Positions 1 to 64,000 of a stretch of DNA of 64,000 nt are shown in pieces. Numbering within the stretch: position 1 is the first letter of the stretch; each line of letters starts with the position of its first letter. The notes under the pieces are model-generated. The model had not been told where the DNA came from and did not search any database. It saw only the letters and a list, made by a program, of their open reading frames with translations. The position numbers and the translations under genes were made by a program. Origin of the DNA: an uncultured Ignavibacteriota bacterium (GTDB taxonomy: Bacteria; Bacteroidota; Ignavibacteria; Palsa-1295); assembly GCA_903900335.1 (NCBI GenBank), contig CAIUMP010000060.1, positions 1 to 64,000 on the forward strand, in the 5' to 3' direction.

Positions 1-3000
1 GCCCCACCCGCATCATGCTTGAGCTTGATGGTAAGCACTCCGTTAGTATGTTCCGTTGAATCCAGCACGCTCCATCCTGCCGGAACGAGCACGGCCCGCT
101 TCGTCAGCAAATTCCAATTGTAATGCACCTCGAACGACACGGTGCTAAAATTCACGGTGTCACCAATTCCATCGACCGAATGCACAAGTACCGACATCGT
201 GCCTCCGGCCATTGCGGAATCCGCGTGAGTAAGGGCGCTTGTCGCCATTGCAACTCGCGCTGTCGGAACGCCTCCAGAAGGTGTTGAGCCCGTCAGTGGG
301 ATGATCTTCAAAAAGCTTACCTCTCCAGAGTTCACAACCAGGTTCGCACCGTTGTTACCAACCCCATCCGGCTGATAGATAATGGTTATCGTGTCGCTCT
401 TTCCCGGACCAATTTTGTACGGGAATGTGCGCGGAGTCTTGAACTGGAATTGCGTCTGGTTCGCCGGACCAGAGATGCTAATGTTATCGACGGTCAGCGA
501 ATCGCAGCCTGTGCTCTCGATAATATAGGTCTTTGACGTCGCCAAGCAAGGCCTTGTCACGAAGGCTCCCCCATTATCCGTGAAATTCATCGCATGAGCA
601 GAGCCCTTCACCTGGTAATTGAGCGAGTAGGTGGTATCAATGTTCTGCCCGCGAAGCACGATCTGCGAACGCTGTGCAAGGTTGTTATCCGGCACCACAT
701 GGAATGCGACGTGTATGGAGTCGCCGGGGTGGATCGTGACTGGAAGATTCAGAGGGGGCGTCAGAGTCACTCCTGCAAAGCCAGCGACGAATGCGGAGTC
801 GATCACGACATCTTCACAATTACCAAAATTGTGTATCCAGAAGCCAGAGTCTGCTGTGGAGCATGGCGCAAGCGTTGGAAGTGAAAGTACTGTCGCGCTG
901 AGCGTCACTCTCCGCGAGATCGGGATCACATATCCTGAGATCGAGATGGCCTTCGGGTACGACTTGCCATCGACGGGATTATACACGTCCACCGTTGCCG
1001 AGTCCTTTACCTCGCCCGTGATGCCAGGTTGATGGTGGAAATGCACATGAAGCGTGTCACCGCTTCCCAGCTTCTGCGGGAATTTCGGACTTGTTACCGA
1101 GTATCCGAACGCACCATTGAACCTCGCTCCGGTTGCGATAATGCTGTCGCACGATAAGTTGACCAGCGTGCCCTCAATATCTTGCGATTGACACGCGAGG
1201 ATCGTATCGAACCGCAACACCGGTGTCAGCAGCGTGTCCTGGAATGTGGAGATCCCAAGTCCCTTGACCGAAATAAGTGTATCGACAAGTCTTCCATCCA
1301 GATCCATTGTCACACGCAGTGCGGCTTGGGAAGCTGTCGCGGAGCCCGGCTTGAAATGCACGAGGAACGAACGGAGCGAATCCGTGCTAAGCGTTATGGG
1401 GAAACTCACGGGCTCAAGCCAATACTGGCTATCGGCAGGATCCCACACAATATTTCGAATGGAAAGAGAAAGACATGCGCGATTGTGGATCGTGAACGTC
1501 CGTGCCGTTGCACTGCATGGAACATTAACAGCCCCCATATCGAGCGCCGTATCGCTCACTTCGGGTCGCATTGCCACATCGCTCAGAACCTGGAGGCTGA
1601 GCGTTAGCGTGGTATCCACGAGCTTCTGGCCGCTGAGATACCGAAGCTTGAGCTGTGTGGTGTAGGTCCCCTTGGGCTGTGAAACAATGTGTATGGGTAA
1701 CTGGAAACTCTCGGAAGCGTGAATGGTGTGCGAGAGCGCGAGCGATCCGAGCTTAAAGACGCTCGTATCGGTGAGTGAAGCGCGGATGAGGATAATGGAG
1801 TCGCAGTTGGAGTTCTTGATGGTGTAGGAAGTGTCCAGCGTCACGCAACGGTTCAGGAGCGCTACCTGCAATCCCAGGAAAGAAGGTTGAGCGCCCTGTT
1901 TCACACTCAAACTCACCGGCACTGAATCATTGACCTGCACACTCGTACCCCCGATCATGTGCAGCCGCACCATCGCATTGTAGTCCCCATCGTGTAACGC
2001 GTCGGTGAGGATGGGGATGGAGACGGAGTCGCCGGGAGCGATCTTCCGCGGTAATCCTGGCGGGAGAATATGAAAGATGGAAGAATCAGAGATGAGCGCG
2101 CTCGTGAGCGTTAACGTATCACAAGAGAGATTGCGAATGATGAGTGCGGAGTCTTTGGAAAAGCACGCGTATGGGGTCGTCATCGCGATGGAAGCATCGT
2201 GATTAAAGCTGACCGTCGTCTGACCAACGCCGGAAAGCGAGATGATCGTATCGACGAGCCTTGATCCGTTGTTGAATTCCAGCAACAATTGTCCCGTGTC
2301 CCGCGCCGCGAGTGTTGGAGAATAGATGATCTGAATACTATCCTTGCCGGATATGTACCGAGGCAAAGAAAGATTCTCAACGGAGAAGGCCGCGCCTCCA
2401 AAAAGGATCTGCGCTTTCACCAAATACGCCCCGCTGCATGCGCTTCCATACGTTATGTGCAACACCGAATCGTAGGTACGGCAACGTGCACCTGTATAGG
2501 TAAAGAGCTTCTTATCGAGCACGACCGCGGAGAGGGATGTCTGTGTTCCATCCGCGTTATACCAGAGATTGTTCGAAGCATCTCCGGCGAAGATCTCTTT
2601 TCCTTTGGAGTAGAACCTGGTATCGAAATTATTGGATGGACCACAAATGGGAAACCACGTTGTACCCTGGTCTGTCGAGAAGAAGAATCCGTTGGCCGCT
2701 GTTTGAATGAACAGTGCAGCATTCGTACCCATGACACAACCCGTCAGTCCAACGGTCGAGGGGAAATTATAGGGATTCGACCAACTTGCTCCCGCGTCTG
2801 CGGAACGGAAGACATACCCAAGATGCTCGGCCACCGCGTAGAACATATTCGATCCTGGCACTCCATACGGCGACCAACACTCGACGTGTAATTGTGGTGA
2901 CGGCTGTGTCCAGGTCACGCCGCCATCCGTGGAGTGTAAGAATCCCGGCGATGCTGTCAGAACGCTTAGGACTCCGTTATTTCCGCTAAAGGTTACTCCA

Positions 3001-3497
3001 TCGTGCTGTGTCGGAGAGAAGTTCGTCCACGTCGCTCCCAGGTTCGAAGATTGCAATGACTGCGCACTCCAGTTTACTACGACAAGCTCGCCAGAGACAG
3101 CATTGTAGCCAATGGACACCATCTGCCCCACCGGTGAGGTCAGCGCCGTCCATGTGAGGCCGCCATCAGTGGTAGTCCATACCCCTCCTGACGTCGCCCG
3201 GACACTACACCAGCCTTGCGAGGCATTCTTGAATGTGAACTGGGTGATCTGGTAGCCTGCAGAGGGCGTTGTCATCGCTTGCCAGGAGACCCCGTTGTTC
3301 GTCGTTCGATAGATCTCACCATTGGTCAGGCCAACGAAGCCTGTTGCGCTGGAGCCCTGTTGATCGAGAAAATAGACGCTCCGAACCTGCGACGGAAAGG
3401 CATAATTCATCGACCACTGCGCCGATGAAGTTCGTGCGCATACCAGCGAAAGGACAAGACCAAGAAAGAACGACGAGAACTTGAGTTGCTTCACCAT
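1..3497 (-). CDS. Large secreted BNR/YCF48-like and anchor-domain protein (3' end outside window)
   Basis: An uninterrupted minus-strand frame runs from an ATG at 3497 to the window edge, at least 1165 codons, so the C-terminus is missing. It begins with a clear signal peptide (MVKQLKFSSFFLGLVLSLVC, then cleavage near SSAQ). Residues about 30-370 carry repeated Trp-rich blades of the type TTDGGLTW, STDGGVTW, SADAGASW and STDQGTTW, typical of the YCF48/sialidase-like beta-propeller of secreted Bacteroidota proteins. From about residue 400 the sequence turns into repeated immunoglobulin-like modules with motifs such as IAPGDSVSIPI and IGPGKSDTITI, like the choice-of-anchor/ASPM-type domains that often precede a T9SS sorting domain. 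The sorting domain itself would lie outside the window. Function is unknown beyond an exported cell-surface role. No strong Shine-Dalgarno is seen. The plus-strand frames here are shadows. Confidence 0.85.
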   Translation of the reverse strand, partial: MVKQLKFSSFFLGLVLSLVCARTSSAQWSMNYAFPSQVRSVYFLDQQGSSATGFVGLTNGEIYRTTNNGVSWQAMTTPSAGYQITQFTFKNASQGWCSVRATSGGVWTTTDGGLTWTALTSPVGQMVSIGYNAVSGELVVVNWSAQSLQSSNLGATWTNFSPTQHDGVTFSGNNGVLSVLTASPGFLHSTDGGVTWTQPSPQLHVECWSPYGVPGSNMFYAVAEHLGYVFRSADAGASWSNPYNFPSTVGLTGCVMGTNAALFIQTAANGFFFSTDQGTTWFPICGPSNNFDTRFYSKGKEIFAGDASNNLWYNADGTQTSLSAVVLDKKLFTYTGARCRTYDSVLHITYGSACSGAYLVKAQILFGGAAFSVENLSLPRYISGKDSIQIIYSPTLAARDTGQLLLEFNNGSRLVDTIISLSGVGQTTVSFNHDASIAMTTPYACFSKDSALIIRNLSCDTLTLTSALISDSSIFHILPPGLPRKIAPGDSVSIPILTDALHDGDYNAMVRLHMIGGTSVQVNDSVPVSLSVKQGAQPSFLGLQVALLNRCVTLDTSYTIKNSNCDSIILIRASLTDTSVFKLGSLALSHTIHASESFQLPIHIVSQPKGTYTTQLKLRYLSGQKLVDTTLTLSLQVLSDVAMRPEVSDTALDMGAVNVPCSATARTFTIHNRACLSLSIRNIVWDPADSQYWLEPVSFPITLSTDSLRSFLVHFKPGSATASQAALRVTMDLDGRLVDTLISVKGLGISTFQDTLLTPVLRFDTILACQSQDIEGTLVNLSCDSIIATGARFNGAFGYSVTSPKFPQKLGSGDTLHVHFHHQPGITGEVKDSATVDVYNPVDGKSYPKAISISGYVIPISRRVTLSATVLSLPTLAPCSTADSGFWIHNFGNCEDVVIDSAFVAGFAGVTLTPPLNLPVTIHPGDSIHVAFHVVPDNNLAQRSQIVLRGQNIDTTYSLNYQVKGSAHAMNFTDNGGAFVTRPCLATSKTYIIESTGCDSLTVDNISISGPANQTQFQFKTPRTFPYKIGPGKSDTITIIYQPDGVGNNGANLVVNSGEVSFLKIIPLTGSTPSGGVPTARVAMATSALTHADSAMAGGTMSVLVHSVDGIGDTVNFSTVSFEVHYNWNLLTKRAVLVPAGWSVLDSTEHTNGVLTIKLKHDAGG

Positions 3498-3722
3498 GAC
3501 CGTAAGACACCAAATGTGTAGCACTAAGAAACACGGAGGGATGCGAACACCTCCTATTATAGCTACTAATATACCATATACCACAGAAGTGCCCTCGAAA
3601 TGTGAAACTGGAAATCCGCAAAGCTATGAATTTACCTTCATTTCGCGAAGAATTTGAATGAACCAGGCCTTCCCCCTGTTCCTTCCGTCGTGAAAATCAC
3701 AGGAAGAACCGGTCTGCTTCAG

Positions 3723-4016
3723 ATGTGCCGTAATGCGAGAGGACGTTGGATCGTCCTTCCGCTGCTCGCGGTCATGCTTCTGCGAACCGGTGGCAATTTC
3801 CTCCACACTCACTCTTCTGACGAAACCTCTGGCTTATCGGCGGTTGCGAGCTGCAACGCGTGCGACATTGAGGCGACGGTCGCAACAGAAACACCGGCGC
3901 CTGCCGGACCTCCAGCTGTACCCGTTGTCATTACCGATGAGGCACCATGCGCGGTGTTCCAACCGTTCGTCATAACGATACACGCCAGATCCGGTCGCGC
4001 GCCTCCCACTGCTTAA
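3723..4016 (+). CDS. Small membrane-anchored Cys/His-motif protein upstream of TonB receptor
   Basis: A 97-residue protein if it starts at the ATG at 3723 (MCRNARGRWIVLPLLAVMLL); an in-frame ATG at 3654 would add 23 residues and bury the hydrophobic segment, so I prefer 3723. One N-terminal hydrophobic stretch (about residues 9-20) is a signal anchor. After it come FLHTHSSDE and SCNACD, an HxH and CxxC pair. The rest is Ala/Pro/Thr-rich and of low complexity. The layout (hydrophobic start, HxH, CxxC) recalls the short DUF2946-like proteins found beside outer-membrane metal receptors, and the next gene is a TonB-dependent receptor on the same strand 111 bp downstream. A metal-related role is inference. 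No paralogue is seen in the window. Confidence 0.5.
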   Translation: MCRNARGRWIVLPLLAVMLLRTGGNFLHTHSSDETSGLSAVASCNACDIEATVATETPAPAGPPAVPVVITDEAPCAVFQPFVITIHARSGRAPPTA

Positions 4017-4043
4017 GCACTTCCTTTCCGATAAAGATGAACT

Positions 4044-4064
4044 GTTCGCGCTATGAGCGCGAAC
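4044..4064. promoter_or_regulatory. Perfect 9-bp inverted repeat upstream of TonB receptor
   Basis: GTTCGCGCT and AGCGCGAAC flank a 3-nt centre, a perfect palindrome starting 28 bp after the preceding stop codon and ending 63 bp before the receptor start. No T-run follows, so it is either a stem-loop in the leader or an operator rather than a classical terminator. Confidence 0.4.
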
Positions 4065-4071
4065 ACCTCAT

Positions 4072-4086
4072 TGTGACGTCGTCACA
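4072..4086. promoter_or_regulatory. CRP/FNR-like palindrome upstream of TonB receptor
   Basis: TGTGACGTCGTCACA is a perfect 15-nt palindrome (TGTGA-N5-TCACA), 41 bp before the receptor ATG. CRP-family sites have TGTGA-N6-TCACA, so the spacing is one base short. It is followed by another GTCACATTT copy at about 4110. Regulation of the receptor by a CRP/FNR-type or other dimeric repressor is inference. Confidence 0.35.
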
Positions 4087-4127
4087 TTCTCGCATACCTT
4101 GTCACATTTCAGAAGTGTTTACGCAGC

Positions 4128-6542
4128 ATGATTTTACTCATTCTATTTCGGTTGCTTCGAAGCAAGTCTCGCGCATTTGGTCGATTCGTTCACGTCATTC
4201 TGGGCCTAATATTGGCTTCATCCACCCTGTTCGCACATGGTACTGTGAAGGTGATCGAGCCTGGTTCCAACGTCCAATTCACTGTCGTTGTTTTTGACGG
4301 CTCGAACAACGCACCTCTTGAGCTTGCAAGGGTGGCGCTCTATCGGGGCACCTCACTTGTAAAAGGAAAAGTGACCAATCCCCGCGGGCGTGCCGTATTC
4401 ATGGATGTCGTTCCGGGTAGGTACCGCATTGTCGCGCGATACGTTGGCTACACGGATTTTAGCGACACCATCCAAATTGACAAGTCCCACGCTTTCGATT
4501 CAATTACATTGTTCGAAGCCAACCAAGAGGTGGTAGTCTCCGGGTTTCGAGAAGCGGAGATCTCTACGATCGAACCAACGACTGGCAATCAAGTCTTTGA
4601 ATCGGAGACATATCATGCAGCACCCACCGCGCGCATGACACAACTGGTACAGGAGAACGTGCTCGGTGCGGTTCGGGCTTCGACCGGCGAGATTCACATC
4701 CGAGGGCAACATGGGGAATTCACCTACTTCGTGGATGGCGCGCCGATTCCGCTTGGGGTCTTCGGCGGACTGAATGAGGTGGTGGACCCCAAAGTTACGG
4801 AACGAGCGACGTTCCTCACGGGCGGTTTTCCTGCGGAGTATGGGGGACAAATCGCGGCAGTCGTGGATATTCAAAACCGCGTGCCGACGGGCGCATTCCA
4901 TGTTGATTTCTCCACGTACGCCGGCTCCTATATGCCAAGCGGAATCAAGGACTCGCTTTTCATCCCGAACCACTTCATCAATATGAACGGGCAATCGCTC
5001 TCGATGAGCGATCACAATGGGAAGCTCGGCTGGTTCGTATCAGGTTCGCGTCAGGAAACAGACCGACGTATCGATCCGCCCGTCAATTCCATCTTCCACG
5101 ATCACGGCTTTGATTACTTCCTTTATGGGAAAGCGGATTATCTGCTTTCGGACAAGGATTTTCTGACCATGAATCTGAACTACGGTATCACCAACACACA
5201 GGTGCCCTTCGATTCTGTGGAGATCGGCGGCATCGGTGAGCCGCGTGCCGAGGATGATGCTCAGTACACGACCAACGCGTTTCAGACGCTTTCCTACTAT
5301 CGCACGGTTTCGACAGAGTCCGATCACGAAAGCAATTTGCTTATCGCTGGGTATGCACGTGAGGGAAGCCTCAAGTACACACCAGGGGAGATTGATCGAC
5401 CGACTGTCTCCGACACGCTCGGCGACACGAACCATGTACTTGCGGAAGATCGCAGCTTCACAACCATTGGAGTACGCGCAAAGTATGACAATCGACTTTC
5501 CCACGAGTTTCAATACGCGGCAGGCTTCAACGTTAGCACAACATCTGGTAAGGAAGATTTCTCTGCTTTCGATAGTGCACGGTTTACCGGGCCGCACTCT
5601 GTAACCAATTACTCCGGCTCCGATTTCGGAGTGTTCCTCCAAGCAGAATACCATCCCGAAGAATGGACGAGTATCGATCTGGGACTGCGATATGATCAGC
5701 ATATCGCGCCCAGCGTGTCAATGGAGTCGCAGCTTAGCCCCCGCATTCGCTGGAATTTCCTTATGGGGGAAAGCGACAATGCGTATCTCTATTATGGCCG
5801 GATGTTCATGCCGAATAACATCGAGGGCATCCGAGCATTGGCATTGAATGCAACCAGTCAGGCATCGGTCGGCACGCTTGCGGAACGCGACAATTTCTAT
5901 GAGGCTGTGTATACGCACAACTTCGATTTCGGCATCCGAAGCAAGGCCGCATACTTTCGCAAGGATGCAACTCCGGGCGTTGACGATCAGAGTGTCGGAT
6001 CGAGTGCGGTGCGCGCACCCATTAATATTGCGATCGTGCATACACACGGCGTCGAGCTGGGGGTATCCTATAGCTCCCCCGTGACACCGTTCTCTGGTTA
6101 CATCAACACCTCGCTAATTCACGCCTACGGAGTTGGGGCTCTCACCGGCGGCTTCCTTCCGATCAGCAGTGACAGCACGGGGGCAGACCTCGATCATGAT
6201 CAGCGCCTCTCTATCGTCGCATCCATTAACTACCAGCCAACAGATTGGTATGCAAACATCACAGGGATCTATGGCTCGGGACTAACGAACGGCGCTGGTA
6301 TCCCCGGCAGCTATGGCACCGGTCTCTTCGATTTCAACCAATATGCACATACCACCCCATCGTGGATCGTGAATATCGGAGCCGGCTACACTTTCCACCT
6401 CGCCGGTGGTGCGACGGTCTCGCCTTCACTCTCGATTGGAAATCTCTTCGATCACGAACATCTTCTTAAAGGAGCCTACTTTAGCGGTGCGAGTTGGGAG
6501 GAGCCGCGCAATGCGATTCTCCGGGTGGATGTCCACCTGTGA
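4128..6542 (+). CDS. TonB-dependent outer-membrane receptor with carboxypeptidase-regulatory-like N-terminal domain
   Basis: An 804-residue outer-membrane receptor. The N-terminus has a long basic lead and a hydrophobic signal segment (residues about 20-36). Residues about 45-125 form a CarboxypepD_reg-like beta-sandwich (GKVTNPRGRAVFMDVVPGRY, then RYVGYTD). EVVVSGFRE near residue 136 is a possible TonB-box-like strand. The plug follows (IHIRGQHGEFTYFVDGAPI, then GGFPAEYGGQIAAVVDIQ, residues about 185-250), and the rest is the beta-barrel, ending with a short LRVDVHL strand. This family imports metal chelates, cofactors or glycans using TonB energy; the substrate cannot be read from the sequence. 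The small CxxC protein just upstream suggests a metal ligand, but this is weak. The downstream gene converges on it. Confidence 0.92.
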   Translation: MILLILFRLLRSKSRAFGRFVHVILGLILASSTLFAHGTVKVIEPGSNVQFTVVVFDGSNNAPLELARVALYRGTSLVKGKVTNPRGRAVFMDVVPGRYRIVARYVGYTDFSDTIQIDKSHAFDSITLFEANQEVVVSGFREAEISTIEPTTGNQVFESETYHAAPTARMTQLVQENVLGAVRASTGEIHIRGQHGEFTYFVDGAPIPLGVFGGLNEVVDPKVTERATFLTGGFPAEYGGQIAAVVDIQNRVPTGAFHVDFSTYAGSYMPSGIKDSLFIPNHFINMNGQSLSMSDHNGKLGWFVSGSRQETDRRIDPPVNSIFHDHGFDYFLYGKADYLLSDKDFLTMNLNYGITNTQVPFDSVEIGGIGEPRAEDDAQYTTNAFQTLSYYRTVSTESDHESNLLIAGYAREGSLKYTPGEIDRPTVSDTLGDTNHVLAEDRSFTTIGVRAKYDNRLSHEFQYAAGFNVSTTSGKEDFSAFDSARFTGPHSVTNYSGSDFGVFLQAEYHPEEWTSIDLGLRYDQHIAPSVSMESQLSPRIRWNFLMGESDNAYLYYGRMFMPNNIEGIRALALNATSQASVGTLAERDNFYEAVYTHNFDFGIRSKAAYFRKDATPGVDDQSVGSSAVRAPINIAIVHTHGVELGVSYSSPVTPFSGYINTSLIHAYGVGALTGGFLPISSDSTGADLDHDQRLSIVASINYQPTDWYANITGIYGSGLTNGAGIPGSYGTGLFDFNQYAHTTPSWIVNIGAGYTFHLAGGATVSPSLSIGNLFDHEHLLKGAYFSGASWEEPRNAILRVDVHL

Positions 6543-6559
6543 TGTTTGTCAAGTTCGTT

Positions 6560-6587
6560 GTGGCCACGAGTCCTAGATCGTGGCTAC
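6560..6587. terminator. Stem-loop between convergent genes
   Basis: GTGGCCACGA and TCGTGGCTAC form a 10-bp stem (one imperfect pair) around an 8-nt loop, placed between the convergent TonB receptor and CbpA-like genes. There is no T-tract on either side, so a role in termination is likely but unproven. Confidence 0.4.
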
Positions 6588-6600
6588 ACAAGCACCTTGT

Positions 6601-7527
6601 TCAGTCTCTGGGATTGAATTCCGACCCATCCCGCAATTTCTCCCATAACAATCGCTCCTTATCGCTTACCTCTTCCGGCACTCGGATGTCAACGATCGCA
6701 TAGAGATCCCCACGAGAGCCGTCAGAGCGGTAGAGGCCACGTTTGGCCAATCGGAGCTTCAGGCCGTTCTGGGCTGCCACCGGAATTGTCAGGCGGACAT
6801 TGCCATCGAGCGTTTCCATTGGTACTTTCGCGCCGAGCACGGCTTCCCACGGTGCGATGTCGATCTCGCGGTATAGATCGAAATTCTCGATGTCATAATA
6901 GGGATGACTGTGATATACGAGCGAAAGTAGTAAGTCGCCTGGGGTTGTCGTGCCCGTCTCCCCTTGTCCAGCGAGCTTGATCTGCTTGCCGGCCCACGAG
7001 CGCTCCGGGATCTTCACCTTATAGGTCTTCGTCGTTCCGTCACCACGGCGAATAGTGAACTGCTTCGAGCTCCCGTGGAATGCCTCTTCGATGCTGACGG
7101 GAAGCTCGGCCTCAATATCCGCGCCTCGAGTGTTGAATCCTGGACGTCGGCGTTGAGTGCTGGAGCCAAACCCCATGCCGGGGCCAAAGAACTGTTGAAA
7201 GAACTCGGAGAAGTCCTCCCCACCGCCTGTGGAGTAGGTGTAGCCACCGCCACCCGGTTGTGCTCCATAACCAGGTGGGGGTGTGAACTGCTGCCCCGTC
7301 TTCCAGTTCTCACCGAAGCGGTCGTACTTCTTGCGTTTCTCCGCGTCGCTAAGAACTTCGTAGGCTTCATTGAGCTTCTTGAATTTCTCCTCAGCTGTCT
7401 TGTCATCCGGATTGACATCGGGATGATGCTTTCGGGCGAGTTTGCGAAACGCCTTTTTGATCTCATCCTCGGTGGCTGTGCGCGGCACACCGAGGGTCTC
7501 GTAATAGTCTTGAAATTGTACTGCCAT
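6601..7527 (-). CDS. cbpA: CbpA-type DnaJ co-chaperone (no zinc finger)
   Basis: A 308-residue J-domain protein. The J domain occupies residues about 7-72 with the HPD motif at residues 35-37, which stimulates DnaK ATPase. A Gly/Phe-rich linker follows (about residues 90-125, with [15 protein letters not shown] and FGPGMGFG). The remainder is the two-barrel DnaJ C-terminal substrate-binding region. The four CxxCxGxG motifs of true DnaJ are absent, so this is a type II (CbpA/DnaJB-like) protein and not the main DnaJ. Length is typical of CbpA. No dnaK or grpE lies nearby and no CIRCE-like element is seen upstream. It acts in the cytoplasm in protein folding and stress recovery. Confidence 0.88.
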
Positions 7528-7621
7528 CGGTGCTCAACAACAACATCAGCACCTCGCACGTTACCGTAATGCCGAAGCCCATCAGCAATCATCGGATTCC
7601 GCGCGCGAACGATCCGTCCAC

Positions 7622-8164
7622 TCAGGGCACGGTAGTTTTGTAGGTCGCGCTGATATCAAAGTGGAATTTGACGGTAAAGGTGATCGGAGTTTGGTTTGTT
7701 GTTGCAGTGAAATACAGTTTTGCAGACCCCAATGATCCCATCAACTGGTCTTTGAAGAACTGTTTCCCATCTGCAGTGAGCGTCATTGCCTGCGTCTTTG
7801 CTGCAACGGAGAGCAGGTTGATATTGCTGAAGGTAGCCAGCACCTTCTGTGTCGTTCCGGCGGCATCGCCGACGCTGAGCGTCCCACTCACGATATTCTG
7901 GTTAGCGGGCCCGGAGAAATAAGAGATAAGGTAGCTTGCAGAAGTAATGTCCAGCGAGGAAAGATCGCCCTTATACTTATCGAAATCGGAGCTGGATTGC
8001 TTTGCATCTACAACATCGGCAATGGAGTAGGTCAGCGAGTTGAAGTTTGTCGCAGAGAACTCCTTGTCGATCCCAAAGGAGAAGTCCTTGCTGACAGAGC
8101 ATCCCCAATATCCGATCGCCAATAGAAGCATCAAACCAGAAAGAAGTGCAGTGAATCTCTTCAT
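7622..8164 (-). CDS. Lipoprotein, unknown function (paralogue-like of the 48.3 kb lipoprotein)
   Basis: A 180-residue SpII lipoprotein. The start at 8164 is chosen because it gives a standard lipoprotein signal (MKRFTALLSGLMLLLAIGYW then Cys22) and has a strong GGAGGA site 7 nt upstream; the frame itself stays open to an ATG at 8239. The mature part is rich in Ser, Thr, Asp and Phe with alternating hydrophobic residues, suggesting a beta-sandwich, and ends in TPITFTVKFHFDISATYKT. A second lipoprotein at 48297-48833 has a very similar organisation and closing segment. No catalytic motif is visible. It sits between cbpA (same strand, downstream) and a divergently transcribed small exported protein. 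Confidence 0.75.
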   Translation of the reverse strand: MKRFTALLSGLMLLLAIGYWGCSVSKDFSFGIDKEFSATNFNSLTYSIADVVDAKQSSSDFDKYKGDLSSLDITSASYLISYFSGPANQNIVSGTLSVGDAAGTTQKVLATFSNINLLSVAAKTQAMTLTADGKQFFKDQLMGSLGSAKLYFTATTNQTPITFTVKFHFDISATYKTTVP

Positions 8165-8449
8165 GATTTTTTCCTCCAAATTATGAAACCGCTGGCAACA
8201 TTTGCATTTTCCGTGCCATTCGTACTGCAGCCGTCGCAAAATTCAGTACGTTATCAAGCGCGGAGTTTAAGACTGGGCGAATTTCTGATTCGCAGAGTCG
8301 ATAGCCGAAACATTTGTTAAGGGACATGCGAATAACTGTCTCGCGTTTGGGCTAAGATCTGGCCTCCAATGTTTTTCACGAAGACCACCGAACAACCTGC
8401 TATATTGCGGCCAAGTCTTCATCGGAATACTCAATTCAACAACAACACT

Positions 8450-8821
8450 ATGAAAAAGCTGATTACGTTACTGTTTGCACTCCTGCTGACAATTGGGATT
8501 GCAGTACCTAAGTCGAACGCTACGGACAAGCCGGCTGCCGGCACGTGGAGTGGTGTACTCATTGACAAGCATTGCGGTTCGGACATGAGCGCCGACAAAC
8601 TGCCATCTCACGAAAAGTCCTGCGTTATGAAATGCGCCAAGGATGGCAAGAATCTCGGCATGATGGTCGACGGCAAGTGGTATGCCTTCGATAAGAAGGG
8701 TGAGAAACTTGGGTGGGCGATCCTGAAGAAGACGAAGGCCGCCGCCAACGTGCAGGTCAGCGTCGAAGGAAAGCTGAAGGGTGACAAGATCACCGTGACA
8801 AAGATGTCGGAGAAAGCGTAA
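8450..8821 (+). CDS. Small exported Cys-motif protein
   Basis: A 123-residue exported protein. The start at 8450 yields a clean signal peptide (MKKLITLLFALLLTIGIAVP, cleavage near SNA); an upstream in-frame ATG at 8369 would only add a non-signal extension. The mature protein begins AGTWSGVLIDKHCGSDM and continues with KSCVMKCAKDG, then a basic beta-rich tail with MVDGKWYAFDKKG. The GxxxDxHCG ... CVxxC pattern matches a small uncharacterised secreted family I know from Acidobacteriota and Bacteroidota, in which three cysteines are conserved. Metal or thiol function is a guess. It is a single-gene unit closed by a hairpin at 8851-8876. Confidence 0.75.
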   Translation: MKKLITLLFALLLTIGIAVPKSNATDKPAAGTWSGVLIDKHCGSDMSADKLPSHEKSCVMKCAKDGKNLGMMVDGKWYAFDKKGEKLGWAILKKTKAAANVQVSVEGKLKGDKITVTKMSEKA

Positions 8822-8850
8822 ATCCTAAACGGATTACTCTCTCCCAAACA

Positions 8851-8876
8851 AGAACGGCCCTTTCAAGGGCCGTTCT
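8851..8876. terminator. Bidirectional hairpin terminator
   Basis: AGAACGGCCC and GGGCCGTTCT form a perfect 10-bp stem with a 6-nt loop between two convergent genes; the minus-strand stop codon abuts it at 8877. The flanks are moderately A-rich on the left and T-rich on the right, which fits a terminator used from both sides. Confidence 0.8.
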
Positions 8877-9575
8877 TCATTTCTGGGGCTTTTTCGTTGA
8901 ATCGGTGAGCGTCGGGAGAAGTTTGAGTGGCTCCCCTTTCATCGCGCCCTCGCCTGGGATTGACGGTTGAACCGGCTTGAGGTCGTTGCCCTTATCGGCG
9001 CCCACCCGATTTCTCGCACCGAGAGATTCGCTCGGTGCGACGATCACTGGATGAAGAATGTGGTAGTGCTCCAGGTTCTGATCGCTCTCGAAGCCGAGCC
9101 CATCCGTGATCCGCCCGTTTCGCTCCACGATGTGGACGCGGGAATCTGAATGAAGAGTCTGATTCCCATTGTTCCATTCTAGTGAATCGGTGTCCACTTT
9201 GGTCCCTGAGTCACTTGTGATATGCACGTGACCATAGGCGGTCATATCATTCGTCGTCGCATTGATCCTGGCACTTGCAGAGGTAAGGATACTGGAGTGC
9301 TCGCCTTTGCGGTCATAGAAATCAACACGAACACCACTATCCAGCCAGGTGTAATGCTTCTGTTCGTACGTTTCCACCTTCCCTGCGTGAAGAATGGCGC
9401 GCAGCATTCCGTCCGATGAGAAGTTCATAGACGTGTTATAGCTGATCTGCGAGGGCTTATCTGCGCCGGTCGGAACCAGACCAACAGTGCTTGGCAGCAC
9501 TTTGGGGCTGTCATCGCAGCTTGCGAGGAATAGGAACACCGTCGCAAGCAGCAGCAAGATGGCTTGGCGTCTCAC
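8877..9575 (-). CDS. lptC: LptC-like LPS export periplasmic protein
   Basis: A 232-residue lipoprotein-type LptC. The signal ends at LFLAS with Cys20, so it is probably lipid-anchored rather than held by an N-terminal membrane helix as in Escherichia coli. The OstA/LptC-like beta-jellyroll follows: SSDGMLRAILHAGKVETYEQ, then SARINATTNDMTAYGHVHI, DTDSLEWNNGNQTLHSD and GLGFESDQNLEHYHI, the repeated pattern that forms the LPS-binding groove. A Lys/Pro-rich tail of about 50 residues follows. In the pathway LptC passes LPS from the inner-membrane LptBFG exporter to LptA. Its start overlaps the end of kdsD by 4 bp, so the Kdo genes and LptC are translated together. It is the last gene of the cluster. 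Confidence 0.85.
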   Translation of the reverse strand: MRRQAILLLLATVFLFLASCDDSPKVLPSTVGLVPTGADKPSQISYNTSMNFSSDGMLRAILHAGKVETYEQKHYTWLDSGVRVDFYDRKGEHSSILTSASARINATTNDMTAYGHVHITSDSGTKVDTDSLEWNNGNQTLHSDSRVHIVERNGRITDGLGFESDQNLEHYHILHPVIVAPSESLGARNRVGADKGNDLKPVQPSIPGEGAMKGEPLKLLPTLTDSTKKPQK

Positions 9576-10564
9576 GCGCTGATACCCGCCTTTACGATGT
9601 CGTGCATGTGAATAATGCCTTCTAGTTCACCATCGGGTGAGAGAGCGAGAAGTTGCATCACTTTCGGTGGGGTATCTTCCATGAGGTGGAGTGCCTCGAT
9701 CGCCAGCGCATCGGAATTGATCTTGCGCGGGTTCTTCGTCATAACTTCTTGCGCGAGAACGGTAGCCGGATTTACTGCCGTATTCTGCTGAAAATAACGG
9801 CGCAGATCACCGTCGGTAACGACACCGACGACAGCATCACCATCAAGCACGGCGGTTGCACCATAGCGCTTCCGGGACATTTCCAACATAACCTCATTCA
9901 AGGTTGCATCCTTTGAAACACTTGGAATTGCTCCATCCTTACCCATGAGATCCCGCACAGAGAAGGTTAGCCGTTTCCCAAGCGCACCTGCCGGGTGCAA
10001 GCGGGCAAAATCCTGACTTGTGAATTCCCGCGCTTCGAGTAAGGCCATCGCGATGGCGTCACCAAGGACAAGCGATGCGGTCGTTGAAGCAGTTGGTGCG
10101 AGGTCATGAGGGCAGGCCTCCTCATCACAGTGGATAAGAAGAAAGGCACCACCACTCTCCATCGCCGATTGTGCCAGCTTTGAATTGTCCGATGCCGTAA
10201 TCGCAACGATACGGACACCAATTGTTAGCAGCGAGGGCAAGAGCATCAGCAATTCGTCGGAAGCCCCGCTCTTGCTCAGAATAATAACAACGTCTTCTCG
10301 CTGGACCATACCAACGTCACCATGAACGGCCTCCGCTGGATGAAGAAAGAACGCTGGAGTGCCCGTGGAGGCGAGCGTTGAAGCTAGCTTGTTCGCTATG
10401 TGCCCGGACTTGCCGATGCCGGTTACGATCACCCTTCCTTTGCAGGAGAGCAGCAATGCGCAGGCGTGGTTGAACGCTGCTTCATCAAGGTGTGCGAGCG
10501 TTGCGGAGATCGCTCGCTGCTCGATCTCGAACGTGCTTCTGGCACTTTGGAAAAGGTCAACCAT
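9572..10564 (-). CDS. kdsD: Arabinose-5-phosphate isomerase (KdsD/KpsF family)
   Basis: A 330-residue sugar isomerase of the KdsD/KpsF family that makes arabinose 5-phosphate from ribulose 5-phosphate, the first step to Kdo. The N-terminal SIS domain (about residues 35-170) has GRVIVTGIGKSGHIANKLA and the GTPAFFLHPAEAVHGDVGMV stretch with the conserved His that is typical of this family. Two CBS domains fill the C-terminal third (about 205-325), with GVVTDGDLRR and GIIHMHD. The gene overlaps kdsA by 8 bp upstream and lptC by 4 bp downstream. Length and domain order match the family exactly. Confidence 0.94.
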   Translation of the reverse strand: MVDLFQSARSTFEIEQRAISATLAHLDEAAFNHACALLLSCKGRVIVTGIGKSGHIANKLASTLASTGTPAFFLHPAEAVHGDVGMVQREDVVIILSKSGASDELLMLLPSLLTIGVRIVAITASDNSKLAQSAMESGGAFLLIHCDEEACPHDLAPTASTTASLVLGDAIAMALLEAREFTSQDFARLHPAGALGKRLTFSVRDLMGKDGAIPSVSKDATLNEVMLEMSRKRYGATAVLDGDAVVGVVTDGDLRRYFQQNTAVNPATVLAQEVMTKNPRKINSDALAIEALHLMEDTPPKVMQLLALSPDGELEGIIHMHDIVKAGISA

Positions 10565-11411
10565 GCTCCTTCCCTCCTGCGATCAACGCTTCTCGCACAC
10601 GGAGGAGCTCTTCGAGCAATCCTTCAAGCTGGTTCAGGGGCAGCTGCGAATCCTTATCGCTTTTTGCTTCGGCCGGGTTCGGGTGGGTCTCAATGAAGAT
10701 ACCGTCGATTCCCACCGCCATCGCCGCGCGTGCCAGCGGCGCAATGAATTCCCGATTACCGCTACTTACACCATTCTGGCTGGGGCGCTGCACAGAATGC
10801 GTCGCATCGTAAATGACGGGCGCGCCAAATGAGCGCATGGTCACCAGCGATCGAAAATCCACAACGAGATCACCGTACCCGAAAAACGTCCCGCGCTCAG
10901 CAAGGATGACTCGATCATTTCCAGCTTCTTGAATTTTGGATTTAGCAAATCGCATGTCGTCCGGCGACATGAATTGTCCCTTCTTGACTTCCACCGCTCT
11001 ACCCGTTTTCGCTGCAGCGATCAGGACATCTGTTTGTCGCGAGAGGAACGCGGGAATCTGGATAACATCGCACACATCAGCAGCCAGCGAGGCTTCCGAG
11101 GCATCGTGGATATCCGTAAGCGTAGGCAGATCGTACTCTTTACGCACACGTGCCAGTAGTCCCAACGCAGCGTCATCACCGATGCCGGTAAAGCTCGCCC
11201 CACTGGTGCGATTTGCTTTCCGATACGACGACTTGAAGACGAAATCAACTGGTAAGCGTGACTCGATACGGAGCAGTTCTTCCGCAACAGTGCGAAGCAG
11301 TTTCTCGCTCTCGACCAGGCATGGCCCGGCAATGACAGCGAGCCGGTTGCTGCGACCGAATGTCACAGAGCGGCGGCCAGAAGGAGATGATATGATGACG
11401 TTTCGAATCAA
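10557..11411 (-). CDS. kdsA: 3-deoxy-8-phosphooctulonate (Kdo-8-P) synthase, metal-dependent type
   Basis: A 284-residue Kdo-8-phosphate synthase that condenses phosphoenolpyruvate with arabinose 5-phosphate. Family motifs are clear: FKSSYRKANRTSGASF, TDIHDASEA, IQIPAFLSRQTD, VEVKKGQFMSP and FIETHPNPAEAKSDKDSQLP. Cys31 in IAGPCLVESE aligns with the metal-binding Cys of the Aquifex enzyme, where the E. coli enzyme has Asn. His in YDATHSVQ, Glu in FIETHP and Asp in KSDKDSQ supply the other ligands. This points to the metal-dependent class. A start at 11411 gives the usual N-terminal length. The gene overlaps kdsD by 8 bp, so its product feeds directly into the same pathway. Confidence 0.95.
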   Translation of the reverse strand: MIRNVIISSPSGRRSVTFGRSNRLAVIAGPCLVESEKLLRTVAEELLRIESRLPVDFVFKSSYRKANRTSGASFTGIGDDAALGLLARVRKEYDLPTLTDIHDASEASLAADVCDVIQIPAFLSRQTDVLIAAAKTGRAVEVKKGQFMSPDDMRFAKSKIQEAGNDRVILAERGTFFGYGDLVVDFRSLVTMRSFGAPVIYDATHSVQRPSQNGVSSGNREFIAPLARAAMAVGIDGIFIETHPNPAEAKSDKDSQLPLNQLEGLLEELLRVREALIAGGKEHG

Positions 11412-11471
11412 TCGAATTAGATAAGTTTAGTTGCTCTTAACAGTCAAATCCGTCGGGACGTGCGCCACTCT

Positions 11472-12254
11472 TTAGCGAAGGCCCCGTCTGCGAATCTCGG
11501 AGAGGATCACGGCCGCGCTGGTAGCAACATTGAGCGATTCCCCTTCACCAAATCGCGGAACGATGATCTGCGCGTCTGAAAGTGAGAGCAGGACATCGCT
11601 TATGCCGTGCGCCTCACTACCCAAGAGAAGGAGAGTCTTGTCGGTAGTCTGTAACTCATAGACGGACGTTGCAGCCTCGCTAAGCGTAGCTGCGAGCACG
11701 TTCCAACCCTGCCGATTGAACATTGGAAGCTCCGAAGCAAGATCGACCTTGTTATGCAGATCGACATCGAAGATTGCACCCTGTGTGCTGCGAACAACTT
11801 TTGGTGAAAAGGGATCAGCGGTCCCCTCTCCCAAAAAGATGGTAGTAACACCAAACCACGCGGCCGTCCGGATGATCGTCCCGACATTACCGGGGTCCTG
11901 CACGGCATCCAATGCGAGGATCACGTTTCCGCTTGCAGTCGCTTTCGGAACCGGCATCTTAAGTACCGCGAAGATGCCCTGGGGCTCCTGCGTGTCGGAT
12001 ATTCGCGAAGCAAGTTTTGGCGAGACCGATAGCATATCCAATCCGCTGTTAATGCAACGATCGAATAATTTGGAACAGGAAGCGGCTGCTGCTTCCGTGA
12101 AGAGTATTTGGTCGATTAGATCTGGCCTCTTGTCAAGAGCCACTTCGAGTAAGTGTCGCCCTTCGATGACGAATTCGTTAAACTCGCGGCGTAGAGAAGC
12201 AGTGCGCAGCAGATCACGGATGTGCCTGGAAGCGGATTCTGTCAAGACGATCAT
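11472..12254 (-). CDS. TrmH/SpoU-family RNA 2'-O-methyltransferase
   Basis: A 260-residue SPOUT methyltransferase. The start at 12254 (MIVLTESASRHIRDLL) is chosen because the longer frame to 12353 would run into the mutase gene. An N-terminal RNA-binding domain (about residues 1-95; EFVIEGRHLLEVAL is the family signature) precedes the knotted SAM-binding domain: ALDAVQDPGNVGTIIRTAAW, then LLLGSEAHGISD and IVPRFGEGESLNVATSAAVI. These three motifs place it with the TrmH/RlmB-like enzymes that 2'-O-methylate rRNA or tRNA ribose. The exact target cannot be told from sequence. It starts 22 bp after the mutase stop and lies 60 bp upstream of kdsA, so it is probably in the same transcript. Confidence 0.9.
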   Translation of the reverse strand: MIVLTESASRHIRDLLRTASLRREFNEFVIEGRHLLEVALDKRPDLIDQILFTEAAAASCSKLFDRCINSGLDMLSVSPKLASRISDTQEPQGIFAVLKMPVPKATASGNVILALDAVQDPGNVGTIIRTAAWFGVTTIFLGEGTADPFSPKVVRSTQGAIFDVDLHNKVDLASELPMFNRQGWNVLAATLSEAATSVYELQTTDKTLLLLGSEAHGISDVLLSLSDAQIIVPRFGEGESLNVATSAAVILSEIRRRGLR

Positions 12255-12276
12255 GGCGTTGTAAGGGGCAATTGTA

Positions 12277-13869
12277 TCATGCGAACTCTCCGAACACACG
12301 CCGCATCGCGTCCGAGATCTCACCAAGCGATGCAAACGCCTCAACTGCCGCAATGATATGCGGCATCAGGTTTTCTCCAGACCTTGCAGCCTGCTCTACC
12401 GCATCTACCGCTGCCTCTGTGGCGCTCTGATCACGACGCGCTCGCAGCGCCTTCAACCGGGCAACCTGCGCGCGCTCAAGATCCGGATCCATGCGCAGCG
12501 TTTCGGGCGCAATGAGTTCTTCGGTGACGAACTCGTTGACGCCAACAACGATCGCTTCCTTCTTCTCCACCTGCTTTTGGTAGAGGTAGGCACTTTGTGC
12601 AATGCGGTCCTGATAATAGCCTTGCTCGATGGCGCGCACAGCACCTCCAAGTGCATCGACCTCCGCGATAAGCGAGGAGCTCCGCAGCTGCAACTCCGAT
12701 GTGAGATACTCTACGAAGTAACTGCCCGCGAGGGGATCCACCGTATCGGCAATGCCAGATTCATAGGCGATGACCTGCTGCGTTCTCAGCGCAGTTCGGG
12801 CCGCCAACTCAGTCGGGAGTGCCAGTGCCTCATCTTTTCCATTTGTGTGAAGCGACTGCGTGCCGCCCAGCACAGCGGCCATTGCCTCGATCGTTGTGCG
12901 GACAATGTTGTTCTCGATCTGTTGGGCTGTCAACGTAGAGCCCGCTGTTTGGGAGTGGAAGCGCAGCTTCAACGAGTCCGGTTTCTTTGCGCGAAATCGG
13001 TCGCGCATAATCTCGGCCCACAACGTTCGGGCCGCCCTGAATTTCGCGATCTCTTCGAAGAAATTCGAATGAGCGTTGAAGAAGAACGATAACCTCGGGG
13101 CAAAGTCATCGACATCCAGACCTGCATCGAGCGCGGCCTGCACATAGGCGATGCCGTTGGATAATGTGAATGCGATCTCCTCGACAGCCGTGGAGCCCGC
13201 CTCGCGAATGTGGTAGCCACTGATCGAGATCGTATTCCACGACGGTAACTCTGCAGCACACCACTTGAAAATATCGGTCACAACGCGCATGGATGGCGTC
13301 GGCGGATAGATATAGGTCCCGCGTGCCGCATACTCCTTCAGGATATCGTTCTGTATCGTCCCGGACAACTTCCTCAGATCGGCACCCTGCTTCTTCGCTT
13401 TGGCAACGTAGTGCGCCAACAAGATAGATGCCGTCGCGTTGATCGTCATCGAAGTGGATATCTTCGCCATCTCGATTCCTTCGAAGAGCACATCAAAGTC
13501 GTCGATCGAATCGATGGCCACTCCGACGCGCCCAACCTCCCCCTGGGCCATGGGATGATCGGAGTCGTAGCCTATCTGCGTCGGAAGATCGAAAGCGATG
13601 GAAAGCCCCGTTGTACCCGAGCCGAGCAGATACTTGTAGCGCTTGTTGGATTCCTCCGCGCTTCCGAAGCCGGCGTATTGCCGCATGGTCCACAGCCGCG
13701 ATCGGTACATCTCGGGATAGACCCCGCGGGTAAAAGGATACTCCCCTGCCCCCGCGATTGATTCCCGATTCTCCGAAGGATGTGGGATCTGGGAAGTGGA
13801 ATCTCTGGGGTAGCTGCGAGCTATTGGAATTCCGGATGTCGTCTCGAATGTATCTTTGCGAAGGGCCAT
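12277..13869 (-). CDS. Methylmalonyl-CoA mutase large-subunit catalytic domain protein
   Basis: A 530-residue acyl-CoA mutase catalytic (TIM-barrel) subunit. The start at 13869 ([13 protein letters not shown]) is favoured; the longer frame to 13998 reads through tandem repeats. The CoA-binding barrel has [52 protein letters not shown] and [19 protein letters not shown]. Tyr in RQYAGF and Arg in PPTPSMR are the residues that contact the substrate carboxylate in the methylmalonyl-CoA enzyme; isobutyryl-CoA mutase has Phe and Gln there, so methylmalonyl-CoA is the likelier substrate. The protein stops before any B12-binding DxHxxG domain, so a separate small subunit must supply cobalamin, and none is in the window. 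It heads the trmH-kdsA-kdsD-lptC cluster, which is metabolically unrelated. Confidence 0.9.
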
Positions 13870-13959
13870 GATGCAAAAATACGACACAATAGGCTGCGAG
13901 AAAGGGTTTTGGCACATCTTGCGGCTTCTGCCAAGTTCTTGACCCCTGTTCCACCTCTT

Positions 13960-14028
13960 GCAAACCGCGGGGCACAACTCTCGCAAACCGCAGGGCACAA
14001 CTCTTGCAAACCGAAGGGCACAACTCTC
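13960..14028. repeat. Three 23-bp tandem repeats
   Basis: Three adjacent 23-bp units (13960-13982, 13983-14005, 14006-14028) share GCAAACCGNNGGGCACAACTC with only a few changes. They lie between the divergent mutase and the first LPG-synthase-like gene, so they may affect one or both promoters or be a minisatellite. No related copy was noticed elsewhere in the window. Confidence 0.85.
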
Positions 14029-14050
14029 GGATTACTTCGTTCAGCTACGG

Positions 14051-15121
14051 ATGAAACACCCTCTCGTACGCTTCGCTGTCACGGCACTTGTTAGTTTGAC
14101 CGCGCTCTACTTTGCCTTTCGTGGAGTGAAATACGATGATCTAATGGCGGAGCTCGCTCACACGAATGTTCTTCTGATCCTTCTAGGGGTGCTCATCCTT
14201 TTCTGTGCTCATCTTTGCCGCGCATGGCGCTGGACGGTGATCCTGAGGCCCATCAAGAAAGGCACAAGTGTCTGGGGAGCCTTTAGGGCGATCATGGCGG
14301 GCTACGGAATGAACAACATTATCCCGCGCTCTGGCGAGCTCATACGTCCGTTCATCTTCGCGAAGAACGAAAAGCTCTTCATGAGCGGCGCCGTGGCAAC
14401 GATCATGATCGAACGCGTGGTGGACCTGATCTCCAATCTCGTTGCGATGCTGCTGGTCTTTGTGGTATATCCTACACAGATCGCCTATGGGTTTCCGGCG
14501 ATCGAGGCCGCAAGAACCCCCGTCGTGATCGGAATTGTACTCGTCCTGATGCTGGTTGGTGTGATGTTCTTTCGCACCGCGGCAACCGAAAGCGCGATTC
14601 ATCGCTTGATCCGGAAATGGCCATCAAGAATGCGGATTCCCATACAGCGCGCCGCAACAGAGTTCGCCACGGGACTTGAAGGCGTTCGCGCGAGCGGATC
14701 AGTGGCGGTGACACTAAGCACGCTAGGAATCTGGGTGTTCTATGTGGGCAGTATGTACCTTTGGCTCTACGCGTTTCCCGAGCCGCAATTTGCGCTGATT
14801 GGAATTCTCGGAGCCTTCTTTTTGCGGGTCGTCTCTGGCCTTGCATTCCTGATTCCGACGCCGGGCGGTGTCGGTTCGTATCACTACTTTATCAGTCAAT
14901 CACTGTTCCGCGTGTTCGGTGTTCCACTTACGGCCGGGATCGCCTACGCAACAGTCACGAATGCCGCGTTCAACAGCATCACCACGATCATCGGCCTAAC
15001 CGTGCTAGCTGTGGAAGGTATCTCGTTTCGCAGTTTTGTGACGGGAGGGATCGCCGCGAAGGAAGAGGGACTGCAACACGCCCACGCACGGGCAGCAACG
15101 GTCGATGCACCTCTCCAGTAA
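14051..15121 (+). CDS. LPG-synthase-like/UPF0104 integral membrane protein, copy 1
   Basis: A 356-residue polytopic membrane protein of the lysylphosphatidylglycerol-synthase transmembrane (AglD2/UPF0104-like) family. The start at 14051 gives MKHPLVRFAVTALVSLTALY; the longer frame runs back into the 23-bp repeats and is rejected. Family marks are RAWRWTVILRPI, GYGMNNIIPRSGELIRPF and the IPTPGGVGSYHYFI motif near the C-terminus, with about eight hydrophobic segments. Members lack the soluble aminoacyl-transferase half and are thought to be lipid or glycan flippases or transporters; the substrate is unknown. The next gene is a paralogue, and a phosphatase and BY-kinase follow, so a role in surface polysaccharide or lipid handling is likely. 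Confidence 0.88.
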   Translation: MKHPLVRFAVTALVSLTALYFAFRGVKYDDLMAELAHTNVLLILLGVLILFCAHLCRAWRWTVILRPIKKGTSVWGAFRAIMAGYGMNNIIPRSGELIRPFIFAKNEKLFMSGAVATIMIERVVDLISNLVAMLLVFVVYPTQIAYGFPAIEAARTPVVIGIVLVLMLVGVMFFRTAATESAIHRLIRKWPSRMRIPIQRAATEFATGLEGVRASGSVAVTLSTLGIWVFYVGSMYLWLYAFPEPQFALIGILGAFFLRVVSGLAFLIPTPGGVGSYHYFISQSLFRVFGVPLTAGIAYATVTNAAFNSITTIIGLTVLAVEGISFRSFVTGGIAAKEEGLQHAHARAATVDAPLQ

Positions 15122-15228
15122 GTACCAGAAGCATCGTACATTTGAGCTTCGCGAAGTTCCAGGACGAAACGGGAGACCAGCCATTCCCGTTGTAATCCAG
15201 TAGCCACTGCCCCGACATCATACCAATT

Positions 15229-16284
15229 GTGAATAGATCCAGCCTTAAGTACATTGCCCTCGCGCTGATAACCGTTGGCCTGCTGTATCTCGCCTTTCAA
15301 GGGCAGGATATTGGGAAGTCGCTGGAAGCGGTGGGGCAGGCCCACTTCCTTCCGCTCCTTGGCGGCGTGCTGCTCATGTTCCTATCTCACGCGCTTCGGG
15401 CGCTACGCTGGCAGATCGTACTCCGACCGCTCAAGCGAACGACAAGTTTTTGGCGCGCCTATAAGGCAACCCTGGCAGGATATGGAATGAATAATCTGGT
15501 ACCACGTTCCGGTGAGATCGTTCGACCTTACCTCATGGCCAGAGGTGAATCCATTCCCGTCGCGGGGGCGCTGGCAAGCGTTGTCGTAGAACGACTGGCC
15601 GATGTCATCGCGCTTGCGGTGCTGATGATCGGCTCATTGCTTATCTATCAAACTCGCGTCACGACGGTCTTCCCTGTCTTCTCGGGAAATACGATCGGGT
15701 TTATCGCGCTGGTCCTCGCCTGTTTGATCGGTTTCATTCTGATGTTCTTCAGCGAGCGACGCACGCGAGGATTCATCCGGATATTTGTCAAACGTCTGCC
15801 GGCCCTGCTTGCATCGAAGATCGAGAACGTTGCACTCGACTTTTCAAAGGGATTGCGCGGTTTGGATCGCTCGGCGATCCTGCCGCTGCTGCTCGGAACG
15901 ATCGGTATTTGGTTTATCTATGGCATCTCCATGTTTGTCTCACTTCAGGGATTTGAAGATCCAACGATGGCCAAACTTACGCTCCCCGATGCGTTCCTGC
16001 TATTGACGCTCTCCGGAATTGCGTTTACGATTCCGACGCCGGGCGGTACGGGGTCGTATCATGCTCTGATCAAAACCGGGCTTGCCATGGTCTTTGGTGT
16101 TCCACCGAATGTCGCTCTCGCGTACGCGATCGCCACACACGCGCTTAGTTACATCACCATGATCGCGGCCGGTCTTGCAGTGCTCATAAGCGAAGGGCTC
16201 TCCTTCGGAAATGCTCGGAGCATTGGGTCAACAGACTCTCATTCGCTGGATAGCTCGACAAAAGGAGGTGCATCGCATGGTTGA
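15229..16284 (+). CDS. LPG-synthase-like/UPF0104 integral membrane protein, copy 2
   Basis: A 351-residue paralogue of the preceding gene, starting with GTG at 15229 (read as Met; NRSSLKYIALALITVG follows). It shows the same landmarks in the same order: RALRWQIVLRPL, GYGMNNLVPRSGEIVRPYL and IPTPGGTGSYHALI, again with about eight membrane segments. The two proteins are clearly related but diverged throughout, which suggests an old tandem duplication with possible division of labour. Its 3' end overlaps the phosphatase gene by 8 bp, so the two are translationally linked. Confidence 0.88.
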   Translation: MNRSSLKYIALALITVGLLYLAFQGQDIGKSLEAVGQAHFLPLLGGVLLMFLSHALRALRWQIVLRPLKRTTSFWRAYKATLAGYGMNNLVPRSGEIVRPYLMARGESIPVAGALASVVVERLADVIALAVLMIGSLLIYQTRVTTVFPVFSGNTIGFIALVLACLIGFILMFFSERRTRGFIRIFVKRLPALLASKIENVALDFSKGLRGLDRSAILPLLLGTIGIWFIYGISMFVSLQGFEDPTMAKLTLPDAFLLLTLSGIAFTIPTPGGTGSYHALIKTGLAMVFGVPPNVALAYAIATHALSYITMIAAGLAVLISEGLSFGNARSIGSTDSHSLDSSTKGGASHG

Positions 16285-17110
16285 TACTCATTGCCATCTC
16301 GTACCTGGCGTCGACGATGGCGCGGAAACGCTGGATATAGCGCTGCGAATGATCGAAGAGGCCAAGCAATCTGGCCTTACGGCGATCCTTACCACACCGC
16401 ACATTCGGGGACGAATATCCGATCTCGCATTGCACGAAGAGCACAAACGTGCATTCCAGCCTGTGCTTGATGCCAAGCCAAATATGGATCTGTTTCTCGG
16501 CGGCGAAGTACGCGTCACCCCTGAAACACATGAGGTTGTTACGCGAAAGGAGTTTACCGCCAGCGAGTCCGGCAAGTATATTCTTCTGGAGTTGGAGTTC
16601 GAGAAAGTACCCAATTATTTTAGCCAGCTCCTCTTTGACTACCGGATCAATGGCATCACCCCGATAGTGGCGCACCCGGAGCGCAACGTTGGAGTGCTGA
16701 AGAACCCGGAATACGCGTTGGACTTCGTCCGTCAGGGTGCACTATTGCAAGTAACGACGGGCTGTCTGATCGGGGATCTCGGCGAAGCGTTCGAGTCGCT
16801 TTCGCTTATGCTTTTGGAGTGCGGGCTGGTCAGCATCATTGCAAGCGACGCGCATAACGTGCGCACGCGCCGCTTTAACAACTGGCCCACGGCCTATGAA
16901 CGACTCAAAGAATTAGAAGCACAGCCGGATGGCTCGGGCAAGCTGATCAGAACAGATGACATTACCACCACCAATCCAATGGCCGTATGTCTTGGCAACC
17001 CCATTCCACCCATTGAGCTGGATGAGTTGACGGCTGCAGACATACGGAAACGGCTTTCAACCGGTCGGGCGAAGCCGCTGGTGAAACGAAAGCGGTTCTT
17101 CTTCATGTAG
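16277..17110 (+). CDS. PHP-domain protein-tyrosine phosphatase (CpsB/YwqE type)
   Basis: A 277-residue PHP-superfamily phosphatase. The start at 16277 is set by a textbook AAAGGAGGTG site 6 nt before the ATG. The N-terminus MVDTHCHLVPGVDDGAETL carries the metal-binding HxH of the CpsB/CapC/YwqE group; further ligand motifs are TPHIRG near residue 45, GGEVRVTPE near 75, VAHPERN near 133 and SDAHN near 194. These manganese-dependent enzymes remove phosphate from the tyrosine cluster of BY-kinases that control capsule or exopolysaccharide length. The very next gene is such a kinase, which makes the assignment strong. The gene overlaps the upstream membrane protein gene by 8 bp. Confidence 0.9.
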   Translation: MVDTHCHLVPGVDDGAETLDIALRMIEEAKQSGLTAILTTPHIRGRISDLALHEEHKRAFQPVLDAKPNMDLFLGGEVRVTPETHEVVTRKEFTASESGKYILLELEFEKVPNYFSQLLFDYRINGITPIVAHPERNVGVLKNPEYALDFVRQGALLQVTTGCLIGDLGEAFESLSLMLLECGLVSIIASDAHNVRTRRFNNWPTAYERLKELEAQPDGSGKLIRTDDITTTNPMAVCLGNPIPPIELDELTAADIRKRLSTGRAKPLVKRKRFFFM

Positions 17111-17248
17111 TATATGTGCTCTCGCGGCGCGTGATGATCCACGTGCCGCCAGTGGCAATGTTCTTAGTTTGCTGCCCTTGCGTTGTTCCATTCGCTTGCT
17201 TTGTATGAGAGTGGAACAGGATGATCGGTCATCCAGAAGGATTCTATT

Positions 17249-19849
17249 ATGGCTCCAATAGATAAATCAGACGAGTTTTCGCAGAAGGAAGAGGCCAGAA
17301 GCGGTGCCTCCCCGAACGCCTTTGGTTTTTCTAAACTCAGCTCCGGCGAGAACCCTAATTTTGGGCAAAGCGCCCATCACGCGGTTCCTTCCGGCCCAGT
17401 GCAAAAGAAGCGGAAACCCGTCGAGCGGAAGCTCAATGTCGCTGAGCTGATAAAGGTGATGTACCGTGGGCGGTGGATCATCCTGAGCACATTCATCATC
17501 GTCTTCTCCTACTCCGTTTACTCCACCTTTTCAAAACCCTACATCTACGGAGCGAGCACGCGAATGTCGCTGGACAAACCCCCGGGCGGATCGCAGATCG
17601 CTCAGATCGTCGGCGGACAGGCCTCGGAGGATCACAGCACCGCTAACGAGATGCAGTTCTTCAAGTCCCATGTCGTGGGTCAGCATGTCGCCAGATTGCT
17701 GCATGATTATGCCGAAGGCAAGTGGGCGGAAATAGATTCGCTGTTCTTGAGTGCATTTCACTCTACGAAAGACGTGCCACCCGATCCCCGACAGCTTGCG
17801 GTCATTCGCATCAACGACAATCCAAAATCCAAACTGGTACCGGGCATTGCCGATCTGGGTACGCTTGAGGCCCGCGCTTCTGCTGCGGTGAGCATCGCGG
17901 CTGACGCCTCATCCGATTATCTGCTTGTTGCCTCGGAGGCATACACACCGATCGATGCGGCATTCCTGGCAAATCTTTACGTGGCTGTTTTTGTCAAAGA
18001 CAACGAAGCACGTGTTCGTGCAAACTCTGCTGCACTCAAGTCGTATCTCATTTCCCAAAAAGACCGCAGTTTTGATACCTTGCGAAAAGTGGAGAGCAAG
18101 CTGCGTGATTACCTTGGAACAACCAGTGGCATGAGTGCCGAAGACATTGCGAAGAATGTCACCAATCAATATCAAGAGTTGAAGCAAAAGCGCCAGTTGG
18201 TCGAAATCGATCTCAACTTGCGGCGAAAGATGTATGCGGATTTCACCACGAATCTCGACACCGTCCAAAAGAAGTATTACGACAATATGACGCTGGAGCC
18301 GCACGTCGCAATGCTTCAGAAAGAGTTGACGGACGTGGAGTTCGAGATCGAGAGCATGGAGATGTCCAACAATCTCATGGATCCCCGGACAAAGAAGTAC
18401 TTGAACGATGAGATCAAGGGCAAAAAGGAGCGTCGGGAAACGCTTCGGGAGAAACTGAAGGAGACCTCCGATGAATATCTCAATTCGCAGGTGATCGTCG
18501 CCAGCGAGCCAAGTGAATCCAATTCGGGCGAGATAACCTACTCTACCAAGGGAAGCTCTATCGGGACGATCACGACCCTTCGGCAGGGCATTCTCAATAC
18601 ACGTCTCCGAATCGGGCAAGATTCCTCTTTGCTACAAGCTTACGATGAGAAGCTCGCGCTTCTCCACTCAGAGGCGCAGTCTATGCCCGATAAGATCGTG
18701 CAAACCTCAGCACTCAAACGCGCTCAAGGCGTTGCAGAAAAAATGTATGGACAGCTAGAAGATCGGTACCTGGAAGCCTGGATGACAGAAGAGTCTGTCT
18801 TCGGCAACGTAAAGGCGGAAGATCCGGCTGGCCTGATCGCGACTCCGATACGACCCAACAGGCAGTCTGCGATCTTCACCGGGGCGTTGCTCGGACTTGC
18901 AATCGGTATCGGCATCGTCGTGATGCTCTCCTTCCTCGACTCGACCATTCGGACCCCGGATGAAGTGGAGTCTCATAATATCACGCTACTTTCAACGATA
19001 CCTGTCATCAATCACCAATCCCAGCCATTGGCGATCGATCCGGAAGCTGGCCATGCAGATAGACCCAAATTCACCCCGCACCGCGCCTCGCATCTGGATC
19101 CGCGCTCCTCGGTAGCGGAAGCGTATCGTAGCCTTCGTACAACGATCCAATTTGCCGGACTCGATAAGGAGATCCAGGTGCTTGCGATCACCAGCTCTGC
19201 TCCGCAGGAGGGTAAGTCCACAACGTCGGCCAATCTTGGCATCGTGATGGCGCAAATGGGAAAGAAGACGCTGCTGGTCGACGCTGATCTTCGGCGGCCA
19301 GTAATGCACTCGGTCTTTGGTCTATCGCGCGAGCCCGGTCTTACCAATTTGCTCTTCGAGCGTTCGACGTTCGAAGAAGCGATCAAGAAAACGGATGTTC
19401 CTAATCTCTATGTGCTGCCGTGCGGCATCATCCCTCCGAACCCCGCTGAGCTGCTTGGTTCGAAACGAATGACCCAATTAGTAATGCTGCTTCGAGAGGA
19501 ATTCGATATGGTGCTGCTCGACACGCCGCCGGTTGTTGCCGTAACGGATGCCCTTCTGCTTGGACGCGTAGCGGACGCAACGATGATCATCGCTCGCGCG
19601 GATGTTACTCGGATCGACTCTCTGCTTCGTGCAATGGACACCGTCGAACGTTCCGGAGCCAACCTGTTGGGTGTTGTGCTGAATAACTTCAACGTTGCGA
19701 ACGCGTATGGTTCGTATTACAAGTACTATCAGTACTATCACTACTACTCCTCCGTCCCAGCTACGGAACAGAAGAACGGACTTGTACGGTACTTACCAAA
19801 GTGGATGATGGATAACTCGCTATGGAAGCGCACTAAGAACGATGCGTAA
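17249..19849 (+). CDS. Polysaccharide-chain-length protein fused to BY-type tyrosine kinase
   Basis: An 866-residue fusion of a Wzz/GumC-type copolymerase and a bacterial tyrosine kinase. After a cytoplasmic lead of about 70 residues comes the first membrane helix (about 73-93), a long periplasmic coiled-coil region (about 100-535, with a DUEL of Lys/Glu-rich heptads) and a second helix (about 540-562). The cytoplasmic kinase domain has Walker A in SAPQEGKST (about 650-657), the Walker A' LLVDADLRRP (about 676) and Walker B LLDTPP (about 756). The C-terminus carries a Tyr cluster, YGSYYKYYQYYHYYSS, the autophosphorylation tail. The upstream PHP phosphatase is the expected partner. Together they would control length or export of a surface polysaccharide, although no Wzx/Wzy or glycosyltransferase gene is adjacent. 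Confidence 0.93.
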   Translation: MAPIDKSDEFSQKEEARSGASPNAFGFSKLSSGENPNFGQSAHHAVPSGPVQKKRKPVERKLNVAELIKVMYRGRWIILSTFIIVFSYSVYSTFSKPYIYGASTRMSLDKPPGGSQIAQIVGGQASEDHSTANEMQFFKSHVVGQHVARLLHDYAEGKWAEIDSLFLSAFHSTKDVPPDPRQLAVIRINDNPKSKLVPGIADLGTLEARASAAVSIAADASSDYLLVASEAYTPIDAAFLANLYVAVFVKDNEARVRANSAALKSYLISQKDRSFDTLRKVESKLRDYLGTTSGMSAEDIAKNVTNQYQELKQKRQLVEIDLNLRRKMYADFTTNLDTVQKKYYDNMTLEPHVAMLQKELTDVEFEIESMEMSNNLMDPRTKKYLNDEIKGKKERRETLREKLKETSDEYLNSQVIVASEPSESNSGEITYSTKGSSIGTITTLRQGILNTRLRIGQDSSLLQAYDEKLALLHSEAQSMPDKIVQTSALKRAQGVAEKMYGQLEDRYLEAWMTEESVFGNVKAEDPAGLIATPIRPNRQSAIFTGALLGLAIGIGIVVMLSFLDSTIRTPDEVESHNITLLSTIPVINHQSQPLAIDPEAGHADRPKFTPHRASHLDPRSSVAEAYRSLRTTIQFAGLDKEIQVLAITSSAPQEGKSTTSANLGIVMAQMGKKTLLVDADLRRPVMHSVFGLSREPGLTNLLFERSTFEEAIKKTDVPNLYVLPCGIIPPNPAELLGSKRMTQLVMLLREEFDMVLLDTPPVVAVTDALLLGRVADATMIIARADVTRIDSLLRAMDTVERSGANLLGVVLNNFNVANAYGSYYKYYQYYHYYSSVPATEQKNGLVRYLPKWMMDNSLWKRTKNDA

Positions 19850-19855
19850 CGCCAC

Positions 19856-19891
19856 AGCGGGATGACGCTGCATCGGCAACATCATCCCGCT
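19856..19891. terminator. Stem-loop between convergent kinase and giant surface-protein genes
   Basis: AGCGGGATGA and TCATCCCGCT are perfectly complementary across a 16-nt loop, just after the kinase stop codon and before the convergent stop of the giant gene. No T-run follows; a terminator or transcript-end stabiliser is likely. Confidence 0.6.
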
Positions 19892-19931
19892 TGTAGCATT
19901 TCCCCCATCTGCTGCTTTCTCCCAGTCAGAT

Positions 19932-22900
19932 CTAATTCAGATTTGACCAAGCAGAACCATCGTAACCTTCAAACTTGCCCGTGGTTGTGTTGTATCGGAT
20001 CATTCCCTGAGCTGGCGTAGATGGTCGCTGGGCAGATGTACCCACTGGGACAATGATCGCACCAGTACCGGCCACATCTAATTCTGCACGCGGTGTGCTT
20101 GTTCGGATACCAACATCCGCGCTGTGACCAAGCACCACCGCGTTACTCTGGCCAACGGTCGCACTCGCACCAATTGCTGTGGCATTGCTGATTCCACTAC
20201 TGCCGTTGCTGTTCGAGCCCAGGAAGGTGTTGTTGCTCTCCGTTGTGTTTGATGCTCCGGCCTTGTTGCCCGCGAATGTATTGCCGCCGCCCGTAGTATT
20301 ATTGTATCCCGCGTGGAATCCGCTGAAGGAGTTTGTGTCTCCAGAGGTATTGCTATAGCCTGCTTCCTTTCCGAAGAAGGCGTTCATGTCGCCGGTGTTG
20401 CTATAGCCAGCCCATGCACCGGTGAATGTATTGTTGCTGCCGGTCGTGGTCGAGTGCCCTGCTTCGAATCCCAACGCTGTGTTGTCGTTGGCAGACGTGC
20501 CATTGTAGCCTGCGTTCTTGCCGAAGTAGGAATTTTCGTAACCCGTTGTGTTCTGATTACCAGCATACACGCCTGTGAACGCGTTGCTATATCCAGTCGT
20601 CGTGAGCTGACCGGATAGCGTACCCGTAAACGTGTTGTTCGAACCGGTGGTATTCATCGTACCTACATATGCTCCTGTGAAGGTATTGTAGATGCCTGTC
20701 GTGTTCGATGAGCCAGTTGTCCTGCCGGCAAATGTGTTGCTATGTCCGGTTGTGTTATTGTACCCCGCCTCGTAGCCAGTAAAGGTATTGTCATAGCCCG
20801 TTGTATTCAGATAGCCAGACTGCGACCCCAGGAAGGTATTCTGGTTTCCAGTGGAGTTCGTGTATCCTGCCGTGTTTCCAATGAACACGTTGTCGGAGCA
20901 ATTGCCATTGTTGTACCCGGCGGCCACACCGACGAACGTATTGTAGCTACCGCCGAATGTGAAACCGGCTTGCGAACCCAGGAAGGTATTGTTGACCCCC
21001 GTGTTCGAAGTGCCTGCCGCATATCCGAGGTAGGTATTGTCATAGCCGCTCGTTGTCGATGCTCCGGCCAGTTTGCCGACGAATGTGTTGTCGGTGCAGC
21101 CGGAGCCGATCAGCGAGGTGTTGCCGGTGTTCCCGACGAGTGTATTATTGTGCAGCTCGCCGAGGGCGTTCGTAAGGTAGACGGCACTGCCAACTTTATA
21201 CGAGGCTCCTGTACTGATCGCTCCCGTCGCAGAGAAGGTCGTCCCCACGGCACCGCTTCCATCCACGTTGAAACTCGTGGACGCTTGCAGTGACGCAGAG
21301 TTATTAATGTAGGAGCCCGTAAGGGAGATTACATTCGAGCCATCGATCCCGATACCGGATCCGGCAGAGTACGCATTCGTTGCGTTGTCCCATGTGGTGC
21401 CGTTATAGACCTCCAGACGGGTCGACGTGGAATTGAACCGGATCATTCCCTGAACCGGCGACGCGGGCCGCTGGGCGGTTGTGCCATCTCCGAGAATGGA
21501 GGCTCCTGTCGTTGCAACATCGAGCGCCGCGCGTGGTGTGCTGGTGCGAATACCAACATCCGCGAGATTGCCGAGGATGACGGAATTGCTCTGCCCAACG
21601 ACGGCGTAAGCACCGATTGCTGTACCATTGACGATCCCAAAGACGCCATCGCTGTGCGAACCGATGCAGGTGTTGCTGTCGCGATTGGTGAAGGTGTTTC
21701 CGGCTAAGGAGCCAACAAACGTGTTGTTGTTTCCGGTGGTTACACTTGAACCAGCGGAGTTGCCGGTGAATGTATTGTTACTGCCGAAAGAAGTAAATCC
21801 GGCTGCAGTGCCAGTGTAGGTATTGTTGATACCCGTTTGATTGTTGTTGCCTGCTGTTACACCTATGAAGGTGTTATTGCTTCCGGAGAGATTTGCATTT
21901 CCAGCGAGTTGGCCGAAAAAGCTGTTGCTGGAGCCTGTCGAGTTTGCCAACCCTGCTCGCGAACCAACAAAGGTGTTCTGGTTACCGAGATTGTCGTTCG
22001 TCCCCGCGTTCCATCCCATGAAGGTGTTCTCGATAGCGGTCGTGTTGCTTGCTCCAGCACCTGATCCTTGGTAGGTGTTGAAGGAGCCGGTTGTATTGCC
22101 GTTGCCCGCATTGGTCCCGACAAACGTGTTAGAAGCACCACTCGTATTCTGAAGCCCCGAGCCCGAGCCCACGAAAACATTGTTCGCGCCGGTGAGATTG
22201 TTCATACCAGCGTTCTTGCCTTCGAAGGTGTTTTCGCTACCTGTCGTATTCGCGAGACCAGCGTCATTACCCGTGAAGGTGTTGTCGTTACCAGAATTAT
22301 GCTGTCCCGCTGCGCCTCCGGTGAAGGTGTTCCAATTACCGGTCGTGTTCGCAAAGCCGGCAAGCGCACCAGTGAAGGTATTTCCTCTACCCGTCGTCGT
22401 ATTGCGGCCCGTGCGCTGCCCAACGAACGTGTTGGAATCGCCGGTTGAGTTTACCGTTCCTGCTTCCATTCCGAAGAAGGTATTCGATACGCCAGTCGAG
22501 TTATTGCTGCCGGCAAATGCTCCGGCGAAGGTGTTGTAGTAGCCGGTGGTGTTGCTTTCTCCAGCGAGATTGCCAATAAACACGTTGTCGTGACCTAGGG
22601 TATTTCCCAGGCCGGACTCGAAGCCCATGAACACGTTGTTCGTACCAGTCGTGGTGTTCATTCCCGATTGTGAACCGACGAATGTATTGCCATTGGAGGT
22701 AGTCTCGCTGTGCCCGGCCTCCCACCCGATGAACGTATTGTCGAAGGATGTGGTATTCGCGAAGCCAGCTTGATAGCCAACGAACGTGTTGAAGCTCGCG
22801 GCGTCGACTGCGCCAGCACCGGAACCAACGAATACATCAAAGGAGCCACCACCAGCCGCAGCAGCAGACTTTCCTATGAAGACGTTGTCTGAGCCATTTG

Positions 22901-25900
22901 ACGCTGCCGCTCCTGCGGATTTGCCGATGATCGTGTTGCCTGTACCGCCGCCTCCAGCTAGTGTGCTGTTCGTCGTGTTGCCGACAAGTGTATTATTGCT
23001 GGTCTCGGGGCCCGCATTCGCGAGATAGATGTTCCCACCCACTTTGTATGAGGCCGCAGTATTGATCGCGCCGGTTGCCGTGAAGGTTGTGCCCACCGTG
23101 CCGCTTCCATCAACATTGAAGCTCGCGCCCGATTGTTGCGAAGCGGAGTTGTTGATAAAGCTACCCGAGAGTGAAATGACGTTCGAACCGCTAATCGCAA
23201 TTCCTGTGCCTGCGGAATAGCCGTTCGTAGCGTTTGACCATGCTGCGCCATCGTATGCTTCTAAGTGGCCGGAAGTTGTATTGTAGCGCACCATTCCCTG
23301 AACAGGCGTCGCGGGACGTTGTGCAGTCGATCCCACGGCCACAATTATCGCGCCAGACGAAGCAACATCCAACGCCGCACGTGGGGTGCTTGTTCGAATG
23401 CCGACATCCGCGTTGTGGCCGAGAACTACTGCGTTGCTCTGGCCAACGGTTGTATTTGCTCCGATCGCAGTTGAGTTCGTGTCACCCGCAGTACCATTAC
23501 TTTGAGCGCCGAGAAAAGTGTTGCTATTTTCCGTGGTATTGGATAAACCCGATCCGCTACCGGAGAACGTGTTGCCACTTCCGGTCGTGTTATTGTACCC
23601 GGCCTTCCAGCCGCTGAACGCATTGCTATCACCAGCAGTGTTGAGGAACCCCGCCTGCGCGCCAATGAAGGTATTGGAGTAACCACCATAATTCCAATAT
23701 CCAGAATTGGAACCTGTGAATGTGTTATAGCTACCGGTGTCTCGATTACCAGCAGTAAAACCCGTGAATGTATTTTCGCTTCCATGGAGATTGCTTACTC
23801 CGGACTGCGTGCCATAATACGAATTGTCGGATCCTGTAGTGTTGTTCTGGCCCGAGTTGAAGCCCGTGAATGTGTTGTATTGTCCCGTCGAGTTGCCGGA
23901 ACCAGCTAGCGCACCCGTAAACGTGTTGTTGCTTCCAGTGGTGTTGGACTCGCCAGCCATTTTTCCGGTAAAGACATTGTTTGAGCCTGTCGTGAGGCCG
24001 AACCCAGCTTCAAATCCGGTCACGGTGTTATCGGAGCCGGTCTGATTGCCATAGCCAGCTTGTGTTCCGAGGAATGTATTATTGCTCGCAGTAGTGTTGT
24101 TATATCCCGCAGCCATTCCCAGGAAGACGTTGTAGTTGGTGTTAATATTATTATAGCCAGCCTGGTATCCGACGAACGTGCTGTATCCGCCAGTGTTGGA
24201 GAATCCCGCGCCCGAACCGATGATGGTGTTATAGACCCCAAGAGTACTGGTACCTGCCTGATACCCAAGAAGAGTGTTATCGTAACCGCTCATGCAGGAA
24301 GCCCCTGACTGTTTACCGACGAAGGTGTTTCTCGGTCCAGTAAGTATCGAATTTGTTGTGTTACCAACAAGGGTATTGTTACTAGTCTCTGTCCCTGCAT
24401 TCGAGAGATAAGCATTCCCACCAATCTTGTAAGATGCCGCAGTATTGATCGGTCCCGTTGCCGTGAAGGTTGTGCCCACTGTGCCGCTTCCATCAACATT
24501 GAAGCTCGCGCCCGATTGTTGCGACGCAGAGTTGTTGATATAACTTCCTGAGAGGGATGGCAAGTCAGCCGCAACAAGTGCGCGGAATCCGGGAGCAGCC
24601 GTTGCGCCCGAACCCGGTCCGGCAAATACCAGATTTGCGGACGTTGTCGTAGCACCGGTGCCACCGTTTGCGACGGGGAGCGTGCCGGTAACTTCTGCAG
24701 TTAGGCTGACATTCGAAGCTGTAAGAGCGGATGTGCCATTGCCATGCACGACACCGGTGAGAGTTGCTGCACCTGTGCCGCCGCTGCTAACAGGCAAGGC
24801 GACGGTGAAGGCCGCGTCATTTGCGATGAGGCTTCCACCGCTTGTGACATGGAAAGTATTACCTCCATTTTGCAGTGATTGGGCCGTGAGGTTTCCACCG
24901 ACGGACATATTGTTGTCGGTGCGCAGAGCTGTGCCGGATCGATATAAATTCACATCACTCGCGGCACCGATAAAGAGCTTGCCAGTATTCGTACCGATCA
25001 CGAGGTTACCCCCAACAGTGCCGTTCCCATCAATGTTGAAGTTCGCGCTTGATTGCTGCGAGCTGGAATTGTTGATGTAATTCCCGGACAGTACAGGTGT
25101 AAGATCAGCTGCGACAAGTGCACGGAATGCGGGTGCTGCTGATGCACCCGATGTTGGGCCTGCGAAGACGACATTCGCCGAAGCAGTCGTCGCGCCCGTG
25201 CCCCCATTCGCGACGGCAACTGTGCCAGTAACATTCGCTGCGGTACCGGTCGTGTTTTGATTCAGTGTTGGCACATCTGCAGCTTGAATGGCCGAACTTG
25301 CCCAAGCAGCGCCTGTGCTGCGTAAGTAATTGCCAGCGGAGCCAGTAGCGGCGACACCCGTTCCGCCATTCGCAACCGGAAGTGTGTTCGTCACTTCGGA
25401 GTTGAGCGAGACCTGGGACGACGATAGATTAGTACCGGATCCGCTGGAATGCAAGATTCCTGATGGCAATTGAGTGTTGATGCTACCACCAACGGTCAGT
25501 TGATTGCCGACCGAGCCAGTGCCAGAAACGTTAAAGCTTGCTGTCTGCGCACTCGCACTTTGGTTCTTGATGTATCCGCTTCCGAGATCCGGTAGATCAT
25601 TCGATGTGATCGCACTCCATGTGGGAGCCGCACTTCCTGCGCCAGTACCGGTCTGTGCTAAGTACATCTTTGTCGCACTTGTATTGCCAGCAAGTCGCGT
25701 TCCGGTGCCGGCCGATCCACCGTAAGGAATGTCACCGAGTGCTGTCAGCGGACTAAGTGCGTCATATCCTGCGCTCTTCGTAGCCGCACCCGTGCCGCCG
25801 TTTGAGATCGCAACCACGCCTGTTACATTCGAGGCAGTGCCTGTCGTACTTTGGTTGAGCGTGGGGACATCGGCGGCTTGCAGTGCAGAGCTGACCCACG

Positions 25901-28900
25901 CTGCACCATTGCTGCGAAGGTAATTTCCACTCGCGCCAGTCGTAGTAACGCCTGTGCCGCCGTTTCCGATCGGAAGAGTGCCATTGACTTCGGAGCCAAG
26001 AGCAACACTCCCAGCAGTCATCGCACTGCTACCATTGCCATGCAACACTCCTGTTAGAGTTGTCGCACCAGTACCGCCATGTGTGACGGCGACGGTGCCA
26101 GTAACGTTCGCGGCATTGCCCGTGGTGTTGGCAGTGTTATCTGGAATATCCGCTGAAGCGAGTGAACCAGACGTCCACGCGCCCGCACCATCCCCACGCA
26201 GAAATTGTGTTGCAGTGCTGGAGGTAAGTCCCGTGCCACCGTGAGCAACGTTTACAGTTGGTAACTGCGAGTTCGTCGCGCTGCCGGATATTTGTGAAAA
26301 GGAGTAATCGCCGCTTGTTGCCACAACGTCTCCAATGCGACTGAATACACTGGTTACTACTCCACCTCCAGTGATCGGCTGCCAGGATGCAGTCGAGCCA
26401 TTCGTCGTGAGCACCTTGCCAGAATTTCCACTCTCGGATGGAAGGACGCCATCTATGCTTGCGACACTAAGTGCGTTGCCCGAACCGCTGCTAACAACAA
26501 TTCCTGAACTCAGGCCAGCATATAGGCCACCAGTGCCAAGGTAGAGTGAATGCCAACGATGCGTTGCATCTCCGAGGGCCGTGACGTCATCGGTGCCAGG
26601 CGTTGAAGGACCTGCGTCTCCTGTCGCACCGGTTGCGCCATTCGTACCATTGGCACCTGCTGCTCCAGTTGGACCCGCCGCACCGTTCGTACCGTTAGCT
26701 CCGGTCGCTCCCGTCGCTCCTGTTGGGCCAGCGACACCCTGCGAACCTTGTGGGCCAGTCGCACCAGCTACTCCGTTTGTACCATTCGTACCCGCGACTC
26801 CTGTTGCTCCTGTCGGCCCAGCAGCACCCTGCGAACCTTGTGGGCCAGTCGCACCCGTCACTCCGTTAGTACCATTCGTGCCGGCAGCTCCTGTTGCTCC
26901 TGTCGGCCCAGCAGCACCTTGTGAACCCTGTAGGCCCGTTGCACCTGTTGCTCCGTTTGTACCATTCGTACCCGCGGCTCCTGTTGCTCCGGTCGGGCCA
27001 GCGACACCCTGTGAACCCTGTGGGCCAGTCGCACCCGTCACTCCGTTAGTACCATTTGAACCAGCCGCTCCGGTTGGACCAGCGACACCCTGCGAACCTT
27101 GTGGGCCTGTTGCACCCGTCGCTCCGTTAGTACCATTTGTACCAGCTGCTCCGGTTGGACCGGCGACACCTTGCGAACCCTGTGGGCCTGTTGGCCCGAC
27201 TGCGCCCTGCGCCCCAGGTGCACCGTCGGTTCCGTTCGAACCATTCGTACCCGCGGCTCCTGTTGCTCCGGTCGGACCAGCGGCACCTTGCGAACCCTGT
27301 GGCCCGGTCGCACCTGTTGCGCCGTTTGTCCCATTCGTGCCTGCCGCTCCCGTTGCTCCTGTCGGGCCAGCGACACCTTGCGAACCCTGTGGGCCGGTGG
27401 CACCGGTTACCCCGTTCGTACCATTCGTACCCGCCGCTCCCGTCGCTCCTGTCGGGCCGGCGATACCTTGCGAACCCTGTGGGCCGGTGGCACCGGTTGC
27501 CCCGTTCGTACCGTTCGTACCCGCGGCTCCTGTTGCTCCAGTCGGACCAGCTGCACCTGTTGGGCCGGTGGGTCCGGAAGCCCCGTTTGCCCAAGCCAAA
27601 TTGCCACTTCCATCCGTTTCAAGAAATTGATTGGCGTGTCCGGCCTGGGATGGAAGAATGTTATTCGCTGCAGCAGCGGAAGTAGTTGCGCCGGTACCAC
27701 CATGGGTGATGTCAACAGTTGGCAATTGCGCATTCGCAGCAGATCCAGAGAGTTGTGAAAAGGAATAGTCTCCGCTTGTCGCGACGACCGCACCAGTTCG
27801 TCCATACACACTTGAGACGGAACCACCTCCACCGCTAACGGGCTGCCATGAAGCAGTCGATCCGTTCGTTTGCAAAACTTTCCCCGATTGCCCCGTTTGA
27901 TCGGGAAGAAGTGCCGTCAGCGCTCCTGTTGCGGTCGTTGAACCTGTTCCACCATTGGCGATCGCTACTGAACTAAGCCGTGAGGAGTTAATGGTTGAAG
28001 CACTCGCTGCGTTGATGGCATCGATCAAGTTATTTCCCTGCGCTGCATTCGTTGGTAGCGTTTGGGTCGCGGACCAGTTATTCGGCTGCGTTGGATCGAG
28101 CGCGATGGTTCTGTCCGCAGTTAGGTCACCGCCTCCGCTCAACCCGGTGCCAGCGCTGATGCTGCGAGCATCCAAAAGGAGATTGCCGTTCGTTGCCGGG
28201 AGCACTACAGTTGCATCGCTGGACATTGTTCCGGATGGCGTTTCTAATACAACTTGGTGTCCCCCGCTTGTTATCCCCTGCGCAAGCTTGATCACGCCTG
28301 GGTTGCCGGAAACATTATTGCCGATGAATGTCTGTCCGTTAGCGGTATTGAAAAATGTTGACGAAGCAACGGTAAGTGTGCCTGTGATGGATGTGTTTGC
28401 CTGTACCTGCTCGCCCTTTGCGTTGCGAGGCAATGCGGTATTACTGTTTCGCAGAAGGATCGTATTCGATGCTGTGTCCAGAACGGCTGCGATGCCGTCT
28501 CCCGTCTGGATCGAAATATCACGAGCGTTTCCCGAGAGTCGTGCGCCGTTGATCGAGATCGAACGCAGATAATCTGCAGCGATCTTCGGAGCGGTGATCG
28601 ACTTATCCGGGACATTCAGTGCATACGGCGAAGCATTGAGCGCCGCGAACGGCTTGAGTTCTGCCGCATCACCAATCTGCACGCTTACCCAGAGTGGTCT
28701 GTCCAGCAGACCGGATTCCGGCAACGGATGCTCACCTGACCCCAACCCGATATTGAATATTCCACCAATGACCCACACAGTGTAGCTGTCGTGCCACAAC
28801 TCTTGCGTACCGGCTTCGTCTGCATACAGCCGCATCGTGATCGAATACTCGCCGTCCTTTGGCAGAGTGCCGTCTGTACTGCTATGAAGCACGCCTTGGT

Positions 28901-29087
28901 AGGTAATGATCTTCGGCATCGGCTTTGCGACTGAAGCGGTCGCTGGCGTAGTGCCCTCCGATGGCATTACGAGGCGCGGCGTGGCGATGCTTAGCGCATC
29001 GACGCTCTGCGCCGAACAGAGGCTCAGCGGGAGCAGAGAGGCGAGCAATAGTAATCCAAGGCAAATTGGGAGCTTTGTGCGTTTCAT
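19932..29087 (-). CDS. Giant surface protein: tail-fibre-like, collagen-like and 17-residue repeat regions
   Basis: A 3051-residue secreted protein starting at 29087, where [20 protein letters not shown] gives a signal peptide (cleavage near CSAQ); the frame extends to 29216 without a signal. Residues about 50-200 resemble the base of tail-fibre-like surface proteins ([39 protein letters not shown]). Then come about ten GGTG modules ([20 protein letters not shown]), split by a Gly-X-Y collagen-like tract at about residues 500-830. Three blocks of Asn/Thr/Gly-rich 17-residue repeats ([15 protein letters not shown] type) each end in [12 protein letters not shown] and a RYNT...YDGxxW module. The protein ends in [10 protein letters not shown] with no recognisable T9SS domain or S74 chaperone. 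An adhesin or fibre is inferred. A TPR-LuxR regulator lies directly upstream. Confidence 0.85.
20195..21155 (-). repeat. 17-residue repeat block C of the giant protein
   Basis: Within residues about 2644-2964, the pattern NTFxGxxAGxxNTTGxx recurs about every 51 bp (17 residues), for example [34 protein letters not shown] and [17 protein letters not shown]. It closes with [15 protein letters not shown] and the [19 protein letters not shown] cap. A beta-solenoid with an Asn ladder is inferred from the regular spacing. Confidence 0.85.
21650..23005 (-). repeat. 17-residue repeat block B of the giant protein
   Basis: Residues about 2027-2479 hold the longest of the three blocks, roughly 25 units such as [34 protein letters not shown] and [17 protein letters not shown]. 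It is followed by the same [19 protein letters not shown] cap as the other blocks. Confidence 0.85.
23495..24390 (-). repeat. 17-residue repeat block A of the giant protein
   Basis: Residues about 1566-1864 carry units such as [34 protein letters not shown] and [17 protein letters not shown], capped by [19 protein letters not shown]. The DNA flanking blocks A and B is nearly identical (about 23041-23165 and 24435-24540), showing recent duplication or gene conversion. Confidence 0.85.
26600..27582 (-). repeat. Collagen-like Gly-X-Y tract with 90-bp units
   Basis: An unbroken Gly-X-Y run of about 110 triplets (residues about 500-830), built largely from a 30-residue unit with [16 protein letters not shown] followed by [12 protein letters not shown]. 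Neighbouring units differ by a few codons. Such tracts form trimeric collagen-like stalks in bacterial surface proteins. Confidence 0.92.
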
Positions 29088-29381
29088 ATTTAAGTTGCGA
29101 TTAATCAGACGGAGCAGAAAAACGAAATCACGTGCACCACCACTCTCCCCATTCCATTGAGAGCGATGTGAGAAAGAGCCTGGTAGCAACCCAGACGACA
29201 TCTCGGCGGCGATCATACATCCCGATGCTGGCGGCCCGCCATTCCAGGCAGACGCGCATTCATCTGAGGCAAAGCTACGGGCGCATTCCGTATTCCCGTT
29301 ACTGATTTAGTACGTAGTGGTGAGAATGTAGATCGTGAGGGCGACGGAGGATACAGTCCTGGTGAGGCGAGCTCGAATCAC
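29088..29381. other. Intergenic region upstream of the giant surface-protein gene
   Basis: 294 bp between the regulator stop and the giant gene start. A TAGCTTTG on the minus strand (29277-29270) fits the Bacteroidota -7 form TAnnTTTG, about 183 bp before the start, but no matching TTG box was seen at -33. No terminator hairpin is obvious. Read-through from the regulator is possible. Confidence 0.3.
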
Positions 29382-31055
29382 CTACATCCTGGCCAGGTGT
29401 AGCATAAGATCGTGTTCACGACTCGTAAGCTTCATCTTCCTTCTTATTCGGAGACGGTGGCTTTCTATCGTGCGCTCAGAGAGGCACAGAAGACGGGCCA
29501 TCTCTTCCGATTTGAGATTCATTCGCAACAGAGAACAAATGCGGAGCTCTTGGGAGGAGAGTTCTGGGTACAGCTCTATCAGTCGTTTTGTAAACTCCGG
29601 GTGGGCTGCTTTGAACTGCGTATCAAACTTGGTCCAATCCACGGACTTGCAGGGCAGGTTCTTGATGCGATCTCTCAGCTCTTTCCCAACCGGTTCTGAG
29701 ACCGAGATCTTTCGCGCCATTCGCAATAGATCTTCTCGAAGATCCGAAAGCAACTCTGTTTGAGAAATGAGCTGAAGCGTCGTGTTGGAGAGATCACGTT
29801 CCATCTGTGCGACTCGTAGCTGCTCCAACTCTCTTGCGTGCCTATCGCGCTCCATTTGAAGCAATAGATAGGTTTGTGTGACGCTGGATTGGATAGATGG
29901 AGCGCTAACGAGTGAGGTACTGATGCGCTCCGATTCTTCCTTCGCGAGTAGTGCATCTTCGAACTCCTTACGAGCACGATGAAGGCGCGATTTGATCTTG
30001 TAATAGTCCAACAACACCATCTGCGGCGCTTCTGGAAAGAAGACATTTCTGAAGTCCAGAAGCGCCCGCTCTGCTTCGTCGTATCGCTCCATGCCGATGA
30101 GTGCGATTGCGCGGTGAATGTGCGCTTGCATTACCTCGTTTCTTCGAGGACTATGAAGTGCAGGCTCCAACTCGTTCAAAGCTTCCGCGTAACGGCCAAG
30201 CTCCGTCAGGGTGTAGGCAATGTATCGCCGTGGTACGTCTGTTCGAAGCTCGAACCCTGCAGCAATGGTCGTTGAGTATGATTGACGAAAATTCTCCAGT
30301 GCTTCCTCAAGTTTGCCGAGCCGAAGATTGACCAAGCCTGTTACCTTCAACACCTCCATCTCAACGTACGGACTTGGAGGTGTCCATTCTGCAGCGGCCG
30401 GTGATTCTGCTTCGGGCTTTTCCATGACCCTCGCGGCAAGTTGAAGCGCATCATCGAGTCGCCCGGTGCTGTAAAGGATGGAAGCAAGATTCGTAAGCGC
30501 ATTCCTGGCTGCCGAGATATTGCCTGCAGCTTCAAACGCAGAGAATGATGCACGCCCGGCCTCTGCCGCTCCGATGACATCACCAGCCATGTATCGTGTG
30601 CTACAGAGCCCTTCGTACGCGCATCCTTGAGCAGTCAGGTCTGCGTGCTCCTTTGCGATCACAAGTGCGCGTTCCAGTATTCCAAGGATAGTGGGGAAAT
30701 CACCGCTTTGGTGAAACTCGATAAAAGCCAGCCCCACCATGGCCCGAGCCTCTAATCCACCATACCCCAATGCATGAGTCTGATGAAGGGCGGTTTGGTA
30801 CGCTTCTTTCGCGGTGGTATAGGAGATGTCGCTCATCGCCTCGGCCTCCAGCAGACGGAAGCTCCACTCGGCGTACTCGTGTTTCACCGCTCGTGCAAGT
30901 CGAATCCCCTCAGATACGAGCGTCTCCGCTACGGAGTGTTGTGTCCACAAGGCCTCTTCGGCCTGCTTCAATAGCTGGTCGATCTCGTCGTGAGAAGGTT
31001 TGACAGTTGGTTTCTTCACCGCGCAGAAGTATGTAGAAACGTGCGTCCGAAGCAC
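29382..31055 (-). CDS. TPR-repeat transcriptional regulator with LuxR-type DNA-binding domain
   Basis: A 557-residue cytoplasmic regulator. Residues about 20-400 are alpha-helical repeats of TPR type (for example YGGLEARAMVGLAFIEF, LVNLRLGKLEEALENFRQSY and YAEALNELEPAL). A Leu/Glu-rich stretch (about 410-470) looks like a coiled coil. The C-terminal helix-turn-helix begins at SSQELRICSLLRMNLKSEEM and ends with LSERTIESHRLRIRRKM, the LuxR/GerE form. There is no receiver, PAS or membrane segment, so the signal must enter through the TPR part. The annotated ATG at 31055 may be early; a GTG at 31019 (KKPTVKP follows) is an alternative. It is the gene directly upstream of, and co-oriented with, the giant surface-protein gene, which is a natural target. 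Confidence 0.88.
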   Translation of the reverse strand: MLRTHVSTYFCAVKKPTVKPSHDEIDQLLKQAEEALWTQHSVAETLVSEGIRLARAVKHEYAEWSFRLLEAEAMSDISYTTAKEAYQTALHQTHALGYGGLEARAMVGLAFIEFHQSGDFPTILGILERALVIAKEHADLTAQGCAYEGLCSTRYMAGDVIGAAEAGRASFSAFEAAGNISAARNALTNLASILYSTGRLDDALQLAARVMEKPEAESPAAAEWTPPSPYVEMEVLKVTGLVNLRLGKLEEALENFRQSYSTTIAAGFELRTDVPRRYIAYTLTELGRYAEALNELEPALHSPRRNEVMQAHIHRAIALIGMERYDEAERALLDFRNVFFPEAPQMVLLDYYKIKSRLHRARKEFEDALLAKEESERISTSLVSAPSIQSSVTQTYLLLQMERDRHARELEQLRVAQMERDLSNTTLQLISQTELLSDLREDLLRMARKISVSEPVGKELRDRIKNLPCKSVDWTKFDTQFKAAHPEFTKRLIELYPELSSQELRICSLLRMNLKSEEMARLLCLSERTIESHRLRIRRKMKLTSREHDLMLHLARM

Positions 31056-31221
31056 AAGTCACTGACTAACGAGTGCAACCCGCAGGAGTGTGCCCGATCA
31101 TGGCTCTGGACTCTAAGAGCTCCGCAGTTATGGAATCTACAAACTTAAGCGTCAATATCGCCGCACCGTTACTGAAACAGTACGTAATTCAGAAAGGGAG
31201 GCAAAAAATAGCTCCTGAACG

Positions 31222-31256
31222 AAAAAATCCCCGAAGGCATGAAGCACTCGGGGATT
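31222..31256 (-). terminator. Rho-independent terminator after the tRNA cluster
   Basis: On the minus strand AATCCCCGA pairs with TCGGGGATT around a 13-nt loop and is followed by a T-run, 18 bp beyond the 3' end of tRNA-Thr(GGT). This is a standard intrinsic terminator for the three-tRNA transcript. Confidence 0.85.
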
Positions 31257-31273
31257 CGTCGAATTCTAGATCG

Positions 31274-31346
31274 AGCTCACGACCGGGATTGAACCGGTGA
31301 CCTCATCCTTACCAAGGATGTGCTCTACCAACTGAGCTACGTGAGC
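31274..31346 (-). tRNA. trnT: tRNA-Thr (anticodon GGT)
   Basis: The minus strand folds as a 73-nt tRNA: acceptor GCTCACG with CGTGAGC, D arm with AGCTCAGTTGGTAGAGC, anticodon stem CATCC/GGATG around TTGGTAA (anticodon at 31311-31313), and a GGTTCAATCCC T arm. CCA is not encoded. Last gene of the cluster. Confidence 0.97.
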
Positions 31347-31422
31347 GGCTCCTCTGATAAAAACTCCCAGATCCAAAGTAATTCACTGAGAACCGGATTT
31401 TCACCCTAGGAATAAAACACTG

Positions 31423-31505
31423 TGGGCAGAGAAGGATTCGAACCTTCGTAGACTATCGTCAACAGATTTACAGTCTGTCCTCGTTGGCCACTTGAGTATC
31501 TGCCC
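31423..31505 (-). tRNA. trnY: tRNA-Tyr (anticodon GTA)
   Basis: An 83-nt class II tRNA: acceptor GGGCAGA with TCTGCCC and discriminator A, anticodon loop CTGTAAA (anticodon at 31469-31471), a long variable arm, and a GGTTCGAATCC T arm. Class II form and GTA anticodon identify tyrosine in bacteria. Confidence 0.97.
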
Positions 31506-31540
31506 ATGTTGTAAGACAGACGGGTGTCTGCCTTACCTGG

Positions 31541-31613
31541 AGCCGGCGACCGGACTCGAACCGGTGACCTGCTGATTACAAATCAGCTGCTCTACCAACT
31601 GAGCTACGCCGGC
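31541..31613 (-). tRNA. trnT: tRNA-Thr (anticodon TGT)
   Basis: A 73-nt tRNA: acceptor GCCGGCG with CGCCGGC, D arm AGCTCAGTTGGTAGAGC, anticodon stem GCTGA/TCAGC around TTTGTAA (anticodon at 31578-31580), T arm GGTTCGAGTCC. CCA is not encoded. First gene of the Thr-Tyr-Thr cluster. Confidence 0.97.
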
Positions 31614-31645
31614 ATTGAAAACAATGCCTGCTAGATCTTCTGGGA

Positions 31646-31733
31646 GAACGGAGGACCACTCCTCCTGGAGGATCGCTCCTCCGTTCGCCTCGAAAAATTA
31701 GCAGGCACAGTAAGCCAGAAGCGGCCTTTCTGG
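31646..31733 (-). terminator. Two stem-loops between mltD and the tRNA cluster
   Basis: Downstream of mltD, CCAGAA/TTCTGG (31715-31733) and then GAACGGAGGA/TCCTCCGTTC (31646-31686, with an inner CCTCC/GGAGG) can form hairpins. Neither is followed by a strong T-run. They probably mark the end of the mltD transcript; the tRNA promoter must lie in or near here. Confidence 0.45.
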
Positions 31734-31755
31734 TTCCGTCTGACTGAATTTTTGC

Positions 31756-34125
31756 TTAATTCGGGATCGTCAAATGCGTGCCAGCGGCAATTGTACCGCC
31801 TCGAAGGTGATTTGCCTTCTTGAGATCGTTGACCGCAACATCGTACTTTCCGGCGATCGAATAGAGCGTGTCGCCGCGCTTCACGCGGTAGGTCAGCGGA
31901 TGGTGCTTGCCGCGTCCGTTACTGATAACGCGATCTCCCTTTGCTGGGGTCGCGTTGTCCGCATAGACCTTCAGCTTCATGCCAGCCTGCAATTCTGGGG
32001 CGGAAAGGTCGTTGTTCCATTCGGAAAGCTGGTCGGAAGTGACGCCATAGCTGTGCGCGATATGGGTCATGGTTTCACCGGGAAGCACGGTATGATACTT
32101 TGGTGCGCGGCTTTCCTTCGAGGCAATTTCCTCCGTCTTTGCATCAGCACCGCTGACATCCATTGACGTGAACACGCGGAGGCTTTGCCCCTGCTTCACA
32201 CCATGTTTGGCAGCCTTGTTCCACGTTTTGATCTCGTGGAGGCTTACTCCAAACGCATCGGCGATCTTGCCCATCGTATCACCACGACGTACGCGATAGT
32301 TGATCCAACGGTTCTGCACCTTCCCAGACTTCTTCGATGCGCGGACGTTCTTGATCGGCTCGGCGGCAGGTGCACGCTCCTGATAGATCTTAAGCGTTTG
32401 GCCAGTCTTCAGATGTGCGCGACCACGAATGTTATTCCACTGGCGGACGTCGCTGACCTCCACCCCAAAGTTGCTTGCGATCGAGAATAGCGTCTCGCCG
32501 TGACGCACTTTGTGCTTCACCAGGTGAGCTTTGGATTCCGCACTATTTCCATTGGACTTCGCGGAGGCTGCAACAACCGGTGCCGACTTTGCTGGCGCGC
32601 CTGTCTGCGGAGCCATCACGGTCATCGGTACGCGAATGCGTTCGCCACGCTTGACGCGGCCACCTTCGGTCATGTCGTTGTATTCCGCAAGCTGACCCGG
32701 CGTGATCCCGTATTCGTGCGCGATCTTCTTCATCGTTTCACCGCGAGCGACCGTATGGATCAGCCAAGGACGACGCTCCGTCTCTGGGATGGCCGCGAGG
32801 CGATCGTAGAAATTCGATGAGGAGCCAGCAGGAAGTCGGAGGCAGTAACCATCCGGACTGCAAAGCTCCATCGGTGGTGTGGAAGGCTGCAAGAGTTGTG
32901 GATTCAGCTCCTTCACTTCTAACGAGCTAACACCGGCGGCCTTTGCGAGCGCATTCAGGTCGATCGCTTCACGAACGTGCACGGTGTCAAACTTAAGCGG
33001 CGCATCATAAACGATGTCGTTAAATCCATAGCGCGCTGGATCCATCGCGATGAGCGTGGCGGCGATATAAAGCGGCACGTAGTTCTGCGTCTCCTTCGGC
33101 AAGAACGGACGAATCTCCCAGAAATTGTTGGAGCCCGCTTCAGCCATTGCCTCGCGCACGCGGTTGATGCCTGAGTTGTAGGCGGCGAGGGCTAAATGCC
33201 AATCGCCGAGCGCAGTGTGGAGATCGCGCAAATGCCGTGCGGCGGCGCGTGTCGCGGCCAGCGGATCGCGGCGGAGATCGAACCACCAATTGTTCTCGAG
33301 TCCATAGCGTGAACCGGTAGCGTCAATGAACTGCCAAAGGCCGACCGCTTTGGCCCAGCTAACGGCCGTCGGGCTAAGTCCGCTTTCGATCATGGCGAGA
33401 TGCACCATCTCCTCGGGCACGCCCTCTTCCTTCATGACCTTCTTCATCATCGGGAAATACTTGCCCGTACGGCCAAGCCACTTCGCCATGAACGGACGTC
33501 CGTTACCCTGTGTAAAGTAGGAGATCGTCTGCTCCGTCGCCGTATTCATCGTCAACGGAATCTGGGTATTCGACAAGTCTATGCGCGGAAGGGGCACATT
33601 CTTGACCGACATCTTCGCGAGCTCCTGATTGAACTTCTCGCGAAACGCAAAGATGGAGGCATTCGATGGGAGCGAGTCAATGCGGGCTACGTATTTCTCG
33701 TAGTCCTTCATGACAGTCTTTGAAAGATCCTGGAAATCCTTGTTGGAATCCACACCTGGATAGGTCATCAGGTGGTTAAGGATGTCGATCGAGCCTTCAA
33801 AATGCTTGACGACTTCGACCTTCGCGTTCTTCTGTTGAGCGACCAATGCGCGGAGCCACTCCTGACGGGCGGCATCGACTCTCTCGTTGACGAGATGGGG
33901 GTCGATGCTGCCCGACTTCACCTGCTCATCGAGCACGGAGAACGGATCGGCTTTTACAGCGCTCTGCGTCGGCTCAGTTTGCTGCTGTTCGGTCTTGGTG
34001 ATCTTGCTTGCGCCGCCGCATCCGGCAAGCGTAAGGCCGAAAGCGATCATCAGGCCAGCGAAAGCAGTCAGCGCCCCCCTGGTGCCGAAGCTGGCTGTTC
34101 GTTGTGTTGTTCTTGTTTGCGTCAT
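31756..34125 (-). CDS. mltD: Membrane-bound lytic transglycosylase D with five LysM domains
   Basis: A 789-residue lipoprotein that cleaves peptidoglycan glycan strands. The signal ends GLTLAG with Cys36 as lipid anchor. The SLT/GEWL domain (about residues 220-370) has the catalytic Glu in AMIESGLSP (about residue 245), [16 protein letters not shown] and [10 protein letters not shown], the MltD-type set. Five LysM domains follow at about 454, 535, 606, 676 and 740, each beginning with a form of [14 protein letters not shown]. coli MltD has two LysM domains, so five is long. It is transcribed away from the large T9SS cargo gene and toward the tRNA cluster. Confidence 0.95.
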
Positions 34126-34696
34126 GTCTTACATCAAATGCGTGATACGAGTTGAACTATGGTCACATCGTGTCTCAACGTTCTTCTTCCGCTAACTTTA
34201 ACGCTAGCGGAAAATGCTCCCGTTCGATGCAGTCGGTGAAAAAGAAAACACGTCCGGAGTAGGATGTGCCTAATTATCCACACAAACCTCATCAACTACA
34301 AAATGTAAACCGCGTTGGGAAACTGCCGACTGGGGGTGGATTTCGAGGATTTTCTAAAAATCCGGGTCGGTGTGTCCTAATTGGAACTGCAATATACTAA
34401 ATAAAAATCCATAAGTCAACACTTTCCCACACTTTTACCCACAATTCATAATTCGGATTCTCTTCCCACGCATGGCGCGGCGTGAGCCCGCCTGACACAA
34501 GCCGGAAAAATCCACCCCCACCCCACAAATCACACGGCGAGCGTCTGCGTGTTGTATATTTGTCCAAATACCTGCCACTCCCGCTGACTCCCGAACCAGC
34601 CATCGGCCCTGTCAGACTCTCAATTTGGTTGCGCGGTGCAAAAGTTAAAACACCGCACGTTGTTCTGAAAATTGCATTCTCAATTTTTCAATTGCC
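34126..34696. other. AT-rich divergent intergenic region with DnaA-box-like motifs
   Basis: 571 bp between mltD (leftward) and the T9SS cargo gene (rightward). TTATCCACA at 34274-34282 is a perfect DnaA box. TTTCCCACA (34423-34431) and TTACCCACA (34435-34443) differ by one or two bases. An AT-rich run lies at about 34380-34455 and a small hairpin, GGATTTT/AAAATCC, at 34347-34363. No gene is evident. It may hold a replication origin, or only two divergent promoters. Confidence 0.4.
34555..34562 (+). promoter_or_regulatory. Candidate Bacteroidota-type -7 promoter element
   Basis: TATATTTG matches the Bacteroidota TAnnTTTG element about 135 bp before the GTG start of the 34.7 kb cargo gene. A convincing TTG box at -33 was not found, so this is a weak call. 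Confidence 0.3.
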
Positions 34697-37600
34697 GTGA
34701 AACATCCTCGATCTCTTCACGCCAAATTTGTGCTCATCCTTCTCGCCGGTCTCCTGGTTTTGCAAGATGGCATTCGCGCTCAAACGCAAGTGCCCTACCA
34801 CTTCCCACTCCAGCCAAGTCATGTGGCGGACGGCGCGGGTTCTTACACAGCAAATCTCACGATGGGAAGCCTCAGCGCAAATGGGCTGGGCCAGTGGACG
34901 ATTAACCCTGATAATCATAGCACTGGCACACACCACGGAAGGCTTGAATGGTATTTGCTCGGCAATAATATCGCTCAGGCGGGTACAGGTGTCCCGCCGG
35001 GTATAGTCGATGCCGGAGACCTGACACCATCCCCGGCTAGCGATGCAAACATGCAGTTTGGATGGATGACTTCAGTGTCGAATCTTAATGGCGTGACAGC
35101 CTTCATCTGTCCATCTTCCGACTGGTCAACGTTTCGAGTTTGGATCGCACGAGATGGTTCGGGCGATGGATATTACTTCCCTCCTGATGCACCGCTCCAA
35201 TCGAACTTTATGGATTTTGATCCAAGCAATAGTGCAACATTTAAAGTGGGAAGGTCTCCAATTTCGGAGCTGATTCCCATTAATGTACTCCCTTATGTGA
35301 ACTCCAACTGCCCCGCACCGCCCACCCACCTCTTCACCCCCGTTCTTATCGACGGAGTCTATGAGGACGATAGTAGGGATGTATTCAATGCGGCAATCGA
35401 CAAGAACTTTCTTTATTTCACCTGGGTCAGCGATTTCAGCTATTATCAACCGAACGTTAATTTTCCTGGATCATGCGATCATTGGGGGCCTTACAGACCT
35501 AACGATCCCACTTACAGGGAGCAATTCTTCGTAGTCGCAATTGACCTTAGAACCGGACACGTAGCTTCTGCAAATTATCCATTTCATTTTTCAGCCGGGG
35601 CACCGACGAGCGGACGCCGTCCGTCAATAGCCTGCGACGTTAGAAATGCACCTGATAATCCTGAATTCTATCTCGCTTGGATTGACCAGATCGGAGTAGG
35701 CGGAGGTAGCAGTGTCCAATGTGCACATTGTACCGACAATGGATCGGGACCAACGATAGCGCAACTAGTAACATTGCAAAACAAGATGTTTATACCCCCG
35801 CACTCCAGTGGTTCATGGCTTTACTACTTTCCAGAACGTATCCATCTATTAGTCGCAAGCGACCCTAATCGTGGAGACCATAATCCGGACATTGGAGTGT
35901 ACATCATCACGCCCCGAGGCACAGGCATCGGCGGTTCGACGCAACCTACTGCTAGTTATTTGAATAATGGTCGAGGAAGTCTCATTTTGCATAGGTTCGA
36001 GAATGGAACGATGGCACCAAAGACAACAGCGGATTATGTCGATGGGTATCTCTTGGCTGGTCTCGGCTCCCCGCTCGACCCTAATACATTGAGGGCATGG
36101 CCATTTTTTGTGATCAACAGCCATATCACGGCGTTTGCAAATCCATACGACGGCTGGTACGATCTAGGAACCGCCGTCTTCGATGAGTTTCATTGTCTCT
36201 ATCAACTTGATCGGTCCGGTTACACGCCTGACATAACAGACCACACTTCTCCTCTCATGATCGTGCGTGGAATGGATAATGGGGATAATCCTGTGGTTAC
36301 TGGTGACCACGCTGGAATAACAGACACACGTCGTTGCGTGAATATGCAGACAACGGACAATGGCACGTCATGGATATTCGTCGATGAACCAATGTCGAAC
36401 ATTGCCTACACTGCCGCCGCAAATCAAATGGGAATTCACGTTCATTGGAGGGCACAACCCGCGCTTGGCGCAGCCATTCATTACTACTCACGTGACACGC
36501 GGCAGTTCGATGAGCCAATTGAAGAGAATACAATTGCGAGCTACCGTTGCGAGCTTGCGGACGGAACTTCTCATGGCGGATCATTCGGTGCGGAAGTTAA
36601 CCAAAGTAGAACCCTCTCCCTCTGGAGCGATCCGAGCGTATTTACTTCTGTAGAGCTCCTTCCTGTGAGCAACAGTGCTATTTTGCAGTCCGTCCACACT
36701 CAAAGCACGATGGGTGTAACGCTCGGTTTGAGTGAGTCCCAAGAGAACCCAATTTACGTCCATGCTCCTTCACTTGTGCTATTCCCGGACTTCCACATCC
36801 AACTCACGGGTACAGATGACGCAATTTTAATTGGCCAAGCGACGAAGCTAAATTATTGGGGCGTTGTGAACGAGGTCGCCAACCGATGGGGTCCTTTTGA
36901 AGGTAGTCTTGGCACTTTCACCCTTCAGGGTGCCGCCGGTACGTCACTTGCCCCGGGTTATCCATTTGGTATGCCTCAATGGCCTCCGCTTGTCACTCTT
37001 GGTATTGGTACTGATTTCAGAATTGTGAACTCCATGTCGTTCTCTGCTTATGCGACGACTTTCAATTTCTCGTCTCAAGCCACGAGTTATGCTCCTGCGA
37101 AGGTTACCTTCCTTGGATGTAATGTCGATATTGAAGGCTCGTATTTCTGGACAGGGGACTATGCACTTAACGGCATAGAGATACCGTTGGAGGATAAGCT
37201 ACTTTCCGACCCTCAGCACCCTTTTTCTCCTCATCCTTTCACATTATACGATAACTTCATCATTGGTGCTTTGCCATCGAAGATAGCTCTTGATGGCAAT
37301 AACAGCACTAACCACCTGGGAGATGTCACTATCACGGGCGGGGGATTCTATTCCAGCCACATCTTTGCGGAGGCGAATGATAATCAAATCACGATTTCGG
37401 GTTCGTGGTTCTTTGACATCAAGGACTACGCGATTTCACTCTTTCGCGACCTCACTTCATCACCTCCATCTTCCTACTCGAACTCCTCTATTACGGGATG
37501 TGAATTCCACAATTTCCTCGACGCCTCCGATAAGAAGTCTGCTATCTACTTAGATGGATTCACGCTGAGTCATCCTAATATGGTGATAAGCGGTAATACT

Positions 37601-39199
37601 TTCGATGCCAGCGGGACAGTAAAGAACATGGCTGCCATCAACATTATTAACTCAGTGGCTGAGGTTCTTGCGAACACAATTGACGGAGGGACACCTTCTT
37701 CTTATGACAGAGGAATTGTATTCCATTCTGATCAGCAAAGGACTAGTTTAATTTGCTCGAATTCGATTGCGAATGTAGGGAATTCCACTCTGACCGGTGC
37801 GGGAATTCTCTCCGACAATTTTCAAGGGTTTTGCGAGAGTAATAGCGTCACTTCAAGTGATCGAGGCCGTGTGAGCGGCAGTGGTGACTTCTCATATGAA
37901 TTCTTCGATAACTATTCTGGCAATCGATCGACCGGGGTTGAGCAAACATCCGGTGCCTCTACAATTGATATGACTCAATGGACGCAGGCCGGAACCGTCT
38001 GGCAAGCATTCACGACCGTTTCTGGGAATGGGACAAGTGATGGGGCAGCGCAAATTCGGCTTGTTCCAGGTTCGGAATGGTATAGAAACAAAGACAACGT
38101 CTTTGTGTCATCTGGGCTTCTCGTTGATTGTCCCACCTGCTCATCTCACTACTTTATAGGGGGTATCGGCGGCGTATTTTGGGGCTCGATTTCACTCACT
38201 TTGCATCCCTCCATTCAAGGAACCGGACCTGGCTTTGCTTCGAATATCGAGTATATTCTATCTACTCAAAACACCTCTTCATACACGAACACGTATACCA
38301 ATTTGACATGTAGTGGCGCGCCCTCGATGTCCAATCGGAAAAAGGATGAAGATCACACTATGTCTGTTCTCATGGATAGCATCTCCTGTTATACTCTACA
38401 GAAGACAGGCCATGATCTCGGGGTTGGCGATAAATACCAGGCGTCGTATGACACGCTCATGCATTTCATTGACAGCTGTGCTAACGAAAGTAATGCGTGG
38501 GCTGCTTTTGGAAGCATGTCGGCCGCTAACTCAGATCGCAACCAAGATCCAAATCGATATCGGGAGTTCCGTGATTGGCTCAAGAAGGTGCTCTACTATA
38601 ATCTGACCTCGAAATACTATTGCTCGGACGTAGATGCTATGCTCAGTACTTTTGATTTCTTCGATTCTTCTCGAGGTTATGATGCCAATGGTCGTTGTGC
38701 GGTTCTTAAATACCTCCTTCAAAGTGGAAAGTGCCCCGACTACGCGAGCCATGATAGCCTCTTCTACCTGCATCAGCGACAAGGCCAACATCAAGGTTGG
38801 ATAGACACGACCGCACGTTTAGGCAAAGACACGAATATTTACAAGCTCGACACGACCTTACCCTCTCTCGAACAACTCGGTCTTACGACTCTCTATGGTC
38901 CTCCGGGGTCTGTAACTCCTCCGATAGAAGCACCAAATCTCCTGAGTGGCGTTCGCATCACTGACAATCCTTTCGAGAAGACGACAGATGTCATCTATGG
39001 ACTATCGAAGGATGCGGCTGTTGAAATCGAAGTCTTCGATGTGCTGGGCCATGTCATCTCAGGGGATGATCGAGTGAAAGTGCAATCGACGGGTGTTCAT
39101 CGTGTGCCGTTGGATTTGCACAGCTCTCCAAGTGGGGATTATTACGTGCGTTTGAGTGCCAACGGGCGTTCAACTACTCTGAAGATGCAGAAGAAATAA
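34697..39199 (+). CDS. Large T9SS-exported surface protein with beta-helix-like region
   Basis: A 1500-residue secreted protein, GTG start at 34697, with a signal peptide (KFVLILLAGLLVLQDG, cleavage near RAQTQ). The first half is beta-rich without a family I can name. Residues about 850-1110 look like a right-handed parallel beta-helix, with short repeated turns such as ITGGGFYSSHIFAEANDNQI, ITGCEFHNF, VISGNTFDASG and LANTIDGGTPSS. The C-terminal about 80 residues are a T9SS type A sorting domain (ITDNPFEKTTDVIYGL, then VEIEVFDVLGHVI, then SGDYYVRLSANGRSTTLKM). It is followed by a strong terminator. Base composition looks more AT-rich than its neighbours. Function is unknown; pectate-lyase-like folds often bind or cut polysaccharides, but no catalytic motif was recognised. 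Confidence 0.85.
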   Translation: MKHPRSLHAKFVLILLAGLLVLQDGIRAQTQVPYHFPLQPSHVADGAGSYTANLTMGSLSANGLGQWTINPDNHSTGTHHGRLEWYLLGNNIAQAGTGVPPGIVDAGDLTPSPASDANMQFGWMTSVSNLNGVTAFICPSSDWSTFRVWIARDGSGDGYYFPPDAPLQSNFMDFDPSNSATFKVGRSPISELIPINVLPYVNSNCPAPPTHLFTPVLIDGVYEDDSRDVFNAAIDKNFLYFTWVSDFSYYQPNVNFPGSCDHWGPYRPNDPTYREQFFVVAIDLRTGHVASANYPFHFSAGAPTSGRRPSIACDVRNAPDNPEFYLAWIDQIGVGGGSSVQCAHCTDNGSGPTIAQLVTLQNKMFIPPHSSGSWLYYFPERIHLLVASDPNRGDHNPDIGVYIITPRGTGIGGSTQPTASYLNNGRGSLILHRFENGTMAPKTTADYVDGYLLAGLGSPLDPNTLRAWPFFVINSHITAFANPYDGWYDLGTAVFDEFHCLYQLDRSGYTPDITDHTSPLMIVRGMDNGDNPVVTGDHAGITDTRRCVNMQTTDNGTSWIFVDEPMSNIAYTAAANQMGIHVHWRAQPALGAAIHYYSRDTRQFDEPIEENTIASYRCELADGTSHGGSFGAEVNQSRTLSLWSDPSVFTSVELLPVSNSAILQSVHTQSTMGVTLGLSESQENPIYVHAPSLVLFPDFHIQLTGTDDAILIGQATKLNYWGVVNEVANRWGPFEGSLGTFTLQGAAGTSLAPGYPFGMPQWPPLVTLGIGTDFRIVNSMSFSAYATTFNFSSQATSYAPAKVTFLGCNVDIEGSYFWTGDYALNGIEIPLEDKLLSDPQHPFSPHPFTLYDNFIIGALPSKIALDGNNSTNHLGDVTITGGGFYSSHIFAEANDNQITISGSWFFDIKDYAISLFRDLTSSPPSSYSNSSITGCEFHNFLDASDKKSAIYLDGFTLSHPNMVISGNTFDASGTVKNMAAINIINSVAEVLANTIDGGTPSSYDRGIVFHSDQQRTSLICSNSIANVGNSTLTGAGILSDNFQGFCESNSVTSSDRGRVSGSGDFSYEFFDNYSGNRSTGVEQTSGASTIDMTQWTQAGTVWQAFTTVSGNGTSDGAAQIRLVPGSEWYRNKDNVFVSSGLLVDCPTCSSHYFIGGIGGVFWGSISLTLHPSIQGTGPGFASNIEYILSTQNTSSYTNTYTNLTCSGAPSMSNRKKDEDHTMSVLMDSISCYTLQKTGHDLGVGDKYQASYDTLMHFIDSCANESNAWAAFGSMSAANSDRNQDPNRYREFRDWLKKVLYYNLTSKYYCSDVDAMLSTFDFFDSSRGYDANGRCAVLKYLLQSGKCPDYASHDSLFYLHQRQGQHQGWIDTTARLGKDTNIYKLDTTLPSLEQLGLTTLYGPPGSVTPPIEAPNLLSGVRITDNPFEKTTDVIYGLSKDAAVEIEVFDVLGHVISGDDRVKVQSTGVHRVPLDLHSSPSGDYYVRLSANGRSTTLKMQKK

Positions 39200-39206
39200 C
39201 TTAGGA

Positions 39207-39239
39207 GAAAGGGCTGGCACCACCCGCCCTTTCTTTTTT
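39207..39239 (+). terminator. Rho-independent terminator after the 34.7 kb cargo gene
   Basis: GAAAGGGC and GCCCTTTC form a perfect 8-bp stem around an 11-nt loop, followed directly by six T residues, 8 bp past the stop codon. Confidence 0.92.
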
Positions 39240-39659
39240 GGCGGGTGGTCGGTTTCGAAGTTGGAACCTCGCTCTAAACAAAACCTGGTGTGTAGGGCTG
39301 CACTGTCCTGCGCGAGGCAGGAAGCGCCGCTGCGGGTGGTTGTGGAAAGATGATGGCTGCTCGTGCAGCGCGGCCCCTTCGGCTGGCTCAGGGCATGGTT
39401 TAGTCTGCGGATTGGGTCACAGACTAAAGTCTGTGCTACACGGGGAGGCGGGGAGAAATTTTCGGGTTTCTATCGAATTCCTGGTCGGTTTGGGAACCGC
39501 AAAATATTTATGGAAAGCGTTTTCTGTCCTATAGACAAAAAGCTGTAGGTTGTTGATTTATATGAGAAGTTCATGAATTATGAATTGACACACGCAACAA
39601 CATGCGCGCGGGTTAGAGCGATGAGGGTCCGGCTTAGGGCGCTCAGGCGTCATTCCCCG
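39240..39659. other. Gene-free stretch with a short perfect palindrome
   Basis: About 420 bp without a credible gene; the 98-codon open frame here has no homologue-like features. CACAGACTAAAGTCTGTG at 39418-39435 is a perfect palindrome (8-bp arms), and nearby runs (GCGCGGCCCCTTCGGCTGGC) look like a GC-rich intergenic repeat. It may be the remains of a dispersed non-coding repeat. Confidence 0.45.
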
Positions 39660-39667
39660 TATATTTG
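39660..39667 (+). promoter_or_regulatory. Candidate Bacteroidota-type -7 promoter element
   Basis: TATATTTG ends 30 bp before the start of the glycosyltransferase gene and fits TAnnTTTG exactly; the same octamer occurs at 34555. The -33 region lacks a clear TTG. Confidence 0.4.
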
Positions 39668-39697
39668 CGCACACTTTTTTGCCAATAGAAAGCACGG

Positions 39698-40828
39698 ATG
39701 AAACTCACCCTATCCCTCGCGATGATCGTCAAGAACGAGGAGCACTCCATTGAGCGTGCTCTTCGTGGCGCGCGGCTGGTCTGCGACGAGCTGATCGTGG
39801 TGGATACGGGTTCGAGCGACCGGACGGTGGAACTCGCGGAAATGATGGGTGCCAAAGTGCGGCATTTTGCGTGGATAGATGATTTCTCCGCGGCGCGAAA
39901 TTACTCCTTCGAGCAGTGCACCTCGGATTGGATCCTCCTCCTCGATGCCGACGATGAGCTGCCAAAGCAGACTGTTGCCAAGATCCTGGAGTTGAAAGAG
40001 CTTGGCATTCCAGAGGATATTGATGTCTATGAGATGGTGTATAACTATAGCTATGACTCGAATGGCCACTGTACGGAGTCGCAGTTCATGCCCCGATTGA
40101 TCCGGAATGTGCCGTGGCATAGGTGGACGTACCCCGTGCATGAGCAGCTGTTCTGGTATCACTCACGTAGTCTGCAGCTTGGTGACATTTCAATCGAGCA
40201 TAGGCAGGATAAGGCTGTTGATCCACTGCGGCATCAGCGTGCGCGGAGGATCGTGGCGAAGGCTATCGCCAATGGGGATGAGCGGACTCAGATGGTCTAT
40301 TACCATGCCCACCACCTCTTCCTCGACGGAGAGTGGGCCGAGGCGATCCGATACTTTGAGCAGTATTTGCAGCAGGTAGGTGCGGGTGGGTATGCCTACA
40401 CCGTGATGGTGAATATGGCGCAGGCTTTAGAGCGATTGGGTGATGTAGAAAATGCGTTATTATGGGCGAAGAAGGCGGAGGCTCTGGATCCGATGCGCGC
40501 CGAGGCGTTGGTGGTCATCGGCCAGACCCTAAGCTCGCTGAAGCGGTGGGAGGAAGCTATCCCCTTTCTGCAACGAGCCACAAGGTTGTCGCGGCCGAAT
40601 GTCGCCTTCGCCGTGGACTTCACCTACACGTGGCTTCCGTGGGATCTGTTGAGTATGTGCTATGATGCGCTGGGTAAATATCAGGAAGCCATCGAGTCCG
40701 CGGCAATGGCTCTGACATTCGGTGCTGAGATGGAGCGCATTCGGACTAATATTGGCCTGTACACCAAACGACTTTCTGCATCGGAGGAGAATCGGCGGCT
40801 CGGCCCCACGCTTGCGGATTTGTCCTGA
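39698..40828 (+). CDS. Family 2 glycosyltransferase with C-terminal TPR repeats
   Basis: A 376-residue cytoplasmic glycosyltransferase. The GT-A domain covers about residues 1-200: LSLAMIVKNEEHSIERAL is the nucleotide-sugar-binding start, IVVDTGSSDRTVELA follows, and LLLDADDELP (about residues 81-90) carries the DxD metal site. HRWTYPVHEQLFW is typical of the SunS/GT2-TPR group. Residues about 200-340 are TPR-like helices (YRYFEQYLQQVG, ALERLGDVENALLWAKKAEA, LKRWEEAIPFLQRA). Such proteins transfer sugars to peptides, proteins or surface glycans; the acceptor is unknown. It is a lone gene with its own probable promoter, followed by the transsulfuration cluster. Confidence 0.88.
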   Translation: MKLTLSLAMIVKNEEHSIERALRGARLVCDELIVVDTGSSDRTVELAEMMGAKVRHFAWIDDFSAARNYSFEQCTSDWILLLDADDELPKQTVAKILELKELGIPEDIDVYEMVYNYSYDSNGHCTESQFMPRLIRNVPWHRWTYPVHEQLFWYHSRSLQLGDISIEHRQDKAVDPLRHQRARRIVAKAIANGDERTQMVYYHAHHLFLDGEWAEAIRYFEQYLQQVGAGGYAYTVMVNMAQALERLGDVENALLWAKKAEALDPMRAEALVVIGQTLSSLKRWEEAIPFLQRATRLSRPNVAFAVDFTYTWLPWDLLSMCYDALGKYQEAIESAAMALTFGAEMERIRTNIGLYTKRLSASEENRRLGPTLADLS

Positions 40829-40937
40829 GACTTGATATCCGAATGTTGAAGGAAGGAGGCCGAAGGTGATCACGGAGGGAATGCTCACCCCACTCCCCTT
40901 CGTTTGGTGCCAAACCTAAATCCTCCCAATCTTTTCT

Positions 40938-42299
40938 ATGAAATACGCCAATTCCATCCTTGATTTTATCGGGAATACCCCTCTTCTGAAATTGAACAGG
41001 GTGATTCCGAAGGGTTTGAAGAGCACTATTCTCGTAAAGCTTGAAGAATTCAATCCAGGTGGGTCTGTCAAGGATCGTATCGGCTTCCGAATGATCGAGG
41101 ATGCCGAAAAGACAGGACGGCTCAAGCCAGGTGGCACGATTGTCGAGCCGACAAGCGGCAATACTGGCATTGGCTTAATGCTCGCGGCCACTCAAAAGGG
41201 ATACAAGTGCGTCTTCGTGATGACCGACAAGGCGTCGATCGAGCGTGTTCGCTACTTGAAGGCCATGGGAGCGGAAATCGTGGTGGTCTCCAGCGCTGCG
41301 AAATCAAACTCACCGGACTACTACTATAATACTGCTGTCCGCCTTTCCCAGGAAATTCCGGGAGCACTCATGCTGAATCAGTATGACAACCCGGTTAACC
41401 CCGGCTCGCATTATGTGAGCACAGGCCCGGAGATCTGGAAAGACACCGATGGCAAGATCACGCACTTTATTGCGGGTATGGGTACCGGCGGCACGATCAG
41501 CGGGACAGCGCGGTATCTGAAAGAGCAGAACAAGAATATACACGTCGTCGGAGCTGACCCTGTTGGTTCTTCCATCAAGACCTTCTTCGAAACGGAGAAG
41601 CTCGTCGAGGCACTTCCCTACTTGGTTGAAGGGGTTGGCCAGGAGCGCATCCCTGCGAATTTGCACTTGAAGTACGTGGATGAAGTGATGAACATTCAGG
41701 ATAAGGACTCCTTCATGATGGCACGGCGCCTAGCTCGTGAAGAAGGCATCCTGTGTGGCGGTTCTTCTGGTATGAATGTTTGTGCCGCCATCAAGGCCGC
41801 TGAAAAGGCGCCGGAGGGCAGCGTCATCGTAACGATCATTTGCGACACAGGCGAGCGGTATCTCACGAAACATCACTCAACCGAGTGGTTGAAAGAGAAG
41901 CGATTGTTGGAGACAGAGCGGCTATCTATCGGAGTTCTCGCAGATCTCAAAGTTAAGAAGATCCAGAAGCTTATTAGCGTTTCTCCTCATGACACTGTGC
42001 GTGAGTCGATCCGTCGTATGGACGAAGCTGGCATCTCGCAGCTTCCGGTCATTGACTCCGAGGGCAAGTCGGTCGGTTCCGTTCGCGAGTCGCGACTGAT
42101 GTCGAAGGCGCTCGAAGACCGGGATGTCTTAGAGGCTCCTATCATCGACGTGATGGAAGAGGGCTTCCCGGTTGTCGATGAATCTGTCGATACAAAGAGC
42201 TGTGTGGCATTATTGAAGAATGCACCTGCGTTGCTCATTGAGGAGTTCGGGAAAGTAACGGGGATAGTAACGCGGCATGATGTGCTGGAGTATTTGTAG
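40938..42299 (+). CDS. cbs: Cystathionine beta-synthase with C-terminal CBS pair
   Basis: A 453-residue PLP enzyme that joins serine (or an O-acyl serine) to homocysteine to give cystathionine. The fold-type II core has Lys45 in GGSVKDRIG as the Schiff-base residue, PTSGNTGIGLM as the substrate loop, and GMGTGGTISGTARYL as the PLP-phosphate loop. Residues about 325-453 are two CBS domains (SVSPHDTVRESIRRMDEAGI, then GIVTRHDVLEYL), as in eukaryotic-type CBS. There is no N-terminal haem motif. The gamma-synthase/lyase at 43.5 kb is its natural partner, so the two form a transsulfuration route. An OAS-dependent cysteine synthase role cannot be excluded. Confidence 0.9.
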   Translation: MKYANSILDFIGNTPLLKLNRVIPKGLKSTILVKLEEFNPGGSVKDRIGFRMIEDAEKTGRLKPGGTIVEPTSGNTGIGLMLAATQKGYKCVFVMTDKASIERVRYLKAMGAEIVVVSSAAKSNSPDYYYNTAVRLSQEIPGALMLNQYDNPVNPGSHYVSTGPEIWKDTDGKITHFIAGMGTGGTISGTARYLKEQNKNIHVVGADPVGSSIKTFFETEKLVEALPYLVEGVGQERIPANLHLKYVDEVMNIQDKDSFMMARRLAREEGILCGGSSGMNVCAAIKAAEKAPEGSVIVTIICDTGERYLTKHHSTEWLKEKRLLETERLSIGVLADLKVKKIQKLISVSPHDTVRESIRRMDEAGISQLPVIDSEGKSVGSVRESRLMSKALEDRDVLEAPIIDVMEEGFPVVDESVDTKSCVALLKNAPALLIEEFGKVTGIVTRHDVLEYL

Positions 42300-42310
42300 G
42301 ATTTGATTGC

Positions 42311-43468
42311 ATGCGCACACGGTGGATCTGGCCTGTACTCATCTTCTTACTACTCGGAAGGACCGGAGTAGCGAAGGAGGGGTCAGTTGTACTCGTTGGT
42401 ACGATTGGCAATCTTCCCATCGCGATGGAGATCAACTGCAGCAACACGAGATGCGATGGCAGATATTTCTATCTTTCCAAACTCCATGATATTGCTTGTG
42501 AAGGCCTACCCGATGGCGATTCGTTAACGATGGAGGTGCGCGAATGGACATCGAAGGAGAAGTCGGAAACCACTGTGGAGACGTTCGCTCTGGCTTCTGA
42601 TCCTGACGGCTCCTATCATGGAACATGGACGGGTAAATCCGGGCCGCGCTTGCCTGTGACTCTGCATCCACTCGATGTATCCAAACTGGTGAATCCCTAT
42701 CGCGGTCTTTCGCGTCTCGATTCACTTCAAGTGAGTAACCCGCTCGATTACTATCGGATAACGAAACTCACACTGAAGAAGGATTCTATCACGACCTGCC
42801 AAGGCCATCGGCTGCAATGGTATGGGGCGAAGCAATCATCGGTCGTGTTGTTCGAAGTACTGAATGGTTATGGCGCTATGGCACTCAAGAAGATTAACGA
42901 CACTCTGAAGAGCGCCTTCTTCGAACAGGTTAATGATGAACTGTCATGCACCTATGGGTCCGATCCTTACAAGGGCGATTTTGAGGAGTCGGCGAGCCCT
43001 GTTTTTTTCTCGGAACATGTGATGAGCGCCTCTGTCTTCAGCAATACATTCTGCGGTGGCGCGCATCCTGATTGGGGTACGATCTACTACAACTTCAACG
43101 CCCGAACTGGCGACCAACTCCAACTCGAAGATGTTGCCCTCTTTGCTGGGCCGGATCCCGGACGGACCGCAACCCACAAGTGGTTCGCGTATAGGGATTC
43201 GGTAGGTGAAACACTCGTGGATATTCTTTCCACGCTGTATCCAAAAGAGATGGGCGAGACAGAGGATACTGATACCATCGATGACTGCGATTACTCGATG
43301 CCAGAACAGTGGGCTTTTGCTGAGTGGTTTTTTACGTCAAAAGGTATCTTCCTATCACCCGATATTCCCCATGTCGCAGCTCCGTGCCGAGACCCATCGT
43401 TTCCACTCATTCCGTATCAGATTCTAAAAAAGTATCGTAACCCCAAAGTGAAACTGATTCTACCATAA
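42311..43468 (+). CDS. Exported DUF3298/RsiV-like protein
   Basis: A 385-residue exported protein. The N-terminus (MRTRWIWPVLIFLLLGRTGV) is a signal sequence. The C-terminal half is the DUF3298/PdaC-like domain found in the anti-sigma factor RsiV: SVFSNTFCGGAHPDWGTIYY, then NFNARTGDQLQLEDVALF, ending with QWAFAEWFFTSKGIFLSP. The N-terminal half has no family I recognise. There is no anti-sigma or membrane-helix segment beyond the signal, so it is a periplasmic or surface protein rather than an RsiV. It lies between cbs and the gamma-lyase, starting 11 bp after cbs, so all three are likely co-transcribed. Its role there is unclear. Confidence 0.75.
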   Translation: MRTRWIWPVLIFLLLGRTGVAKEGSVVLVGTIGNLPIAMEINCSNTRCDGRYFYLSKLHDIACEGLPDGDSLTMEVREWTSKEKSETTVETFALASDPDGSYHGTWTGKSGPRLPVTLHPLDVSKLVNPYRGLSRLDSLQVSNPLDYYRITKLTLKKDSITTCQGHRLQWYGAKQSSVVLFEVLNGYGAMALKKINDTLKSAFFEQVNDELSCTYGSDPYKGDFEESASPVFFSEHVMSASVFSNTFCGGAHPDWGTIYYNFNARTGDQLQLEDVALFAGPDPGRTATHKWFAYRDSVGETLVDILSTLYPKEMGETEDTDTIDDCDYSMPEQWAFAEWFFTSKGIFLSPDIPHVAAPCRDPSFPLIPYQILKKYRNPKVKLILP

Positions 43469-43520
43469 TCTTCTTCTGCGAACGACCATCTGCCATCTTT
43501 ACCAAATCAGAAATCAATAA

Positions 43521-44663
43521 ATGCCAGGATTTAGCACTAAAGCCATCCACGCGGGACAAGATCCCGAATCCGTGACCGGCGCGGTCACTGTACCAATCTT
43601 CCAGACCTCCACATACGCTCAGCACGAGCTTGGCGAGCATGTCAAGTATGATTATGGCCGCACCATTAATCCCACACGTGAGGCGCTGGAGACCAACCTG
43701 GCAGCACTGGAGAATGGGAAATATGGCTTCTCGTTCTCCTCTGGGATGTCCGCTATTGCAGCAGCAATGTCGCTGGTGAAGCCCGGAGATCACGTCGTTG
43801 CAGGGACAGATATGTACGGCGGGACGTATCGTTACTTTTCTCGAATCTTAAGTGAGGTCGGCGTCGAGTTTACCTACGTTGACATGCGCGACATCGAGAA
43901 CGTCCGCACAGCGATCGGGCCAAAGACACGATTGGTCTATAGCGAGACTCCGACGAATCCCATGATGAACCTGACCGATCTTGCGGCACTTGGTGCGCTT
44001 GCAAAAGAGAAGGGGCTTATCAGCATCGTGGATAATACGTTCATGTCTCCCTACTTGCAGAATCCTCTTGATTTTGGTATTGAGATCGTGGTGCACTCTG
44101 CGACGAAATACATCGGCGGACACTCGGATGTGATCGGAGGCGCAGTTGTAACCTCGAACGCGGAGCACGCAGAGAAGATCAAGTTTTATCAGAATGCGTA
44201 TGGTGCTGTGCCAGCACCCTTCGATTGCTGGCTATTACTGCGCAGTGTGAAGACGCTCGCGCTTCGGATGCGTGCGCACTGCGAGAATGCCCAGATCATA
44301 GCCGACCGGCTGCATGCCGATGGACGATTGAAGCAGGTCTATTATCCTGGCCTCGCATCGCACCCTCAGCACGAACTCGCCAAGCGCCAGATGAAAGACT
44401 TTGGCGGGATGATCTCCATTGAGACGGGAAGCCTCGAAGCAGCGAAGCGCTTTACATCCGCTTTGCAGTACTTCACACTTGGAGAGAGTCTTGGTGGAGT
44501 AGAATCCCTCGTCTGCCATCCCGTGTCGATGACGCATGGCTCCGTGCCGGAAGAGCGGCGGAGGGAGCTTGGGATCACCGATGGACTCGTCCGGCTAAGC
44601 GTCGGCGTGGAGGATGTTGCGGATTTGATTGAAGATATTGAACGTGGATTAGCGGCGTTATGA
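43521..44663 (+). CDS. Cystathionine gamma-synthase/gamma-lyase family PLP enzyme
   Basis: A 380-residue Cys/Met-metabolism PLP enzyme. Lys196 in HSATKYIGGHSD is the Schiff-base residue; AIHAGQDPESVTGAVTVPIF and TSTYAQHELGEHVKYDYGRT are family N-terminal motifs; YSETPTNPMMNLTDL and SLGGVESLVCHPVSMTH are the active-site loops. Family members are cystathionine gamma-synthase, beta- or gamma-lyase and homocysteine synthases, which cannot be separated by eye. Next to cystathionine beta-synthase, a gamma-lyase (MccB-type) giving cysteine from cystathionine is the most economical reading. It overlaps the next gene by 4 bp (ATGA). Confidence 0.9.
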   Translation: MPGFSTKAIHAGQDPESVTGAVTVPIFQTSTYAQHELGEHVKYDYGRTINPTREALETNLAALENGKYGFSFSSGMSAIAAAMSLVKPGDHVVAGTDMYGGTYRYFSRILSEVGVEFTYVDMRDIENVRTAIGPKTRLVYSETPTNPMMNLTDLAALGALAKEKGLISIVDNTFMSPYLQNPLDFGIEIVVHSATKYIGGHSDVIGGAVVTSNAEHAEKIKFYQNAYGAVPAPFDCWLLLRSVKTLALRMRAHCENAQIIADRLHADGRLKQVYYPGLASHPQHELAKRQMKDFGGMISIETGSLEAAKRFTSALQYFTLGESLGGVESLVCHPVSMTHGSVPEERRRELGITDGLVRLSVGVEDVADLIEDIERGLAAL

Positions 44664-45175
44664 TCAAGATCACACATTGGGTCTCCTCCCCCCAGAACAT
44701 CGTGCGTTTGTTGCGCTGGACGGCCCTGGTGTTCTTCATCGCTTCATTGATCGCCCCGACAGGTTTTTTTGCGGTCGATGATTCCGGCGCGAGCAAGTGG
44801 TGGGCAAGCCTGATTCTGGGTGTAACGGCGTTGGGTTCGATCTCTGAGGGCGGTCCGAGCAACTTGTGGGTTTTTGCCATTCCACTCTCGGGTCTTGCGA
44901 ATGTGTTCGTTCTCTATTATTTACTTGCCTGGAATGCTCAATTCAAAACCGCCCGGTTCGTGATCTCATGCATTGGATTCGTACTTCAAATCGTTGTACT
45001 TATTCTCATGCAGAGCCAGCATTCATTCACATCGAATGTTACGCATTCCATCGGTATCGGGTACCTCCTCTGGATGGGATCCTACGCCGTTACCGCGATT
45101 GGAATGATACTGAAGTATCGTACGATCGAACGACATCGAGTGCCCAAACCACCGATAGAGACGGGTATCGCATGA
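44660..45175 (+). CDS. Four-helix membrane protein, unknown
   Basis: A 171-residue integral membrane protein with about four to five hydrophobic segments (LRWTALVFFIASLIAPTGFF near the start, then LWVFAIPLSGLANVFVLYYL, RFVISCIGFVLQIVVLIL and IGIGYLLWMGSYAVTAIGMI). No catalytic motif is visible. The ATG overlaps the upstream PLP enzyme gene by 4 bp and its own stop overlaps the start of a small lipoprotein by 4 bp, so it is the middle gene of a translationally linked trio. Function unknown. Confidence 0.75.
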   Translation: MIKITHWVSSPQNIVRLLRWTALVFFIASLIAPTGFFAVDDSGASKWWASLILGVTALGSISEGGPSNLWVFAIPLSGLANVFVLYYLLAWNAQFKTARFVISCIGFVLQIVVLILMQSQHSFTSNVTHSIGIGYLLWMGSYAVTAIGMILKYRTIERHRVPKPPIETGIA

Positions 45176-45468
45176 AGCACATTCCTACGCTGCTGCTAAT
45201 CCTCCTCATGCTTTCTTGCAAGGGCAAGCCTTCGCTTTCCGATGACGACAAAGCCTACGTCCACACCACGCTCGACCTTATGCGAACGCGTGCGAAGATG
45301 AAGCCAAGACTTGACAGTTCAACAGTTAAGCTGAAATTGGATTCAACTTACGCTCGGCATCACACAACAGCGGCCGCATATCTCAAGTACACCGCATCTC
45401 TCGCCGATGAGCCGAAATTGGCGGAGATGGTGTATAATGCCATCAACGATTCCGTTGGCGCGAAGTAA
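45172..45468 (+). CDS. Small lipoprotein, unknown
   Basis: A 98-residue lipoprotein nested within a longer frame. The ATG at 45172 overlaps the previous stop by 4 bp. MKHIPTLLLILLMLS precedes Cys16, a good lipobox, and the mature part is charged and helical (DDDKAYVHTTLDLMRTRAKM, then DEPKLAEMVYNAINDS). It ends 1 bp from the convergent recQ stop. I favour this short form because the lipoprotein signal is exact; a longer start at 44866 lacks one. Confidence 0.7.
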   Translation: MKHIPTLLLILLMLSCKGKPSLSDDDKAYVHTTLDLMRTRAKMKPRLDSSTVKLKLDSTYARHHTTAAAYLKYTASLADEPKLAEMVYNAINDSVGAK

Positions 45469-45469
45469 G

Positions 45470-47257
45470 TCATCCCCTCGCACGAGCTGCGCACACATCA
45501 CACTTTCCGCACTGAAGATTTTTAGGGCGTTCGCCAAAATACTGTAGGATGGTATCGCGTCGGCATGTCCATTCCGTTGCATAGCGAACCATTCGGTCAA
45601 GCTTTTCAAGATTTGCTTCGAGCCGAGACGTCATCTCCTTTGCACCAAATTGCAGATGGTGGGGAGCAATTCGTTCGGTGAGGAATGAGAGGTGGAACAC
45701 ACCTGCACCACCACGTCCGCGAACGGCGGGAGTGTATTTAACGAGCCCAAGACTTTCGATCGTTCTGATCGCCACTTTATACTCCTCGGGGTCCAAACCG
45801 AATCGCTCAAGTAGTCCCGCCGTGTCAAGGAACACATCATTTTCGAACGCTTCTGCGTCAAGAGTTCGCAGCAGAGCATCGATCGTTCTTTTTACCGGCT
45901 TGCTCGCCGACTTGAACAGCACTTCATTGAGCCGTTGTCGCGAGGCGGTGATTCGAATTCTTGCGCGCTCATCCGTAGCCATCCCGCGGTGATAGCGAAG
46001 GTGTCCAGCTTGTTCTAACACTTCGATTATTCGTTCAAGCGGGGCGTTCGGCTTCACGATATCGCGAAGAACTTGCGCATTATCTACGGCAAGCACCCCT
46101 GAATAGATGGAGCCGATCGCGTTGCCAGCGATTTCGTGCAACGCGTTATAGACCGCCCGGACCTCGGCTTCCGAGGGAGAGTTCGCTTGAATGAGATACT
46201 GCTGGATTCGCACATCATTCGCGCTGAAGAAGAGCACGGCGTGTGCGGGTAAGCCATCACGTCCAGCACGGCCTGCCTCCTGATAATACGCCTCGATCGA
46301 GCCCGGCACCTCATAATGTACTACAGCGCGCACATCCGGTTTATCCACGCCCATACCAAACGCACTCGTTGCGACAATGACCCGCGACTCCCCCGATTGA
46401 TACCGCTCTTGCACTTGCTTGCGCAACGCAAGGGTAACACCTGCGTGATAGCTCTCCGCGCGAACACCTGTGCCGCGCAGCATCGCGGTAATGTATTCTA
46501 CTGACTTTCGTGTGGCTACATATACGATCGCGGAGCCGTCGCCGATGGATCGGAGAATGTCGCGAAGTCTCGAATCCTTATCGCACTGCCGTAACACACC
46601 GTAAGCAAGATTAGGACGCTCAAAGCCAGTAACGATTTCTAACGGATCTTCGAGGGTAAGCAGTCGGGCAATATCTCTGCGAACTTCCGGCGTAGCTGTC
46701 GCAGTCAGCGCCATGAGCGGCGGCCTGCGCTCCCCACCAAACGCGGAATAGACATTTGGAAGCCTGCGATATGCTGTTCGGAAATCATGCCCCCACTCGC
46801 TTATGCAATGAGCTTCGTCAATTGCGAGTAGTGAAATGTTAAGTGAGGCAAGCTCTTCTCGAAACGGCGATGACTCTAAACGCTCCGGTGCCGCAAAGAT
46901 CACCTTCGTGTGTCCCTGCTGTGCCCGGCGAACAAGCGCTCGCGTTTGCGCAAATGTGAGCGTGCTGTTTAGAGCGACGGATGGAATGTCAAGCCGCTGT
47001 AGGCGATCGACCTGATCCTTCATCAACGCGATCAGCGGAGAAACGACCAGAGTGATACCAGGTAACAGGAGAGCCGGCATTTGGTAGCAAAGGGACTTGC
47101 CGCCGCCTGTCGGCATGACCACTAGCGAATCACGACCAGACAGTGCCGCCTCGATCGCTTCGCGTTGCATCGGGCGAAAGCCGGGAAGCCGAAACCGCTC
47201 TGCGAGGACGCGATCTAGTTCGAGAGCTCTCACCGGAGCAACGTTACTTTCGGACAA
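45470..47257 (-). CDS. recQ: RecQ-family ATP-dependent DNA helicase (zinc motif at C-terminus)
   Basis: A 595-residue 3'-5' DNA helicase. Motif I is VVMPTGGGKSLCYQMPALLL, motif II AIDEAHCISEWGHDFR, motif III MALTATATP, and motif VI EAYYQEAGRAGRDG. After the two RecA lobes comes a winged-helix-like region (about residues 390-520). The zinc cluster CRRDTILQYFGE...CGKCDVC is at the extreme C-terminus and there is no HRDC domain, an arrangement seen in short Bacteroidota RecQ proteins rather than in E. coli RecQ. It acts in recombination and fork repair. The start overlaps the purM 3' end by 14 bp. Confidence 0.92.
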   Translation of the reverse strand: MSESNVAPVRALELDRVLAERFRLPGFRPMQREAIEAALSGRDSLVVMPTGGGKSLCYQMPALLLPGITLVVSPLIALMKDQVDRLQRLDIPSVALNSTLTFAQTRALVRRAQQGHTKVIFAAPERLESSPFREELASLNISLLAIDEAHCISEWGHDFRTAYRRLPNVYSAFGGERRPPLMALTATATPEVRRDIARLLTLEDPLEIVTGFERPNLAYGVLRQCDKDSRLRDILRSIGDGSAIVYVATRKSVEYITAMLRGTGVRAESYHAGVTLALRKQVQERYQSGESRVIVATSAFGMGVDKPDVRAVVHYEVPGSIEAYYQEAGRAGRDGLPAHAVLFFSANDVRIQQYLIQANSPSEAEVRAVYNALHEIAGNAIGSIYSGVLAVDNAQVLRDIVKPNAPLERIIEVLEQAGHLRYHRGMATDERARIRITASRQRLNEVLFKSASKPVKRTIDALLRTLDAEAFENDVFLDTAGLLERFGLDPEEYKVAIRTIESLGLVKYTPAVRGRGGAGVFHLSFLTERIAPHHLQFGAKEMTSRLEANLEKLDRMVRYATEWTCRRDTILQYFGERPKNLQCGKCDVCAARARG

Positions 47258-48290
47258 CGCGGCCCATCCTCACAGGCGCTTCGCCGAGAGCGGTCAGCGC
47301 GGCTTCAACTGCGGCGGCCTTTGATTCTGCAAGTAATAGGATCAGCCCAATACCGAGATTGAACGTCCGCTGCATATCCTCTTCTGGTACGCTCGCTGCT
47401 TCTTGTATGAGCGTGAATATCGCTGGACGCTCCCAGGCATTCCAATCAATGGAAAGAGCGAGGGACTCGTGCAGAACGCGCGATGTATTGCCAACAATGC
47501 CGCCGCCGGTGATATGGCTGAGAGCGTGAATATCCTCGCCAGGTGCGAATTGTTCAAGCAACCGTAGGATAGGACGCAGGTAGGACCGATGTACTTTCAG
47601 CAACGCATCCGCGATGCTTTCCCCATTCAGGAAATCCGGTGTTGAATCAATTGAATACTTTGAAAATAATGCTTTGCGCGCGAGGCTGTACCCGTTTGTA
47701 TGAAGCCCGCTGCTGCGAAGACCAATAAGCACATCGCCTTCGGCAACATTCTCCCGCTTGAACATCCTCTCCTTGTCAACAATACCGACGATTGTCCCAG
47801 CGAGATCGTAATCCTGCTCCGCGTACATCCCCGGCATCTCGGCGGATTCGCCTCCGATGAGCGCACAGCCGTTGTCCTCGCACGCGCGTGAGAAGCCGGA
47901 GATCAGCGCCTCGCCAACATCCACATTGAGCTTGCCACATGCGAAGTAATCAAGAAAAAAGAGCGGCTTCGCACCGCAGACGAGAATATCATTCACACAA
48001 TGATTGACCAGGTCGGCGCCCACCGTGTCATGCCGGTTCGCTTCGATGGCAACTTTGATCTTCGTCCCGACTCCATCCGTGCTCGAAACGAGCACAGGGA
48101 ATTTCATTTCAGGAAAGCGAGCGTCGAACAGCCCACCGAATCCACCGATCTCCGTCAGAACTCGACTGGTGAATGTCCTCTTTGCAAGCGGCTTTATGCG
48201 GCGAACGAGTTCTTCACCGGCATCAATGCTGACACCAGCGGCTTCGTAGGTCAGTCCAAATTCTTCTTGGGGGCGGATCTCTTCGGTCAT
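47244..48290 (-). CDS. purM: Phosphoribosylformylglycinamidine cyclo-ligase
   Basis: A 348-residue AIR synthase that closes the imidazole ring in purine synthesis using ATP. The family start TYEAAGVSIDAGEELVRRIK is present, followed by GGFGGLFDARFP, VSSTDGVGTKIKVAIEA, GADLVNHCVNDILVCGAKPL and ALIGGESAEMPGMY. The C-terminal half shows GLRSSGLHTNGYSLAR and the glycine-rich HITGGGIVGNTSRVL. The length is normal. It precedes recQ with a 14-bp overlap, though the two functions are unrelated, and follows a lipoprotein gene by 6 bp. No purine riboswitch-like element is seen. Confidence 0.96.
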   Translation of the reverse strand: MTEEIRPQEEFGLTYEAAGVSIDAGEELVRRIKPLAKRTFTSRVLTEIGGFGGLFDARFPEMKFPVLVSSTDGVGTKIKVAIEANRHDTVGADLVNHCVNDILVCGAKPLFFLDYFACGKLNVDVGEALISGFSRACEDNGCALIGGESAEMPGMYAEQDYDLAGTIVGIVDKERMFKRENVAEGDVLIGLRSSGLHTNGYSLARKALFSKYSIDSTPDFLNGESIADALLKVHRSYLRPILRLLEQFAPGEDIHALSHITGGGIVGNTSRVLHESLALSIDWNAWERPAIFTLIQEAASVPEEDMQRTFNLGIGLILLLAESKAAAVEAALTALGEAPVRMGRVVRK

Positions 48291-48296
48291 CGTAGT

Positions 48297-48833
48297 TTAA
48301 TGATTCACTAAGGTGTCCCATGCAGTGTGGATCACCGTCATGGTTGCAGTGATCGTGATCGGGGTTGTCGGAGCGGAGGTCAGCTTGAACTGCAGCGTCG
48401 CCGGATAGCTTGTGCCGCGAAGATCCGCGGTGACGTCTTTGCGAGTGGTGGTGAGTGTGTCAGTGGTTCCGAATAAGGTGGAATCCGCACCGACAAGGTC
48501 ATTCCCGATCAGCAAACGCGCATAGCCGAAATGATCGAGTGAGTATGCCGGATCGCTCGAGGTAAGGTTAATAAGAGTCACCTGCGAAGTCTTGAGCTGA
48601 TCTGTATGCGTGTGATTTTTCATGTAGTCGTTCACGCTGTCTATCAACCCGGTAACGGCAACAGTCGCATCAACTCCTGCGGATTCTGAGATCGGGATCG
48701 GGAAGCTGACCGTTCGAGCTAGATTGAATGTAGTGTACGGGTCGATCGCTGGCAGGCCTGAAGAGCAGCCCGCAAGTGAAAGCAGTGTGGCGCAAAGTAA
48801 GAGGCGAGGTGCGGTCATTGACATTGGATTCAT
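48297..48833 (-). CDS. Lipoprotein, unknown function (related in layout to the 7.6 kb lipoprotein)
   Basis: A 178-residue lipoprotein: the signal MNPMSMTAPRLLLCATLLSL is followed by AG and Cys23. Alternative ATGs lie at the fourth and sixth codons. The mature protein is Thr/Ser/Asp-rich with alternating hydrophobic residues and ends TPITITATMTVIHTAWDTLV. The 7.6 kb lipoprotein ends TPITFTVKFHFDISATYKT and has a similar N-terminal phenylalanine-rich sequence, so the two may be distant paralogues of one beta-sandwich family. It is upstream of purM by 6 bp on the same strand; no function can be assigned. Confidence 0.75.
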   Translation of the reverse strand: MNPMSMTAPRLLLCATLLSLAGCSSGLPAIDPYTTFNLARTVSFPIPISESAGVDATVAVTGLIDSVNDYMKNHTHTDQLKTSQVTLINLTSSDPAYSLDHFGYARLLIGNDLVGADSTLFGTTDTLTTTRKDVTADLRGTSYPATLQFKLTSAPTTPITITATMTVIHTAWDTLVNH

Positions 48834-48948
48834 TCACGGCGTTTTCTGCCGTTCGGCCCATTTTGATGGCATTCAGTCCGTGCCTGAACGGAGCGTTAAT
48901 GATTAGCGGTTCCGGGATGTTGGGGCCGATTCACAATTAGCTCGATTC

Positions 48949-50130
48949 GTGCAAAACTACCCCGAACTCCGCGTCCGCGCAAAAGAGGAATTCCGCCTTC
49001 TCGGTGGCCATCTATGGGCATTCAGCAATGAACTGCTTGAAATTCCAAAAGATCTGCCGGCTGGCTCCGTCGTCAAACTCGTACGTGAGAAAGACGGCTC
49101 CCCCATTGCCCTTGCATTCTTTAATCCTCGCTCGCTTATTGCAGCAAGAATTCTGACGCATGACTGCCGAGAGGAGATAGACGAAGCGTTCTTCGAACGG
49201 CGCCTGCGGCAGGCGGCGGCGCGGCGGGAGCTTCTCCTTCACCGCCGAAATGCTGTTCGACTCGTTCATGGCGAAAGCGATTTTCTACCGGGGCTCATTA
49301 TAGATCAATTTGCTGACATCATTTCGTACCAGACGCTTTCCGCTGGGTTTGAATTGCGAAGGGAGATGCTCGTCGGCTTGGTACGTAAGATATGGCAGCC
49401 AAGATCGATCATTGAAAAGAATAGCTCACATCTTCGGACCCTGGAGGGGCTGCCGATCGTGGAGCAAGTTGTCCTCGGTACCGAAACGGTGACGGAGATC
49501 CATGACGCCGCTGGCACCCGTTTTAGTGTAGATGTACTCGCCGGACAAAAGACGGGCTTCTTTCTCGACCAAATGGAAAACCGCTCTCGGCTCCGCGACT
49601 TCATTCCGCCTGGGGCGAAGGCACTTGATCTGTTTTCGAATGAGGGCGGCTTTGCACTGAATGCCGCACGTGCCAGTGCATCCCATGTACTTGCCGTAGA
49701 TGCTTCCGAGAGCGCGTTGGCGCGTCTAAATACCAATGCGGAGCTTAATGCTGTCGGCGACAAGATCTCGACATTGGCAACCGATTGCTTCCAATTCGTG
49801 CGAGAATGCCGAGACAAGTACGATGTCATCGTGGTCGATCCCCCTGCCCTGGCAAAGTCTCGGAAGGATACTGCAGCGGCCCGAAAGGGGTACGTTACGC
49901 TCAACACCCAAGCCATGAAAATGCTGCAACCGGGTGGCATTCTGATGACTGCTTCATGCTCCCATCACATTGCCCGAGAGGATTTCTTCGAAATCATTCG
50001 GGAATCTGGTCGTCGGGCAAAACGGGCCATCACTGTTCTAGAAGAGCGAGCGGCGGGTGTTGACCATCCTGTGCTGGCGGCAATGCCGGAGACGAGCTAC
50101 TTGAAGTGCTTTATTTTAGGGGTAGAATAG
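48949..50130 (+). CDS. RlmI-like class I rRNA methyltransferase with PUA domain
   Basis: A 393-residue SAM-dependent methyltransferase of the RlmI/RlmK family, which methylate 23S rRNA cytosines at C5. The start is a GTG at 48949. Residues about 1-75 are the PUA-type RNA-binding domain (LLGGHLWAFSNEL). The catalytic domain has DQMENRSRLRDFI, the SAM-binding LDLFSNEGGFALNAARA, the DPPALAKSRKDTAAA motif typical of this family, and MTASCSHH carrying the conserved cysteine. The exact target base is not certain from the sequence. It is a single gene, divergent from the upstream lipoprotein. Confidence 0.9.
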   Translation: MQNYPELRVRAKEEFRLLGGHLWAFSNELLEIPKDLPAGSVVKLVREKDGSPIALAFFNPRSLIAARILTHDCREEIDEAFFERRLRQAAARRELLLHRRNAVRLVHGESDFLPGLIIDQFADIISYQTLSAGFELRREMLVGLVRKIWQPRSIIEKNSSHLRTLEGLPIVEQVVLGTETVTEIHDAAGTRFSVDVLAGQKTGFFLDQMENRSRLRDFIPPGAKALDLFSNEGGFALNAARASASHVLAVDASESALARLNTNAELNAVGDKISTLATDCFQFVRECRDKYDVIVVDPPALAKSRKDTAAARKGYVTLNTQAMKMLQPGGILMTASCSHHIAREDFFEIIRESGRRAKRAITVLEERAAGVDHPVLAAMPETSYLKCFILGVE

Positions 50131-50285
50131 GTGAACATCTTCTCAGCCGCGCACGCGAACTGTTGTGGCAATCGCTGGGGTTCGGATACTGGTGAATAGT
50201 GATGGCGAGCTATTACTGGAGTTATTTATTAGAGAACTGTAGGCCTCGAACACACCATCATGCAGGAAAGGAGCAAGAGGAGAGG

Positions 50286-50996
50286 ATGAAGAGTACCCCA
50301 AGACCCCGGATACGTGAAGCAGGCATTGCAATTGCCGCAGCATTCCTGCTTGGCAGTAACGCTCTCGCACAAACCCCGATGGGCAGCGCACCCCCACCCA
50401 CTCCAGTAAGTGACACAGCGATCATCTTCGAGCCATCTCAACCTCTGATCAAGAGCTCCGAAGAAGTCGGGCGAGATTACCCGTATAGCTGGGGATTCGA
50501 CGCGTCGTTCAGCGACTACGGATTTGGCGGTGGGCTTTTTCTCAGCCGAACCTTGGGGCAGGATTTTACTGCAAGTCTCTCTTTTGATCTTGGCACGGCC
50601 AAAGGCTCCCACGAGTTCGATCTTGTGCAACAGGATAAGATCAATGACATCTATGTTATTCCACTAATGGCAAGTGTAGAGTATCGCCTGTTTCGAAACG
50701 GACTGAGCGAGAATTTACGCCCCTTCGCTGCCGTCGGTGTTGGGCCGGTCGTTGCAATGAGTAGCCCGAGTACGACCGACTTCTTTCCCAATTTTGGGCA
50801 GGCGCAAGCGAAGATCATCCCGGGTGGGTTCTTAGGGCTTGGCGCAAAATTTGGTACAGATCCCAAGAGCAACTTCGGCGCGAGCATTCGCTACTTTATC
50901 ATTCCCTATCCGGGTTCGATACAGAGCACGGCGACGCAATCTCTGACGAATCTCAGCGGTTTGTTCATCACGGTCAGTTACGGATACAATTTTTAG
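50286..50996 (+). CDS. Outer-membrane beta-barrel protein A
   Basis: A 236-residue outer-membrane barrel. The start at 50286 is chosen because it has a good AGGAGAGG site and yields the signal peptide (MKSTPRPRIREAGIAIAAAF, cleavage near ALAQ). The mature chain alternates polar and hydrophobic residues with periodic Gly/aromatic ends (FGGGLFLSRTLGQDFTASLS, then LRPFAAVGVGPVVAMSSP) and ends VSYGYNF, the aromatic C-terminal signal for BAM insertion. The family is the OmpA-barrel/porin type without a peptidoglycan-binding domain. The next gene starts 3 bp later and encodes a second barrel, so they form an operon. Confidence 0.75.
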   Translation: MKSTPRPRIREAGIAIAAAFLLGSNALAQTPMGSAPPPTPVSDTAIIFEPSQPLIKSSEEVGRDYPYSWGFDASFSDYGFGGGLFLSRTLGQDFTASLSFDLGTAKGSHEFDLVQQDKINDIYVIPLMASVEYRLFRNGLSENLRPFAAVGVGPVVAMSSPSTTDFFPNFGQAQAKIIPGGFLGLGAKFGTDPKSNFGASIRYFIIPYPGSIQSTATQSLTNLSGLFITVSYGYNF

Positions 50997-50999
50997 CAA

Positions 51000-51725
51000 T
51001 TGATAACTTCAGTCGTCACCCGAAAACGTAGGCACTGCAAACTTCTCGCGGGCATTCTGGTTCTTGTGCTCGTCGCCTTTGGCACACCCCATCTCGGGCG
51101 GGCCCAACAAATGATCTTCAACGTCCCCTCGCACGACATTCTCGAACCGGGATATACGCTGGGTGAGCTTTATGCCTCGATTCCAAACGACACCAGTGGT
51201 CGCTTCAACTTGACTGGCAGACTTAGCCGAGGCATTGGCTACAATGCAGAAATGGGCTTCGGAATAGCCAACCTTGGTTTTACGGCAGATCATCATGAGA
51301 GTCTATTCCTCGCTCTCAAGCGCATGGATACAGTGGAGCATGAACCCAATTACACTCTCTCGGAAGGATTTACAGCCAGTTCACCCTTGCACGGCGGAGA
51401 TCAGTCTGGACTGTTCATGTATATCTCTGCTGCTCGAAAGCTGGATGCTGATCTTCGTGTCACTCTCGGGCTGTTTGGCGCACTCGGGCGAATAACGGGG
51501 CAGAACGGTGCTGGCGGTGTATTGGCTGGCTTAGAGTATCACCTCAATGATTGGCTTTCTTTCCAAGGTGACTACCTTTCGGGAGCTTCTTCCATTGGCT
51601 ATATCTCTGTTGGTGCGACGCTCTCCGCAAAAGAATATGCCACTGACCTCGTAGTCGCGGTCGAACGTGCTTCAGCAAGCCGCGCAGGTGATCGTGGACT
51701 TGCGGGTCTGAAATATAACTTCTGA
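51000..51725 (+). CDS. Outer-membrane beta-barrel protein B
   Basis: A 241-residue barrel beginning 3 bp after the previous stop, with TTG at 51000 as the likely start (ITSVVTRKRRHCKLLAGIL follows, then a signal-like LVLVLVAFG, cleavage near GRAQ). It has barrel-like strands (FNLTGRLSRGIGYNAEMGF, DLRVTLGLFGALGRITGQNG) and ends LAGLKYNF, the C-terminal aromatic insertion signal. No ligand or enzyme motif is visible. The sequence is not obviously a copy of the first barrel. Confidence 0.7.
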   Translation: MITSVVTRKRRHCKLLAGILVLVLVAFGTPHLGRAQQMIFNVPSHDILEPGYTLGELYASIPNDTSGRFNLTGRLSRGIGYNAEMGFGIANLGFTADHHESLFLALKRMDTVEHEPNYTLSEGFTASSPLHGGDQSGLFMYISAARKLDADLRVTLGLFGALGRITGQNGAGGVLAGLEYHLNDWLSFQGDYLSGASSIGYISVGATLSAKEYATDLVVAVERASASRAGDRGLAGLKYNF

Positions 51726-51763
51726 TCGGAATCGATCGCTTGCCTAACTCGTCGAGATAACTC

Positions 51764-52255
51764 ATGATCCCCTCAATCCTCAAAACCCTCGCACTTGGCG
51801 TTTGGCTTGGCTCTCTGATCATGCTCGGGTATGCCGTTGCTGGTCCGATCTTTCAACAGTCTCCCTCCAAGACTCTGGCTGGCGCGATCAATGGCGTGAT
51901 CCTTGGACGAATGAATTCGATTGAATGGATTTGCGCGCTTGTCGCTCTCGGTTCGGGCATCGTTCTGCTTGCCCTCAACTGGGCGGGTGACAACCGGACA
52001 CTGCGGATCGCGGAGGTTGGGATGGTGTGTGTCAGCATAGTTCTGCTATGGTTTTACTCCAACCGCATCAGTGGGCGCATGGAAACACTTCGACAGACGA
52101 TCGGCGATTTCGATCACCCGAAACAAACAAAAGAATACGTCGAAGCCAAAGCTGACTTCGACGATCTTCATCACCTATACACTAAGCTCGTCGGCATCAA
52201 CATGGTGCTGATCCTTGGTGGCTTCGTGTTTTCGATGGTCACGTCCCGACGTTAG
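51764..52255 (+). CDS. DUF4149-like integral membrane protein
   Basis: A 163-residue membrane protein with four helices: ILKTLALGVWLGSLIMLGYA, then IEWICALVALGSGIVLLALN, IAEVGMVCVSIVLLWFYSN and LVGINMVLILGGFVFSMVT. The N-terminal ALGVWLGSLIMLG and the mid-protein charged FDHPKQTKEYVEAKADFDDL loop are typical of the DUF4149/TMEM205-like family. Function is unknown. It starts 38 bp after the second barrel. Confidence 0.8.
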   Translation: MIPSILKTLALGVWLGSLIMLGYAVAGPIFQQSPSKTLAGAINGVILGRMNSIEWICALVALGSGIVLLALNWAGDNRTLRIAEVGMVCVSIVLLWFYSNRISGRMETLRQTIGDFDHPKQTKEYVEAKADFDDLHHLYTKLVGINMVLILGGFVFSMVTSRR

Positions 52256-52263
52256 TCGAAGGG

Positions 52264-52581
52264 TTATGAGATCACCGTCGTCTTGCTGACGGATCTCTTA
52301 TTCGAGGCCGCACGTGCGAGAACGATCACCAGCACAAGAAACGCTATTGCTGCAATGGTGATAAGCAGCCAGGTGTTGGAGTCCGTGGAGAGATCGGGTG
52401 TTGTAGTTGTGGTTCGAGTCGTAGTCGTCGTGTGTTCGACCGCCCCGCTCCCAGAGCTTCCAGTGGCCGGTGCAGCAGTGCCATCACCTTGGGCGAAAAG
52501 TGGTAGCGAACCAGCGATAAGAAGAAGGAAGATATTCAAAACCGTCCAACAGGATCGGCTAAATCGTTGTGTAAGAGGCAT
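52264..52581 (-). CDS. Small single-helix membrane protein downstream of cytochrome b
   Basis: A 105-residue protein: signal sequence (CWTVLNIFLLLIAGSLPLFA), then a Gly/Ser/Ala and Thr-rich linker (GAVEHTTTTTRTTTTTPDL) and one C-terminal membrane helix (NTWLLITIAAIAFLVLVIVL) with a short basic tail. It is the last gene of the Rieske-cytochrome b set, 18 bp after the cytochrome b stop. It may be a small accessory subunit, but no haem or metal motif is visible. Confidence 0.65.
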   Translation of the reverse strand: MPLTQRFSRSCWTVLNIFLLLIAGSLPLFAQGDGTAAPATGSSGSGAVEHTTTTTRTTTTTPDLSTDSNTWLLITIAAIAFLVLVIVLARAASNKRSVSKTTVIS

Positions 52582-52599
52582 AGTGTTATCCGTAATGGT

Positions 52600-53739
52600 T
52601 TACTTGCCCTTGGAACGCAGAGTCGTGTCTCTATCGACCGCAGGCTGATGTAGTGGAAATGGCTCCGATGTGGCTTGGCTCCCAAAGGAAGGAAGCTGGC
52701 CTGCCACCTCATTGCTTACGGATAAATATGCCAACGTTGTGAGGACTAGCATTCCGGCGATCAAAATAATACCGATCCACGTAAATAGTGGACTCCTCTC
52801 CCCTTGCTTGGCTTTTCTGTCCAACCAAGGGACCAGCGACCAAAAGACAAGAACCACCGTGTAGAGCCCGACGGCGGCCCACTCCGGTATGTACTTTAGT
52901 GTTTGATAGAGGAACATGAAATACCATTCCGGATGCACACCTGCGGGGGGCTCCACTGGCTTCGTCATATCATAAGCCGGCCCTAACTCCCAAGGATGCA
53001 GCACTGCAACCGTAAGAAGCACGGCCAGTCCGCAGAGCCACAAGATAGCTTCGCCTAGCACATATCGGGGTAAGAACTTCGTCTGACTAGTTATCTTGGC
53101 ACCAGGCGGAACACTGCTGCCAAAAAGCGCTGTCATTGTCACATGTGCTCCCGCGATGACAATCGTGATCAGCGGCAGCACCGCAACATGCAGTGCGAAC
53201 AACCGCGAGAGGGTTGCTCCGGAGACGGATCGCGCGCCACGAAGCAAACCAACGATCGCCTCGCCAACGATCGGAAGCATCCCAGGTACCTCTGTGCCAA
53301 TGCGAGTAGCAAAATACGCAGTCAAGTCCCACGGCAGAAGGTAGCCAGTGAACCCGAAGCCGAGCATCAGCAGAAGGAGGATCACACCGGTCAGCCACAT
53401 GATCTCTCGCGGTTTGCGATAGCTCTTCATGAAGAACGTGCTGAACATGTGGAGAAAGACCACAGCGATCAGCGCATTCGAACTCCGTGAGTGCAGCGAC
53501 CGAACGAGTGAGCCAAACGGCACCCGCTTCATGATCAACTCCACACTTTGATTCGCGGCTTCGGGCGTTGGTTGGTAGTATAACAGCAGCAGCACACCCG
53601 TCGCGATCTGCACCCCAAAAAGGAACAACGCGAACCCACCCAGATAGTACCAAACGGAGCTTCGGTGGCGAGGGACAACCTTGGAGCGGATGGCCTCCAC
53701 CGGCTCGCGAAGATGTAGCGCGTCGATCAGGTCATTCAT
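52600..53739 (-). CDS. Cytochrome b of a Rieske/cytochrome b complex (b6-like spacing)
   Basis: A 379-residue cytochrome b, the haem-bearing membrane subunit of a quinol oxidising complex. The four haem His lie in LHSRSSNALIAVVFLHMF and LHVAVLPLITIVIAGAH. The second pair is 14 residues apart, as in b6-type cytochromes, while classical bc1 has 13. The quinol-site motif HPEWYFMFLYQTLKYIPEW shows that the C-terminal helices are fused to the b6-like part. The gene overlaps the Rieske gene by 4 bp. No cytochrome c subunit is adjacent. Confidence 0.92.
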   Translation of the reverse strand: MNDLIDALHLREPVEAIRSKVVPRHRSSVWYYLGGFALFLFGVQIATGVLLLLYYQPTPEAANQSVELIMKRVPFGSLVRSLHSRSSNALIAVVFLHMFSTFFMKSYRKPREIMWLTGVILLLLMLGFGFTGYLLPWDLTAYFATRIGTEVPGMLPIVGEAIVGLLRGARSVSGATLSRLFALHVAVLPLITIVIAGAHVTMTALFGSSVPPGAKITSQTKFLPRYVLGEAILWLCGLAVLLTVAVLHPWELGPAYDMTKPVEPPAGVHPEWYFMFLYQTLKYIPEWAAVGLYTVVLVFWSLVPWLDRKAKQGERSPLFTWIGIILIAGMLVLTTLAYLSVSNEVAGQLPSFGSQATSEPFPLHQPAVDRDTTLRSKGK

Positions 53740-54215
53740 GAGCTGGCACTCCCTGTGCCCTTCGGAGTCAGAGATATCTCAAGATCATCTGCATTCTGTT
53801 TGACCAACAATTCCGTCAACGGGGATTTCGGTCGGGTACCGGGTATGTTGACGCCGTTGGCATCGTATCTTCCACTGTGGCACTTGCAATAAAATCCGGG
53901 CATCTGGGGCTTGAAAGAGACGATGCATCCCAGATGTGTGCAAGTCGCCGTGAAAGCGCGGATCTGGTTATCTGCCTCCCGAACCACGATCACAGGCTCA
54001 CCTTCAACCTCCACCAATTTGGACGGGCTATCTGGTGTCAGCTCTGCCGCAGATAGTTTGGCTGTCTTGTTTCCACCCAGCGCACCCTGGAACGAGACGA
54101 ACTGCTCGATCGCATAGGCAAATGGTGCCACGAAGAATGCTATACCACCGGCAACAAGCGCCCGGAGTACATTACGACGTTTGGTAGGAAGGTGGTTGAA
54201 CATTCTACTCGTCAA
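53736..54215 (-). CDS. Rieske iron-sulfur protein
   Basis: A 159-residue Rieske protein of the same complex. A twin-arginine-like start (TKRRNVLRALVAGG) leads a membrane segment (about residues 19-38). The [2Fe-2S] site is CTHLGC and CKCHSG, i.e. CxHxxC plus CxCHSG, with the surrounding FTATCTHLGCIVSFKPQMPG and YDANGVNIPGTRPKSPL. The 4-bp overlap with the cytochrome b gene shows a two-gene unit. An ATG four codons later (54203) could also be the start. Upstream, 60 bp away on the same strand, is the aldehyde dehydrogenase gene; a link is not implied. Confidence 0.93.
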   Translation of the reverse strand: MTSRMFNHLPTKRRNVLRALVAGGIAFFVAPFAYAIEQFVSFQGALGGNKTAKLSAAELTPDSPSKLVEVEGEPVIVVREADNQIRAFTATCTHLGCIVSFKPQMPGFYCKCHSGRYDANGVNIPGTRPKSPLTELLVKQNADDLEISLTPKGTGSASS

Positions 54216-54275
54216 TGACAGCGAAGAGGAAGCCCATCGAATTTCGGTGGGCCTCCCCGATCTCGGCGGAAGTGA

Positions 54276-55787
54276 TTACCCGTTCAGATCCACCCACACC
54301 GTCTTCGTCTCGGTATAGAGATCGATCGCGGCCTTACCCAGTTCGCGGCCAAACCCGCTCGACTTGTAACCGCCGAAGGGCACACCATTGTCCGTTGTGG
54401 AGATGGTGTTGATCCAGACAGTCCCGGCCTTGACGCGCTTTGCGATCTGGTGGGCCTTCTTGATGTCACGGGTCCAGATTGCGGCGGCAAGACCGAACTG
54501 GGAGTTGTTCGCCTCGCGAACAGCTTCCTCCACATCCGCGAACTTGATGACGCTTGCGACCGGTCCGAAGATCTCTTCCTGGGCGACACGCATGGAATTC
54601 GTGACTCCTTCAAGCACCGCCGGTTTCATGAAGTAGCCCTTGGTACCGATGCGCTCGCCACCTGTGGCGACAGTCGCTCCCTCCTGCTTGCCAATGCTCA
54701 CATAGCTGAGCACTCGGTTCAGATGCTCCTCAGAAATGAGCGCCCCTAGTCGTGTCTTCGGATGCAGCGGATCACCAGCGACCATCTTTGCGGCACGGCC
54801 TCTAAGAACCGACATGAACTCGTCGTAACCTCTTTCTTCAATGAAGATACGGGATCCGGCTGTACACATTTCTCCCTGATTGAAGAAGATGCCTCCAAGC
54901 GCGTACTTGGCGGCCGTTTCGAGATCGGCATCGGCAAGGACGATGTTCGGAGACTTGCCACCAAGCTCCAGCGAAACTCGCTTCAGCGTCTTCGAGGCGA
55001 CACGCATGATCTCCTTGCCGACCTCCACACTTCCTGTGAAGGCGATCTTGTCAATGCCGGGATGCTCCACCATCGCAGCTCCGGTCGTTGGACCAAAGCC
55101 TGTGACGACGTTGAACACTCCCGGCGGCAAACCGGCTTCGACCGTCAATTCGGCGAAGCGTAGTGCCGTAAGCGGTGTCTGCTCAGCAGGCTTGAGAACG
55201 ATCGTGTTCCCGCATGCCAGCGCTGGGGCGACCTTCCACGCAAGCATCTGTAACGGGAAATTCCATGGGATGATCTGTCCGCACACACCAATGGGTTCGC
55301 GCAGCGTATATACCAACGCGTCGCCTCCCTGGGTGGTAGGGATCGTGTCGCCAGTGATCTTCGTCGGCCAGCCCGCGTAGTACTCGAAGCAATCAGCGGC
55401 TTGCGGGATATCGAACTTGGCGGATTCGAAGATCGGCTTGCCGGTGTCAAGCGTCTCGAGCTCAGCGATCTCTTCCAGATTTGTGCGGATCAACTCTCCC
55501 AATTTCCAGAGGATGCGTGCACGGTCCCGGGGGGACATCTTTCGCCACGGGCTGCCATCTTCGAAAGCGGTGCGCGCTGCCCGGACCGCCAGGTCAACAT
55601 CGGCCGCTCCGGCTTCAGCGATGTTAGCAAGAAGATCTCCGGTTGCAGGATTATGGGTCGCGAAGGTTTTCCCCGAAAGGGAATCCACAAACTCGCCATT
55701 GATGAAGAGCTTCCCTGCTTTCGGCTTTGCCTTTTGTGGGAGAAGCTCGATGAGTATGTCCGTAGAGGTGACTGCTGCGTCTGACAT
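54276..55787 (-). CDS. Aldehyde dehydrogenase (NAD(P)+-dependent)
   Basis: A 503-residue ALDH-superfamily enzyme oxidising aldehydes to acids. The start at 55787 (MSDAAVTSTD) is preferred because the longer frame reaches into the upstream gene. The NAD-site motifs IIPWNFPLQMLAWKVAPALA and FTGSVEVGKEIM, the active-site base in LELGGKSPNIV, and the nucleophile Cys308 in NQGEMCTAGSRIF are present. The C-terminal YKSSGFGRELGKAAIDLY is typical of the group 1/2 aldehyde dehydrogenases that act on aliphatic or betaine-like aldehydes. The substrate is unknown. It starts 4 bp after the upstream thioredoxin-like/TPR gene. Confidence 0.93.
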   Translation of the reverse strand: MSDAAVTSTDILIELLPQKAKPKAGKLFINGEFVDSLSGKTFATHNPATGDLLANIAEAGAADVDLAVRAARTAFEDGSPWRKMSPRDRARILWKLGELIRTNLEEIAELETLDTGKPIFESAKFDIPQAADCFEYYAGWPTKITGDTIPTTQGGDALVYTLREPIGVCGQIIPWNFPLQMLAWKVAPALACGNTIVLKPAEQTPLTALRFAELTVEAGLPPGVFNVVTGFGPTTGAAMVEHPGIDKIAFTGSVEVGKEIMRVASKTLKRVSLELGGKSPNIVLADADLETAAKYALGGIFFNQGEMCTAGSRIFIEERGYDEFMSVLRGRAAKMVAGDPLHPKTRLGALISEEHLNRVLSYVSIGKQEGATVATGGERIGTKGYFMKPAVLEGVTNSMRVAQEEIFGPVASVIKFADVEEAVREANNSQFGLAAAIWTRDIKKAHQIAKRVKAGTVWINTISTTDNGVPFGGYKSSGFGRELGKAAIDLYTETKTVWVDLNG

Positions 55788-55791
55788 GGTC

Positions 55792-57021
55792 CTATTTCTT
55801 GTCTGATTTATCTGATGATTCAACTTGCGGTGTCGCTTGAGCTTTGGCCCTTAATTCCTTATATTGCGCGAGTTCCGACCCGAAGTACTTCCTGTCTTCC
55901 TGCTCTTTCGCGAGCCCCAACGCTTTCTCTTCATCCTGAACGGCATCGTCCAGTTTGTGCATTCGCGTGTTGACTCGGGCTCTGGTATCGTAATAATTCG
56001 GATCGTCCCCCCGCTTGGAAATTGCTTCGTTGATAAGGGAAAGCGCTGGCGTGGCATCGGTGGCATAGTTCGCCAGTTGCCAGGCATAGTCGTTCAGAAC
56101 ATCCGGGTCGCGTTGCCCTGTAAACGCCATTAGGCGCTCGTACGTGACCGCGACGCTATCGGAAAGCTTCCGACCTTTATAGTGCTCCAGCGTCTTCACG
56201 AGGAGTTCAAATCCGAGAACGCTATCGGCTCCGTGATGTCCCAGCGAAGCAGCGAGCGCGTTAAGGGGTCGGACATTTCCTTCGATGTGAAGTCGGAGAT
56301 CCACGTACCGTATCCACGCATCTCGGGCCGCTTTCGGATGCGCCACATCCCGACGCAACACTTCCAGATGTTTGATGACGCTGTCATACTTCGAGCGCTC
56401 CTCGAACATGTTGATCAGGAATTGCCGATGAGGGATGGAGGTGGTGTCTTTCCAAAATGCGGCGATCGTGGATTTCAAGGTATTCTTTCCGTTCAGGATC
56501 TCCCTGATCCGTTTTTCGAGTGCGGCCGGGGTGAAGTTCTGCGGGAAGACGATACGGTCCATCTCCTCTTTGTCCGGAGCTAGCATGATGATGCAAGGTC
56601 GGACGGCGATCTGATAGGTCTTCTCCAGACCGCTCAAACGCCATCCGAGATTTCGAAGGCTATCGAGGCCAACACTCATCGGCGGATCGACGGCGAAGTC
56701 ATTCATCGCTGGTTCGAAACGACTTCGGATGAAGGACTGAAGTGCTTTATTATCAATGACTTCCTGCGCAAGACGTATACTGCCAGAATCTATCAGATCA
56801 AGATCGAAAACAAGCGCTGGCTTACCGGTGCGGGCCGAGCGCATAACGGCGTCGTCCCACATCATTTGAAATGGAAAGTCATTGTGAATCTCCGGGGTAG
56901 TGCTGGCAGGCGGTCCCATTTTCTGTGCGAGCAACCGTGTACCAGTACCTGGTATTGCACTCGCCAGAACTCCTACGAGTAAGGCAAGGCGTTTAAGGAT
57001 AGACGAACCTGTGGTTTTCAG
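55792..57021 (-). CDS. Exported thioredoxin-like/TPR protein (start unusual, possibly CTG)
   Basis: About 380-410 residues. From TTG at 56934 the protein begins LLAQKMGPP, but the frame is open upstream and encodes a typical signal peptide (KTTGSSILKRLALLVGVLAS, cleavage near LLAQ) with no ATG, GTG or TTG; the codon before KTTG is CTG at 57021. I therefore propose a CTG start; it is uncertain. The domain part begins with a thioredoxin-like fold (residues about 50-170 of the longer form: GKPALVFDLDLIDSGSIRLA, then RPCIIMLAPDKEEMDRIVFP) without a CxxC. The C-terminal half has TPR-like helices (YYDTRARVNTRMHKLDDAVQ). It is upstream of the aldehyde dehydrogenase, 4 bp apart. Function unknown. Confidence 0.65.
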   Translation of the reverse strand: MKTTGSSILKRLALLVGVLASAIPGTGTRLLAQKMGPPASTTPEIHNDFPFQMMWDDAVMRSARTGKPALVFDLDLIDSGSIRLAQEVIDNKALQSFIRSRFEPAMNDFAVDPPMSVGLDSLRNLGWRLSGLEKTYQIAVRPCIIMLAPDKEEMDRIVFPQNFTPAALEKRIREILNGKNTLKSTIAAFWKDTTSIPHRQFLINMFEERSKYDSVIKHLEVLRRDVAHPKAARDAWIRYVDLRLHIEGNVRPLNALAASLGHHGADSVLGFELLVKTLEHYKGRKLSDSVAVTYERLMAFTGQRDPDVLNDYAWQLANYATDATPALSLINEAISKRGDDPNYYDTRARVNTRMHKLDDAVQDEEKALGLAKEQEDRKYFGSELAQYKELRAKAQATPQVESSDKSDKK

Positions 57022-57099
57022 AGGGGTGCTGCTGTTTTCGTGTGGTGTAGAAACACATTAGTGGGCGAGGGGTTTCCGAAATGTCGGCAGCTAGGAATT

Positions 57100-57197
57100 G
57101 TCTGAACCTTGATTTTAAGAGATTTACTAGATTCGTGAGATCAACACCGTCCCCAATCTTCCCCATCTCAAAAATCTCATGAAATCAAGGTTCTGAC
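57100..57197. repeat. Long imperfect hairpin element
   Basis: GTCTGAACCTTGATTT (57100-57115) and AAATCAAGGTTCTGAC (57182-57197) are inverted copies with one mismatch, about 66 bp apart, and the inner flanks also pair in part (GAGATTT/AAATCTC). This nearly 100-bp fold lies just downstream of the stop codon of the BNR gene. It resembles the REP-like, AAGGTTC-type intergenic hairpins I know from Bacteroidota genomes. Confidence 0.7.
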
Positions 57198-57199
57198 GA

Positions 57200-58468
57200 T
57201 TACCTCGTCAGCATCATCGGTATCCGCTCCGTGCGCCCGTTGGCACGAACGACGCCCATATACATCCCCGGCATCATGCCGCGCGCATCCCAAGTGAAGG
57301 TGTGCTCACCAGCGGGGAGTTCGCCAGAGAAGAGGTGAATGACTTCTGTGCCGAGGAGGTTGACGATGGAGACTTCCGCGTAGCCGCTGGTCGCGGGTGA
57401 GAGGGAGAGTGTTGTTGAGGAGGAGAAGGGGTTGGGATAGGTTGAGCGCATGACAGGAATTCTATCCGTAGGCTTGACAGCAGCAGAGCCAATCATTTCG
57501 GAAAGAGGACGGCGCCAGAGACCGGATCCGCCAGCAGCAAACAAATATGAGCCGCAGACCTCTAACGCACGAATGTCTTCGCCCCCTAAGCTTAAACTTA
57601 CGTCAAACCAGGATAAGCCGCTGTCATGAGAGGCATAGACTCCACCACCATTGATCAATCCTGCGAACGCAGTTCCTCCAATACATTTTAAGCTGCGAAT
57701 CTTCGAATTTGGTAATCCATGATTTGCAACTGACCATGTCAGCCCAAAATCAGTTGAACGATGAAGGGTCCCACCCGACTTTTGCAAATTTTCAACTCCC
57801 GCGAAAGCAAATCGTCCGTTTGTGGTGATGCAAAACACAATCGTATCGAAGCTTCCTGTTGAATCCACCACTTTCCAACTTGCACCAGCGTCAACAGAGC
57901 GGTAAATTCCACCAGCATCCGTCGCCGCCAATAGACTGTTATCGCTATAAGCGAACTGTTCCACCGCCGCAGGAACTGGAGGTAAGTGAGATCCATAAGG
58001 ATACCAACGAATTCCACTGTCTGAGATCCATGTAAGACCGCTGTCGAATGAGCGATAAAGTGAAAGACCTTGGCACGTTATAAGCGTATCGTTGAAAGAT
58101 GTGATCGAACCGGCACCCCCATTTCCAGAAGGTGCGATGCCGTTTGCCTGCTGCTGCCAGCTTCTACCAGAATCGACACTACCCCATAGCTTGCACTGAC
58201 TTGTGATAATAAAAAGATGAGTGCCAAACACCATGACATTTCCAAGATTGCAACCCGATGAAAGCCCGCCGCTCGCATCAAGCCATGTGCTACCAAGGTC
58301 AGTCGTTCTATAGACCCCCCCACCGGTGCATACAAACAAATTGGAGTCCATCGAAACGAGACTCACGCCAGACTGCGGACCTGATAGCCTCACCCACTGC
58401 GATCGAGTGTCGCAGTGGGTAAGAGCTATCAGTCCAATGACAAGTAGCGCGAGCGGCTTAATTCTCAT
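57200..58468 (-). CDS. T9SS-exported BNR/sialidase-like beta-propeller protein
   Basis: A 422-residue secreted protein starting at 58468 (MRIKPLALLVIGLIALTHCD as signal). The core consists of repeated BNR-type blades: TTDLGSTWLDASGG, SVDSGRSWQQQANG, SFDSGLTWISDSG, SVDAGASWKVVDS, STDFGLTWSVANHG and SHDSGLSWFDV, i.e. about six to seven blades of a sialidase-like propeller. The C-terminal about 80 residues are a T9SS type A sorting domain (STYPNPFSSSTTLSLSPATS, then VSIVNLLGTEVI, then GMYMGVVRANGRTERIPMML). No sialidase catalytic residues were recognised, so ligand binding rather than cleavage is likely. Its ATG overlaps the subtilase stop by 4 bp, so the two cargo genes form one unit. Confidence 0.88.
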   Translation of the reverse strand: MRIKPLALLVIGLIALTHCDTRSQWVRLSGPQSGVSLVSMDSNLFVCTGGGVYRTTDLGSTWLDASGGLSSGCNLGNVMVFGTHLFIITSQCKLWGSVDSGRSWQQQANGIAPSGNGGAGSITSFNDTLITCQGLSLYRSFDSGLTWISDSGIRWYPYGSHLPPVPAAVEQFAYSDNSLLAATDAGGIYRSVDAGASWKVVDSTGSFDTIVFCITTNGRFAFAGVENLQKSGGTLHRSTDFGLTWSVANHGLPNSKIRSLKCIGGTAFAGLINGGGVYASHDSGLSWFDVSLSLGGEDIRALEVCGSYLFAAGGSGLWRRPLSEMIGSAAVKPTDRIPVMRSTYPNPFSSSTTLSLSPATSGYAEVSIVNLLGTEVIHLFSGELPAGEHTFTWDARGMMPGMYMGVVRANGRTERIPMMLTR

Positions 58469-61065
58469 TTCGTTACAACAAAAGCCTTCGCACGATATGT
58501 GCCGGATGAAGAGAGGCAGCACACGTACATTCCTGACGGTAGAGATGTGATGGGGATCGGGCAGCTATTCCAGCCAACCACGGATCGTTCTGGCATAACC
58601 CTTATTACTTCACGTCCGATTGCATCGTAAAGGTACACCTTGGAAGACGAAGAGCCCGCAGACAAACAGTAATTCACGTTTAAAGTAGAATTTGTCCGAT
58701 TAATCGTCAGTTGAAGTGAATCACTCGTAGGTTGCGAACCTGACTGACTAACTCCACTCGGTGAGTTGGTCCTCCCATACACTGAATAATTGACCCCAAC
58801 CATTGAATCAGGAGGGAAATGGCCCAGTGCGGAGTCGACCAACCCGGTTCGTGGATTGAAAGCAAAGACGTCGTATTGCACGGTTTGCATCGTGATAATC
58901 CCGTTAGACTGCACGAAGATGCCCTCGACAAATCCGGCGCTATCACCTCCGAGTGTATTCGTCATTCCGGTCCATCCTGTTTCGAAGTTGGGTGTGGAAG
59001 CGAAGCTCCATCCGCTCCGGCTATGTGCCCCAGTTCGTCCCCATGCAAAAAGTGGATTCTTCTTTGAGTTCTCATACTCGCTCAAGGTGTCGCTTCGGCG
59101 GAGAACGCGTTTTCGCACGTCATATCCATGCCCTAAATCCTCGGCAAGAGCATACACCCTGTGTTCCATAGTATCCGTGCGGCTATTGTACCACCCCCAC
59201 GGTGGAGAAAACAGGAAGTAAGTCTGTATGGAAGACCAACTCCCTGTGTCGAGCAAGGGCAGAGGAGCTGCGTGTCTATGCTGTAGAAAGTAGCCACTAT
59301 GGGACGAGGTCATCCGATCACTGTCAGACATAATAAAGGTATTGCCTATGTCGACGAAGCCGAATCCACTTAACGACCGCCATGTGTTTGGGCTAGTCAG
59401 AGTATCTCGGTCAGCGTCACCCCGCCAAGCACCTGCTTTCAGCATTCCCTGCACATCTTCGGGCTCAAGCGACAGCGCAGAGTCTCCAAAGTGACGTGTG
59501 TTTTGAGATAGTAGCAGCGCTGCCGCACCGGATACATTTGCGGCAGCAGCAGACGTACCGGCATAAGATGCAAATGAGTCTGGACATGTCGGACACAGCT
59601 TTCGGGTCGTAAAATTGAGCGTATAGGGATTGGAACAGTCCAGTTTATCGCCAGCTGGTCCTAATAAGTCCATCGTATAGCCATACGGAGTTCCGTTAAC
59701 GTGACTCTTATCCGGAATGCTGCCGCCGACGCTAATTACCCAGGGCTCTTCGAATGCAGCCGGATAGGTATGGACAGCCGATTGGGTTTCGTCGCCGCCT
59801 GCATCAGCAACTGCAGCGATGAAAACAACGCCGTTCTCGACTGCGTAATTCACAGGCGCATGAACCGGGTCGAACGAACCTGAAGTTGTCCACCCTCCTG
59901 AAAAATTAATCGCGTGAACGCCAAATCCGTAATCCGATGATGGGCTTCTTGCAGAGGCTTCAAAGACTGCTGCAGTAAATGCTCCGGCTTCCAGAAATGG
60001 AAAACCTACGGCTTGCGCTAACATGCTTACGCCACGGCCTTGAGGCACTGAGTCGGGTACCAATGTGCCCCACCCACCGGCTTCCCCGGAGACCGAATTC
60101 GTTAGGAATGGCGAAGGGAGTAAATTATTCGTGCGAGCTCCGATAATTCCGGCCATCGAGGTGCCATGATCACTGGTGTCAACATAAGTCCAAGGGCTGG
60201 CCAGGAAATAATTCCAGTGACCAATGAATTTCTTTCCCGGCCCCGTTGATGTGTCACCGTTTCCAAAATCCACATGCCGATAGTCGAGGCTCGCGTCTAC
60301 GACCGAAACAATGATTGCAGTATCCCCGACTTCGTAGTTCCAAGCTTGCTGCACATTCATCATCTGAAATCCCTTCTGGCACCCGAAGTGGCTGTCAGAC
60401 GGAGAATGGCCGAAGAGTCGGCCACCGCTGTAATCTGGCCATGCTGAAATCACATCAGTTGCGTAGTATTTGACTAGGAAATACGCAGCCAACAAAGGAT
60501 TCGTAGTTGAGTCCAGATCGAGTATCAACCAGTTTGCATGATCACACCCAATAGTCTCCCCTGTTCGAGTGATTGAGGCAGTATCTGTCGGACTTGCAGC
60601 GGTTAGTCTCCGTAGGCAGCGTCCTCCGATCGAAATGAGGAAGTTGCGCAAGGCGGTGTCCTTGACAACATTTGTTGATTCGGCAAGACAGAAGCGATCC
60701 GCGAAAAGCTGCTGTCTCAGTGCAAGTGGATATCCCCTTCTCGGTTGTGTCATCAGCCCTGAGCCGCTGAGTGGCTTGTCATTACCCTTTCCCATTGGAA
60801 GGTGTGGGTGATAATAGTTTTCGAATGTAACAGAGAGCTCCAAAGAATCAAGTGCTCCTTGACGAAAGCGCATTATTAACCTGCCGGGGATCATGAGACT
60901 ATCGGGTGGCCGTCGTGTAGGGACGGTTTTACCGATCCAGTTTGTCACGTAGTACGTCGTTGTATCCGACGGAATGGTCGGTGTGAATTGAGCGCGGCTC
61001 TCAGTGGCAAGCAGCGAAAGAAACAAAATGCAAAACAGCGTTCGAGATGCGGTTAAGTGTGTCAT
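58465..61065 (-). CDS. T9SS-exported subtilisin-like serine protease (S8)
   Basis: An 866-residue secreted subtilase. It has a signal peptide (FCILFLSLLATESRA, cleavage near AQFT) and a propeptide-like region. The catalytic triad is Asp in IVSVVDASLDYRHVDF (about residue 257), His in DTSDHGTSMAGIIGART (about 299) and Ser in YAGTSAAAANVSGAAALLL (about 504). The C-terminus has a T9SS type A sorting domain (LNVNYCLSAGSSSSKVYLYD, IGREVIRVMPERSV, then SLPSGMYVCCLSSSGTYRAK). It would be surface-anchored or released, probably for nutrient acquisition. It is transcribed with the BNR protein gene (4-bp overlap) and starts 180 bp from the divergent XRE gene. Confidence 0.92.
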   Translation of the reverse strand: MTHLTASRTLFCILFLSLLATESRAQFTPTIPSDTTTYYVTNWIGKTVPTRRPPDSLMIPGRLIMRFRQGALDSLELSVTFENYYHPHLPMGKGNDKPLSGSGLMTQPRRGYPLALRQQLFADRFCLAESTNVVKDTALRNFLISIGGRCLRRLTAASPTDTASITRTGETIGCDHANWLILDLDSTTNPLLAAYFLVKYYATDVISAWPDYSGGRLFGHSPSDSHFGCQKGFQMMNVQQAWNYEVGDTAIIVSVVDASLDYRHVDFGNGDTSTGPGKKFIGHWNYFLASPWTYVDTSDHGTSMAGIIGARTNNLLPSPFLTNSVSGEAGGWGTLVPDSVPQGRGVSMLAQAVGFPFLEAGAFTAAVFEASARSPSSDYGFGVHAINFSGGWTTSGSFDPVHAPVNYAVENGVVFIAAVADAGGDETQSAVHTYPAAFEEPWVISVGGSIPDKSHVNGTPYGYTMDLLGPAGDKLDCSNPYTLNFTTRKLCPTCPDSFASYAGTSAAAANVSGAAALLLSQNTRHFGDSALSLEPEDVQGMLKAGAWRGDADRDTLTSPNTWRSLSGFGFVDIGNTFIMSDSDRMTSSHSGYFLQHRHAAPLPLLDTGSWSSIQTYFLFSPPWGWYNSRTDTMEHRVYALAEDLGHGYDVRKRVLRRSDTLSEYENSKKNPLFAWGRTGAHSRSGWSFASTPNFETGWTGMTNTLGGDSAGFVEGIFVQSNGIITMQTVQYDVFAFNPRTGLVDSALGHFPPDSMVGVNYSVYGRTNSPSGVSQSGSQPTSDSLQLTINRTNSTLNVNYCLSAGSSSSKVYLYDAIGREVIRVMPERSVVGWNSCPIPITSLPSGMYVCCLSSSGTYRAKAFVVTK

Positions 61066-61189
61066 GGACCATGACTCCTATCAAAGGACTAGTTTAGCAA
61101 ACCCCGGAACGTACCGGTCATTATTTGTCCCCACCCTCAAAAGCCCGTTTGACACTCAAGGACGGCAGACAAACATACGACAATATTTT

Positions 61190-61208
61190 GCGCTACTCAC
61201 AATAGCGC
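61190..61208. promoter_or_regulatory. Palindromic operator copy 1 (upstream of XRE gene)
   Basis: GCGCTACTCACAATAGCGC is an inverted repeat with one mismatch in the arms, 37 bp before the XRE start codon. A near-identical copy (CGCTATTCACAATAGCG) lies at 61492-61508, and the identical CACAATAGCGCGAT half continues past both. A binding site for the XRE protein is inferred. Confidence 0.6.
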
Positions 61209-61245
61209 GATTCCGGGGTTTCTCCCACTCTCTGCATTTCAATGG

Positions 61246-61488
61246 ATGAATATGTTGCTTGCAGTCGGTCGGAATATCAAGTTCTTGAGGGAATCAAGAG
61301 GGCTAACTCAAGAGATTTTAGCCGAACAGGCAGGGCTTCACAGATCGTACATAGGCCATGTAGAGCGAGGCGAAGGCAACCTTACTCTTTCCAATCTTTG
61401 CAGGATTGCAGGCGCACTCCACATCCATCCGGGTGTGCTCATGTTCGGTGACTCATTCACATGGAATGAGCCACCCGCCAATTTGTAG
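61246..61488 (+). CDS. XRE-family helix-turn-helix regulator
   Basis: An 80-residue DNA-binding protein, a single Cro/C1-type domain: NIKFLRESRGLTQEILAEQA then GLHRSYIGHVERGEGNLTL and LCRIAGALHIHPG, with helix 3 around HRSYIGHVERG. There is no partner or ligand domain, so it is like the C proteins and the antitoxin/controller proteins of toxin-antitoxin and restriction-modification loci. The ATG at 61246 or 61252 may be used. Near-identical palindromes flank the gene on both sides, so it probably represses itself and the downstream pair. It is divergent from the subtilase gene. Confidence 0.9.
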   Translation: MNMLLAVGRNIKFLRESRGLTQEILAEQAGLHRSYIGHVERGEGNLTLSNLCRIAGALHIHPGVLMFGDSFTWNEPPANL

Positions 61489-61491
61489 TTC

Positions 61492-61508
61492 CGCTATTCA
61501 CAATAGCG
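61492..61508. promoter_or_regulatory. Palindromic operator copy 2 (between XRE and 96-residue gene)
   Basis: CGCTATTCACAATAGCG is a perfect 7-bp inverted repeat (CGCTATT-CAC-AATAGCG), starting 3 bp after the XRE stop and ending 93 bp before the next ATG. It shares CACAATAGCGCGAT with copy 1. The position fits a second site from which the XRE protein controls the two genes that follow. Confidence 0.65.
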
Positions 61509-61601
61509 CGATATCAGCGCTCCGCGTTCCCCTACTCGCGCACTCAGGTCGGAATTTGGCGGAGATTCGCAACGTTAATCCCACCTTAAGGAGCAGTCAT
61601 T

Positions 61602-61892
61602 ATGGAGCATCAGCAATTCACCGAAGAACAAGCCATCGAGAAGGCGTTTCAATATCTGGCGTCGAAAGGAAAGTACATGGAGCAACCCTATGCTCCGCGC
61701 TTAGAGACCATTCAACGCGTAAATGGTGAGTGGGTCGTCGTGCTGAGTTATCTGAGCAAAGGGCAAGCACTGGAGGACACCACGAACCCGTTACTGGCGG
61801 CATTGAATCAGGTGCGCAAATATAAAGAGTTCGATATTGACGCAATCACAGGGGATGTTCATGCGATGACCGATCCTGCTGTCCGCCGATGA
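61602..61892 (+). CDS. 96-residue protein of the XRE/PIN module (possible antitoxin)
   Basis: A small soluble protein with an AAGGAG ribosome site before the ATG. It contains helical stretches (EEQAIEKAFQYLASKG, NPLLAALNQVRKYKEF) around a short beta-part (NGEWVVVLSYL) and ends with FDIDAITGDVHAMTDPAVRR, a form loosely like the IDxxTGxV motif of small PepSY-type domains. I do not recognise a family for certain. It overlaps the PIN gene by 4 bp (61889-61892), which makes a protein pair very likely: the PIN protein would be a toxin and this the antitoxin or a partner. No DNA-binding motif is visible, which would leave that task to the XRE protein. Confidence 0.7.
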   Translation: MEHQQFTEEQAIEKAFQYLASKGKYMEQPYAPRLETIQRVNGEWVVVLSYLSKGQALEDTTNPLLAALNQVRKYKEFDIDAITGDVHAMTDPAVRR

Positions 61893-62377
61893 TGAAGGAG
61901 ATCTTTCCCGATGTCGAGTGCATCCTGATTGATGCCAATCTATTCGTTGTGTTGGTGATTGGTTTTGTCGGTACGCGACTATGGGGCGGCAGTCCAGTGG
62001 AATCGTTCGATCAATCCGATTTCGAATTGCTACTTGCCACGGTAGGCGAATTCCGGCGCGCATTAACTACACCGTTCATCATCGCGGAAGTGAACAGCCT
62101 GCTAAACACTACAGGGTTTGCACGTATCCAGTGTCGGACAGCTCTCGCCGAGTATGTTCCAGCGCTCATCGAACAATATGATGAGAGCAAGGCACTCGCG
62201 TTGCTCGCTGGTATTTCGCAGTTCGGTTTCTCCGATATGAGTATTGTGCAAGCGGCACGCGACAATAACGCTATCGTATTGAGTGCAGACGGCCCCCTCG
62301 TCCAGTATTTGCGAGGTCAGGGTATCGCGTCGCTTCACTATCGCGACTGGAAGAACATCGCCTCGAACCTCCGGTGA
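61889..62377 (+). CDS. PIN-domain-like protein (candidate RNase toxin)
   Basis: A 162-residue protein with the spaced acidic residues of PIN-like nucleases: Asp15 in ILIDANLF, Glu67 in FIIAEVNSLL, Asp116 in FGFSDMSIVQAA and Asp134 in VLSADGPLV. Both the order and the spacing fit the PIN fold, whose members in toxin-antitoxin pairs cut tRNA or rRNA. The length is slightly above the usual 130-145 residues, with an extra RLWGGSPVESFDQSDFE segment after the first strand. It overlaps the 96-residue gene by 4 bp and is followed by fabI convergently. Toxin activity is inference from the residues and the context. Confidence 0.75.
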   Translation: MMKEIFPDVECILIDANLFVVLVIGFVGTRLWGGSPVESFDQSDFELLLATVGEFRRALTTPFIIAEVNSLLNTTGFARIQCRTALAEYVPALIEQYDESKALALLAGISQFGFSDMSIVQAARDNNAIVLSADGPLVQYLRGQGIASLHYRDWKNIASNLR

Positions 62378-62388
62378 GTCGTTCCCCC

Positions 62389-63282
62389 CTACTCGTGCCG
62401 ATTCCGCTGGATTAGCTCGTCAGTGAAGCCTGCTTTTCGCATGTTGTCCTCGTCGGCGAGGGCGTCGTGCATGAGGTGGAGCATAGGGATGGTCATTCCC
62501 ATGGCGCTGTAGCCGCCATCGTGGAAGAGGTTTTGCATCGTTACCTTGCGGGTGAGGTCGCTGAGCAGCGTGATAACGTAATCGCCGCACTCCTCGGCAG
62601 TGGCATTGCCGAGCGGGGCAAGCATGTCGGAGAATTCGTACATTTTATCGAAATCCTCGATGCCGGAGCCGGCCCGAGTGAACGTTGGGCTCTGGCTAAC
62701 CGTGTTAACGCGAATCTTGCGAGGTCCGAGTCGTGCTCCAAAGCTGCGAGCAACGGATTCGAGCAACGCTTTCGCGTCGGCCATATCGGAGTATGTGGTG
62801 AAGGAGCGCTGAGCAGCAATGTAGCTAAGACCTAGGATGCTGGCACCGTCATTCAGCGAATCTGTGGCAAGCGCGCCGTGGATCAGGCGATGAAGGGAGA
62901 GACCACTGACGTCGAGCGTCTTTAGAAACCAGTCATAGTTGGATTCCTCATAGGCGAGTCCCTTGCGGATGTTCTGGGACATTCCGACGGAGTGCACCAC
63001 GAAGTCCAGTTTGCCACCGAGTTTCTCGGTCGCCTCTTTGAAGCAGATGTCGATCTCGGGGCTTCTTGAGACGTCGCACTGAATGAGCGGGGCATCGCCC
63101 ACGATCTTCGCAAGCTCAGCGGGCTTGCCGACGCGAAGCGCTACTCCGATATTGCTTATCGCGAGCTTCGCACCTTCTCGGTGCGCCGAAAGTGCAATCT
63201 GCCACCCAAGGCTTGTCTCGTCGAGCGGACCGAAAATGATCCCTTTTTTACCTTCTAAAAGTCCGTATGATTTTTGTGGCAT
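62389..63282 (-). CDS. fabI: Enoyl-ACP reductase, FabI (Bacteroidota type)
   Basis: A 297-residue short-chain reductase that reduces enoyl-ACP in the last step of fatty acid elongation with NADH. The NAD-binding start GIIFGPLDETSLGWQIALSA is the FabI form, and the catalytic pair is Tyr164 and Lys171 (YSDMADAK), Tyr154 lying in LSYIAAQRSFTTY. The INVNTV/SQSP stretch and the LFHDGGYSAMGM tail match Bacteroidota FabI proteins, which differ from E. coli. The C-terminus is about 30 residues longer than the family norm. The gene follows the DUF1015 gene by 37 bp on the same strand, and converges with the PIN gene. Confidence 0.93.
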   Translation of the reverse strand: MPQKSYGLLEGKKGIIFGPLDETSLGWQIALSAHREGAKLAISNIGVALRVGKPAELAKIVGDAPLIQCDVSRSPEIDICFKEATEKLGGKLDFVVHSVGMSQNIRKGLAYEESNYDWFLKTLDVSGLSLHRLIHGALATDSLNDGASILGLSYIAAQRSFTTYSDMADAKALLESVARSFGARLGPRKIRVNTVSQSPTFTRAGSGIEDFDKMYEFSDMLAPLGNATAEECGDYVITLLSDLTRKVTMQNLFHDGGYSAMGMTIPMLHLMHDALADEDNMRKAGFTDELIQRNRHE

Positions 63283-63319
63283 GGTGCGATAATGCTGAAA
63301 TCCGTCTTAGCAGTGAGGC

Positions 63320-64000
63320 TTAGCCCTGTGCTTCAAACTCGTGGAATACCAACCCTGTTAACAGCTTGGGATAGAAAAAGGTCGTTTTCTGTGGCATAAA
63401 TCCTCCCTGCTCCACCACCGCCAACACCTCACCGGCCAAGACGGGGCGAACGAGGAACGCGGCATCCCACGAGCAGGTACCCTTCATTTCTTCCAGCTCC
63501 TTTATCGTATGGGGATAGAGGATGTTTCTCTTCTCATCGAGCGCTTGCTGTGATAAGCCGACGAGGGGCCGCAGAATCTCCTGCTCCAGCCTTCCAGCCG
63601 GAATTTGATCTCCAGCAGCTGAAGACTTTGACGAATCACGAACAAGTATCCATTTCGGCTCCTCGGGAAACTCCACGAGCGTAATGGCTCCCTCCGCCGA
63701 ATTCAGCATGGCGATTCCCACCTCCCGAGACGCCTGGGGGACAATCTCAAAGTGCTCTTTCAGCCGCTCGATGAGCCGGTACTGGTTGAAATCAGGCGCA
63801 TCGTGCACCAAACGGTGCGTCGGAAGAATGATCGCGCCAGGAGATTGGAGATTGGAGATGAAGATCATGATGTAGCCATCTCCCGCGATTTCGGGATGCT
63901 TCTCATGAAACTCCACAGCGGTCTCGTAACGATGGTGCCCATCAGCAATAATGACCTTCCCCTGCCCGACCACTCTTGAAACTCGCTCGACGGCCAGTTG
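63320..64000 (-). CDS. DUF1015-family protein (5' end outside window)
   Basis: At least 226 residues, reading through the window edge; the apparent GTG at 63973 is not the start because the frame stays open to 64000 (QLAVERVSR precedes it). IADGHHRYETAVEFHEKHPE is the DUF1015 signature, then IILPTHRLVHD and a long C-terminal part ending in GGFMPQKTTFFYPKLLTGLV. DUF1015 proteins are widespread but poorly characterised; one proposed link is with serine or amino-sugar metabolism. It is probably in an operon with fabI, 37 bp away. Confidence 0.88.
   Translation of the reverse strand, partial: QLAVERVSRVVGQGKVIIADGHHRYETAVEFHEKHPEIAGDGYIMIFISNLQSPGAIILPTHRLVHDAPDFNQYRLIERLKEHFEIVPQASREVGIAMLNSAEGAITLVEFPEEPKWILVRDSSKSSAAGDQIPAGRLEQEILRPLVGLSQQALDEKRNILYPHTIKELEEMKGTCSWDAAFLVRPVLAGEVLAVVEQGGFMPQKTTFFYPKLLTGLVFHEFEAQG

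Follow-up and report, generated by a model that had tools for sequence, protein, structure and literature searches.

A probable giant mosaic adhesive fibre with phage-type shaft and cap modules from the Kapaibacterium group

The protein of 3051 residues encoded on the minus strand between positions 19932 and 29087 of the window, the 64,000-nucleotide stretch of DNA analysed here, is probably a giant mosaic adhesive fibre resembling the non-S74 mosaic adhesive trimers (MATs) of Bdellovibrio, and as such a Sec-exported member, with a phage-type shaft, of a chromosomal family of the Kapaibacterium group. In Bdellovibrio bacteriovorus, 21 MATs make up one superfamily, in which a conserved, beta-rich N-terminal domain of about 130 residues and no PDB homologue directly follows the signal peptide, and phage-like trimeric shafts lead to diverse tips, with 13 members ending in S74 and eight lacking it; those tested are displayed on the surface, one of them binds prey glycans, and the set has been described as serving prey recognition by this predator (Caulton et al. 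2024, PMC10769870). The fibre presented here is unusual in its size and composition, its family design being known from Bdellovibrio and its parts from phages.

Gene model and modular architecture

The fibre gene runs from an ATG at 29087 to a stop codon ending at 19932, within a minus-strand open reading frame (19932-29216) that encodes 3094 residues from its first ATG; the in-frame ATG at 29216 is a possible start, but the one at 29087, where the signal peptide begins, is more likely. From the N-terminus, all on the minus strand, a signal peptide read from the translation (29010-29087, likely cut before Q in the A↓Q pattern of the paralogues) is followed by a conserved domain of 156 residues (YQG...PYALNVPD; 28452-28919), a first GGTG-bearing linker or shaft segment (27585-28319), a collagen-like tract (26604-27584), and a GGTG-rich shaft with most of the protein's GGTG motifs (24417-26603). 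Three units of 17-residue repeat block, loop and cap complete the chain: block 1 (23475-24377) with cap 1 (RYNT...YDGAAW; 23220-23408, loop included), block 2 (21627-22994) with the degenerate cap 2 (RFNS...YNGTTW; 21372-21560 with its loop), and block 3 (20184-21146) with cap 3 (19935-20117 with its loop), the natural end of the protein.

The first-pass annotation had proposed this 3051-residue frame, which is real and to which we add the strand, and most of its part list stands: its roughly ten GGTG modules are 11 motifs at residues 422-2090 of the 3094-residue frame, its 330-residue Gly-X-Y tract is corrected to 327 residues (109 uninterrupted triplets, residues 545-871), its three repeat blocks lie at residues of about 1614-1914, 2075-2530 and 2691-3011 in the same numbering, and its RYNT...YDGxxW cap recurs in three copies. 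Pfam and NCBIfam scans also agree with it that neither a T9SS sorting domain nor S74 closes the protein. What it missed is the key part, the 156-residue domain behind the signal peptide.

The 17-residue unit, already described as extremely regular, is matched 51 times by a strict pattern across the three blocks, with a lag-17 self-identity of 0.38-0.39 per block against 0.11-0.12 in shuffled controls (maximum of 500 shuffles 0.16-0.19) and near-invariant N at position 1 (50/51), G at position 5 (51/51) and G at position 9 (49/51). Where the 51 aligned units have identical residues, their codons coincide at a rate of 0.3645, and codon usage alone predicts 0.3643; through this synonymous-site saturation all trace of recent DNA duplication has been lost. 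With codons saturated and the protein pattern intact, the units are old and kept by selection. Recent expansion at the DNA level is seen only in the collagen-like tract, which is coded by tandem repeats of 81-90 bp that are 82-89% alike and whose length may vary between strains. An assembly error, a frame-shift chimera or recent slippage, the first of which had been named as a possible undoing of the long frame, was rejected because the 17-residue units are synonymously saturated with their pattern kept and because homologues in other assemblies are open and free of internal stops; the frame is thus genuine.

An AlphaFold2 monomer model forms a solenoid over the 17-residue repeats with moderate confidence, in keeping with the solenoid half of an earlier proposal of a beta-solenoid with an Asn ladder, whereas the ladder is unsupported because a fold search of the repeat model against the PDB gave no significant match. 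At the sequence level the repeat block matched nothing in Pfam or the PDB, YadA-type head repeats included.

Phage-type modules, the N-terminal domain and its paralogue family

Searches with the 17-residue block and the cap recovered both from phage tail and structural proteins, with matches in 122 phage records, and among PHROG families the window fibre itself hits those of tail fibres and of virion structural proteins. The phage protein vir515_00039 (phrog_23837) consists of an N-terminal part, about 11 of the 17-residue repeats and an S74-like end; gp37 of Roseobacter phage CRP-1, also with 17-residue repeats, is built like it. The cap further resembles the C-terminus of the solved protein Gp49 (E 0.0075). 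Measured against a phage tail fibre, the protein has shaft and tip modules in common with it and carries a signal peptide, and a phage structural gene cluster is absent. The phage-like part of the former description as a phage-tail-fibre-like surface protein is hence borne out by the occurrence of repeat and cap in phage tail proteins; the surface location we infer.

The N-terminal domain is of another kind. Its model is a beta-sandwich, of high confidence over the first 95 residues, for which Pfam gave no match above chance, PDB sequences no match, and a fold search against PDB and viral structures no significant match; nor was the domain found in phage records, plasmid records or IMG/VR at the sensitivity used. 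As the cap and the 17-residue repeats occur in phages and the N-terminal domain was not found there, the protein is a mosaic of a cellular N-terminal domain and phage-type fibre parts.

A search with this domain gave 23 matches in the fibre's own genome, from which 21 genes were recovered, and 25 in the congener G001; every one of the 12 further genomes taken from the family also had matches, as had 31 of the 61 genomes overall, and a profile search found the domain in 49 of the 198 Bacteroidota genomes sampled. In at least 21 paralogues it directly follows the signal peptide. Four of the own-genome paralogues, the window fibre included, exceed 2000 residues (2088 to 3391 counted from the signal peptide). 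Among 17 complete members (136 pairs), the N-terminal domains match in 135 pairs and the last 150 residues in nine, so the family is conserved at one end and diversified at the other. The first-pass annotation had recognised parts of the protein and not the whole: the parts are indeed phage-type, and the whole now finds its place in a set of at least 21 paralogues that have an N-terminal domain in common. Similar proteins also exist in related genomes, as had been suggested for checking, with homologues that end in the cap like the window fibre in three other genomes (G009, G025, G043) and a close homologue in Candidatus Kapaibacterium sp. (Bacteroidota according to NCBI); our literature search found no study of Kapabacteria adhesins.

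Several members vary the design. Paralogue C7 (L016:3956-10219) contains a collagen tract and 17-residue repeats and has for its tip a Kelch beta-propeller at the C-terminus, and on contig C1 of G001 (L105:7700-9465) two adjacent mini-proteins of 327 and 262 residues consist of signal peptide, N-terminal domain and cap with no shaft, shaft length therefore being an independent variable. Fibre frames on contigs C10, C23, C39, C25 and C57 hit contig ends or stop early, some of them within collagen-coding repeats; the family may therefore be larger than counted and its lengths underestimated.

Export, genomic context and rival readings

Export and assembly had been called unclear, a remark that stands for the outer-membrane step and the anchor. 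Nearly all paralogues carry a Sec signal peptide ending in an A↓Q-type site (18 of 21 by script; the window fibre and paralogue C60b by eye), a pattern that corresponds to the Bacteroidetes Q-rule (PMC5837995). No transmembrane or lipid anchor was seen in the fibre; a lipoprotein anchor was considered and rejected, LSLC↓S being a poor lipobox whose Cys is missing in most paralogues. T9SS type A sorting domains (TIGR04183) number at least 150 in the 4.0 Mb genome, one of them in the window open reading frame at 34697-39199. NCBIfam detects none in the window fibre and none occurs at the end of any paralogue, and the fibres therefore need another or an indirect export route. No universal partner gene was found, a T9SS-tagged gene being adjacent in three paralogues only. 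In these three related fibre genes (C21, C17 and C58; L083:6637-12034, L084:6663-12178 and L085:2-5679), a T9SS-tagged gene of about 600 codons lies directly downstream on the same strand, its product ending in LPDGVYYLRVSSGGFVETRRVVVGR in two cases and being cut off in C58; they may form a partner pair, and G001 has a similar pair of fibre and T9SS gene (L099:2399-7851).

Directly upstream of the fibre gene, 0.3 kb away on the same strand, lies a TPR-LuxR (GerE) gene (29382-31055) that possibly encodes its regulator. Regulators of this type recur beside fibre genes (29382-31055 in the window, L100, and G001 C1:238520, C10:81419 and C4:299440), and in G009 they flank a fibre gene on both sides. 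A count over three genomes places five of the 22 regulators no more than 3 kb from a fibre gene, where 1.2 would be expected (P about 0.006, with approximate coordinates and a test chosen post hoc). The other neighbours are housekeeping genes (DnaJ, KdsD, KdsA, methylmalonyl-CoA mutase, a polysaccharide tyrosine kinase, MltD and tRNAs), with no tail genes among them; the Wzz/tyrosine-kinase exopolysaccharide gene adjoins the fibre gene and a Cps4B-like capsule gene is near, both on the other strand.

This context bears on three other readings. The protein could be a secreted structural fibre of a biofilm, sheath or matrix that self-assembles through its collagen and solenoid segments with no specific partner recognition: a collagen rod and solenoids of such regularity have a structural character, the polysaccharide genes are close by and no membrane or lipid anchor was seen. 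We consider this unlikely, since the polysaccharide genes are on the opposite strand and a kept N-terminal domain with almost wholly different C-termini is more in keeping with binding tips that have diversified than with a single matrix polymer. The PHROG matches and the occurrence of repeat and cap in phage tail proteins could be read as signs that the gene belongs to a prophage, tailocin or extracellular contractile injection system, as a remnant or as an active component, an origin that is scarcely credible for a gene with housekeeping neighbours and 21 dispersed copies, whose product has a signal peptide and an N-terminal domain not found in the phage, plasmid and viral collections at the sensitivity used. 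Cargo of the usual type IX secretion system or a trimeric autotransporter, finally, might be expected from the wealth of sorting domains in the genome and from YadA/UspA1-type head repeats in paralogues; the window fibre, however, has no hit to the T9SS sorting model or the YadA anchor and ends, like its homologues elsewhere, in the cap, which makes such a route highly improbable.

Proposed mechanism and comparison with known systems

In light of these results, we favour a MAT-like adhesive fibre and propose that Sec would export the chain, whose N-terminal domain would then hold it at the cell surface. Three chains may wind together, with GGTG segments, collagen rod and 17-residue solenoids forming a long stalk that bears the cap; at 0.86 nm per triplet, the collagen tract alone would be about 90 nm long. 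Caps and solenoid faces could bind a surface such as the glycans of neighbouring cells, and with its three block-and-cap units spread along the chain the fibre would be multivalent. It would work like a Bdellovibrio MAT of the non-S74 type. Surface location, trimerisation and a ligand are presumed here. More tentatively, and with rather low probability, the YQG...PYAL domain might be a general, as yet unnamed surface address through which diderm bacteria from various phyla put phage-derived fibres on display without recourse to T9SS or to autotransporter barrels; relatives of Kapaibacterium would use it for a repertoire resembling the MATs, under TPR-LuxR regulators of its own, to recognise other cells.

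The literature searched does not describe the Kapaibacterium group as predatory. A family of MAT design there, with more than 20 members and some of about 3000 residues, would make such repertoires a wider bacterial device assembled from phage-tail parts, extending beyond prey recognition by predators, and the common N-terminal domain offers a handle for finding the receptor that holds the fibres on the cell.

Among known systems, the phage tail proteins vir515_00039 and CRP-1 gp37 have the repeat of NSFFGMNAGYTNTTG type in common with the fibre, at 48% identity over the best vir515 stretch, but they lack a signal peptide and the N-terminal domain, end in an S74-like chaperone and are much shorter. 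The cap module of Prochlorococcus cyanophage Syn33 (GTTAQRP...RYN...YDG) is 57% identical to that of the fibre over loop and cap, although in cyanophage proteins, unlike here, it lies close to the N-terminus or within proteins that are short. The heads of YadA, UspA1 and BpaC are likewise built of short Gly/Asn-rich roll repeats, and UspA1 has sequence matches in paralogues C60b and C53; the window 17-residue repeats match none of them and Pfam gives no hit to the YadA C-terminal beta-barrel anchor in the window fibre. Bacterial collagen-like adhesins (Scl1/Scl2, Lcl) have a similarly long Gly-X-Y tract, which in this mosaic fibre is a single segment among others, all matches being below NCBIfam cut-offs.

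The closest likeness is to the MATs, with about 21 genes per genome, a signal peptide followed by a conserved beta-rich domain, phage-like shafts, a diversified other end and non-S74 members; the two N-terminal domains, both lacking a PDB homologue, are alike in description. Paralogue C60b (2782 residues) matches the crystal structure of the MAT Bd2133 (E 1.2e-13) as well as the trimeric adhesins UspA1 (E 1.4e-18) and BpaC (E 4.2e-12), and the loops of the window fibre match Bd2133 weakly and not significantly (E 0.52). Unlike Bdellovibrio, the host is a Bacteroidota rich in T9SS cargo, in whose genome S74 was not detected, though some relatives have it; and whereas MATs typically measure about 1000 residues, the fibre reaches 3051 and includes a collagen tract and 17-residue solenoids.

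Follow-up and report, generated by a model that had tools for sequence, protein, structure and literature searches.

The window analysed here, a stretch of 64,000 nucleotides from an uncultured Ignavibacteriota bacterium, carries a gene for a regulator with TPR repeats and a LuxR-type domain and, directly downstream on the same strand, a giant surface gene. The same short DNA signal precedes both genes and also a distant gene for a secreted protein, so the regulator probably switches on all three. From the sequence, we consider it probable that this one-component regulator, acting through a private operator, controls its own expression and drives both the giant gene and a single distant target. 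A preliminary description had suggested dedicated control of the surface gene from gene order; the box shared by the two promoters, one copy of which lies in the 294-bp gap between the genes and was absent from that description, supports the suggestion well, beyond neighbourhood, and turns a guess into a testable circuit with named bases. The features concerned are the following.

29382 to 31055, minus strand: gene for the TPR-LuxR (GerE) one-component regulator, 557 amino acids (ORF, Pfam, AlphaFold model)
19932 to 29087, minus strand: giant surface gene (ORF and repeats read from the sequence; Pfam Collagen 154.5 bits)
31166 to 31187, minus strand: putative operator box, regulator promoter (0 mismatches; PWM score 38.2, training site)
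31140 to 31147, minus strand: -7 element TAAGTTTG, regulator promoter (exact TAnnTTTG, 18 nt after the box)
29296 to 29317, minus strand: putative operator box, giant-gene promoter (0 mismatches; PWM score 30.3, training site)
29270 to 29277, minus strand: -7 element TAGCTTTG, giant-gene promoter (exact TAnnTTTG, 18 nt after the box)
31222 to 31256, minus strand: terminator-like hairpin (9-bp perfect stem, 13-nt loop, T run), read from the sequence

The regulator frame opens with GTG, and an alternative GTG is possible at 31019. Pfam matches to TPR_12 and GerE score 47.1 and 31.6 bits, above their respective cut-offs of 30.1 and 23.5, and no receiver domain is among the 19 families found at E≤0.1; the protein thus belongs with the GerE/LuxR-type one-component regulators with TPR and not with the NarL/FixJ type. 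The highest mean Kyte-Doolittle hydropathy over 19 residues is 0.98, and we therefore take the protein to be soluble, without a membrane segment. In the AlphaFold model (pLDDT 85.8, pTM 0.65), TPR helices form a solenoid over residues 22 to 384, followed by a single long helix (393 to 448) and a C-terminal HTH region (455 to 556). Pfam, hydropathy and model agree with the preliminary description of a stand-alone regulator that has neither a receiver nor a membrane segment. Its position beside the giant gene, on the same strand, is likewise confirmed, with regulator and gap together filling the interval 29088 to 31055 to which that description referred. In a structure search, the solenoid resembles in shape those of a wide range of TPR proteins, Rap, NprR, and MalT among them, which fits the sensing of a ligand or partner but names no ligand; with high Z scores to so many TPR proteins, the matches carry little information on a ligand.

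The giant gene is composed of a signal peptide, an N-terminal domain of the ISYQG/ITYQG type, collagen repeats, long runs of NTFxGxxAG-type repeats, and a short C-terminal stretch. Its likely start, judged by reading from the signal peptide, is the ATG at 29087; an in-frame ATG also occurs at 29216. The sole longer frame noticed between regulator and giant gene starts at this second position, in phase with the giant gene, and a peptide-pheromone reading was rejected. The N-terminal domain (28338 to 29087) is a shared module: it has 22 matches in the same genome and is matched in 31 of 61 genomes, and the open frames that carry it differ widely in length. Elsewhere in the window, a gene for a 1500-aa secreted protein (34697 to 39199), whose match to a T9SS sorting tail is below the cut-off, is divergent from a LysM-SLT lytic transglycosylase gene (31756 to 34125).

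Upstream of the regulator are three tRNA genes, and the terminator-like hairpin sits between them and the regulator promoter; our hairpin scan admitted loops of 3 to 8 nt only and therefore did not list it. Given the tRNA genes and the T-run hairpin, the regulator probably needs its own promoter. A search of the leaders for RNA elements with Rfam at gathering thresholds returned the three tRNAs only, and a scan for Sigma-70 promoters found 0, compared to 1.7 in shuffled sequences.

When the upstream regions were compared side by side, TACGTACT-N3-TCAGTAACGG was found to precede both the regulator and the giant gene, at 31166 to 31186 and 29296 to 29316, respectively. In the window the box occurs twice at ≤3 mismatches (0.02 expected), upstream of exactly these two genes. 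Its two heptamers, followed in each case by ACGG, are TTACGTA (31187 to 31181) and TTCAGTA (31176 to 31170) at the regulator and CTACGTA (29317 to 29311) and ATCAGTA (29306 to 29300) at the giant gene. Across the 4.0-Mb genome, the box is found at ≤3 mismatches in five places, compared to one with the reversed control. The next best copy has one mismatch and is on C55, a contig of 16 kb that carries no TPR-LuxR gene; it precedes the gene for a protein of 1139 aa in which DUF4962 and an Ig domain are combined with a T9SS sorting tail. A match at C44:129795 falls within a frame and fits the -7 element poorly; it was taken as chance.

All three boxes are followed exactly 18 nt downstream by TAnnTTTG. 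The core TACT-N5-AGTAACGG-N18-TAnnTTTG has three zero-mismatch matches in the whole genome and three further ones, each with 3 mismatches, of which one sits 4 kb upstream of another TPR-LuxR gene; the reversed control gives nine at ≤3 mismatches. The three 18-nt spacers look unrelated, and the sharing of the box is therefore not a recent duplication. According to PMC9723704, the main sigma factor of flavobacteria uses TAnnTTTG as its -7 element, at -12 to -5. That placing puts the heptamers near -52/-46 and -41/-35; counted from the same element, the box extends to about -31. Transcription is predicted from the sequence to start near 31135 for the regulator and near 29265 for the giant gene. 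A TTTG at -33 is absent in all ten aligned promoters. The window boxes gave the first impression of a palindrome, TACT-N5-AGTA; this reading was dropped because relatives show direct repeats, many of them perfect (CTCAGTA, TGTCGTA, TAGAGTA, and TGTAGTA, each present twice in its box).

In relatives, the design is a pair of nnnnGTA heptamers at a spacing of 11 or 12 bp and, about 18 nt further on, TAnnTTTG. Among the 13 family genomes searched, a box was found at 34 of 47 LuxR-type ORFs, compared to 0 in a control that applies to the upstream rule only. To be counted, a box had to be on the same strand and either ≤8.5 kb upstream (33 cases) or ≤300 bp after the stop (4 cases), with three ORFs falling in both groups. 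Without the seven ORFs of the training loci the count is 27 of 40; for ORFs of at least 400 aa it is 32 of 44, the remaining three being short (102 to 138 aa). The 47 ORFs represent 46 of 47 LuxR-type places (L162 gave no ORF) and one extra short ORF in L148. In L148 (G008:C86), a TPR-LuxR gene and an ORF for a LuxR-type HTH of 138 aa are separated by two divergent, back-to-back boxes at 9640 and 9683. The 13 ORFs without a box include the closest paralogue of the regulator, on contig C57 of its own genome, two that start at contig edges (L111 and L119), and six that seem to be orthologues of one another (L042, L152, L154, L155, L157, and L159). Behind two of the four after-stop boxes (L116 and L123) no long frame follows closely on that strand.

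A PWM built from ten training sites, which include the window and C55 trio, gave 33 matches of at least 19 bits in 53 stretches (the window and 52 loci, 750 kb), compared to 0 in reversed and 0 in Markov sequences. A stricter repeat model, with two GTA 11 or 12 bp apart, three of the four preceding bases equal, and the -7 element at the right distance, gave 27 matches, compared to 0 reversed; none of the trio passes it. Of 38 boxes, 36 are separated from the -7 element by 18 nt, in a scan that allowed 16 to 20 nt and penalised any value other than 18. With the pattern at ≤2 mismatches, the 13 family genomes gave 17 matches, compared to 2 reversed. Twelve are within about 5.4 kb of LuxR-type genes, and another closely follows a regulator-like frame located at the edge of a contig; the remaining four are C55, G008:C140, G010:C191, and G012:C22. 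The last of these and G045:C40 were taken as chance. In genomes of the same genus, box-plus-element matches lie 1.2 to 3.8 kb upstream of three TPR-LuxR genes, the C-terminal parts of whose products are among the most like that of the window regulator. Boxes of the same or a near-same variant also occur with no regulator on the stretch fetched (G000 C55, G008 C140, G010 C191 with a weaker -7 element, and five times in G374), as would be expected of distant targets.

The two halves of a box agree in 3.08 of 4 variable bases over 38 boxes, compared to 1.58 when shuffled (0/10000). Over 27 regulator-box pairs, half-site identity tracks the identity of the recognition helix (Mantel r 0.53, 0/5000 permutations), related sequences being non-independent points in this test; the spacer follows the helix weakly (r 0.13, 224/5000). 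One of seven boxes from G374 and one of three from G356 were used, and loci L127 (21.8 bits), L150 (17.0 bits), and L025 (under threshold) were skipped. The helix TERAVEFHRLN, for example, pairs with CTAGTA/CTCGTA-type halves, and the helix RNIENHRYRIRKK pairs with a doubled TAGAGTA. In the window trio the repeat is less regular: the halves agree in 2, 1, and 2 of 4 bases (regulator, giant gene, and C55), fewer than in most relatives. On these patterns, the balance tips modestly toward a lineage with an expanded family of TPR-LuxR activators whose operators would form a readable code that insulates them from one another: a pair of nnnnGTA heptamers spaced by one turn, a fixed 18 nt to an ordinary -7 element, and four variable bases set by the recognition helix. 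Each member would drive its own gene together with a particular set of surface or secreted proteins (giant fibers, beta-propeller lipoproteins, and T9SS cargo), and, if so, surface make-up would be switched module by module. The paired variants of helix and half-site are natural data for a recognition code of GerE domains.

The preliminary description had also raised the possibility that regulator and giant gene are kept together, which holds in part. The type of pair recurs, without an orthologous copy in the genomes searched. In the 53 stretches there are four ORFs with the N-terminal domain of the giant, all directly abutting a TPR-LuxR gene on the same strand with gaps of 101 to 167 bp by longest frames (294 bp in the window when counted from the likely start); the pair type is thus present in three loci besides the window. 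In L118 (G009, another genus), the order box-regulator-box-giant is repeated, with both boxes sharing a different variant, and the giant has a C-terminal stretch of the same kind as that in the window. In G001, L112 has the order box-giant-regulator and L117 has regulator and giant adjoining, with no box between them at the thresholds used. The domain has 146 matches across the 13 family genomes, compared to the four beside TPR-LuxR genes, and nearly all genes with it are therefore unlinked. No orthologue of the regulator was found at E≤1e-60 in 60 relatives, its own-genome paralogue aside, or at E≤1e-70 among the best three candidates per genome in 390 other genomes of the class, and no conserved orthologous pair was found in either set. 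The paralogue on C57 is 46% identical over query residues 10 to 557, with a recognition helix identical through SERTIESHRLRIRRKM.

A lipoprotein or other secreted protein is a commoner partner of TPR-LuxR genes than a giant gene. In ten loci from the same genome, G003, G001, and G008 (L033, L034, L035, L039, L041, L108, L109, L110, L114, and L116), such a gene precedes the TPR-LuxR gene on the same strand. Its product, of about 330 to 390 aa and predicted to be secreted or a lipoprotein, often ends in NWK(R) and is encoded behind a box promoter; it looks beta-propeller-like, with weak PD40/WD40-like matches in two of three scanned.

We propose that the regulator is cytoplasmic and that its coiled coil would make a dimer, the two GerE-type HTH domains of which would sit head to tail on one DNA face, on heptamers one helical turn apart. 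Contacts at about -52 to -46 and -41 to -35 would place them beside RNA polymerase, and the regulator would help the main sigma factor to start from TAnnTTTG where the usual TTTG at -33 is missing, at its own gene, the giant fiber gene, and the gene for the T9SS-secreted protein on C55. The TPR solenoid may gate this activity by binding a ligand or partner, and may in this way sense a cell state, as the preliminary description proposed. The gene anatomy, the boxes with their rarity and fixed spacing, and the linkage and covariation in relatives are observed. Several observations weigh against the proposal: the irregular halves of the window trio, which the stricter model misses; the 13 of 47 ORFs that have no box; the adjoining pair of L117 with none between its genes; the two after-stop boxes with no long frame close behind; the boxes of G313 and G356 on stretches that carry no TPR-LuxR gene; and the failure to find an orthologue of the regulator in 390 other class genomes. 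Binding of the regulator to the boxes, activation rather than repression, and a TPR ligand are what we infer; an HTH pair next to the polymerase at promoters without the -33 TTTG suggests activation.

Repression of itself and the giant gene by the regulator, the box overlapping the -33 region and excluding polymerase until a signal arrives, seems to us unlikely. Negative autoregulation is common, and a box reaching about -31 is a position open to a repressor too, but the ten aligned promoters lack the -33 TTTG, and the near-constant 18 nt (36 of 38 boxes) fits an activator that must touch polymerase, whereas a repressor would tolerate variation. Somewhat less doubtful, though still improbable, is that the three boxes are bound chiefly by the C57 paralogue, or that one regulon is common to both proteins. 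With a recognition helix identical through SERTIESHRLRIRRKM, the paralogue could be the actual binder or an additional one; it is 46% identical overall to the window regulator and has no box of its own. Against this, two of the three boxes are at the window regulator and its neighbor, and boxes in relatives usually mark the regulator linked to them.

The box might instead belong to another global regulator or an alternative sigma factor, with both genes mere members of its regulon. This would suit the box on C55, the contig of which has no TPR-LuxR gene, and the boxes in G313 and G356 without one nearby, and ownership of the box by a TPR-LuxR protein is itself deduced from sequence. Nevertheless, the family boxes are clustered around TPR-LuxR genes (34 of 47 ORFs, compared to 0 in the control), their variable bases change with the recognition helix of the regulator to which a box is linked, and the -7 element is the ordinary TAnnTTTG; we regard both versions as quite improbable. 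A chance neighborhood, in which the regulator controls unrelated genes and the giant promoter is constitutive, would agree with the lack of an orthologous pair in the 390 other class genomes, but it is hardly credible beside the same rare box at both promoters and a pair type that recurs in three more loci.

A TPR-type region with a LuxR-type HTH recalls MalT and the LAL regulators, and MalT domain III (1hz4) is among the structural matches (Z 23.8, rmsd 4.1, 327 aligned). The MalT TPR Pfam model gives 20 bits, below its cut-off of 45, the solenoid starts at residue 22, and no STAND/AAA ATPase domain is among the Pfam families listed, which leaves the regulator outside that group. The solenoid is also similar in shape to those of the peptide sensors Rap, NprR, and AimR, and its fold agrees with the RRNPP type (Z 27 to Rap/NprR; NprR 5dbk, Z 27.1, rmsd 5.4, 345 aligned), with unrelated TPR proteins scoring as high. 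The HTH is absent in Rap and N-terminal in NprR and AimR, whereas it is C-terminal in the window regulator, and no peptide gene was seen beside it by reading. SARPs bind DNA through an OmpR-type domain; the DNA-binding domain here is GerE, and neither an OmpR-type DNA-binding domain nor BTAD is among the 19 Pfam families found in the regulator at E≤0.1. The likeness to SARPs is one of geometry only, the window boxes having a period of 11, an imperfect repeat (1 to 2 of 4 variable bases plus GTA), and a position near -35. SARPs of Streptomyces, e.g., PimR, use heptameric direct repeats with 4-nt spacers and an 11-bp period, and their monomers are thought to bind one DNA face (PMC5930380).

The SusR-like regulators of Bacteroides (NCBIfam NF058541) resemble the proposed system in being Bacteroidota regulators with a C-terminal HTH and direct-repeat sites on one side of the DNA. 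Ravcheev et al. 2013 (PMC3878776) predict for them direct-repeat sites that the proteins contact from one side of the DNA, several of them beside genes acting outside the cell; the sites of SusR are spaced by 67 or 77 bp, and its ligand, maltose, is bound in the periplasm. The window regulator, in contrast, has no membrane segment, and the boxes found here have a period of 11 or 12, the spacing to which our scans were confined; its score to NF058541 is 35.7 bits, compared to a cut-off of 480. The HTCS of Bacteroides share direct-repeat sites, with a spacing of about 21 bp, and motif groups that generally follow protein clusters (PMC3878776). Direct-repeat sites of the SusR-like and HTCS kind and 11-bp heptamer repeats of the SARP kind are thus already published (PMC3878776, PMC5930380); in the literature searched, we found no family of TPR-GerE proteins that combines this geometry with coupling to the -7 element and to surface genes. 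The circuit extends to paralogous regulators and operators in poorly studied Bacteroidota, here through metagenome-assembled relatives that are named 'Ignavibacteriae bacterium' or 'Bacteroidota bacterium' and probably represent the Kapabacteria lineage, and the boxes are a way to list the targets of regulators with no assigned function and to learn when cells make giant surface fibers.

The design extends outside the family: across the class, the box at ≤1 mismatch gave 24 matches in 10 of 391 genomes, compared to 4 reversed; matches in G058 and G360 are inside coding frames and were taken as chance. In family f7, two TTGAGTA boxes lie upstream of another TPR-LuxR gene in G110, and G374 has seven boxes, six of one TGTAGTA-type variant, one of which lies 575 bp upstream of a TPR-LuxR gene. 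The six near-identical TGTAGTA-N4-TGTAGTA promoters and the one variant are scattered over contigs C3, C18, C31, C89, C121, and C149 (L179 to L185), a ready-made regulon to study. Boxes are also present in G313 and G356, with no TPR-LuxR gene on the stretches fetched. The three AGTAGTA boxes of G356 (contigs C9, C444, and C574; L186 to L188) are almost identical, spacer included, and may be part of a repeated element.
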